Assembly (NCBI GenBank): GCA_948469885.1
Contig: CAOKMT010000020.1
Coordinates: forward strand, 1 to 34,547
Reading direction: 5' to 3'
DNA from: an uncultured Sporosarcina sp.
GTDB lineage: Bacteria; Bacillota; Bacilli; Bacillales_A; Planococcaceae
Length of the DNA: 34,547 nt
Under the pieces are notes generated by a model, which was given only the letters and a program-made list of their open reading frames with translations, did no database searches and had not been told where the DNA came from. The position numbers were made by a program, and so were the translations under genes. Below are positions 1 through 34,547 of the stretch, piece by piece (position 1 is the stretch's first letter; every line of letters begins with the position of its first letter).

Positions 1-80
1 GTAGGTGGTGAGATGAATGCGGTCTTGTTTTTATGTTCAGCGGGTGTTCAAACTCTCGCTGACCAAAAGAGGAACGCAGG

Positions 81-280
81 CTAAAGGCGCCACGTCCTGT
101 GGCGACGCCTGCATAACCAACATCCTGTTGGCCTAAGCCTCCGGCGGATGTCACAGATTTTTTAAGGGAGCTTAAGAAGGCAGTCTAAGTTCGCGACGTC
201 CTGTCGCAACGACTGCATACCCGCGTCCTGCGGGCGCGAGCTCGAAAAAATCTGGACGCAATCACGCCGAGACGTGATTG
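81..280 (+). repeat. Intergenic hairpin-array repeat, copy 1
   Basis: This gene-free stretch is an array of short hairpins. Four have different stems but the same kind of loop: 88-104 (stem CGCCAC, loop GTCCT), 117-131 (CCAAC, loop ATCCT), 193-207 (GCGAC, loop GTCCT) and 220-234 (CCCGC, loop GTCCT). A perfect 10-bp pair, CAGATTTTTT at 154-163 with AAAAAATCTG at 245-254, encloses the last two. An 8-bp hairpin (CAATCACG/CGTGATTG, 259-280) follows. Much of 154-260 recurs in reverse orientation at about 15460-15536. Stems vary while pairing and loop are kept, so structure seems to be what is conserved. Function is unknown; a REP or MITE-like repeat or an RNA element in the leader of the next gene are both possible. 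Bases 1-80 show nothing recognisable. Confidence 0.7.
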
Positions 281-309
281 ATTTTGGTAACAATGTCTTT
301 TTAGGGGGT

Positions 310-1689
310 ATGGAATTGCCGGAAAAGAGAAATATTCAGGAGAGCCAACCCCAAGGAAGAGAACAGTGGGGAAGCAGGTTCGGATTTATTATGGCAACGG
401 CGGGATTTGCGATTGGGCTTGGAAACATATGGAGATTCCCGTACGTTGCCGGTATGAACGGCGGTGGTGCTTTTCTACTTATCTATATTGTTTTATGTCT
501 CGTTATATGTGCGCCATTATTTATAGGGGAAATGGCTTTAGGTAGGAAGACACGTTTGAATCCAATTTCAGGAATGAGAAGGTTGACGAGAAAAGGAAGT
601 CCTTGGGTTTTATTCGGATGGTTTGGAACTTTGGCTGCCTTGTTGATTATCTCTTATTACTTGATGATCACCGGTTGGATTTTTGGCTATTTATCAAAAG
701 CCATCGGAGGTGCGTTTACAAACAGTTCCGTTGAAGAAGTTAATCATACTTTTCAAGTGTTCACCGCAAATCCTTTGGAAGTTGTCTTCTATACATTGAT
801 TCCGATTGTTATTCTAGGCTTCATCGTTATAAAGGGAGTCAAAAAAGGAGTAGAGCGAGCAACAAAGATAATGATGCCACTCTTATTCCTTTGCTTGATC
901 GGGCTGGCCTTATATTCAATGTTCCTTCCGGGTGCGATAGAAGGGGTTAAATGGTATTTAATGCCCGACTTCACGCAAGTAAATAGCAGGATGGTTTTAT
1001 CGGCACTTGGACAAGCCTTTTTCTCTGTTGGGATAGGTCTAGCAGCGGCATTTACTTATGGTAGCTATGTCGATCCGGTAAAGTCTGATCTTCCTAGTGA
1101 TGGCATCATTATTATTGTATTGAATATTTTAATAGCTATTTTAGCAGGATTAGTTATTTTTCCGGCCCTTTTCTCTTTAGGGATCCCAGCGGATTCGGGA
1201 CCGAGTCTTGTATTTCTGACAATGCCCAGTTTGTTTTCACAGCTTCCTGGGGGTTACTACTTTGGTGTTTTATTCTTCATTTTGCTTTTTATCGCCGCCA
1301 TGACAACAGCTATTGGATTCGTGGAGTCGATTTCAGACACAATGGCCACATTGTTGAAAATAAGTCGCATAAAATCAGTATGGCTCACACTTGGTTTAAT
1401 GTTTGTTCTTGCGGTTCCTTCGATTTTGTCACAAGGACCTTGGTCGCATGTTTCCATCATGGGAAAGGATATCTTCGAGTTTGTCGACTTTTTGTCAGGA
1501 AATATTCTACTGCCAGTGGGTGGTCTGATACTTGCGCTATTTATCACATTTAAGTGGGGCTTCGGCAAGTACATGGAAGAGATAAATATAGGCGCGAATC
1601 TATTGAAGGTAGGTCCTTCTTGGAAACCGGTGATTAGCTATGTAGTACCTTTAATCGTCTGTTATATTTTAATATCCGGTTTGCTGTAA
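310..1689 (+). CDS. Sodium-dependent transporter, NSS/SNF family
   Basis: This is a 459-aa polytopic membrane protein of the neurotransmitter:sodium symporter family, which couples sodium entry to uptake of amino acids or related amines. The family signature is plain in the first helix: AIGLGNIWRFPY at about residues 34-45, then the GGGAF stretch. About eleven or twelve hydrophobic segments follow and the length is normal for a bacterial member. I chose ATG 310, which has AGGGGG just upstream, although the spacing is unusually tight. A GTG at 274 is in frame but lies inside the preceding hairpin and has no ribosome binding site. The substrate cannot be read from sequence. The gene appears monocistronic, and no clear terminator follows. 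Confidence 0.9.
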   Translation: MELPEKRNIQESQPQGREQWGSRFGFIMATAGFAIGLGNIWRFPYVAGMNGGGAFLLIYIVLCLVICAPLFIGEMALGRKTRLNPISGMRRLTRKGSPWVLFGWFGTLAALLIISYYLMITGWIFGYLSKAIGGAFTNSSVEEVNHTFQVFTANPLEVVFYTLIPIVILGFIVIKGVKKGVERATKIMMPLLFLCLIGLALYSMFLPGAIEGVKWYLMPDFTQVNSRMVLSALGQAFFSVGIGLAAAFTYGSYVDPVKSDLPSDGIIIIVLNILIAILAGLVIFPALFSLGIPADSGPSLVFLTMPSLFSQLPGGYYFGVLFFILLFIAAMTTAIGFVESISDTMATLLKISRIKSVWLTLGLMFVLAVPSILSQGPWSHVSIMGKDIFEFVDFLSGNILLPVGGLILALFITFKWGFGKYMEEINIGANLLKVGPSWKPVISYVVPLIVCYILISGLL

Positions 1690-1846
1690 CTTGTCCATTG
1701 GAAGGTTTCTTTCGGTTCTTAACGTTACGTTCGTAGCCTGGTGAAGGTGAATCATAAACTTTGCTCAACGGTGGTTAGTAAATTCGAGCCTCATCAACAT
1801 CCTTACGATACAACAGTCTTGAGTTTTGAAAAGAAGGGGACTTATC

Positions 1847-1880
1847 CATATTCGGTCGGAATAATTTCTGGCCGAATATG
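1847..1880. promoter_or_regulatory. 11-bp inverted repeat, possible operator
   Basis: CATATTCGGTC at 1847-1857 is the exact reverse complement of GGCCGAATATG at 1870-1880, with a 12-nt spacer. No T-run follows, so it does not look like a terminator. It lies in the 303-nt gap before the PutP-like gene, just upstream of a cre-like site. An operator is the likeliest reading, but the binding protein is unknown. Confidence 0.45.
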
Positions 1881-1892
1881 CATAGATGTAAT

Positions 1893-1906
1893 TGTAAACG
1901 CTTTCT
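1893..1906. promoter_or_regulatory. cre-like catabolite repression site
   Basis: TGTAAACGCTTTCT matches the CcpA consensus TGWAANCGNTNWCA at every position but the last. It lies 87 bp before the start of the PutP-like symporter, where CcpA could repress or activate. The promoter itself is not clear, so the direction of regulation cannot be inferred. Confidence 0.5.
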
Positions 1907-1992
1907 TTTGGTTTTTTAAATGAAGTTGTATAGGAAAATAATAAGGAAATATTTGTTGAATTACACTAATAAGTTGAAGGAGGAAAGCTCAT

Positions 1993-3504
1993 ATGAATAC
2001 AATCATTATGGTTGAGTTTGTACTTTATCTTATACTCATGGTCATTATTGGTTACTGGGTGAGTCGGAAGGCTAAAACCCACGAAGATTTCATGTTGGGG
2101 GGAAAGCAGTTACCTGGTTGGGCATTGGCGTTTTCTGAACGTGCCACGGGTGAATCGGCTTGGCTATTGTTAGGATATACAGGATTTGTATTTATGACCG
2201 GATTGTCGGCCGTTTGGGTGGCAGCAGGGATCGCTTCGGGTATAATATTTTCTTGGCTCTTTTTAGCAAAGCGGTTCAGGAAAGAAGCGGAAAAATACAA
2301 TGCATTAACACTTCCAAGTTATTTGGCAGCCCGATTCGGAAAACATTCTACTATGATTTTATGGCTTGCAACATTACTCATTTTCAGTTTTATGATGTTT
2401 TACTTCGGGGGCCAAATTGCAGGTGCTGGTAAGACGTTATTCGCCGTTTTCAACATTCCACCGAAAGTGGGCGCGGTCGTCAGTTTAATCGTCGTTATTC
2501 TTCTCGCATCTTCTGGAGGTTTTGTGACGGTCGTTTGGACGGATATGATTCAAAGTATCATGATGCTTATTACACTAGTCGGCTTACCGATTGTTGCGCT
2601 TGTGGCCATCTCTAAAGCGGATTTGTCCATCAGCGAGGCGCTCGTAACATCAGGACCTATGATGAATTCGTGGACAGGGGGCGCCGTAGGTTTTGCACTC
2701 GGTTTACTGTTTTTCAACAACTTTGCCTGGTTCTTTGGATTCCTTGGCGGTCAGCCGCAACTGAGCTCTCGTTTTATGGCGCTCAGAAATGACAAGGAAG
2801 CAAGAACTGGAGGTATTGTTGCCATCAGTTGGACAGTTCTAGCCTACGCAGGTGCATTTATGATCGGTTTGACAGCCCTCACCTTGTATCAAGGGACAAA
2901 TTTTGCAGACGTCGAAATGATTTTGCCAATTATGATTATGGATCTAATGCCGCCATGGATTGCGGGAATCTTGTTAGCTGGGATTTTAGCGGCGATTATT
3001 TCAACGGCGGATTCACAACTTCTTGTCATTACGAGTTCAGTGAGTGAAGACATCGTCAACAAAGCGCTGAAAGTGAACATAACAGAAAAGCAACTTGTCT
3101 TGATCTCAAGAATTACGATCGTTCTTGCAGGACTTGTCGGTCTATTCATCGCACTCGTGTCCAAATCGTTGGTTTACTTGGTCGTCAGCTGGGCATGGGC
3201 TGGTGTCGGCGGGACATTATCCGCGGCGATCATATTGACTTTCTTCTGGAAACGTTATTCCGGAATTGGTGTAATTGCGACAATCATCACCGGATTTTTA
3301 AGCACGGTCATTTGGATTTCGACGCCACTTGAAGAGATTATTTCATCTCGTTTCACAACTTTCTTTTTTGCTGCATTTGTTGGAGTCGTATTCAGCCTGT
3401 TGTTCCCGGATAAAGAGCCGGTTGAAGTTGAAGCAAAGAAAAAGGATGAGCCGATGGTCAATGAGGGAGAAGAGTTGCTCGAATCCTCTTACTTCATCAA
3501 ATAA
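1993..3504 (+). CDS. Sodium:solute symporter, PutP-like (SSS family)
   Basis: This 503-aa transporter of the sodium:solute symporter family resembles the proline carrier PutP. ATG 1993 follows a strong AAGGAGGA. Visible landmarks are the N-terminal DFMLGGKQLPGW motif (about 32-43), the second-helix segment (about 48-61), ALTLPSYLAARF after the second loop, and the late helix with IISTADSQLL that matches the sodium-site region of PutP. The tail is charged and cytoplasmic. One oddity: E. coli PutP has SAGASDMSGWLL here with Asp55 important for sodium, while this protein has SERATGESAWLL, placing Gly at the Asp position and Glu next to it. Proline as substrate is therefore uncertain. A cre-like site and an inverted repeat lie upstream. 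Confidence 0.85.
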   Translation: MNTIIMVEFVLYLILMVIIGYWVSRKAKTHEDFMLGGKQLPGWALAFSERATGESAWLLLGYTGFVFMTGLSAVWVAAGIASGIIFSWLFLAKRFRKEAEKYNALTLPSYLAARFGKHSTMILWLATLLIFSFMMFYFGGQIAGAGKTLFAVFNIPPKVGAVVSLIVVILLASSGGFVTVVWTDMIQSIMMLITLVGLPIVALVAISKADLSISEALVTSGPMMNSWTGGAVGFALGLLFFNNFAWFFGFLGGQPQLSSRFMALRNDKEARTGGIVAISWTVLAYAGAFMIGLTALTLYQGTNFADVEMILPIMIMDLMPPWIAGILLAGILAAIISTADSQLLVITSSVSEDIVNKALKVNITEKQLVLISRITIVLAGLVGLFIALVSKSLVYLVVSWAWAGVGGTLSAAIILTFFWKRYSGIGVIATIITGFLSTVIWISTPLEEIISSRFTTFFFAAFVGVVFSLLFPDKEPVEVEAKKKDEPMVNEGEELLESSYFIK

Positions 3505-3511
3505 AAAATAC

Positions 3512-3566
3512 AAAATGCAAGTCTCTGCGTGGCCTCAGTGCCTTTGCATAGATTTGCATTTTTTTG
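3512..3566 (+). terminator. Possible terminator after the PutP-like gene
   Basis: AAAATGCAA (3512-3520) can pair with TTGCATTTT (3554-3562), and more T residues follow. The intervening loop is long, so the structure is only moderately convincing. Confidence 0.4.
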
Positions 3567-3677
3567 TTGGGATCAAGAGTTTGTCGGGAAGACGTTTTGC
3601 GAGGTATATAAAAGGCAATAGAAAGGAATACAAGTTGGCAAGCTTTGGAAGCTAAAGAAAGGGGCGTGAATGGGAGC

Positions 3678-5027
3678 ATGTGGAAAAGAATGATCTATTT
3701 TTCACTTATGATTTTTCTACTAACTGCCTGTTCGGAGAAAGAGGCGACCTCGACAGAAATTTTGACGAAAGTGGAAAAAACGCATGATGCTTTGGAATCG
3801 GTTTATGTAGATACAGAATATATCGATCATGTAAATGGATCGCTTAGTTATAATACAATTGAACGATATGATTTTGCGCATGGCATCTTTTTACAAGAAA
3901 TTGAAAAAGAAAATGCATTTCTATATAAAGGTCAACAAGAGACGAGATTTCTTGTAGACGGGGAAGAGATGGACACATCACAAAAGGATTATGATGCGCA
4001 AAACTTCAAAGTTTCTTACGACATGGAAACCGAAAGAAATCCATTCAAACAATTGAAGCAATTCGATGCGCACTTTTATGATCATTTTATAGTAGCGGAA
4101 GAAAATGGTGTTTACATTTTTACATATGACGGGGAAGATGAACAAAAAGCATCGATTGTCAAAGGGATGATGTGGTCGAATTCCATTCAAGCGAATGACT
4201 TGGCGGAATCCTATGAAGAATTGGAGCTCACTGATGTGGACTTAGGGATTTCAGCGGACGTGGATAAGAAAACAAATCGGATTGAACGGTTTGAAATCTA
4301 TATGAAGTATTCGCCTCCTGCACAATTCGATACGCATCTTGTGGAACATACGACGATTCATCGTTATTCAAAATACAATGAAGTGAGTCCGATTGAGAAG
4401 CCGGAAATTGGAGATATACCGTCACCAATTGCTGAAATTACGTTGCCAGCGCATGAAATTGAGCAGTATGAAAAAGAAGCTGGACAATATGTAGATGCGC
4501 TGATCCAAGCAACGGTTTTCCAAAACGTCGGAGAGTACGTGAAAAGAGTGCCCGGTTCCCAAAGCGAAGAAAAGAAAAGGGAAGACGGAGCCTTCCAGCA
4601 GATGTTTTTCCGCGCAATCTATGAAGAGAACACATTGGATAACATAGCGGAAGCGGGTGTAACAAAAGCACAAGTGAGGGCATTTACAGATGCATTTTTA
4701 GATGCGCTCACTATCACAAAGTACGAAATTGAAAACACTTCTTTACAATCTGACGATACGATAGAAGTAACCGTGTCAATCCAAGGGATAGATAATAACG
4801 CAATCAACGAAAAAGTGGGAAAAGTGGCGATGGCAAAATATGAATCCGGGCAATTGAAAGAAGAAGAGTTTGTGGATCGTAATTTAGCTTTATTGATGGA
4901 AGCTTATCAGTCGCTCGATGAGACGATGAAGCCGCGTGATGCTGTTGTGCAAGTGAGTCGAAGCGAAGACGGCACATACGAAGTTTTATTTCAAGATCAA
5001 TATTTGACTACATTTGTGCAACAATAG
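3678..5027 (+). CDS. Putative lipoprotein, DUF6612/DUF5105-like
   Basis: This encodes a 449-aa exported lipoprotein. The N-terminus MWKRMIYFSLMIFLLTAC has a short charged region, a hydrophobic core and a lipobox (Leu15-Thr-Ala-Cys18), so the mature protein should be anchored by Cys18 to the outer face of the membrane. The first half (about 25-230) resembles LolA/LppX-like bacterial lipoproteins with beta-rich sequence. The second half (about 260-449) is helical and acidic, like the DUF5105 type. These family names come from memory and are tentative. Start choice: ATG 3678 lies 13 nt after GAAAGGGG; GTG 3666 and TTG 3645 are in-frame alternatives but would lengthen the signal peptide. Function is unknown. 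Confidence 0.7.
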   Translation: MWKRMIYFSLMIFLLTACSEKEATSTEILTKVEKTHDALESVYVDTEYIDHVNGSLSYNTIERYDFAHGIFLQEIEKENAFLYKGQQETRFLVDGEEMDTSQKDYDAQNFKVSYDMETERNPFKQLKQFDAHFYDHFIVAEENGVYIFTYDGEDEQKASIVKGMMWSNSIQANDLAESYEELELTDVDLGISADVDKKTNRIERFEIYMKYSPPAQFDTHLVEHTTIHRYSKYNEVSPIEKPEIGDIPSPIAEITLPAHEIEQYEKEAGQYVDALIQATVFQNVGEYVKRVPGSQSEEKKREDGAFQQMFFRAIYEENTLDNIAEAGVTKAQVRAFTDAFLDALTITKYEIENTSLQSDDTIEVTVSIQGIDNNAINEKVGKVAMAKYESGQLKEEEFVDRNLALLMEAYQSLDETMKPRDAVVQVSRSEDGTYEVLFQDQYLTTFVQQ

Positions 5028-5042
5028 TTCTTTGAATTCGAG

Positions 5043-5070
5043 GCATCGCAAAATTTGCGATGCTTTTTTA
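5043..5070 (+). terminator. Intrinsic terminator after lipoprotein gene
   Basis: GCATCGCA (5043-5050) pairs with TGCGATGC (5056-5063), and a run of T residues follows directly. Confidence 0.85.
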
Positions 5071-5124
5071 GTTAAAGAAAGGGACGGAACTTATTTATAT
5101 ATTATTTAGTGAAATCATATTAGT

Positions 5125-5152
5125 TTGATAGTTCGAACATTTATTATATAAT
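5125..5152 (+). promoter_or_regulatory. SigA-type promoter of methyltransferase gene
   Basis: The -35 is TTGATA (5125-5130) and the -10 is TATAAT (5147-5152), with a 16-bp spacer. The spacer begins with the 8-bp palindrome GTTCGAAC (5131-5138), which could be a repressor half-site or chance. The predicted leader is about 60 nt. Confidence 0.65.
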
Positions 5153-5218
5153 GGATAATGTCTTTTGCATTTGAACACGGAGTATAATATAAAAGATTTT
5201 ATAAAGGAGCTTGAAATA

Positions 5219-5977
5219 ATGATTGATCAGTGGAATCCAAAACTTTACGATGGAGAGCATGATTTCGTTTCTGAATATGGACAAGTGATTTTAGAGATGC
5301 TTGCTCCACGTAAGGGTGAAAGAATATTAGATTTAGGATGTGGAACAGGTGATTTAGCCAACAAATTGGCTTTAATCGGTGTCGATGTTGTCGGTGTCGA
5401 CAGTTCACTAAATATGATTGAAGAAGCGCAGAAGAAATATCCAAAACTTCATTTTTCAGTGGAAGATGCCTTGGCATTACCTTTTGAGGAGGAATTTGAT
5501 GCAGTTTTTTCAAATGCGGTTCTCCATTGGATCAAGACACCACAACCGGCATTGGCTAGTATTTATAAAGGATTGAAGTCGGGCGGCCGATTTGTCGCCG
5601 AATTTGGCGGGGAAGATAACGTGCAACGGATTTCAAACAGCATTTTTGAAGAGAAAGCGAAGTTAGGTTACGCTTCGGATGATACGCATTTCCCTTGGTA
5701 CTATCCAAGTATTGGGCAATACACATCGTTAATGGAGCAAGCAGGATTTCAAGTCGTCTTTGCACAGCATGTCGATCGGCCGACGAGGCTTGAAGGTGAA
5801 GCGGGTTTGAAAAACTGGATTGACATGTTCACCTCAAGTTTTTTCAGTAATGTACCTAAAGAAGATCTACCAATCCTTTTGAAGAATATCGAAAAGTCAT
5901 TGGCAGAAGAGGCTTTCCATGAAGACCATTGGATCGCAGATTATAAAAGGCTACGTGTGATCGGCATAAAAAAATAA
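5219..5977 (+). CDS. Class I SAM-dependent methyltransferase
   Basis: This 252-aa cytoplasmic protein carries the Rossmann-fold methyltransferase core. Motif I is ILDLGCGTGDLA (about residues 37-48), the acidic end of strand 2 is VVGVDSS, and FDAVFSNAVLHWI matches the motif IV region of UbiE/trans-aconitate-methyltransferase-like enzymes. The C-terminal part probably forms the substrate-binding cap. ATG 5219 has AAGGAG nine bases upstream; an earlier TTG at 5165 has none and lies close to the promoter. It is transcribed alone from the promoter at 5125 and faces the catalase gene tail to tail. The acceptor substrate is unknown. Confidence 0.85.
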   Translation: MIDQWNPKLYDGEHDFVSEYGQVILEMLAPRKGERILDLGCGTGDLANKLALIGVDVVGVDSSLNMIEEAQKKYPKLHFSVEDALALPFEEEFDAVFSNAVLHWIKTPQPALASIYKGLKSGGRFVAEFGGEDNVQRISNSIFEEKAKLGYASDDTHFPWYYPSIGQYTSLMEQAGFQVVFAQHVDRPTRLEGEAGLKNWIDMFTSSFFSNVPKEDLPILLKNIEKSLAEEAFHEDHWIADYKRLRVIGIKK

Positions 5978-6024
5978 CGGAAGGCGAGTTATACTGGCAA
6001 CGTCTTCGCTTTCTATGATGATTG

Positions 6025-6069
6025 AAAAAAGATTTCCTAGGAATTGGGAGGGCCCAGTGCCTAGGAAAT
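6025..6069 (-). terminator. Terminator of the catalase gene
   Basis: On the minus strand ATTTCCTAGG (6069-6060) pairs with CCTAGGAAAT (6041-6032), and a T-run follows at 6030-6025. The arms are perfect over 10 bp. Confidence 0.8.
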
Positions 6070-6077
6070 ATTCATTT

Positions 6078-7670
6078 TCAATATGGTTCTGCGTCATGTC
6101 CTTTTTCCACAGCTTGTTCAGGTGCTTTATCGCCATCCCGGTTGCCGAGCGGTTTTTGGCTAGATCCTTTTTTAGTGGCTTGTGCCAAGCCTTCGCGTAA
6201 TCGACGACCATACTCTTCGTCGGCTTCCTCAGCAAGCGCAATCATTTTGTTTTGAATCCGTGTATCACAATTTGAAAGGTCGGCAACGAGATTGGCGATT
6301 AAATCATCTTTTTCCCACTGCTCGAATCTACGATACGTTTCACCTGCTTGTTTCGTGTTATCTTGTCGGTCAATTGATTCACGAACCAAGTTGCCCTCGA
6401 CGTAAGGTTGATGTTCTTTGCCTTCTTGTGTCGCTTCTGCTAATCCACCTAATATGGATGGTTCATAGTTAATATGCGGGTTTTGTCCTGGAGCGCGATC
6501 CACTTTATATTGCATTTGTCCACCGCTTTGGTTGGTCGCCACTTGCGTTTTTGGCGCATTTATCGGCAGTTGTAAATAATTTGCCCCCACACGATGCCGT
6601 TGTGTATCCGAATAGGAAAATGTTCGGCCTTGCAACATTTTATCATCTGAGAAGTCGAGTCCGTCGACAAGGACACCGGTACCAAATGCAGATTGTTCGA
6701 CTTCTGTGAAATAATCTTCGGGATTTCTGTTTAAGATCATTTTTCCAACGGGTAGCCATGGAAATTGGTCTTCTGGCCATAACTTTGTATCGTCTAGCGG
6801 GTCAAAATCTAGTTCGGTATGCTCCTCATCGCTCATAATTTGAACGAGCAGTTCCCATTCAGGATAATCGCCCTGTTCGATCGCATCATACAAATCTTGT
6901 GTCGCATGATTGAAGTTTTCCGCTTGGATTTCGCTTGCTTCTTTTTGCGTCAAGTTTTTGATCCCTTGTTTGGGCTCCCAATGATATTTAATAAGAACAG
7001 CTTTACCTTCGTGATTTACCCATTTATACGTATTGACGCCAGAGCCTTGCATCATACGATAGTTTGCAGGAATTCCCCATGGTGAGTAAATGAAAGTGAC
7101 CATATGAAATGATTCCGGGGAGCTCGCACAAAAATCAAAAAAGCGTTCACTATCTTGAATATTCGTAATCGGGTCAGGTTTGAACGCGTGGATCATATCG
7201 GGAAATTTGATGGCATCCCGGATAAAGAAGATTTTTATATTGTTGCCTACAAGGTCCCAGTTCCCGTCTTCGGTATAAAACTTCACGGCGAAGCCACGGG
7301 GATCTCGAAGGGTTTCTGGCGAGTGACCGCCGTGGATGACTGTTGAAAAGCGGACAAAGACAGGGGTTTGTTTGCCCTTTTCTTGAAACAACTTTGCGCG
7401 CGTATATTTGGAAACGGGTTCATCGCCGACTGTTCCATACGTTTCAAAATAGCCATGTGCTCCGGCACCACGCGCATGCACGACGCGTTCGGGAACCCGT
7501 TCTCTGTCGAAGTGGCTCATCTTTTCAAGGAAATCATAGTTTTCCAAAACAGCGGGACCGCGCTTGCCTACTGTTCTAAGGTTTTGGTTATTGGTGATGG
7601 GATGACCTTGTCTGTTCGTCAATATGTTCTGCTGGTCATCCTTTTCTTTGGATGAATGATTTTTAGACAT
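6078..7670 (-). CDS. katA: Heme catalase KatA
   Basis: This is a 530-aa monofunctional heme catalase that splits hydrogen peroxide into water and oxygen. The N-terminal region has the family pattern LTNRQGHPI then [20 protein letters not shown]. The active-site region [15 protein letters not shown] (about 60-75) contains the distal His, and [12 protein letters not shown] in the middle carries the proximal heme-ligand Tyr. The ATG at 7670 follows GGAGGA. The protein is longer than B. subtilis KatA (483 aa) because of a charged, low-complexity C-terminal tail after the helical domain. A PerR box would be expected for this gene, but I could not find a convincing one; a different inverted repeat lies at 7700-7720. 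The gene is transcribed alone and has its own terminator. Confidence 0.95.
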
Positions 7671-7699
7671 TACTTTTCCTCCTTAAAAATATGGACAGT

Positions 7700-7720
7700 G
7701 GTACATTTGTATTGTGTACC
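7700..7720. promoter_or_regulatory. Inverted repeat upstream of katA
   Basis: GGTACA (7700-7705) and TGTACC (7715-7720) form a 6-bp inverted repeat around a 9-bp spacer, 30 bp upstream of the katA start. It could be an operator in the leader or promoter. It does not match the PerR box consensus. Confidence 0.3.
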
Positions 7721-7790
7721 GAAGGAGCCAAAATCATTCTTCTTTTCGTCATACAGAACAAAACGTCGTGGATGATAAAAGTGGAAAATA

Positions 7791-7840
7791 AAAAAGATGA
7801 TCCGATATTTGGAAGTTCATTCCACAAGGATCATCTTTTT
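7791..7840 (-). terminator. Terminator of the nitroreductase gene
   Basis: The arms at 7791-7803 and 7828-7840 are exact 13-bp reverse complements ending in A-runs and T-runs, so the hairpin can work in both directions. A small inner hairpin (TGGAA/TTCCA) sits in the loop. By position it ends the nitroreductase transcript before katA. Confidence 0.75.
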
Positions 7841-7906
7841 TATTTTATTTCAAACGCCAAATCCTTTGACTTTATAAGGTATTCATCCACGAGCTTGTGA
7901 TTCGGT

Positions 7907-8476
7907 TTAGTCAATCCAAGTAGTCAGCTGTTTGGCATCTGTCCGCTCGATTGGCTTCGGTTCCATGTCAGGATAGCCGAGGTAGAGAAAAGCGACAATC
8001 TCACCTTCGTTCGAGAGGTTGAAAAACGCTGTCACTTTTGGATGATAGCAAATTGCGCCTGTGCGCCAAATCGCACCGAGCCCGTGCCCATGCGCAGCTA
8101 ATAACATATTTTGGACTGCCGCATGGACCGCCGCAAATTCTTCTTGTAGGATGACCCTATTTCCATCGGAAGGCTCGGCACCGACTGCGATGACAACTGG
8201 CGAGCGTAAAGGATTGTTTCGGCTTCGCTCTATTTTTTTTCGAGCTTCTTCAGACTGGGGATCTGTTTGTTCTGCCTGTGTAATTTCTCCGAAAACTTTT
8301 CCTAATTTTGACCGACCCTCTCCGGTTAAAACGAAGAAACGCCATGGCTCTGTGCGGAAGTGGTTCGGGGCATGCGTGCCTGCCTCTATGATTTCTTCAA
8401 TGACTTCAGTAGGAATGGCTTGTTCCGTGACAAGTGGAATGCTTCGCCTCGTCGTAATTGCTTCATGTATGTGCAA
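7907..8476 (-). CDS. Nitroreductase family protein, YdjA-like
   Basis: This 189-aa protein belongs to the FMN-dependent nitroreductase family, which reduces nitro groups, quinones or other activated substrates with NAD(P)H. The N-terminus IHEAITTRRSIP has the FMN-binding Arg-Arg-Ser. GTHAPNHFRTEPWRFFVL (about 33-50) closely resembles the E. coli YdjA subgroup, and GLGAIWRTGA is the later FMN-contact stretch. The start is TTG at 8476, preceded by AAAGGA at good spacing; no ATG is in frame nearby. The gene is divergent from the exporter at 8638, with a clear promoter at 8516-8544. The physiological substrate is not known. Confidence 0.88.
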   Translation of the reverse strand: MHIHEAITTRRSIPLVTEQAIPTEVIEEIIEAGTHAPNHFRTEPWRFFVLTGEGRSKLGKVFGEITQAEQTDPQSEEARKKIERSRNNPLRSPVVIAVGAEPSDGNRVILQEEFAAVHAAVQNMLLAAHGHGLGAIWRTGAICYHPKVTAFFNLSNEGEIVAFLYLGYPDMEPKPIERTDAKQLTTWID

Positions 8477-8515
8477 GTGAAAACATCCTTTCTATTCTAT
8501 TTGTCTTCCACCTAA

Positions 8516-8544
8516 AGTATAGCGATGAAAAAATAAATTAGCAA
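8516..8544 (-). promoter_or_regulatory. SigA-type promoter of nitroreductase gene
   Basis: On the minus strand the -35 is TTGCTA (8544-8539) and the -10 is TATACT (8521-8516), with an ideal 17-bp spacer. Confidence 0.65.
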
Positions 8545-8548
8545 AATG

Positions 8549-8563
8549 AATCATTCAATGATT
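8549..8563. promoter_or_regulatory. Inverted repeat between divergent promoters
   Basis: AATCATTCAATGATT has 6-bp arms around TCA. It lies between the promoters of the divergent nitroreductase and exporter genes, where one regulator could control both. The regulator is unknown. Confidence 0.35.
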
Positions 8564-8570
8564 GCGAGTT

Positions 8571-8599
8571 ATTCAATTATATAGAAAGTACTGTATACT
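8571..8599 (+). promoter_or_regulatory. Likely promoter of Fsr-type exporter gene
   Basis: A -10 hexamer TATACT at 8594-8599 follows a weak -35 region around 8571-8577 (TTCAAT). It fits the position, but the -35 match is poor. Confidence 0.4.
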
Positions 8600-8637
8600 T
8601 GAGGGGGAAAGGATAGCAAGTGGAGAAAGGAGGAAGA

Positions 8638-9852
8638 GTGAAATTGACAACTACCGTGAAAGATAGGATGGCAAATCCGGTTTATCCGATCATGTTCGCA
8701 ATCGGGGGTGTCCATTTATTAAATGATTCGCTACAAGCGGTCATTCCTGCAATGTTTCCAATTTTAGAGGAAAGTATGGGGCTAACATTTACGCAACTCG
8801 GATTTATCGCTTTCGCACTTAATATGGTTGCTTCCGTATTGCAGCCTGTCGTCGGTTATTTTAGTGACCGTAAACCGAGACCTTTTGCATTGCCAGTCGG
8901 TATGACTTTTTCGTTAGTTGGGATTGCAGGGCTTGCTTTTGCACCGCAATATTGGATGATCCTTGTTTTCGTCATTTTGCTAGGATTCGGATCTGCTGTT
9001 TTTCATCCAGAAGGTTCTCGTGTGTCGTTCATGGCAGCGGGATCCAAGAGAGGTCTCTCCCAATCGATTTATCAAGTCGGCGGAAATACTGGACAGGCAT
9101 TAGCGCCTTTGATCAGTGCTTACATATTGGTTCCGTTTGGACAAAAAGGGGCAGGTTTATTCATTTTGGTTGCAGGGCTTGCCGTTTTTATTCTACTGAA
9201 AATATCCGCATGGTATAAAGAACAATTACAACAAGAGAAGTTAAGTAAGCGGAAACGGGCAATTTTGTCCTCGATGGAAAACTTAACGAAAAAACAAGTC
9301 GGGATTGCACTCGGGTTACTTCTTATCATTATTTTTGCCCGCTCTTTTTATGTCATCAGTATTACGAACTTCTATATTTTTCATCTAAGAGAATCCTATG
9401 GTTTGACAATTCCACAAGGTCAGTTATGCATATTTTTATTTCTCGCGTTGGGGGCGGTCGGTACGTTTTTTGGGGGACCAATGGCTGATAAGATGGGGAG
9501 GAAAAATGTGATTGTTCTATCACTCGCACTGCCAATTCCATTAAGTCTCCTTTTACCTTATGTACCGCTATGGGGTGTGATCGTCTTGTTGATGCTCATC
9601 GGCTTTTTCATTATGCTTAGCTTTTCAGTAACAGTCGTTTATGCGCAAGAACTTGTTCCGAGTAAAATAGGGACGATGGCGGGACTCACGGTCGGCCTCG
9701 CTTTCGGGATGGGAGCAATTGGTTCAGTCGTCATTGGGATATTGATGGATTCGATTGGCATTTACTATACAATGATTGTCATATCATTCCTTCCAATTAT
9801 CGGGCTGGCGGGCTTGGCACTGCCAAAAGACCAGAAAATTGTGGCGGCTTGA
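8638..9852 (+). CDS. MFS exporter, fosmidomycin resistance (Fsr) type
   Basis: This MFS transporter of about 404 aa and twelve helices resembles E. coli Fsr along its length. The match includes HLLNDSLQAVIPAMFPILEE in the first helix, LTFTQLGFI, SVLQPVVGYFSDRKPRPFAL at the loop 2-3 motif, GSAVFHPEGSRVSFMAAG and GLSQSIYQVGGNTGQALAPL. Fsr exports fosmidomycin, and homologues are general drug or metabolite exporters. The start is ambiguous: GTG 8638 follows AAAGGAGG but closely, and GTG 8620 follows AAAGGA at better spacing. Both give the same transporter with a few extra N-terminal residues. It is divergent from the nitroreductase gene and ends at a terminator at 9879. Confidence 0.88.
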   Translation: MKLTTTVKDRMANPVYPIMFAIGGVHLLNDSLQAVIPAMFPILEESMGLTFTQLGFIAFALNMVASVLQPVVGYFSDRKPRPFALPVGMTFSLVGIAGLAFAPQYWMILVFVILLGFGSAVFHPEGSRVSFMAAGSKRGLSQSIYQVGGNTGQALAPLISAYILVPFGQKGAGLFILVAGLAVFILLKISAWYKEQLQQEKLSKRKRAILSSMENLTKKQVGIALGLLLIIIFARSFYVISITNFYIFHLRESYGLTIPQGQLCIFLFLALGAVGTFFGGPMADKMGRKNVIVLSLALPIPLSLLLPYVPLWGVIVLLMLIGFFIMLSFSVTVVYAQELVPSKIGTMAGLTVGLAFGMGAIGSVVIGILMDSIGIYYTMIVISFLPIIGLAGLALPKDQKIVAA

Positions 9853-9878
9853 AGTGGAATAGTGTAATTAAGTAAAAG

Positions 9879-9909
9879 TAGGCATCCGTTAATGGGTGTC
9901 TATTTTTAT
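9879..9909 (+). terminator. Terminator after Fsr-type exporter
   Basis: TAGGCATCC (9879-9887) pairs with GGGTGTCTA (9894-9902) including two G-T wobbles, followed by a T-rich tract. Confidence 0.75.
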
Positions 9910-9980
9910 TGAAAAATTTTAGTATCGAAACTCAAAGTATGTTATGATAATTACCTAAGTAAATAATCAGGAGGACTACA

Positions 9981-10376
9981 ATGAATCCGTTAATTCATGA
10001 AGTTTTTCAAAAGACGCGCTTGTTACAAAAAGAGTTGAATCAAGCGCTGAAGCAGCATAATTTATTCGCTTCTCAATGGACAGTTCTATACTGTGTATAC
10101 CGACACGGTGAGCTGACATTGACGGACATTTGGAAATACTTGAATGTAGAAGCCCCGACGATTACAAGAACCGTCACCCGTTTGGAAACACTCGGTTGGT
10201 TGCGAACATTCGCTGGAAAAGATCGTCGGGAAAAGTTTGTTCAGCTTACCGAAGAAGCTACCGCTAAATTGCCAGAGATAGAAGCAACGATTTTGGCATT
10301 TGAAAAGCGAGCGGTCGGAAGCTTGACGGAGGAAGAGCAAAATCTTTTATTGACTTTGCTGAAAAAAATGGAGTAG
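9981..10376 (+). CDS. MarR family transcriptional regulator, YwoH-like
   Basis: This 131-aa winged-helix repressor is of the MarR family. The core is LFASQWTVLYCVYRHGELTLTDIWKYL, a recognition helix around EAPTITRTVTRLETLGWL (about 55-72) and a wing with AGKDRREKFVQLTEE. MarR proteins bind DNA as dimers and are usually released by small ligands. ATG 9981 has AGGAGG at good spacing. The next gene, an MFS exporter, starts 16 bp after the stop, so the pair matches the ywoH-ywoG arrangement of B. subtilis and the regulator probably controls the exporter. I could not define a clear operator. Confidence 0.88.
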   Translation: MNPLIHEVFQKTRLLQKELNQALKQHNLFASQWTVLYCVYRHGELTLTDIWKYLNVEAPTITRTVTRLETLGWLRTFAGKDRREKFVQLTEEATAKLPEIEATILAFEKRAVGSLTEEEQNLLLTLLKKME

Positions 10377-10392
10377 GAAGGATGTATGTAAT

Positions 10393-11574
10393 TTGAAGCA
10401 ACAAGAACCGATTTGGACAAAGTCTTTTATTAGTATATTTTGTACAAACTTATCTATTTTTATCGTGTTTTATGGACTGGTCGCAACATTGCCGCTCTAT
10501 GCACTTGATGTGTTAAGCCGTTCGGACGAAGAGGCGGGATTGCTTATGTCTATATTTTTACTATCGGCGATCATTGTCCGACCATTTACAGGGAAATTAT
10601 TAGATATTTTTGGAAAGCGTAAAATGATGTGGCTCAGTCTTGTACTCTACTTACTTTGTACGATCCTTTATTATTTAATGCATGACTTTCAAGCGTTGTT
10701 GGTTTTACGCTTTGTTCATGGAATTTGGTTCAGCATCATTACGACGGCAAGCGGGGCACTTGCAGCAGATATGATTCCGTTGAATCGTCGTGGTGCGGGG
10801 CTTGGATACTTCGCAATGTCTACCAATTTAGGTGTTGTTCTCGGGCCATTTATCGCCCTTTTTTTCGTGCAAACATTTTCGTTTGATATGTTATTTATTG
10901 CATTAAGTGTTTTATTGGTTTTGGGGTCGCTTGCCGCTTTAGCTGTGCCGAAAATGGAGATGGTCAGTCCGCAGCCCAAAAAGAAATTATCTTTAAATGA
11001 TTTTTTTGAGGGAAAAGCGATGCCGGTCGCTGTCCTCGGAGGCTTCTTCTCGTTTACGTATGCCAGTGTCTTATCCTATATTTCAATTTATGCACAAGGG
11101 AAGGGATTGTTGGGACTTGCAAGTACTTTCTTTGTCGTGTTTGCGGCAGTCATGCTTTTAACACGTCCGTATACGGGTAGAATATTCGATGAGAAAGGAC
11201 CGCAATACATTATGATTCCGGGAATGGTATTATTTTTCCTCGGTTTACTTTCGTTAGCTTTTATGAACTCTGGTACTTTGTTCATGATTGCAGGTTGTTT
11301 TATCGGTCTCGGATATGGGGCGCTTGTTCCAAGTTTACAAGCGTTAGCTATACAAAGAACGGCACCGGAAAGAAGCGGCTATGCGACAGCGACATTTTTC
11401 ACGTTTTTTGACTTGGGGATTGCCCTTGGATCTTATGTGTTAGGGTTGATCGCTGTCTATTTTGGTTATCAAAATATGTATTTGATTTCAGGGGCAGTGG
11501 TTGTTTGTATTTTAGTTGTCTATTTACTCCTCGGGCGGAAAAAGCAGGTTAAAGAAGAAATTTCTACTAAATAA
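10393..11574 (+). CDS. MFS exporter, YwoG-like
   Basis: This is a 393-aa major facilitator superfamily exporter with twelve predicted helices. IVRPFTGKLLDIFGKRKMMW carries the loop 2-3 motif (about 61-80), and GAGLGYFAMSTNLGVVLGP is the exporter-type helix 5 motif C region. The second half repeats the pattern in LTRPYTGRIFDEKG. The start is TTG 10393 with AGGAAGGA at about 10 bases. It is co-transcribed with the MarR gene just upstream, which implies inducible efflux. The substrate is unknown. No terminator is obvious before the next gene. Confidence 0.87.
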   Translation: MKQQEPIWTKSFISIFCTNLSIFIVFYGLVATLPLYALDVLSRSDEEAGLLMSIFLLSAIIVRPFTGKLLDIFGKRKMMWLSLVLYLLCTILYYLMHDFQALLVLRFVHGIWFSIITTASGALAADMIPLNRRGAGLGYFAMSTNLGVVLGPFIALFFVQTFSFDMLFIALSVLLVLGSLAALAVPKMEMVSPQPKKKLSLNDFFEGKAMPVAVLGGFFSFTYASVLSYISIYAQGKGLLGLASTFFVVFAAVMLLTRPYTGRIFDEKGPQYIMIPGMVLFFLGLLSLAFMNSGTLFMIAGCFIGLGYGALVPSLQALAIQRTAPERSGYATATFFTFFDLGIALGSYVLGLIAVYFGYQNMYLISGAVVVCILVVYLLLGRKKQVKEEISTK

Positions 11575-11586
11575 TTTCTAATTTTA

Positions 11587-11612
11587 GGATTATTTGTTTC
11601 GATTCAGGGTAT
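11587..11612 (+). promoter_or_regulatory. Possible SigB-type promoter of BCCT gene
   Basis: GGGTAT at 11607-11612 fits the SigB -10 consensus, and GGATT at 11587-11591 lies 15 bp upstream as a weak match to GTTT. Stress-sigma control is known for some Bacillus osmoprotectant transporters, so this is plausible but unproven. Confidence 0.3.
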
Positions 11613-11646
11613 AGTCAAACAAACTCAAAATAGGGGTCGGTTTGTT

Positions 11647-13212
11647 TTGGCTAGGAAGTTCTGGAAAAATCCCGTGTTCTCAATTTCGGCAGCGGTTATA
11701 TTTGTCCTCGTTGTCATTGGTGCTAGCGTGCCCACACAGTTCGGACATGTAGCTGAAATGTTATATGAGTTCACGACAAGAACATTTGGTTGGTTTTATT
11801 TGTTAGTTGTTTTTATGATCATTGTTTTTTTGGCCGCTTTAGCAATTAGTAAGTACGGCGCGATTCGCATCGGGGGAGATGCCGAACGGCCCGATTATCC
11901 ATTTTTTACATGGATTGGCATGTTGTTCTCAGCAGGGTTCGGCGTAGGCCTTGTTTTTTGGGGTGTTGCGGAACCGATGAGTCACTACTTCGAGTCGCCA
12001 ATTGGCAATATCGAATCGCAATCGGAACAGGCGGCACGGGTGGCAATGGGCTACTCATTTTTCCATTGGGGAATTTCCCAATGGGCCATTTTTGCGATTG
12101 TCGGGTTGGTCATCGGATTTCTGCAATTCCGTAAGAAAAAGGACGGCTTGATATCTACTGCGCTAGAACCCTTGACAGGTTCAAACAAGCTCATCAAAAC
12201 TTCCATTGATTCTTTTTCGGTCATTGCAACAGTGATGGGGATTGCGACTTCCCTAGGGCTTGGGATTTTGCAGATGAGTGGCGGCTTGGAATCGGTTTTC
12301 GATGTTCGTAGCACATTTGGCATTCAACTTACGATTATTTTCATCGTGTTCGTTGCCTATATGCTATCAGCTTCCTCTGGACTGAATAAGGGCATCCGCC
12401 ATCTGGGAAACTTTAATTTAGGCATGGCAATTGCATTATTAGTTTTTATTTTTATCGTCGGTCCTAAAGTGTTTATTCTTGAAAGTTTTACCCTTGCCAT
12501 TGGGGATTATATTACGAACTTTATTCAATACAGTTTGCGGCTACAACCATACCAAGGAGGTACTTGGGTGCGCGACTGGACGATATTCTACTGGGCATGG
12601 ACGATTTCATGGTCTCCTTTTGTCGGTGCGTTCGTCGCACGTGTTTCCAAAGGGCGAACAATTCGGGAATTCATCGCAGGTGTGATGATCATTCCACCGA
12701 TATTTTCCTGTTTGTGGATTGCCACGTTAGGCGGTCTAGCTTTGCACAGCGATTTGAAAAACGGTACAAATATTGCTGGTGCCGTGAATGCTGATATTAC
12801 GTCTGCCATCTTCGAGACATTTGAACATATTCCGTTCAGCACGGTCATTTCTGGGTTATCGATTATTCTCATTTTCACCTTTCTTGTCACTTCTGCCGAT
12901 TCTGCAACGTACATTTTGGCAAGTATGACGACGAAAGGCAGCTTGTTTCCACCTTTAGCCGTGAAAATGATTTGGGGATTCCTCATGTCAGCAATTGCTG
13001 CGGTTTTACTTTACGCGGGAGGCTTAGAAGCATTACAATCTGCCTCGCTCGTCTCTGCGTTGCCGTTCACCTTATTATTGTTGTTATTGATGTTCTCCAT
13101 GTTTAAATTGCTTAAGAAGGAACCGATTACAGTGCGCCCTTCGGAAATTAGGCACTTCGAACACGTGGAAAGGGAAGTGAAAAAGAAAGCGAGAAAGGAA
13201 AAGAAGAAGTAG
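11647..13212 (+). CDS. opuD: BCCT transporter, glycine betaine (OpuD-like)
   Basis: This 521-aa betaine/carnitine/choline transporter, a sodium-coupled osmoprotectant uptake system with twelve helices, has the length of OpuD. Diagnostic stretches are FTWIGMLFSAGFGVGLVFWG (about 87-106), the helix 3-5 glycine region GIATSLGLGILQMSGG, and WTIFYWAWTISWSPFVGAF (about 311-329), which contains the Trp box that binds the trimethylammonium group. The C-terminal tail is basic (many Lys/Arg), as in osmosensing BCCT carriers. The start is TTG 11647 with AGGGG 10 bases upstream; no ATG fits. Betaine is inferred from overall OpuD-like sequence, and choline or other betaines cannot be excluded. A strong terminator follows. 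Confidence 0.88.
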   Translation: MARKFWKNPVFSISAAVIFVLVVIGASVPTQFGHVAEMLYEFTTRTFGWFYLLVVFMIIVFLAALAISKYGAIRIGGDAERPDYPFFTWIGMLFSAGFGVGLVFWGVAEPMSHYFESPIGNIESQSEQAARVAMGYSFFHWGISQWAIFAIVGLVIGFLQFRKKKDGLISTALEPLTGSNKLIKTSIDSFSVIATVMGIATSLGLGILQMSGGLESVFDVRSTFGIQLTIIFIVFVAYMLSASSGLNKGIRHLGNFNLGMAIALLVFIFIVGPKVFILESFTLAIGDYITNFIQYSLRLQPYQGGTWVRDWTIFYWAWTISWSPFVGAFVARVSKGRTIREFIAGVMIIPPIFSCLWIATLGGLALHSDLKNGTNIAGAVNADITSAIFETFEHIPFSTVISGLSIILIFTFLVTSADSATYILASMTTKGSLFPPLAVKMIWGFLMSAIAAVLLYAGGLEALQSASLVSALPFTLLLLLLMFSMFKLLKKEPITVRPSEIRHFEHVEREVKKKARKEKKK

Positions 13213-13220
13213 TGTGGCAT

Positions 13221-13255
13221 GCCAAGCGTCTATTCAGTAGACGCTTGGCGTTTTT
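13221..13255 (+). terminator. Terminator after BCCT gene
   Basis: GCCAAGCGTCTA (13221-13232) and TAGACGCTTGGC (13238-13249) are perfect 12-bp arms, followed by G and five T residues. Confidence 0.9.
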
Positions 13256-13274
13256 GAATCATTGAAAGTGTCGG

Positions 13275-13700
13275 TCAGTTTTCATAAATACGTTTCAATG
13301 CATCTTTAAATTGAGGTCGGACATTGATTTGGGGCCGAATTTCCTTCGCTTTTTGTTCGGCTTCGTCAACGGAATCGGCAAGACCAAGCTCCAGTAAAGT
13401 CGCGCTTGCGATGGTTCCAGCTCGTCCACGTCCTGTATTACAGTGGAAGTATACATTTTTCCCGGAATGATAGGCATTCATCACATCTTTCACTGCTTTT
13501 CGGATTGACTCATCTTGATGTTCGGCTTCATCGACGATTGGTCGATGTATACTTCTGTCGCTTGCAAGTGGACCATTCACTTCAGCCCGAAGATCGTAAA
13601 TGATGTCGATTTTTTCATTTGTAAGTAAATCTTCAATGGCATCCACACCACCGATGAAAATACGGTTGGGGATGAGCGCTTCATATTGGTTAGTCGTCAT
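13275..13700 (-). CDS. Dual-specificity-type protein phosphatase
   Basis: This 141-aa cytoplasmic protein has the cysteine phosphatase signature HCNTGRGRAGT, which is H-C-x5-R with catalytic Cys in the P-loop. The upstream sequence IYDLRAEVNGPL and IHRPIVDEAE fits the general-acid region of the small dual-specificity/tyrosine phosphatase fold. Such enzymes remove phosphate from proteins, sugars or nucleotides, and the substrate is unknown. I place the start at ATG 13700 because GAGGTG lies six bases upstream; the in-frame GTG at 13709 is part of that ribosome binding site. It converges with the BCCT gene. Confidence 0.82.
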   Translation of the reverse strand: MTTNQYEALIPNRIFIGGVDAIEDLLTNEKIDIIYDLRAEVNGPLASDRSIHRPIVDEAEHQDESIRKAVKDVMNAYHSGKNVYFHCNTGRGRAGTIASATLLELGLADSVDEAEQKAKEIRPQINVRPQFKDALKRIYEN

Positions 13701-13928
13701 TCGGATCACCTCTACTTAGTTAGTCTCTCATAGTATACCATCGGGCTTTTGTATCTCCAGTCGAATCAATGGTAAACTGGAAGAGGAGCATCTATACGAT
13801 TGCATATACTGTCAAATTTCGACAAAACTAGAAAATGAAATCGATTCGGCTATTGATTTCCTGGGAAATAAGACATTCTTTACTTAGATACTCATTTGAA
13901 AATAGCTGATCGGGAAAGGGGCGTTCAA

Positions 13929-14642
13929 TTGTTAACTGATTTACTGAAAAAATCTACGCATACAGTTGTTTATACCGGTGCTGGGATGTCGACAGAGAGC
14001 GGTCTTCCAGATTTTCGTTCTGCCGACACAGGGTTATGGGAGAATGAAGATCCGACGCTCGTCGCCAGTACAGAGGCATTGAATCGGGATGTGGAAAAGT
14101 TTTTCCAATTTTACCGTGAACGTGTGCTTGGCGTGAAAGACTGTAAACCACATAAAGGATATGACATTTTGGCGAAGTGGGAGCGGGAAGGCATTGTGCA
14201 AAGCATCATTACGCAAAATGTCGATGGATTTCATGAAGTGGCAGGGTCTAAGAAAGTGATGGAGCTACACGGAACTTTACAACAAGTACATTGTCAAACG
14301 TGTGGTAAAACGTACGGAAATGAGATGTACGAATCGGAAAAGTTCTATTGTACATGCGGTGGGAAATTACGACCCTCTGTCGTTCTTTTTGGAGAAGGAC
14401 TTCCAGAAGACACTTTTATGCAAGCGGTGGAGGAAAGCCAAAAAGCCGATTTGTTTATCGTGCTCGGCTCTTCATTGACAGTGACACCGGCAAATCAGTT
14501 CCCGCTCCTAGCTAAAGAAAATGGCGCGAAACTGATCATTATCAACTTGGAACCGACATCATTTGACCCCTACGCGGACATCGTGATCAACGACCAGAAA
14601 GTCGGCGAAGTGCTTGAAGAGATGGATCGGTATTTAGCTTAA
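13929..14642 (+). CDS. NAD-dependent protein deacylase, sirtuin (SrtN-like)
   Basis: This 237-aa class III sirtuin uses NAD to remove acyl groups from lysine, giving nicotinamide and O-acyl-ADP-ribose. The NAD motifs are GAGMSTESGLPDFRS (about 17-31) and TQNVDG (95-100), and the catalytic His is in MELHGT (about His114). Four zinc-ligand Cys follow as C-x2-C and C-x1-C (122, 125, 141, 143). GSSLTVTPAN completes the nucleotide site. I choose TTG 13929, eight bases after GAAAGGGGCG, because the N-terminus then matches the family; TTG 13896 would add 11 residues and lacks a site. Bacterial homologues regulate acetyl-CoA synthetase. The target here is not shown. Confidence 0.92.
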   Translation: MLTDLLKKSTHTVVYTGAGMSTESGLPDFRSADTGLWENEDPTLVASTEALNRDVEKFFQFYRERVLGVKDCKPHKGYDILAKWEREGIVQSIITQNVDGFHEVAGSKKVMELHGTLQQVHCQTCGKTYGNEMYESEKFYCTCGGKLRPSVVLFGEGLPEDTFMQAVEESQKADLFIVLGSSLTVTPANQFPLLAKENGAKLIIINLEPTSFDPYADIVINDQKVGEVLEEMDRYLA

Positions 14643-14660
14643 TGGATTTTATCCACCTTC

Positions 14661-14695
14661 AAAAACCGTAGCATAAAATGCGCTACGGTTTTTTT
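14661..14695. terminator. Bidirectional terminator, sirtuin / DUF3298 genes
   Basis: The 12-bp arms AAAAACCGTAGC (14661-14672) and GCTACGGTTTTT (14682-14693) carry A-runs and T-runs on both sides, serving the two convergent genes. A run of seven or more G residues follows on the plus strand. Confidence 0.88.
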
Positions 14696-14702
14696 GGGGG
14701 GG

Positions 14703-15314
14703 TTAAGTGAAACTCATCATCCGATCGAGAGGCCCTCCCGGTTTCACGATATTTGAAATATCCAAAATCGGGATTGGGAAGTAAGGGAAGCCCCAAACGT
14801 AGGGCGTAATTTCATATAGCTGGAAATAGATGACGAGGGAAGTGTCTGCAATATAGAAATCTTGGTCACTGCGTATCCCTTCAAATGTTCCGAGCAACTC
14901 TACATTCCATCTTTTAATATCTTTCCTTATAATATCGGATAATTCTTTTTCATAATCACTCCCTGGTTTGAATAAATCTTCCAGTGCATATTGTTTACCT
15001 GTCTCTGTATCGAATGTAAGCGACTTAATAATTGTCATGCCGTGAGCCCCGCCTGTAAAGGAGTAGACGATGAGATTGAGACTCAAAATATTCCGTTGAT
15101 TGTTTTTAATTTCGTAACCAGCTTGCATTTCGACAAGGCTAGGTTCATAAAAGTTTTGTTCAATGAGTAATTTGTTTAACGTCGCCACAATGGCATGGTT
15201 GATTTTTAACTGAATATTAGGATGCAACATATTGCGAACGACTGGATAATAAATATTCACTTTGGAGGAAGCGTGTGGAATTTTTTTAGTTTCAATGGAT
15301 ACTGGGAAGTCCAT
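14703..15314 (-). CDS. DUF3298-type protein, RsiV/PdaC C-terminal-like
   Basis: This 203-aa protein resembles the extracellular DUF4163/DUF3298 module found in RsiV and PdaC. Typical features are YYPVVRNM near the N-terminus, the central VYSFTGGAHGMT with TFDTETGKQYALEDLF, and the end IYFQLYEITPYVWGFPYF. ATG 15314 has GAAAGG nine bases upstream; earlier in-frame ATG codons at 15344 and 15323 lack a good site. It lacks the signal peptide or membrane anchor that usually precedes this module, so the protein is either cytoplasmic or has lost its anchor. Function is unknown; it lies alone downstream of the second hairpin repeat. Confidence 0.75.
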   Translation of the reverse strand: MDFPVSIETKKIPHASSKVNIYYPVVRNMLHPNIQLKINHAIVATLNKLLIEQNFYEPSLVEMQAGYEIKNNQRNILSLNLIVYSFTGGAHGMTIIKSLTFDTETGKQYALEDLFKPGSDYEKELSDIIRKDIKRWNVELLGTFEGIRSDQDFYIADTSLVIYFQLYEITPYVWGFPYFPIPILDISNIVKPGGPLDRMMSFT

Positions 15315-15404
15315 AACAATCATCCTTTCAGCATAATGAGACATCTAAAGGATTGTATGTTGGACAAGATGATTTAAGACGTGGAAATCAATTACACTAC
15401 TTAT

Positions 15405-15536
15405 AGAAGTAGGAACTTCTGCTTCTGTCGCTATGCTATCTTCGCAACAAAAATTGCTGCGTCCAGAATTTTTGAGCTTGGGGCCGACAGGACGTCGCGT
15501 ACTTAGACTGCCTTCCTAGGCTCCTCTGAAAATCTG
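15405..15536 (-). repeat. Intergenic hairpin-array repeat, copy 2
   Basis: Read on the minus strand, this contains the same element as 154-280: CAGATTTTC, GGAGCCTAGGAAGGCAGTCT, a GTCCT-loop hairpin (15497-15485, stem CGAC/GTCG), the closing arm AAAAATTCTG, GGACGCA, then an 8-bp hairpin at 15461-15443. A further hairpin AGAAGT-TCCT-ACTTCT lies at 15420-15405. Copy 2 lacks the second GTCCT hairpin of copy 1. Its sense matches the downstream DUF3298 gene, as copy 1 matches its own downstream gene. The rest of the 15315-15645 gap shows nothing else clear apart from a weak TATACT at about 15601. Confidence 0.65.
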
Positions 15537-15645
15537 AGTCAAGTTAAATCTTAAGAAAATCTTCAATCTTTCATGCGGTATTTCTTCATATTGAAGCGCT
15601 ATACTGATTAAATGTAAGTTATCTATTTTAAAAGGCGTGAATGCA

Positions 15646-16530
15646 ATGAGAAAGCTCTTGTTTTTATTCGTTATTTTATTGGCAGGCGCACTGTTTTATA
15701 CATATGAAAAAAAGCCACTGACAAATCCATTTGAAACGGATATTCAAGCAAGTTCGATTTACGTGTTCGATATGGATGCAGGTGAAATGCTTTATGAAAA
15801 GAATAGTGATGCCCCTGTCGCAATTGCGAGCATGACGAAACTGATGACTCAATATATCGTGCTCAATGCAATCAAAAGCGACAATATCCGATGGGAAACC
15901 GAATATGCACCAAGTGAAGCAGTGCTCGCTATTTCAAATCATCCGAGTTTTTCAAATTTGTATATGAAAAAAGATAGGCGGTATACCGTGGAAGAGCTAT
16001 TTGCTGCGGCAACTGTCATTTCGGCAAACGATGCGACGGTCGCGTTGGCGGAAATCGTGGCGGGGAGCGAAGAGAATTTTGTACGGATCATGAATGAACA
16101 AGCGGGACACTTCGGCTTGAAAAATACACGATTTTACAATGCGACGGGCTTGGATGGAAATTATATAGGGAAAAGCGTGGAAGAAACAAATCGATCGTCC
16201 GCTTCCGAGGTAGCTGTCATCGCTCAAAATTTACTTGAAAAGCATCCGGAAATTACAGATTTTACAAGTATTCAAAGTATGCCGACGGATGCAGGCGTCA
16301 GGCAAAGCACAAACTTAATGTTGCCGGGAATGCCGTATGAAATGACGGAAGTCGATGGTTTGAAAACAGGGTATACAGATGAAGCGCAATTATGTTTTGC
16401 AAGTACAGGAATCTTTAATGATCGGCGAATAATAACAGTTGTGACGGGAGTTCCGACAAGCAAAGAAGAGCAGGGAGATTCACGTTTCGAATTGACTCGT
16501 GCATTGCTTCATCATTTTGCCCGTTTATAA
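15646..16530 (+). CDS. D-alanyl-D-alanine carboxypeptidase, DacA/DacF type
   Basis: This 294-aa penicillin-binding protein of the S11 family trims the terminal D-Ala from peptidoglycan stem peptides outside the membrane. All three active-site motifs are present: SMTK (Ser62-Lys65, nucleophile Ser62), SAN (126-128) and KTG in VDGLKTGYTDEA (about 247). Residues 4-20 form an N-terminal signal anchor without an obvious cleavage site. The protein stops soon after the catalytic domain and lacks the C-terminal domain and amphipathic anchor of DacA, so it is a short form. ATG 15646 has AAAAGG about 10 bases upstream; GTG 15637 overlaps that site. Confidence 0.9.
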   Translation: MRKLLFLFVILLAGALFYTYEKKPLTNPFETDIQASSIYVFDMDAGEMLYEKNSDAPVAIASMTKLMTQYIVLNAIKSDNIRWETEYAPSEAVLAISNHPSFSNLYMKKDRRYTVEELFAAATVISANDATVALAEIVAGSEENFVRIMNEQAGHFGLKNTRFYNATGLDGNYIGKSVEETNRSSASEVAVIAQNLLEKHPEITDFTSIQSMPTDAGVRQSTNLMLPGMPYEMTEVDGLKTGYTDEAQLCFASTGIFNDRRIITVVTGVPTSKEEQGDSRFELTRALLHHFARL

Positions 16531-16608
16531 GGAAAGGGCGAGAAATGACATAAGTGATCACCTGGAGTAAAATGGATAGATAATCGACTTGTTGAGGAGG
16601 TGTATGTA

Positions 16609-16959
16609 ATGAAGCGAAGCAAGGTGGAGAAGAAATTGGGCAAACACGGAAAGCAGATCGGTAAGAATACTGTGTATTATAGCCTGCTCCTTTACTATGC
16701 AGCGAAAAGTCCCGCGATACCGAGATCTTCGAAATTGATCGTGCTCGGTGCGCTCAGTTATTTAGTTTTGCCTATCGATCTCATTCCGGATTTTATCCCT
16801 GTCATTGGGCTTGCAGATGATGCGACCGTTATAGTGGCGGCTGTCTATAAAATCATTTCGCATATAGATGACGATGTGAAAAACAAAGCAAAAGCAAGAT
16901 TGAAAAAGCTTTTTGGAAATGATGCATTTGAAGAGCCGATTGATCAGCAGCTCCAATGA
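16609..16959 (+). CDS. DUF1232 (YkvA-like) membrane protein
   Basis: This small protein of 116 aa has the DUF1232 signature: ALSYLVLPIDLIPDFIPVIG followed by LADDATVIVAAVY (about 46-80), a short hydrophobic segment rich in Pro and Asp. The N-terminus and C-terminus are Lys-rich and polar. YkvA of B. subtilis is a similar protein. Function is unknown; membrane association is likely. ATG 16609 is preceded by GAGGAGG at normal distance, and GTG 16600 overlaps that site. A bidirectional terminator follows. Confidence 0.85.
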   Translation: MKRSKVEKKLGKHGKQIGKNTVYYSLLLYYAAKSPAIPRSSKLIVLGALSYLVLPIDLIPDFIPVIGLADDATVIVAAVYKIISHIDDDVKNKAKARLKKLFGNDAFEEPIDQQLQ

Positions 16960-16960
16960 A

Positions 16961-16997
16961 AAAAGCTAACGTGAAAGTACCACGTTAGCTTTTTGTG
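16961..16997. terminator. Bidirectional terminator, DUF1232 / SAM hydrolase genes
   Basis: AAAAGCTAACGTG (16961-16973) and CACGTTAGCTTTT (16981-16993) are perfect arms with a T-run on the plus strand and an A-run that serves the minus strand. Confidence 0.9.
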
Positions 16998-17011
16998 TAT
17001 CATTTAGACGG

Positions 17012-17872
17012 TTAATCATACGTAATGCGAGGGGCTTTTCGAATGATCACTTCCCAATTTGTCCCTGTCCCAATTCGGTAAGCATCCGCAAAAGAACCTT
17101 GGTTGATGGCGATGCCAATATTATCGAGGGAATTGACATAAACGAGCGGTTCCCCGATATGTAAGTCGGCAAAGGATCTCCCGTATGTCATAATATTATT
17201 GTAAATGGTTCGACCGTCAGTAACGATTGAGACTTCAAGCGCGTCTCCATATGATTGGCCAAGTTGGTTAAATTGTGTACGACTAATGTTCGTCCAAATA
17301 TTACCAAACGGTCGATCGATAATATCGACGTGTCCAAAAATCGTTTCATCCTGTAGCCTTGCATGTTTCAATGGTAATGTAACAATTTTTGCTGGATCGA
17401 GTGCCGGTCCGACTTCTTCAAAAGAAATGACGCCTGCTGAGAGACGAGCCGCTGTATAGGCGAAAATATCACGACCATGGAATGTATGGGATTCGCCGGA
17501 GTTTGGCAGACGATTCTTCGTCTCATCAATTTCCCGTACCTCGGTAATTTGGATGAATTGTTGCACGTGCGTCAAAGTCCCGTTATCTGGTGTGACGATA
17601 TAATGGTCATCTTTTGTCTTGGCGACGATGCTCAGTCGATCTGAACCTACGCCAGGATCGACAATGGAGATAAAAACGGTCCCTTTCGGCCAATAGCCGA
17701 TCGCTTGCAATAAACGATAAGATGCTTCCCATATATTGTATTGTGGAATTTGGTGTGTAATTTCGTAAATGGATAGGCTGAATTGAACGGAGTTTGCTAC
17801 ACCGTGCATGGCACTCACCGCACCGTCACTATTCCCGAAATCCGATTGAAATACTAATAATCCATTTGTCAT
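17012..17872 (-). CDS. S-adenosylmethionine hydrolase family protein (DUF62)
   Basis: This 286-aa cytoplasmic protein is of the SAM hydroxide adenosyltransferase family, which splits S-adenosylmethionine with water into adenosine and methionine. Family motifs are LLVFQSDFGNSDGAVSAM (about 5-22), SIVDPGVGSDR, TPDNGTLT and TFHGRDIFAYTAARL, followed by the C-terminal beta-barrel. ATG 17872 follows AAGGAGC eight bases upstream. The open frame continues to 18016, but that part is the T-box leader RNA and has no start site. The T-box specifier reads AUG, so expression should rise when tRNA-Met is uncharged. That fits release of methionine from SAM as a rescue reaction. The enzymatic activity is inferred from family, and other halide-using members exist. 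Confidence 0.88.
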   Translation of the reverse strand: MTNGLLVFQSDFGNSDGAVSAMHGVANSVQFSLSIYEITHQIPQYNIWEASYRLLQAIGYWPKGTVFISIVDPGVGSDRLSIVAKTKDDHYIVTPDNGTLTHVQQFIQITEVREIDETKNRLPNSGESHTFHGRDIFAYTAARLSAGVISFEEVGPALDPAKIVTLPLKHARLQDETIFGHVDIIDRPFGNIWTNISRTQFNQLGQSYGDALEVSIVTDGRTIYNNIMTYGRSFADLHIGEPLVYVNSLDNIGIAINQGSFADAYRIGTGTNWEVIIRKAPRITYD

Positions 17873-17940
17873 CGCAAATCCGCTCCTTATTAATATTTTA
17901 GCATGGACGAATCCCCCTTTAGAAAGGGGAGAAAGAAAAT

Positions 17941-18251
17941 AAAAAAAGCCCGCCCAAATCAACCATACGATTGAAAGGACGAGACTACCACTCGTGTTAC
18001 CACCTTTATTCGTCACTTATTCACATAAGTGACCTTTACAAGTACAGAATTTCAGCATGATGGAATTCTAGACTGTGGTTTGAATAACGGGTACCAACTC
18101 CCGCTGATATCTACTGGTGCATTCATCGCACGTTCAATTCAGAGCTCGGAGGCCATGTTCAAGTGGTCGGTTTTCGCTTCTTCTCAGCTGCCGAAGCTTT
18201 CTGTCCAAAACCTGTGCACTTTACTTTTCTCGTCGAGGCTTTTAACTATTG
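17941..18251 (-). ncRNA. T-box leader, specifier AUG (Met)
   Basis: This is a complete T-box leader. Stem I base: CTCG at 18237-18234 and GAG at 18231-18229 pair with CTCCGAG just after the specifier. The AGTA motif is at 18225-18222. Opposite it is GAAC followed by ATG at 18156-18154 and then a purine, the same spacing as GAAA-GGC-A in B. subtilis glyQS. A 9-bp stem III hairpin (GTCACTTAT/ATAAGTGAC) follows. The antiterminator is AAAGG, bulge TGGTAAC (18002-17996), ACGAG, loop, then CTCGT and CCTTT. Bulge TGGT pairs with ACCA, matching an A discriminator. The bulge differs from TGGNACC at one base. The competing terminator uses CTCGTCC (17983-17977) and GGGCGGG and ends in a T-run at 17947-17941. 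Confidence 0.88.
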
Positions 18252-18257
18252 ATTCAT

Positions 18258-18286
18258 AATTTACACGATTCAAAAGTGAAAGTCAA
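18258..18286 (-). promoter_or_regulatory. SigA-type promoter of the T-box transcript
   Basis: On the minus strand the -35 is TTGACT (18286-18281), the spacer is 17 bp, and the -10 is TAAATT (18263-18258). Transcription would start near 18251, directly before stem I of the T-box. Confidence 0.6.
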
Positions 18287-18393
18287 CTGGAATTGGCATG
18301 AAGTTTGTGTGACGACTGAAAATCGTGTCTTTCGCTTTTCACTAGCGTGTATGATAAGATTGTTTTCACATAAGAAGAGGACGTGAAAGAGAA

Positions 18394-18765
18394 TTGATCA
18401 CAATTAATGTACCAAAGCCAGACGTGACGATCGTTCAACGAACACAAAAAGAAAATGTAGAAGCGCCAATCAAGCCTGTATACGGTTTTATTGATCTCCA
18501 TGAAATCCCGCGTGACAAGGGCGGCATCATTTTATTTTACAATGATCGGGACGAATTATTATTCGTCGGCAAAGCGCGGAAGCTTCGTCAACGTGTGCGC
18601 AAACATTTTGAGGATAATGTATCGCCGCTTCGAAACCACCGGGAAGAAGTGCGTAAAATTTCGGCCATCGTTGTTGAAGCGCCGATGGATCGTGAAATTT
18701 TGGAAACATATATCATTAACACACAATATGCTAAATATAATGTCGACAAAGTGTTTTATAAGTGA
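18394..18765 (+). CDS. GIY-YIG domain protein (nucleotide excision repair endonuclease-like)
   Basis: This 123-aa protein has a single GIY-YIG-type domain. GGIILFYNDRDELLFVGKA (about 47-65) aligns with the two strands of the fold, followed by RKLRQRVRKHF with the conserved Arg, and REILETYIINTQYAKYN, which supplies the metal-binding Glu and final Asn. The name-giving residues are degenerate (GII and FVG instead of GIY and YIG). It is annotated in Bacilli as a UvrC-like endonuclease; activity is unproven. The start is TTG 18394 with GAAAGAG upstream. It precedes sbcDC but is separated by a terminator, so it is probably a separate unit. Confidence 0.78.
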   Translation: MITINVPKPDVTIVQRTQKENVEAPIKPVYGFIDLHEIPRDKGGIILFYNDRDELLFVGKARKLRQRVRKHFEDNVSPLRNHREEVRKISAIVVEAPMDREILETYIINTQYAKYNVDKVFYK

Positions 18766-18769
18766 ACTG

Positions 18770-18800
18770 AAAGAGCTGATGCATAATCGGCTCTTTTTTA
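18770..18800 (+). terminator. Terminator after GIY-YIG gene
   Basis: AAAGAGCTGAT (18770-18780) pairs with ATCGGCTCTTT (18786-18796) including one T-G wobble, and a T-run follows. Confidence 0.8.
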
Positions 18801-18910
18801 ATGTTGTCATCGTGCTATTCCTCGTAAGTGGGGAAATGCGGTGCAAGATGTTCATTTCACAATTAATATTTAGTAAAATAGAAAAAAGTATAAGGGAAGG
18901 GGAGAGAAAG

Positions 18911-20059
18911 TTGAAGTTTTTTCATACTGCGGATTGGCATCTAGGGAAGCTCGTGCAAGGCGTTTACATGACAGACGGGCAAAGATATGTCTTGGATCAA
19001 CTCATAGAAGCGATTGAAGAAGAGAAGCCAGATGCGGTTATTATCGCGGGAGATTTGTATGATCGGGCAGTCCCGCCGACCGAAGCGGTTGCATTATTCG
19101 ACGAAGTGTTGGAAAAGATCATTATCGATTTAGAAACACCCGTACTTGCCATCGGAGGAAATCACGATAGTCCAGGAAGGCTCCATTTCGGAAGCAATCT
19201 GATGCGGTCGAACGGTTACCATATCGTAGGTCAGATGACGAAAGAACTCGAGCCGGTCGTTTTGTCAGATGAATATGGGGAAGTCCATTTTCATCTCGTT
19301 CCCTTTACGGATCCTTCAATACTTAAGCATTTGTATGAGGATGATACAATTGCCAGTCATCATGAAGCGATGCGAAAAGTAACGGGTGCTATTCAAGATA
19401 AGATGGAGGATCATGCGCGGCATGTGTTCGTTGGACATGCTTTCGTCACGCCATCAGGAGAGCGGGAAGATAACACAAGTGACGCTGAGCGACCGATTGC
19501 AATCGGCGGTGCTGAATATGTATCAGCTCATCTATTTGAACCCTTCCATTACACGGCACTTGGCCATTTGCACCAAGCACATTATGTATTGAATGAAACG
19601 ATCCGTTATGCAGGGTCTCCAATGAAATATTCGATTTCGGAAGAGCATCATCAAAAAGGGTATCTCATCGTCGAAATGGATGGAGATGGAACAGTGTCCA
19701 TCGAAAAGCGGCTTTTGAAACCGAAACACGATATGCGCACTGTGGAAGGAACAATGGCAGAACTTTTACAGCATCCAATTAGTGAAGATTATGTATTTGT
19801 CAAGCTCCATGATAAGACGCCGGTTTTATTTCCGATGGAAAAAATACGTTCAGTTTATCCGAATGCGATGCATATTGAAAGAAAAGTACATAAACAGACG
19901 ACGGATAATGGAAAAACGAAGCCAAGTGTACTACACGAGAAGCAAACGGATATAGAACTTTTCCAATCATTTTATGCAGAGATGAAAGGTGAATCAGCGG
20001 ATGAAGAGACGACTGCCCTATTTGCCGAAATTTTGCATGATGTCAAGCATGAAAAATAG
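18911..20059 (+). CDS. sbcD: Nuclease SbcCD subunit D (exonuclease)
   Basis: This 382-aa Mre11-type nuclease subunit works with SbcC to cut hairpins and degrade double-strand ends. The five metallophosphoesterase motifs appear in order: FHTADWHLGK (3-12), GDLYDRAVPP, GGNHDSPGRL, VGHAFV and GHLHQAH. A cap domain that contacts SbcC follows. The start is TTG 18911, nine bases after AAGGGAAGGGG; the frame is open upstream to 18491, but that part overlaps the GIY-YIG gene and its terminator and is not coding. The sbcC gene starts 15 bp after the stop with its own AAGGAGC, so they form an operon. Confidence 0.93.
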   Translation: MKFFHTADWHLGKLVQGVYMTDGQRYVLDQLIEAIEEEKPDAVIIAGDLYDRAVPPTEAVALFDEVLEKIIIDLETPVLAIGGNHDSPGRLHFGSNLMRSNGYHIVGQMTKELEPVVLSDEYGEVHFHLVPFTDPSILKHLYEDDTIASHHEAMRKVTGAIQDKMEDHARHVFVGHAFVTPSGEREDNTSDAERPIAIGGAEYVSAHLFEPFHYTALGHLHQAHYVLNETIRYAGSPMKYSISEEHHQKGYLIVEMDGDGTVSIEKRLLKPKHDMRTVEGTMAELLQHPISEDYVFVKLHDKTPVLFPMEKIRSVYPNAMHIERKVHKQTTDNGKTKPSVLHEKQTDIELFQSFYAEMKGESADEETTALFAEILHDVKHEK

Positions 20060-20074
20060 AAAGGAGCGATCGAC

Positions 20075-23000
20075 ATGCGACCGATTCAATTGAAAATGAC
20101 CGCTTTCGGCCCGTACAAAGCAACTGAAATTGTCAATTTTGAAGAACTTGGCGAGCATCAGTTATTTGTTATTTCGGGTGCAACAGGTGCAGGAAAGACA
20201 ACGATTTTCGACGGAATTTGTTTTGCGCTTTACGGACAGGCGAGTGGAGAAGATCGGACGGATGTGCGTGCGATGCGAAGTGATTTTGCGGAAGGAGATG
20301 TCCAAACGACAGTTGAATTGACGTTTGCGATACAGCAGCAGATATACCGGATCATGCGGCAAATTCCATACATAAAAGCTGGTAACAAATCTGAGACACC
20401 GGGACGTGTCGAGTTATTTATGAGAAAAGGAGTGCAGGAAGTACCTGTCGTCGATCGGCAAATCGTTTCTGAAATTAATGAGAAAGTAGTGGAAATCCTT
20501 GGCTTTACACAACCTCAGTTCAGTCAAATCGTTATGCTGCCGCAAGGTGAGTTCCGCAAGTTCCTTACATCCAGTACGGAAAATAAAGAAGCGATCATGC
20601 GTAAAATTTTTAAAACGGACTCGTACCGAGAAGTTGTCGATCGGCTAAAGATAAAAAAAGATGAAGCGCAGATGGCTTTGCAAAAAGAAAACAATGACCA
20701 TGAAAATCATGTGAAAAAGATAGCTTCCGTGCTTCCGAAAAGAGAATCTCTTCTATTCGACGTGCTGGCAGTTGAGCATGCCAACACCCACCAAATTGTT
20801 GAGGCACTGGGCGCAGAATGGGCATATTACGCAGAGAAAGTGAAGCGAGACCAGGAGCAATACAATACAGCTTTTAAACAGCACGGCGAGATGCTTTCGA
20901 ATTATTATACTGCGAAAAATATAAACGAACGTTTCGATGAACTTGAACAGCAAGCAGGAGTGTTTGACGAATTGTCGGAACGGTTGCCGGAAATGGAAAA
21001 GAAAGCGGAACGTCTTTCGGCAGCAGAGCGAACAATTACGATTGAACAACTAGACCTTCAATATACCGAACTGAAAGCGGAAGTTGCGCAAAAGGCGAGC
21101 GAGGTCACACGGTCGTTAAAACTACTCCAAGAGACTGAGGACAAATTGGGACGGACAGAAGCGGCATACAAAGAAGAGGAAAGCAAAAAAAGAGAGCGGG
21201 AACAATTGACGGAAAGCTTGATTCGTTTAAATGATTCACTGCCAACGGTTGAGGAATTGGCCGCTAAAAAAGAGATGATTGCCACACTGGAGACAAAAAC
21301 GGGCGAATTACAAGAACTTTTGAATACGGCAATTGTAACCGCGGAGGACGAAAATCAAAAGGTCCTCGCTTATCAAAAGGAAATCGACGAACTTGAAGAG
21401 AAGCTCCTCCCGTTGGATAATCTTGTCGAGGAATTGAACCGAACGATTGAGCAAAGCCGAATCGTTGAGGAGTACCTTTTAAATAGGCAACAAGTCGCTA
21501 CTTTTGAAAAAGCCCAAAGTGCACAGCTCCTTACCTATGAAACGAATAAAAAGGAATATGATCAGTTAGCCGAAGATTGGCTTATGAATGAAGCGGCGAC
21601 ACTGGCAGAAACATTGCATGACGGCGACCATTGCCCGGTCTGCGGAAGTATCGAACATCCTAAAAAAGCTCACCGAACGGATGAAGAGATGGTTGTTTCG
21701 AAAGAGGCGCTTGAAAAGGCGAAAGAACGTCTCGCAAAAACGGAAAGTGATTATAGAATGTCGATCGCCAATTATGAGAGCGCCATGGAGCGGTTGGAAG
21801 TACAGGCGAAAGCATTGGGCAATTTCGATATTGCTCCTGAAGATGCAGAAACAGTCAGTCGTCAATGTAAGAAGGCGAAAATGGATCTGGAAACAGAACT
21901 TAAACACCTTCGTGAAAGCCGGTCGAAATTGACGGATCTGAAAGCGAAGCTAAAACAGCAACATGTAATTGCAGAAAATGCTTTCCAGAATAAAGTGACT
22001 TCCGAACAAAAAATGTTTGAGCACAAGGCGCTTGTGGAAAAGGAACGTACGCTTTACGACCATACATTGCACGCGATTCCTGAAGATGTCAGAGATTTAA
22101 CAGCGCTCAAAAACCGGATCGCACAATTAACGGCGAAAAAGAAAGAGATGGATCGTGCATGGGAAAAGGTTCAACAACTCCGTGAAGAAGTACAGAAGTC
22201 GCTGACGACCGCGAAATCGACCTATTTACACGTGAAAAACGCATTAACAGAAGCGGAGAATAAAAAAGAAATAGCCGAAGAACGTTTCAAATCTGCGCTT
22301 GCCACTTCGGAGTTTTCGACAGAAGCCGCTTACCGGCAGGCGAGGCTGGATGAGGCGACTCGCTCTGCGCTGAAACAGGAGCTGGAACAATTTAAACAGC
22401 GACGCCATACAGTGCAAGAGACAATCGTCCGATTGAAGACAGTGCTCGAAGGGAAAGAGAAATCGGATCTTGCAGAATGGGAAGCTTCATTGGCTAAATT
22501 GAAAGATCTATATGAAAGTGCGCTTGCCGATGTTAATCGTTCGATTGAATATGAAAAAGCGGTTATGGAATTGAAACAAAACATTTTGGATGCAACCGAA
22601 AGGATCACACAACTTGAACGAAAATTCGGCAAGGTTGCGGATTTGTATGATATTGTCAGAGGTCAAAATGATCGTCGATTGTCATTCGAAAGATATATCC
22701 AAATTGAATATTTGGAACGGATTATCCAATCGGCGAATGAACGACTCTCCCAATTATCGAATGGCCAATTTGATTTTATGAGAAGTGATCGCCAAGAAAC
22801 AAGAGGAAGACAAAGTGGTCTAAGTCTTGATGTTTACGACGCCTATACAGGACAAACACGCGATGTGAAAACTTTATCGGGCGGCGAGAAATTCAATGCG
22901 TCTTTATGTCTTGCACTCGGGATGTCCGACGTTATTCAAAGTTTCCAAGGGTCTGTCTCGGTCGATACGATGTTCATAGATGAAGGATTTGGCTCACTTG

Positions 23001-23170
23001 ATGAAGAATCTTTGAACAAGGCGATTGATACGCTGATCGAATTACAAAAAGCTGGACGAATGATAGGTGTCATTTCTCACGTAGAAGAGTTGAAAGCCGC
23101 ATTTCCTGCGATTTTGGAAGTGAGGAAGTCTAAAGAAGGTTATAGCCGGACGAAATTTTTTGTGAAATAA
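20075..23170 (+). CDS. sbcC: Nuclease SbcCD subunit C (ATPase)
   Basis: This 1031-aa Rad50/SMC-like ATPase is the partner of SbcD in processing DNA ends and hairpins. Walker A is GATGAGKT (35-42), followed by the Q-loop region FSQIVMLPQGEFRKFL. Two long, Glu/Lys-rich coiled coils (about 170-510 and 530-890) flank the zinc hook CPVC (520-523). The C-terminal ATPase half has the signature LSGGEKFNASLCLALGMSD (about 934-952), Walker B MFIDEGFGSLDEE and the final His switch region VISHVEEL. The length is normal for the family. ATG 20075 has AAGGAG. A strong terminator ends the operon. Confidence 0.95.
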   Translation: MRPIQLKMTAFGPYKATEIVNFEELGEHQLFVISGATGAGKTTIFDGICFALYGQASGEDRTDVRAMRSDFAEGDVQTTVELTFAIQQQIYRIMRQIPYIKAGNKSETPGRVELFMRKGVQEVPVVDRQIVSEINEKVVEILGFTQPQFSQIVMLPQGEFRKFLTSSTENKEAIMRKIFKTDSYREVVDRLKIKKDEAQMALQKENNDHENHVKKIASVLPKRESLLFDVLAVEHANTHQIVEALGAEWAYYAEKVKRDQEQYNTAFKQHGEMLSNYYTAKNINERFDELEQQAGVFDELSERLPEMEKKAERLSAAERTITIEQLDLQYTELKAEVAQKASEVTRSLKLLQETEDKLGRTEAAYKEEESKKREREQLTESLIRLNDSLPTVEELAAKKEMIATLETKTGELQELLNTAIVTAEDENQKVLAYQKEIDELEEKLLPLDNLVEELNRTIEQSRIVEEYLLNRQQVATFEKAQSAQLLTYETNKKEYDQLAEDWLMNEAATLAETLHDGDHCPVCGSIEHPKKAHRTDEEMVVSKEALEKAKERLAKTESDYRMSIANYESAMERLEVQAKALGNFDIAPEDAETVSRQCKKAKMDLETELKHLRESRSKLTDLKAKLKQQHVIAENAFQNKVTSEQKMFEHKALVEKERTLYDHTLHAIPEDVRDLTALKNRIAQLTAKKKEMDRAWEKVQQLREEVQKSLTTAKSTYLHVKNALTEAENKKEIAEERFKSALATSEFSTEAAYRQARLDEATRSALKQELEQFKQRRHTVQETIVRLKTVLEGKEKSDLAEWEASLAKLKDLYESALADVNRSIEYEKAVMELKQNILDATERITQLERKFGKVADLYDIVRGQNDRRLSFERYIQIEYLERIIQSANERLSQLSNGQFDFMRSDRQETRGRQSGLSLDVYDAYTGQTRDVKTLSGGEKFNASLCLALGMSDVIQSFQGSVSVDTMFIDEGFGSLDEESLNKAIDTLIELQKAGRMIGVISHVEELKAAFPAILEVRKSKEGYSRTKFFVK

Positions 23171-23209
23171 TGATAAAGTATAAAATTATCCAATAATTAT
23201 TTAAAAGAG

Positions 23210-23254
23210 ACCAGGTAGAGGAAAGCGATCCAGCTTTTCTCTACCTGGTTTTTC
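23210..23254 (+). terminator. Terminator of the sbcDC operon
   Basis: A stem of about 17 bp pairs ACCAGGTAGAGGAAAGC (23210-23226) with 23233-23249, with one wobble, followed by a T-run. The rest of the gap to brnQ (23255-23492) shows no clear feature. Confidence 0.9.
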
Positions 23255-23492
23255 TATTTTCACTTCGTATTATCTGCGATAATAGTCTCCTTACAATTAT
23301 AGAGAACTCCGTTGGTCGATGAGAGAAGTTACAATATCCTATTGCTAAAAAGGGAGTCATTACGCGGTTTTCATACTTTTAAGACAATCTATTTATAGGG
23401 GATGAATTGTTTTTTTGGTCGAGGGGACTTGATAGAATCATCTGTACGAAACTTTCGAAATGTCGAAAAGTGTAGAAAGTAAAAAGAAAATG

Positions 23493-23510
23493 AATGCAAT
23501 ATATTGCATT
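23493..23510. promoter_or_regulatory. Palindrome 1 upstream of brnQ, likely GntR operator
   Basis: AATGCAATATATTGCATT is a perfect 18-bp palindrome about 105 bp before the brnQ start. Its core GCAATATATTGC differs by one base from the core in front of the gntR gene at 32435-32446, so the GntR protein is the likely ligand. Confidence 0.6.
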
Positions 23511-23539
23511 TTGGAAGAAATGAGGTTAATATAGTTTTA

Positions 23540-23555
23540 GCGATATATTGCATAT
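23540..23555. promoter_or_regulatory. Palindrome 2 upstream of brnQ, likely GntR operator
   Basis: GCGATATATTGCATAT is, read on the other strand, identical over 16 bases to ATATGCAATATATCGC at 32431-32446 before gntR. Its centre lies 47 bp, between four and five helical turns, downstream of palindrome 1, so cooperative binding is possible. Confidence 0.65.
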
Positions 23556-23613
23556 GAGTTTAGGAAGAGGAATTTGTCAAAAGGGTCTTTACATCTGAGG
23601 GGGAACGGAAATT

Positions 23614-24987
23614 ATGCAAGATAAACTACCATTTTCAAAGTATTCGATTATTGGAATCATGTTGTTCGCATTGTTTTTCGGTGCAGGAAATCTTATTTTC
23701 CCAGCTACACTTGGACAACATGCCGGCACGAATATTTGGTGGGCAGTCGGTGGATTTTTAATCACAGGGGTTGGCCTTCCGTTTCTCGGCGTACTCGCGA
23801 TGGGTATATCAGGTAGCCGGAATTTACAAGAGTTAGCAGGACGGATTCATCCTATCTATGCTGTCATTTTCACATCTTTACTTTATTTAACGATCGGACC
23901 ATTCTTTGCAGCTCCCCGAACGGGCGCGGTTGCGTATGATATAGGGATTGCCCCCTTTGTAGGGGAAAGCGTTGGACAGGCAGGACTTCTTATTTTTACA
24001 TTGATATTTTTTGGTGTCACGCTTTGGCTTTCTTTGAATCCGGCGAAAATTGTAGACCGGATCGGAAAAATCTTGTCGCCAGGTATCGTCCTCCTTCTTG
24101 GTGTTTTGCTTATTATGGTCGTCATCAAACCGATGGGGGCGATTGAAGCGCCACAGGAAACTTATGCAAGTGGCGCTTTCATAAAAGGGTTTACGGAAGG
24201 CTACAACACGATGGACGCGATTGCTGCACTTGTCTTCGGCATTATCGTCATTAATTCGATTCGTGCCTTAGGGGTTACGTCAACGAAAGGCGTGCTATCC
24301 GCGACGATTAAATCTGGAGCGGTTGCAACGGCTCTCTTAGCAGTTATTTACGTAGGCATTGCTTATTTAGGGGCGACGAGCACGGAAGCATTCGGACTTT
24401 TCGAATCTGGCGGACTCGTGTTGAATGCTGCCTCATCTTACTATTTCGGAACTTTCGGTTCAGTCATTTTGGCTGTCATTATTATTCTCGCTTGTTTAAC
24501 GACAAGTATCGGCTTAGTAACGGCTTGTGCGGAATATTTTCATACGCTCTTGCCGAAAGTGAGTTATAAAATGTTTGTCGTATTTTTCACAGCATTTTGT
24601 TTTGTCGTCGCGAACTTCGGACTATCGAATATTATCATGTATTCAGTACCTGTATTGATGTTCGTCTATCCGTTAGCAATTGTATTGATGCTACTGACGT
24701 TTGTATCACCGTTGTTCAATCACCAACGGATTGTTTATGTGTCAGCGACAATTGTAACATTTTTAATCAGTACGATAGATGGGGTGAAAGCATTTTGTAA
24801 ATCTTTCGATATGGCTTATTTTGAATGGATGACACCGATTATTAAGGCGTATGAAAATTATTTACCGCTATATGATGAAGGACTTGGTTGGTTGTTGCCG
24901 GTATTGATCGTCATCATTATCGCTACGGTGTACGTGCAGATTAAAAAAGTAATGTCTGTTACACAAGGAAAAAAGTCGGTTTCATAA
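23614..24987 (+). CDS. brnQ: Branched-chain amino acid carrier, BrnQ (LIVCS family)
   Basis: This 457-aa cation-coupled carrier takes up leucine, isoleucine and valine. The N-terminus IGIMLFALFFGAGNLIFPATLG (about 13-34) is diagnostic for the family, as are GLPFLGVLAMG and LYLTIGPFFAAPRTGAVAYDIG. Twelve hydrophobic segments can be counted. ATG 23614 has AGGGGG about 10 bases upstream. Two palindromes related to the one before gntR lie 60-120 bp upstream, so a GntR/FCD regulator probably controls it. Family and function are clear; preference among the three amino acids is not. Confidence 0.93.
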   Translation: MQDKLPFSKYSIIGIMLFALFFGAGNLIFPATLGQHAGTNIWWAVGGFLITGVGLPFLGVLAMGISGSRNLQELAGRIHPIYAVIFTSLLYLTIGPFFAAPRTGAVAYDIGIAPFVGESVGQAGLLIFTLIFFGVTLWLSLNPAKIVDRIGKILSPGIVLLLGVLLIMVVIKPMGAIEAPQETYASGAFIKGFTEGYNTMDAIAALVFGIIVINSIRALGVTSTKGVLSATIKSGAVATALLAVIYVGIAYLGATSTEAFGLFESGGLVLNAASSYYFGTFGSVILAVIIILACLTTSIGLVTACAEYFHTLLPKVSYKMFVVFFTAFCFVVANFGLSNIIMYSVPVLMFVYPLAIVLMLLTFVSPLFNHQRIVYVSATIVTFLISTIDGVKAFCKSFDMAYFEWMTPIIKAYENYLPLYDEGLGWLLPVLIVIIIATVYVQIKKVMSVTQGKKSVS

Positions 24988-25007
24988 GACAATAAAGATA
25001 CTTGGAG

Positions 25008-25043
25008 CTCCATCGCTTTTTCATGGCGGTGGAGATTCCTTTT
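25008..25043 (+). terminator. Terminator after brnQ
   Basis: CTCCATCGC (25008-25016) pairs with GCGGTGGAG (25026-25034) including a wobble, followed by ATTCCTTTT. The T-run is short. Confidence 0.6.
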
Positions 25044-25129
25044 ATCTGCGTGTATGCTAATAGGATTTTACCTTAATTTATCGGAATAAATAATAAGTTT
25101 TAAGGTTTTATGTTCATGGAGGGATAATG

Positions 25130-26563
25130 ATGATTACATTTTGTATCGCTTTACTTTTGCTTTTCATAGGATATGCGGTCTATTCCAAGTTCATCGAGAA
25201 AGTATTTGGAGTGGATGATTCCCGTAAAACGCCTGCTTATACTGAAGGGGATGGAATGGACTACGTACCGATGAGTTGGTGGAAAGGTTGGCTTATTCAA
25301 CTGTTGAATATCGCAGGACTCGGCCCGATTTTTGGGGCTGTTGCAGGTGCGTTATATGGTCCAGTTGCTTTTATATGGATTGTTTTTGGTTGTATTTTTG
25401 CAGGTGGTGTCCATGATTATTTTTCTGGAATGTTATCGTTGAAACATGGCGGTGCTCAATTCCCGACAATCGTCGGGAAGTATTTGGGGGAGGCCGCGAA
25501 AAAAACTGTCAGTATCGTGTCCATCATATTGATGTTGCTCGTCGCTGCCGCATTTACAGCGGGACCGGCCCAATTGATTTCCCAAATTACACCGATTAGT
25601 TTCATGGTAGCACTCGTCCTCGTATTCGTGTATTTTTTATTGGCAGCTATTTTACCGATCAATAAAATAATCGGAAGAATTTATCCTGTTTTTGGTGCGA
25701 TTTTGATTTTCATGGCGGTCGCCATCGCGGGTGCCCTTATTGTTGGTGGACAACCGATCCCCAATCTAACCTTTACGAATATGCACCCTGAAGGCTTGCC
25801 GATTTGGCCGCTCCTGATGGTGACGATTTCCTGTGGCGCCATTTCCGGATTCCACTCTACACAAAGTCCGATTGTTTCGAGAACGATGAAAAAAGAAACT
25901 GAAGGACGGAAAGTTTTCTACGGTGCAATGGTTGCTGAAGGTGTCATTACCCTTATTTGGGCTGCGGCAGGGATGACGTTTTTCGGTGGGACAGAAGGTT
26001 TGCAAGCCGCATTGGCGGCAGGCGGTCCCGCAGGCGTCGTCAATGAGATGTCGATTTCGATGCTGGGTCAAGTTGGTGGGGTTTTAGCTATTTTAGGCGT
26101 CGTCATTTTTCCGATCACAACAGGAGACACGGCACTTCGTTCAGCGAGAATGATGGCGACGGAAGCCGTTTCAAAATGGCTGAATCCTGATAAGAAAATT
26201 GTTATTATTGGCGTAACAATTGTGCTTGGTACGCCAGTGTTTTTACTTTCTACTATCGATTATTCATTTTTATGGAGATACGTAGGATGGTCTAACCAAG
26301 TTGTGGCGGCGGTCATGCTTTGGACAGCGACAGCTTACTTATTGAAGGAAGGGAAGGCACACTTATTGACAGGCGTCCCGGCGCTCTTCATGACAGCAGT
26401 TGTCTTCTGTTATATTTTTTATGCACCTGAAGGGTTGAATATGGATTACACGGTGTCCATGATTATTGGCGCATGTCTCACGATCGTGGCCGCTGTTCTG
26501 TATGTTAGGCAAGTGATCCGTCATAAACAAGTGGCAATCAAGCGAGTATTGGCAGAGAGATAA
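25130..26563 (+). CDS. CstA family carbon starvation protein (short form)
   Basis: This polytopic protein of about 477 aa belongs to the CstA family, whose studied members take up pyruvate or peptides during carbon limitation. Signature stretches are LNIAGLGPIFGAVAGALYGP (about 60-79), GGVHDYFSGMLSLKHGG, GAISGFHSTQSPIVSRTMKKE and GDTALRSARMMATEA. It is shorter than E. coli CstA (about 700 aa), lacking the C-terminal extension. Start: ATG 25127 and ATG 25130 are adjacent; GGAGGG lies three and six bases upstream, so 25130 is better spaced. The substrate is not determined. It ends at a terminator that recurs 5 kb downstream. Confidence 0.88.
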   Translation: MITFCIALLLLFIGYAVYSKFIEKVFGVDDSRKTPAYTEGDGMDYVPMSWWKGWLIQLLNIAGLGPIFGAVAGALYGPVAFIWIVFGCIFAGGVHDYFSGMLSLKHGGAQFPTIVGKYLGEAAKKTVSIVSIILMLLVAAAFTAGPAQLISQITPISFMVALVLVFVYFLLAAILPINKIIGRIYPVFGAILIFMAVAIAGALIVGGQPIPNLTFTNMHPEGLPIWPLLMVTISCGAISGFHSTQSPIVSRTMKKETEGRKVFYGAMVAEGVITLIWAAAGMTFFGGTEGLQAALAAGGPAGVVNEMSISMLGQVGGVLAILGVVIFPITTGDTALRSARMMATEAVSKWLNPDKKIVIIGVTIVLGTPVFLLSTIDYSFLWRYVGWSNQVVAAVMLWTATAYLLKEGKAHLLTGVPALFMTAVVFCYIFYAPEGLNMDYTVSMIIGACLTIVAAVLYVRQVIRHKQVAIKRVLAER

Positions 26564-26566
26564 TTC

Positions 26567-26608
26567 AAAAAATCCGGTTCCTCTTTTTGAGGGAATCGGA
26601 TTTTATTT
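26567..26608 (+). terminator. Terminator after cstA, copy 1 of a duplicated terminator
   Basis: AAAAAATCCGGTTCCTC pairs imperfectly with GAGGGAATCGGATTTT, with T residues after it. The first 26 nt (26567-26592) are identical to 31656-31681. Confidence 0.85.
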
Positions 26609-26784
26609 TCCTATATTTATGGAGGATAATTATGTTTACTGGAATTACTGGTTAATCCACAATAAAATTTGGTATTTTCAAGATGTAATAATTTGATAAA
26701 TTTAAATAAATCATGCAATGCTAATGATATTATATAGTATACTTTGATTTTAGATATGATCATTAAATATAGGGGGAGAGTCTA

Positions 26785-27342
26785 ATTTATCTTCAACAAA
26801 TCGGTCGGAAAGTAAAAGAAGCGCGATTAAACAAGTCTTTTACTCAACAGGAATTAGCAGAGAAATGCAATTTAACAAAGAGCCACATTTCAAAAATTGA
26901 AAATGGACAAGCAGCGCCAGCAGTAGCAACATTATCGAAAATAGCCCAAGAATTAAATGCACCCTTATCTTGGTTTTTGGAATCGAATATCCAACATAAA
27001 ATGTCGATTGTAAGAAGTAAAGAAAGAACATTAAAAGTCGGAAATAAAGAAATTGGTTATACTTATGAAACTTTGGCAAAGCGTCCTCATTTTAGCAAAG
27101 TTGAACCTGTCATCGTTACCGTTTTGCCAGAAGCAGAGTTAGTGGAACCTTTTACACATGCAGAAGATGAATTTATTTATGTTCTTTCTGGCTCTATTAA
27201 TCTTTATTATGATGGTGAATTACACTTTTTAGAACAAGGTGATAGTGCCTATTTTGAAGGAAATGTACCGCATATTTTCCTTGCGACTCATAGCACGGAA
27301 GCTAAAGTTTTATCCATGTTTATTCAAGTAGACTCCTTTTAA
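26785..27342 (+). CDS. XRE-family regulator with C-terminal cupin domain, AUU start
   Basis: This 185-aa regulator has an N-terminal helix-turn-helix (about 3-60: QQIGRKVKEARLNKSFTQQE, then LAEKCNLTKSHISKIENG) and a C-terminal cupin fold (about 105-180: EPFTHAEDEFIYVLSG, EQGDSAYFEGNVPHIF) that normally senses a small ligand. No ATG, GTG or TTG exists in frame before the helix-turn-helix. The only start with a ribosome binding site is ATT at 26785, six bases after AGGGGGAG. TTG at 26977 would remove the whole DNA-binding domain. AUU starts are rare and weak, which would keep the level low; a point mutation that weakened the gene is the alternative. The gene precedes the mevalonate operon, which it probably controls through the palindrome at 27525. 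Confidence 0.8.
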   Translation: MYLQQIGRKVKEARLNKSFTQQELAEKCNLTKSHISKIENGQAAPAVATLSKIAQELNAPLSWFLESNIQHKMSIVRSKERTLKVGNKEIGYTYETLAKRPHFSKVEPVIVTVLPEAELVEPFTHAEDEFIYVLSGSINLYYDGELHFLEQGDSAYFEGNVPHIFLATHSTEAKVLSMFIQVDSF

Positions 27343-27497
27343 TTCTATTATGTGGAATATTTGTGCCGATTTCCCCGATAAGGTGGCTCCGGCACGATCC
27401 CCCTCCAAGAATTTCATACCCTATCTCGATTTAACTCTGAACCAAATAAACGATTTCAGAAATATTTATTTATTTTGAATGAAAAGTGTTTTTAGTG

Positions 27498-27526
27498 TTT
27501 ACATCTTCTTCATTATCATGTACTAT
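27498..27526 (+). promoter_or_regulatory. SigA-type promoter of the mevalonate operon
   Basis: The -35 is TTTACA (27498-27503), the spacer is 17 bp and the -10 is TACTAT (27521-27526). The following 47-bp palindrome begins inside the -10 hexamer. Confidence 0.6.
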
Positions 27527-27571
27527 CTTGTGTAATGTAATTCAACTTAGTTGAATTACATTACACAAGAT
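27525..27571. promoter_or_regulatory. 47-bp perfect palindrome, probable operator
   Basis: The arms at 27525-27547 and 27549-27571 are exact 23-bp reverse complements around a single T (27548). The left arm begins ATCTTGTGTAATG, and the centre is CAACTTAGTTG. It starts inside the -10 box, covers the likely transcription start and ends two bases before the ribosome binding site AAGGGGTG (27573). It therefore could block transcription when bound by a dimer or tetramer, or fold into a hairpin in front of the ribosome binding site. No T-run follows. The rest of 27343-27497 holds only a 6-bp hairpin (GTGCCG/CGGCAC) near 27362-27395. Confidence 0.75.
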
Positions 27572-27586
27572 GAAGGGGTGTATAAA

Positions 27587-28855
27587 ATGACAACGACCAG
27601 AATTCCAGGATTTTATCGTTTATCCACTAAAGAAAGATTTGATATTGTTACAAAGGGGCGCGGTCTATCGGAGGATGAAATAACCTATCTGTCCGGAGAT
27701 CAAGCTTTATCGATGGATTTAGCAGATTCAATGATCGAGAATGTTGTAGGTCAAATCGGAATCCCAGTTGGAGTTGCAACGAATTTTAAAGTGAATGGAA
27801 AAGATATATTTATCCCGATGGCAACTGAAGAACCATCTATTGTGGCGGCAGCGAGTAATGCGGCAAAAGCTACATATGAACATGGTGGATTCTTTACATC
27901 GATGAGTGGAACAATTATGCGTGGACAAATTCAAGTACTCGACATTGCTGATCCTTACGCAGCAAAAGCAAAGATTTTTGAGCATAAAGATGAGATTTTG
28001 AATCATTGCAATGAGAAAGATCCAACATTAGTTTCTTTAGGCGGTGGAGCTAAAGATTTAGAAGTGCATATTATCCCGACAACGAATCAGATAATGCTTG
28101 TTATCCATCTTATCGTTGATACAAAAGATGCAATGGGTGCCAATGCTGTCAATACGATGGCTGAATCGGTTGCACCGATGATTGAAACAATGACGGGCGG
28201 CCGAGTCATTCTAAGAATTATTTCGAATTTAGCGGACCGTAGATTAGTGCGTGCACGGGCAGTGTTCTCAGCGGAAGCTCTTGGAGGTAAAGAAGTTGTG
28301 GAAAACATTGTAAGCGCTTTCGAATTAGCAGATTTTGATCCGTATCGGGCAGCTACCCATAATAAAGGAATTATGAATGGAATATCGGCAGTGGTGTTAG
28401 CGACCGGTAATGATACACGTGCTGTAGAAGCAGGTGCACATGCTTACGCGTCTATTTCGGGTCATTATAAATCCTTAACGAAGTGGGAAATAAATGCGGA
28501 AGGTAATTTATCAGGATCAATTGAACTTCCTATGGCGGTTGGAATTGTAGGGGGTGCAACAAAAACACATCCGGTTGCACAAGCTTCGTTAAAAATTATG
28601 GGGATTGACTCTGCCGAAGAGCTATCGGGCTGCATTGCTGCAACAGGCCTTGCACAAAATGCTGCGGGTCTACGCGCCTTATCTACTGAAGGCATCCAAA
28701 GGGGCCATATGACTTTACATGCAAGAAACCTAGCGGTGATGGCCGGTGCAGCTAAATCTGAAATTGATGGGATTGTTGCGCAAGCGGTAGCAGAAAAAGA
28801 TCTAAGGTATGATCGGATTTTGGAGATAACTAAAGCTGTTCAGAGAGGTGAATAA
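27587..28855 (+). CDS. mvaA: Class II HMG-CoA reductase, degradative
   Basis: This 422-aa HMG-CoA reductase resembles that of Pseudomonas mevalonii. The class II catalytic residues can be placed with a constant offset: Glu82 in ATEEPSIVAAAS, Lys260 in HNKGIMNG, Asp276 in GNDTRAVEAGAHA, and His374 in RGHMTLHARN. DAMGANAVNT (181-190) is in the nucleotide-binding region. The reaction interconverts mevalonate plus CoA with HMG-CoA, using NAD(P). A biosynthetic role is the alternative, but no HMG-CoA synthase or mevalonate kinase is near and HMG-CoA lyase is in the same operon, so oxidation of mevalonate is likelier. ATG 27587 has AAGGGGTG six bases upstream. A cre-like sequence lies inside at about 28309. 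Confidence 0.92.
   Translation: MTTTRIPGFYRLSTKERFDIVTKGRGLSEDEITYLSGDQALSMDLADSMIENVVGQIGIPVGVATNFKVNGKDIFIPMATEEPSIVAAASNAAKATYEHGGFFTSMSGTIMRGQIQVLDIADPYAAKAKIFEHKDEILNHCNEKDPTLVSLGGGAKDLEVHIIPTTNQIMLVIHLIVDTKDAMGANAVNTMAESVAPMIETMTGGRVILRIISNLADRRLVRARAVFSAEALGGKEVVENIVSAFELADFDPYRAATHNKGIMNGISAVVLATGNDTRAVEAGAHAYASISGHYKSLTKWEINAEGNLSGSIELPMAVGIVGGATKTHPVAQASLKIMGIDSAEELSGCIAATGLAQNAAGLRALSTEGIQRGHMTLHARNLAVMAGAAKSEIDGIVAQAVAEKDLRYDRILEITKAVQRGE
28309..28322. promoter_or_regulatory. cre-like sequence inside mvaA
   Basis: TGTAAGCGCTTTCG matches TGWAANCGNTNWCA except at the last base. Intragenic cre sites can block elongation in Bacillus, but this may be chance within codons. Confidence 0.25.
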
Positions 28856-28856
28856 T

Positions 28857-29300
28857 TTGTCTGATAAGCGTAGCGAAAGAAGCGAAACACCAACTCATAA
28901 AAAAAGGTATTTAGAAATATTAGGAGATACGATTGTACCTAACCAATTACTTTTATCCATTATTATAAGTATTGCAATAAGCTTAGGGGGATATAATCTC
29001 GGTCTTTGGTTTTTCCCGTCCATCGCTAGTGAAAACATGATTACTTCTTATTCTTTGCTTCTTGGCATTACAGGAACCGTCCTTTCATTGCTATTTTGTT
29101 CTATGATCTTCAAGCCAAAACGGATATTAATTGAAGAGGAAACTTCATTTGAAAGTATGAGGGAAGTCTTTGAGGATTTACAATTGGATGCGCGTGAAGA
29201 GTTGCGCTTAATAGAGGATGATTCGATCACACAAAAAGAGCTGGAAGAACTTGGCGTTCTTGAGCATTTTCGAGCTCTTGGAGGTGAAGAGAAGAAATGA
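28857..29300 (+). CDS. Two-helix membrane protein, likely permease partner
   Basis: This 147-aa protein has a basic N-terminus, two hydrophobic helices (about 30-50 and 64-86) and a long, acidic, charged C-terminal part rich in Glu. I do not recognise the family. It starts at TTG 28857, two bases after the mvaA stop, with AGAGGTG six bases upstream. Its last four bases overlap the ATG of the permease gene, so the two are translationally coupled. In tripartite tricarboxylate transporters a small TctB protein with four helices precedes TctA, and this protein sits in the same place with half the helices. It may be a TctB analogue. Confidence 0.75.
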   Translation: MSDKRSERSETPTHKKRYLEILGDTIVPNQLLLSIIISIAISLGGYNLGLWFFPSIASENMITSYSLLLGITGTVLSLLFCSMIFKPKRILIEEETSFESMREVFEDLQLDAREELRLIEDDSITQKELEELGVLEHFRALGGEEKK

Positions 29301-30652
29301 GTTTATTAGTAACTGCAATTTTATTTGCATTAATTGGAGCCATTGTGTTTTCATTAATCGGATTGATTTCGGGAACAGATGAAACCGCAGTTATGGTTCC
29401 ACTTACTTTACTAGTCATCTTATTAGGTGCACCTCCCGCAGCTGTCTTTTCATTCTTCATGGCGGCCGTTTTAGCAAAGCACCTTACACATGCTGTACCA
29501 ACAGCCTTGATGGGAATTCCTGGCGATACAACTGCAGTTCCTTTAATCGATCATGCTACGACACTTAGAAGAATGGGAATGCCTCATGTTGCGCTTAGAA
29601 AGATGATATCTGGTGGCGTTATTGGTGCCTTTATTGCTTTGCCAACCGCAGTGGTATTGGGACAATTTTTAGGTCAGTTTGCCGATTTCTTTACATCATC
29701 AGCTGGGATTATCTTCACGCTCGCCGCTTTATTGATTGCTTATTTCTCACCTGGAAAATGGGTAAGCGTTTTAATGATTGTTCCTTTTGCTTTCTTTATT
29801 AAAAGTTTAGATTTAATGAGCTTTACTTTATTGGATAAACATTTAACGATCAGCTTTTTTTTAGGAATAGCAGTAGGCCCCATGTTTTCTGATATTTTAT
29901 TTGCTACTTCATCAACTGCTAAACGTTCAATTGAAAGAACAGAGCCCAAGGAGTATCATTTAGCCCCTGAAACGAAAGCGTGGAAAGGGTACTTTCCAAA
30001 CCCTTTGAAAATACTCACGGGCAGACAAAAGTTTTTCACTGCCATTACGACATTTATTTCTTCGTTGACTTTTGTATTTAGCCCTGTCGGCATGACATCT
30101 TTAATGGGAGAAATAGTAGGGTCACGCACAAAAGGTGCTTATAAAAAATCAACGACGAGTTTAACAGTCATGAATGGTGTTACTGAATCTACATACATTG
30201 CAGAAGCGATCATACCACTTATCGCTTTCGGGATTCCTTTAAGTCCTGTTGCATTAGGTCCCGCTTCTCCATTGTTTAACGCGCCACCTATTTTTACTGT
30301 GGAACCTGTCAATAACTTGCACACCTACTTGACTTCATGGGACTTTTTCTTATACGGTGCAATCGGTCTTGTTGTTGCGACACTAATTGCTTATCCATTC
30401 TCCATGAACTATGCAAGAAAAGCATCTGTACTTGTGATGAAATATGTGAGCCAGGAGGCGATCGTTGCAATGTTCATAGGGTTAGCTTGTCTACTTGCAT
30501 TCCATGAGGCGCAACTAGTCGGTATCGCTCTCACCTTTACAGTTGCAGCTGTCGGGGGGCTTTTGAATCGTATTCTTGGAATTGGGGCAGGCGTACAGTT
30601 CATGGTCTTCTATGCTTCATCCTGGATTATGATGACTTTATTTGGATTTTAA
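29297..30652 (+). CDS. TctA-like permease, candidate mevalonate transporter
   Basis: This 451-aa membrane protein has about twelve hydrophobic segments. GIPGDTTAVPLIDH (about 74-87) and later FGIPLSPVALGPASPLF repeat the GIPG-type loop seen twice in TctA, the large subunit of tripartite tricarboxylate transporters. No periplasmic-type binding protein (TctC) is encoded nearby, which TctA normally needs. The ATG at 29297 overlaps the preceding gene by four bases. By position between HMG-CoA reductase and lyase, it most likely imports mevalonate or a related branched hydroxy acid. The substrate is inference from context only. Confidence 0.78.
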   Translation: MSLLVTAILFALIGAIVFSLIGLISGTDETAVMVPLTLLVILLGAPPAAVFSFFMAAVLAKHLTHAVPTALMGIPGDTTAVPLIDHATTLRRMGMPHVALRKMISGGVIGAFIALPTAVVLGQFLGQFADFFTSSAGIIFTLAALLIAYFSPGKWVSVLMIVPFAFFIKSLDLMSFTLLDKHLTISFFLGIAVGPMFSDILFATSSTAKRSIERTEPKEYHLAPETKAWKGYFPNPLKILTGRQKFFTAITTFISSLTFVFSPVGMTSLMGEIVGSRTKGAYKKSTTSLTVMNGVTESTYIAEAIIPLIAFGIPLSPVALGPASPLFNAPPIFTVEPVNNLHTYLTSWDFFLYGAIGLVVATLIAYPFSMNYARKASVLVMKYVSQEAIVAMFIGLACLLAFHEAQLVGIALTFTVAAVGGLLNRILGIGAGVQFMVFYASSWIMMTLFGF

Positions 30653-30671
30653 TAGAAAGGAGTTTGTGTAA

Positions 30672-31577
30672 ATGTCATATGGATTGCCTAAAAAGGTATT
30701 TATTAGAGAAGTAGGGCCAAGAGATGGTCTACAGAACGAAAGTAAATTTATTGCTACACAGGACAAAATCGATTGGATAAACCAACTTTCTTTGACTGGG
30801 CTCAACTATATAGAAGTAACTTCCTTTGTTAACCCTACATGGATTCCTGCCTTAGCCGACGCAGATACTGTGACCAAACAGATTAAAAAAGCTCCCGGGG
30901 TGACATATGCAGCGCTCGTGCCGAATAGGAGAGGGTTAGACCGTGCGTTGGAAAGTCAAATAGACGAAGTTTCAGTTTTCATCTCCGCGAGTGAGTCTCA
31001 TAATAAGGAGAATATTAACAAGACAATAAGCGAGACAGAGATCGTTCTATCCGAAGTTGTACGTGAATCGATTGCAAATAACAAATCTATAAGAGGTTAT
31101 ATTTCCACTGTATTTGGATGCCCTTTCGAGGGAAAAGTGGAAATTAACGAAGTGATTCGATTAACCGATTCACTATTTGAAATGGGTATAGAGGAATTAT
31201 CTTTAGGAGATACGATTGGTGTGGCTCATCCATTACAAGTGAGAATATTACTGGAAGAACTTTTAAAGCGCTATCCACAAGATAAAATTGCAATGCATTT
31301 CCATAATACACGTGGAACGGCTATGGCGAATGTACTCGCCTCTTTAGAGATGGGCATCACAAAGTTTGATAGTTCCCTAGGAGGTCTTGGGGGGTGTCCG
31401 TATGCACCAGGTGCATCGGGGAATTTGGCAACAGATGATCTTCATTACATGCTTTCAAGTATGGGGATTCAAACAAATATTAACACTGCTAAGCTACATT
31501 CAGCTGCATTGTTTATTCAAGAAAAAATGAAAAAACCTTTAGATAGCCATACAGTCAAATATAGAATGAAAGAATGA
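30672..31577 (+). CDS. mvaB: Hydroxymethylglutaryl-CoA lyase
   Basis: This 301-aa enzyme cleaves HMG-CoA to acetoacetate and acetyl-CoA. The N-terminal REVGPRDGLQNE supplies Arg17 and Asp18, MHFHNTRGTA gives the two metal-binding His, and GGLGGCPYAPGASGNLATDD is the lyase signature with the catalytic Cys. It follows the permease by 19 bp with AAAGGAG, and is the last gene of the operon. With mvaA it repeats the mvaAB logic of mevalonate catabolism in P. mevalonii. Homologues also serve leucine breakdown (YngG), but no other leucine-catabolic gene is here. A terminator shared with gntR follows. Confidence 0.93.
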   Translation: MSYGLPKKVFIREVGPRDGLQNESKFIATQDKIDWINQLSLTGLNYIEVTSFVNPTWIPALADADTVTKQIKKAPGVTYAALVPNRRGLDRALESQIDEVSVFISASESHNKENINKTISETEIVLSEVVRESIANNKSIRGYISTVFGCPFEGKVEINEVIRLTDSLFEMGIEELSLGDTIGVAHPLQVRILLEELLKRYPQDKIAMHFHNTRGTAMANVLASLEMGITKFDSSLGGLGGCPYAPGASGNLATDDLHYMLSSMGIQTNINTAKLHSAALFIQEKMKKPLDSHTVKYRMKE

Positions 31578-31655
31578 ACTGGCTTGACGTAACATGTTGA
31601 ATTCGCTTTGGGTTTAAAAAGAATATCGCATAATAACTAACGATTCAATCTGTTT

Positions 31656-31695
31656 AAAAAATCCGGTTCCTCTTTTTGAGGAAACCGGATTTTTT
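31656..31695. terminator. Bidirectional terminator mvaB/gntR, copy 2 of duplicated terminator
   Basis: AAAAAATCCGGTTCCTC (31656-31672) pairs with 31678-31695 with one bulged A. T-runs on both strands serve the convergent genes. Its first 26 nt equal 26567-26592. Confidence 0.85.
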
Positions 31696-32356
31696 AGTTG
31701 GCTTTTTTTGCGAGGAATTCTTCGATGGCTCGTAGCCAATTTTCTCGCATGGCGGCCGTTACTTTTTCTCCATTCTTGTCTTTGATCAATTGAATAATCT
31801 GGGCATGCTCATCAATCGACTTCTCTGTTAAGATGATTGAGTTATGGAAAAACAATCGGCGGACATGTGCTTGAAGAGATTCGAGCATCGATAAAATATA
31901 CGGATTATTTGCCGCATCCACGATAATGTGATGGAAGGCTTCGTCGATTTTCAATGCAGCGAAATCATCTTTTGCATGTACGGCATTGGCGAATTCTTCA
32001 TTCGTCTCTTCTAATAATGCGATTGTTTCTTCAGTCATGTTTGGTATTGCAAGTTCTGCTGATAGCGCTTGCAATGCCGCGAGTGGCGGAAGCAGATCAG
32101 TAATCGATTCTCTTTCAATTTCAGTCACTTGTGTCGCTTTTCCGGGGAACATTTCAACGAACCCTTGCACTTCAAGAAGTTGTAAGGATTCACGGACAGG
32201 GGTTCTGCTGACGCCTAATGCTTTGGCAAGCTCAAGGTCATTCAGTTTTTCACCGGGATGAAGCGTCCCATCAATAATCCATTGTTGGATTTGTTTAAAG
32301 GCACTTTTCTTTGCGGTTTCACGGACCGGCTTCGAATGATTGGTAGGTATCGGCAT
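31694..32356 (-). CDS. GntR/FadR-type regulator with FCD domain
   Basis: This 220-aa transcription factor has an N-terminal winged helix (about 18-80, with LAKALGVSRTPVRESLQLLE as the helix-turn-helix) and a C-terminal helical FCD domain. The Asp and His residues in KIDEAFHHIIVDAANN and the later IDEHAQII match the metal or ligand pocket, so it should bind a small carboxylic acid. ATG 32356 has AGGATGTG about eight bases upstream. A near-perfect palindrome at 32431-32450 overlaps its predicted -35 region and recurs twice before brnQ, so it likely represses itself and brnQ. The inducer is unknown. Confidence 0.9.
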   Translation of the reverse strand: MPIPTNHSKPVRETAKKSAFKQIQQWIIDGTLHPGEKLNDLELAKALGVSRTPVRESLQLLEVQGFVEMFPGKATQVTEIERESITDLLPPLAALQALSAELAIPNMTEETIALLEETNEEFANAVHAKDDFAALKIDEAFHHIIVDAANNPYILSMLESLQAHVRRLFFHNSIILTEKSIDEHAQIIQLIKDKNGEKVTAAMRENWLRAIEEFLAKKAN

Positions 32357-32402
32357 TATGTTTCACATCCTGTGTCAGTTATGAAGTAATCATATAGTTA
32401 CA

Positions 32403-32431
32403 AGTATACAGGAAAGTAATAGAAAAAGATA
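32403..32431 (-). promoter_or_regulatory. Probable gntR promoter
   Basis: On the minus strand a -10 TATACT lies at 32408-32403. The -35 region, 17 bp upstream near 32431-32426, is weak and touches the operator palindrome. Confidence 0.4.
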
Positions 32432-32450
32432 TATGCAATATATCGCATAT
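32431..32450. promoter_or_regulatory. Palindromic operator upstream of gntR
   Basis: ATATGCAATATATCGCATAT is a 20-bp palindrome with one mismatched pair, next to the gntR -35 region. ATATGCAATATATCGC is identical to the reverse complement of 23540-23555 before brnQ. Confidence 0.65.
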
Positions 32451-32468
32451 GACATTATGAAAAGTCAC

Positions 32469-33119
32469 TCACTTCTTCATTTCGCCTTTTTCGGTGATTA
32501 CCAATGTTTTGCCATTTTGTAATGTTAGCTCCAGCGGGAATGTGCCACTTAAATGAGTGGAGAAATACCATCTCCTATTCGGCGGGACGAGGATGATAAA
32601 ACAATCTCCCACCCCTAAAAAGTTTAGGCCTTCAGGATCAATGCCTGCTTCTCTGAGTACGGGAATCCCCTCTGTTTGAAGGGCTTTACCGACATCGGAA
32701 ACGAAAGGCGTCGTCACGCTCGCTTCACTGATATTGAGAAATGAAGATGAACTGAATGCACCTTCTCGTTGCCGATGTCGACGACCAATAAACTCAACAA
32801 CATTTCCGGCAGGGTCTTCAAAGTAAATGGCGTCGGCATTGAAGTTTTTATAGTAGATTTCATCTTTTCCGTTTTCAATATTCAAGTTCACCCGGTTTTG
32901 CACCCATGTCTTGGCGGCAGGTATTTGATTGCCAGGGAGGTTGAAGGCAAAATGATAGGAAGCGGATTGACTTGCTCGTTTAAATGTTAAGCAAGAGCTC
33001 CCGATTTGAACTGTAAATTGCTGTTGTGCCTGTTCAATTAGGGGAAGCGCCAAAATAGTCGTATAAAAAGATTGCATCGCTTCTAACTTGTTTGTATAAA
33101 GCGTCACTGATCTGAACAT
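32469..33119 (-). CDS. VOC superfamily (glyoxalase-like) protein
   Basis: This 216-aa protein has a vicinal-oxygen-chelate fold. The first module begins VTLYTNKLEAMQSFYTTILA and includes IYFEDPAGNVVEFIGR (about 100-115), the usual strand with metal-binding Glu. The second half (about 125-216) is diverged. Members act as dioxygenases, glyoxalases or resistance proteins, and none can be chosen here. ATG 33119 has AAGAGGTG six bases upstream; an in-frame GTG at 33128 overlaps that site. It begins five bases after the VanZ stop, so it belongs to the rtcB-vanZ operon. Confidence 0.78.
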   Translation of the reverse strand: MFRSVTLYTNKLEAMQSFYTTILALPLIEQAQQQFTVQIGSSCLTFKRASQSASYHFAFNLPGNQIPAAKTWVQNRVNLNIENGKDEIYYKNFNADAIYFEDPAGNVVEFIGRRHRQREGAFSSSSFLNISEASVTTPFVSDVGKALQTEGIPVLREAGIDPEGLNFLGVGDCFIILVPPNRRWYFSTHLSGTFPLELTLQNGKTLVITEKGEMKK

Positions 33120-33124
33120 CAGGC

Positions 33125-33697
33125 TCACCTCTTGAATTTGTTGGTTATACGCGGATCATATTTATTCACCAGAAAGTAACAGTAATAACCAAGCATACTT
33201 CCCAGTGTATTTAGCCATAAATCATCGATATCACTGCTTCTTACTTGGGACAATTGCGTTATTTCAATGAAAAGGGAGAGGCTGAAGCCAAGTAAGGAAA
33301 CTTTCCAAAAGCGATTGAAGTTATGCCAAAGTAATGGAACCAGAAAGCCAATTGGGATGAAAATAGCTATATTCCCTAAAAAGTTAATGATAAAGGGTTG
33401 CCAATAATTCAGCTCTGTGATGGCATAATAATTGTCTTGAAAAACCTTGAAAGGAATAAGGTTTATGTTGGAAAATGTGCGTGTAACGACAGGCCCTGTA
33501 TACAAGAACGTTAGGATTGTCTGTGAGAACAATGCTGTCATGAATAAGAAGAAGGAAACGACCCCAATTTCACGAAGGGAGACCTGTGACGGACCCCCGC
33601 GTGTTTTGTTGTACATTATTCGTATAATTATTATGAAAGGTAAAGCGATGAACATATAAGGAAGCATATCGCCAATATAACCTATAATCGCTGACAT
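33125..33697 (-). CDS. VanZ family membrane protein
   Basis: This 190-aa protein has about five hydrophobic segments and the VanZ pattern: NINLIPFKVF (about 75-85), NFLGNIAIFIPIGFLVPL, LSLFIEITQL and SSDIDDLWLNTLGSMLGY near the C-terminus. VanZ proteins are linked to teicoplanin resistance, though most homologues have no known role. ATG 33697 lies six bases after the rtcB stop with only a weak AAGAGA. It sits between rtcB and the VOC gene in one apparent transcript. Confidence 0.85.
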   Translation of the reverse strand: MSAIIGYIGDMLPYMFIALPFIIIIRIMYNKTRGGPSQVSLREIGVVSFFLFMTALFSQTILTFLYTGPVVTRTFSNINLIPFKVFQDNYYAITELNYWQPFIINFLGNIAIFIPIGFLVPLLWHNFNRFWKVSLLGFSLSLFIEITQLSQVRSSDIDDLWLNTLGSMLGYYCYFLVNKYDPRITNKFKR

Positions 33698-33703
33698 CGT
33701 CTC

Positions 33704-34547
33704 TTAGTTCGCCTTAAAGTTATAGATTGGTTTAATCACTTCAAGTACTTCGACAGTGTCGTTGATATGCTTCAAGATGTCTTCCATCTGCTTGTAGGCG
33801 AAAGGGGATTCATCGATCGTCGCTTTAGTGACAGATGTACTCCAAACATCTTTCATCGAATCTTCGAATTCTGCTATTTTCACTTGACGCCTCGCTTGGG
33901 AACGGCTCATGATCCGGCCGGCACCGTGAGGCCCTGAATAATTCCAATCAGGATTTCCTTTTCCGCGACAAATGAGGGAACCGTCCCGCATATTCATGGG
34001 AATAATGACTATTTCGCTTTCTTCCGCTGAGATTGCCCCCTTACGTAAAATCATTTTGTCTAAGTCGACGTAATTGTGAATCGTATCGAACTGAGAAACA
34101 GTTTGCCATCCCATACCTTCTATAATTACTTCCGCCATCGTCTGTCTATTCACGGCTGCATACTGTTGGGCGATGTTCACATCATGCAAATAGTTTTGCA
34201 TATCCTCGCCGTCCACATATGCCATATCTTTCGTCAGCATCGCATTATTATTATTTTTACCTATATTTTCAACGGCTATGGTTTGGTAATGATCGGAAAT
34301 TTGTTTGCCAGGATTTCTGCTTCCAGAATGGATGACGAGATAAATGCGACCGTCTTTGCTCTCATTTAATTCGATGAAGTGATTGCCGCCCCCAAGGGTT
34401 CCGACACTGACCCGGCCCCTCCCTTCATTGATCGGAGCGATGATGTCGGCAAACGGAATTTGCTGTGCGTTTTTATGTGCTTTTTTTCGGACGTTCATGC
34501 CGCTTGGGATGTTGCGTCGGATGATCTGATCCACCTTATGAAAGTCA
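33704..34547 (-). CDS. rtcB: RNA-splicing ligase RtcB (partial, 5' end outside window)
   Basis: This is the C-terminal 281 codons of an RtcB-type RNA ligase; the frame stays open to the window edge, so the start is missing. RtcB joins RNA with 2',3'-cyclic phosphate and 5'-OH ends using GTP and manganese. Visible motifs are VGTLGGGNHFIELN, VIHSGSRNPGKQ with metal-binding His, and HGAGRIMSRSQA, whose His matches the residue that is guanylylated in E. coli RtcB. The GTG at 34534 is internal, since the frame continues upstream in conserved sequence. It heads a possible rtcB-vanZ-VOC operon. Confidence 0.9.
   Translation of the reverse strand, partial: DFHKVDQIIRRNIPSGMNVRKKAHKNAQQIPFADIIAPINEGRGRVSVGTLGGGNHFIELNESKDGRIYLVIHSGSRNPGKQISDHYQTIAVENIGKNNNNAMLTKDMAYVDGEDMQNYLHDVNIAQQYAAVNRQTMAEVIIEGMGWQTVSQFDTIHNYVDLDKMILRKGAISAEESEIVIIPMNMRDGSLICRGKGNPDWNYSGPHGAGRIMSRSQARRQVKIAEFEDSMKDVWSTSVTKATIDESPFAYKQMEDILKHINDTVEVLEVIKPIYNFKAN

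Follow-up and report, generated by a model that had tools for sequence, protein, structure and literature searches.

T-box leaders that read methionine have been described as the met leader of Staphylococcus aureus and the yxjH, metEF and metQ leaders of Lactobacillus; in the passages of the two papers that concern them, these leaders have a stem I specifier loop carrying AUG, an antiterminator and a competing terminator (PMC3771891, PMC6004538). The leader described here, from an uncultured Sporosarcina sp., shares all of these elements. It differs from the known Met T-boxes in its target, which belongs to a family of SAM-cleaving enzymes rather than to biosynthesis or transport, and in its genome methionine genes are preceded by S-boxes. 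The target is a gene of the DUF62 / SAM hydroxide adenosyltransferase family. It lies in a window of 34,547 nucleotides, by which we mean the whole stretch of DNA that was analysed (contig CAOKMT010000020.1).

A Met T-box before a cytosolic gene has a precedent in Listeria. Wels et al. 2008 placed such a T-box before lmo2587 in three Listeria genomes, where the gene is entered as 'Met related cytosolic hypothetical', and the part of the paper that holds this entry (Table 2) does not name the enzyme family (PMC2494555). The DUF62 locus of L. monocytogenes that we retrieved has the gene between fdhF and mdrT, with a leader that includes AUG and an AGGTGG antiterminator (L049). The order of the tag numbers would place lmo2587 at this locus. 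From the neighbouring genes fdhF and mdrT and the T-box, lmo2587 is very probably the ortholog of the window gene. The sequence-only reading knew of no description of the pairing; this has to be amended, since the portion of the 2008 paper cited above already prints the T-box, although the enzyme was not recognised there. Beyond that paper we found no description of a T-box with a DUF62 or SAM hydrolase gene in a search that lay outside the TBDB and RegPrecise tables, so an earlier mention is possible, and no mention was found in the main text of the TBDB paper. No paper among the matches listed ties DUF62 or SAM hydrolase to an ECF or methionine transporter. What is new is the breadth of the link between T-box and DUF62, the frequent downstream ECF operon, the apparently exported homologs and the S-box control in the same genome.

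The features of the locus are collected in Table 1. A cmscan of positions 17800-18420 (621 bases) matched RF00230 over the complete model (1-219, E 3.1e-20), and every element of a full T-box leader, as claimed from the sequence alone, can be read in it. At 89.8 bits the match falls about 3 bits short of the gathering score (93), which is why the whole-window scan, run at the gathering threshold, does not list the leader; the covariance search that had been proposed returns a full-length match that stays below the cut-off. When the whole genome was scanned the leader had an E-value of 4.2e-20 and ranked tenth of 18 T-box matches. The terminator folds at -15.9 kcal/mol, and 0 of 200 shuffles were as good; the fold of the whole leader is unremarkable (z -1.39, with 10 of 100 shuffles equally good). 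Terminator and antiterminator share the sequence CUCGUCC, as 5' strand of the former and 3' strand of the latter. Formation of the terminator thus takes up the 3' half of the antiterminator, and the two structures are mutually exclusive. Promoter-like sites occur in the region at two per 801 bases against 1.7 expected, which makes the site upstream of the leader weak evidence when taken alone.

Table 1. Features of the T-box and DUF62 unit, in order of transcription (window coordinates)
Feature	Position	Strand	Basis
Promoter-like TTGACT-N17-TAAATT	18258..18286	-	9/12 consensus matches
T-box leader (RF00230)	17972..18245	-	covariance model, complete, 89.8 bits
AGUA motif, stem I (5' side of specifier loop)	18222..18225	-	read from sequence and covariance-model alignment
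Specifier codon AUG	18154..18156	-	covariance alignment, 33 aligned leaders, position rule from own-genome synthetase T-boxes
Stem III hairpin	18012..18033	-	sequence and alignment; seven pairs double-changed in relatives
Antiterminator, with UGGU bulge at 17999-18002	17974..18007	-	sequence and alignment
Intrinsic terminator hairpin and U tract	17941..17985	-	hairpin 17948-17985; fold z -4.77
DUF62 / SAM hydroxide adenosyltransferase family gene, 286 aa, triad D72-R79-H132	17012..17872	-	profile and alignments
Palindrome 3' of the gene, probable terminator between convergent genes	16959..16997	.	by eye, not scored

The specifier codon was predicted with a rule that takes the three bases ending six bases before the stem I closing motif. 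This rule was benchmarked on the T-boxes of the same genome, whose downstream genes were named by NCBIfam. Among the printed candidates it gave the correct codon in six of eight synthetase leaders (serS UCC, trpS UGG, ileS AUC, thrS ACC, alaS GCU and glyS GGC); the tyrS leader is one base off, and in the hisS leader the script missed the closing motif, with CAC present by eye. The trpE leader, which does not belong to a synthetase, breaks the rule, its UGG lying two bases further up. For the window leader the script prints four candidates, and only AUG falls within the specifier loop of the covariance-model alignment; no specifier for another amino acid was seen there. AUG, which the sequence-only reading had placed by aligning the loop with glyQS, is invariant in an alignment of 33 chosen DUF62 leaders (A107, T108 and G109 of the window sequence there), and among the 16 leaders of this genome with a specifier readable by eye (L001-L014, L016, L017) it is unique to the window leader. 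Applied strictly to the 91 rows that bear the core motif, the script prints AUG in 83, nothing in seven and UGG in one (L128, where the closing motif is displaced); by eye all eight rows without a script AUG have one.

The loop could in principle be read in a shifted frame, for example as CAU for histidine or UGG for tryptophan. Shifts of one or two bases between leaders do occur, as the tyrS and trpE leaders show, and the UGGU bulge could wobble-pair with G73 of tRNA-Trp. However, all four bases (C, A, G or U) occur 5' of AUG in relatives, which means that CAU is not conserved; the spacing from GAA is variable too, and AUG stays constant throughout. Together with the performance of the rule on the synthetase leaders this makes a specifier other than AUG very improbable, and the histidine and tryptophan readings were rejected on the variable 5' neighbour and the invariant ATG.

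The UGGU bulge is complementary to a tRNA ending in ACCA. The tRNA ends were taken from a one-contig genome of the same genus (G220) instead of the genome itself, in which a loose pattern for tRNA-Met gave 29 matches (24 in the reversed control) and ARAGORN found no tRNA in five loci. By reading, the tRNAs of G220 with anticodon CAU are three different sequences, namely an initiator, an elongator Met tRNA and what is probably an Ile CAU tRNA, and they have A73. This bears out the fit to ACCA that had been noted earlier. The hisS leader of the window genome has a UGGA bulge although tRNA-His of G220 has C73, and the trpS leader has UGGU with a G73 in tRNA-Trp of G220. These mismatches indicate that the bulge rule is not strict, so the match between UGGU and A73 is support and not proof. 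The same caution holds for the codon: a passage on the S. aureus met T-box reports that changing AUG to UGC (Cys) left binding of initiator tRNA in vitro unaffected, so that an AUG specifier alone is no proof of tRNA identity; of the tRNAs, that leader favours the initiator (PMC3771891).

DUF62 genes are patchy in their distribution, with matches in 40 of 261 genomes of the family and in 51 of 398 genomes sampled from the class. The family set has 39 loci including the window, a truncated copy in G215 having been left out, and an order-level search covered the same 261 genomes with the same 40 matching and added nothing. The class set has 46 loci outside the family, after removal of four family genomes and of a truncated copy in G514; one genome, G271, has two DUF62 copies and the better one was analysed. 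A third set consists of 80 of at least 566 confirmed relatives with named records, and overlaps the family set.

The scan of family DUF62 genes for upstream T-boxes, suggested at the outset, found them in 35 of the 39 loci (the core motif is present in 34, and in L035 as a variant), with AUG read by the script in 32 and by eye in three (L035, L037, L059). Outside the family a T-box is present in 21 of the 46 class loci, with AUG in 19 by script and in two by eye (L249, L274). It is also present in 28 of the 80 named loci listed, including Listeria marthii, Psychrobacillus, Rummeliibacillus, Oceanobacillus, Lederbergia and Salirhabdus. A strain of Sporosarcina psychrophila (L103) has the unit as well. 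No T-box motif was seen in any of the 14 loci of one class genus (g45), and no T-box among the named loci listed under Clostridia, Lachnospiraceae or Coriobacteria titles. The fractions in the class and named sets rule out a T-box on all DUF62 genes, and conservation across loci rules out a local accident. Three family loci (L022, L026, L031) seem to have lost the middle of the leader: by eye, an apparent promoter and the first bases of stem I lead directly into the terminator hairpin. A gene behind such a remnant should be attenuated but no longer switchable. In another family locus, L056, no part of the leader was found.

The core motif with an AUG specifier occurs in 83 of 181 oriented loci, and mononucleotide shuffling of their upstream regions gave it in 0 of 9050 sequences. 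For the core motif alone the figures are 91 of 181 and 75 of 9050; the 181 include loci fetched twice, and the patterns were written after some loci had been seen. The alignment of DUF62 leaders has 38 consensus pairs, 20 of them with at least one double change. Double changes fall in stem III (7), the hairpin between stems I and III (5), the distal arm of stem I (4) and the antiterminator (two), and through them the alignment supports the leader fold. Of the 52 T-box-negative named loci listed, 40 were scanned, and none of these showed a riboswitch above the Rfam gathering threshold, one which the window T-box would also fail. The same scans of T-box-negative loci returned one Bacillaceae-1 RNA in L177, far from the gene. 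In the window a tandem pair of these RNAs (RF01690) lies at 65-131 and 169-234, with 78.3 and 71.9 bits.

The list of open reading frames starts the DUF62 gene at a GTG at 18016, inside the leader. The start is likely to be the ATG at 17872, which is preceded by AAGGAG at 17888-17883. Between leader and gene there is no further open reading frame of at least 80 aa on the same strand, in keeping with the earlier statement that the T-box directly precedes the gene. The upstream neighbour, a GIY-YIG gene at 18394-18765, is divergent and the downstream neighbour, a DUF1232 gene at 16600-16959, is convergent, so the DUF62 unit is monocistronic. Control of the GIY-YIG gene by the T-box was ruled out because that gene is on the opposite strand. 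The GIY-YIG gene codes for a stand-alone domain and is followed by sbcD and sbcC (18394-23170), divergent from the T-box unit. Elsewhere in the window, at 27551-31577, an HMG-CoA reductase-like gene, a two-gene set resembling a tricarboxylate transporter and an HMG-CoA lyase-like gene stand in a row, as judged by eye from the translations; this set would suit catabolic mevalonate use.

The window protein matches both domains of the family, PF01887 (SAM_HAT_N, 169.3 bits, E 5.5e-50, cut-off 26.3) and PF20257 (SAM_HAT_C, 80.6 bits, E 1.1e-22, cut-off 25.5). It is 49-71% identical to seven aligned homologs, and D72, R79 and H132 are invariant in the eight proteins, the window protein included. 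In pairwise comparison the Thermotoga chain 2zbu matches the triad, and the chains 7ccg and 2q6o have other residues in place of D72 and H132. A review states, in the passage on this point, that the His-Arg-Asp triad is confined to DUF62 proteins (PMC10491745). With a triad apparently of the DUF62 type the expected chemistry is SAM hydrolysis and not halogenation, and the window protein is expected to be a SAM hydrolase rather than a halogenase. The domains and the triad are shared with PH0463, StDUF62 and the (R)-SAM hydrolases, to which the halogenases FlA and SalL are related. The window gene differs from these in its T-box control and in its scores against the NCBIfam (R)-SAM hydrolase equivalogs, which are below the cut-offs (NF058624, 136.6 against 350 bits; NF053629, 110.6 against 470 bits); the fluorinase model TIGR04507 is below its cut-off as well (107.5 against 400 bits). 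We have therefore filed the protein as a DUF62-family member and not under a named equivalog.

Our preferred reading, to which we give a probability of about 0.7, is that an attenuation T-box specific for tRNA(CAU)-Met controls a lone DUF62 SAM hydrolase, so that under methionine shortage methionine would be recovered from SAM. When tRNA-Met is charged the terminator would form and the DUF62 gene would be off. When methionine is short, uncharged tRNA-Met would pair with the AUG of stem I and with the UGGU of the antiterminator, and transcription would continue. The enzyme would then split SAM into methionine and adenosine, with the unusable (R,S) epimer or SAM from outside as the probable substrate, and the recovered methionine would feed the charging of Met-tRNA. 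We infer the tRNA sensing, induction, substrate and flux from the leader anatomy, the AUG, the conservation, the family and triad, and the genomic context.

A direct rescue of methionine from SAM had been proposed from the sequence alone. The conservation of the T-box on DUF62 genes in many Bacilli speaks for it; against it, StDUF62 has the (R,S) epimer of SAM as its preferred substrate and is weak in salt, and the authors of that study, published in 2025, question whether its role lies in (R,S)-SAM hydrolysis, regard the physiological role as doubtful and consider that some DUF62 proteins may serve an unknown function other than (R,S)-SAM removal (PMC12120602). The selectivity of StDUF62, described there and in the review passage, would also fit an enzyme that removes (R,S)-SAM as housekeeping, in which case the T-box would do no more than minor tuning. 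The build-up of the epimer is however not expected to track the charging of tRNA-Met, and under a starvation switch an enzyme meant to clear it would be silent whenever methionine and SAM abound. AUG is moreover the specifier seen in the T-boxes, and we regard the housekeeping role as improbable.

The window genome has 12 S-box leaders over the cut-off. The downstream proteins of ten were scanned and eight are recognised enzymes of methionine, SAM or MTA salvage, namely MsrA, a homocysteine methyltransferase/MTHFR, a MetE-like synthase, a cystathionine gamma-synthase-type enzyme, MtnX, a homocysteine synthase, MetK and MTR kinase. The remaining two are a transposase and a lipoprotein without a match at the strict threshold; of the two leaders without a scanned gene, one has no open reading frame in its truncated locus and one is unplaced. 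With S-boxes before SAM synthesis and a T-box before SAM cleavage, the simplest reading is methionine salvage when tRNA-Met is uncharged. The same arrangement could instead make the enzyme an eraser of the SAM signal, lowering SAM so that SAM-repressed S-box genes open when tRNA-Met is uncharged and SAM is still present. That Met-tRNA and SAM would have separate RNA sensors in a genome with so many S-boxes agrees with such a role. The epimer preferred by StDUF62 (PMC12120602) is, on the other hand, not necessarily the S-box ligand, and this scheme, which we hold to be rather unlikely, offers no role for the ECF operons and the exported-looking homologs.

These operons and homologs bear on the source of the substrate. 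A plasmid of Enterococcus faecium carries a T-box-bearing DUF62 gene with genes for an ECF S component (PF07155), a double ABC ATPase and an ECF T component downstream. The proteins of this operon were searched against the DUF62 loci, on the same strand and at most 3.5 kb downstream. An S or A component is found in 39 of the 46 class loci (S in 39), in 8 of the 39 family loci (S in 7) and in 40 of the 80 named loci listed (S in 25), counts that depend on how much sequence follows the gene, about 1.5-2.5 kb in most loci. In four clostridial loci (L124, L126, L133, L146) DUF62 and the ECF ATPase are separated by a protein of roughly 500-565 aa whose start resembles an acetyltransferase by eye. 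A DUF62-ECF operon is present in a Psychrobacillus; the DUF62 genes of the window and of Listeria both stand alone. One Enterococcus ECF S query had no match in the window genome, which is weak evidence as the assembly is 88% complete.

The S component is labelled riboflavin by Pfam and NCBIfam (PRK13661, over its cut-off), and other PF07155 members have been linked to vitamin B6, according to part of one paper (PMC9997740). These labels, with the frequency of the S component behind DUF62 in the class loci, would agree with a substrate other than SAM, such as another adenosylated sulfonium or related nutrient that is imported by the ECF transporter in relatives and yields methionine or a precursor. 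The characterised members of the family nevertheless cleave SAM and the triad is that of the SAM hydrolases, so we consider another substrate unlikely, if less so than the housekeeping and signal-erasing roles. Among known transporters, mtsABC of Vibrionales, described in a section of one paper as a putative methionine-related ECF transporter under MetJ, shares the link between ECF and methionine regulation (PMC4239095).

A hydrophobic leader is present, by eye and by a hydropathy window, on the DUF62 proteins of E. coli, Aeromonas caviae and the class genome G271. Nine short extensions flagged by hydropathy are encoded in leaders, among them the GTG reading of the window gene, and were taken as artefacts. 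The G271 locus (L276) has a tandem DUF62 pair, one with a lipoprotein-like start and one with a secretion-like leader. In two E. coli loci (L303, L305) the DUF62 gene, whose start resembles a signal peptide, adjoins a gene taken for yigE, and the copy in L305 looks split; DUF62 was found in 2374 of 5426 complete E. coli genomes in one search that asked for at least 80% coverage.

In the one Aeromonas record, A. caviae L304, a MetJ-box-like tandem lies at 5906-5921, at -31 from the DUF62 start codon. It matches 13 of 16 positions of the consensus; 2 of 5000 shuffles were as good, and the next best stretch in the 12.8 kb locus matches 10 of 16. The E. coli DUF62 genes have no MetJ box by score, the best being 8 and 9 of 16, and a 12 of 16 stretch 3 kb from E. 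coli DUF62 indicates that a score of 12 can arise away from such a gene.

ECF import in some organisms and export in others suggest an extracellular substrate, and the picture is in this respect wider than the intracellular rescue first proposed. The preferred reading of methionine recovery under a Met T-box may then be one case of a widespread scavenging of SAM, in which a dedicated ECF transporter would bring in extracellular SAM or its (R,S) epimer for cleavage inside the cell, or an exported DUF62 protein would cleave it outside. Methionine shortage would switch the route on, through a Met T-box in Bacilli and possibly through MetJ in Aeromonas, and the lone gene of the window would be a reduced form. 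We put this wider view forward tentatively, as having less than an even chance of being right.

In the cell from which the window derives, two RNA sensors, the S-box for SAM and the T-box for Met-tRNA, would flank the balance between SAM and methionine. The Met-tRNA switch is regulatory evidence that DUF62 genes may serve methionine supply in many Bacilli, and the ECF operon points to a substrate that is taken up. The pairing with a T-box suggests a purpose for the puzzling DUF62 family.
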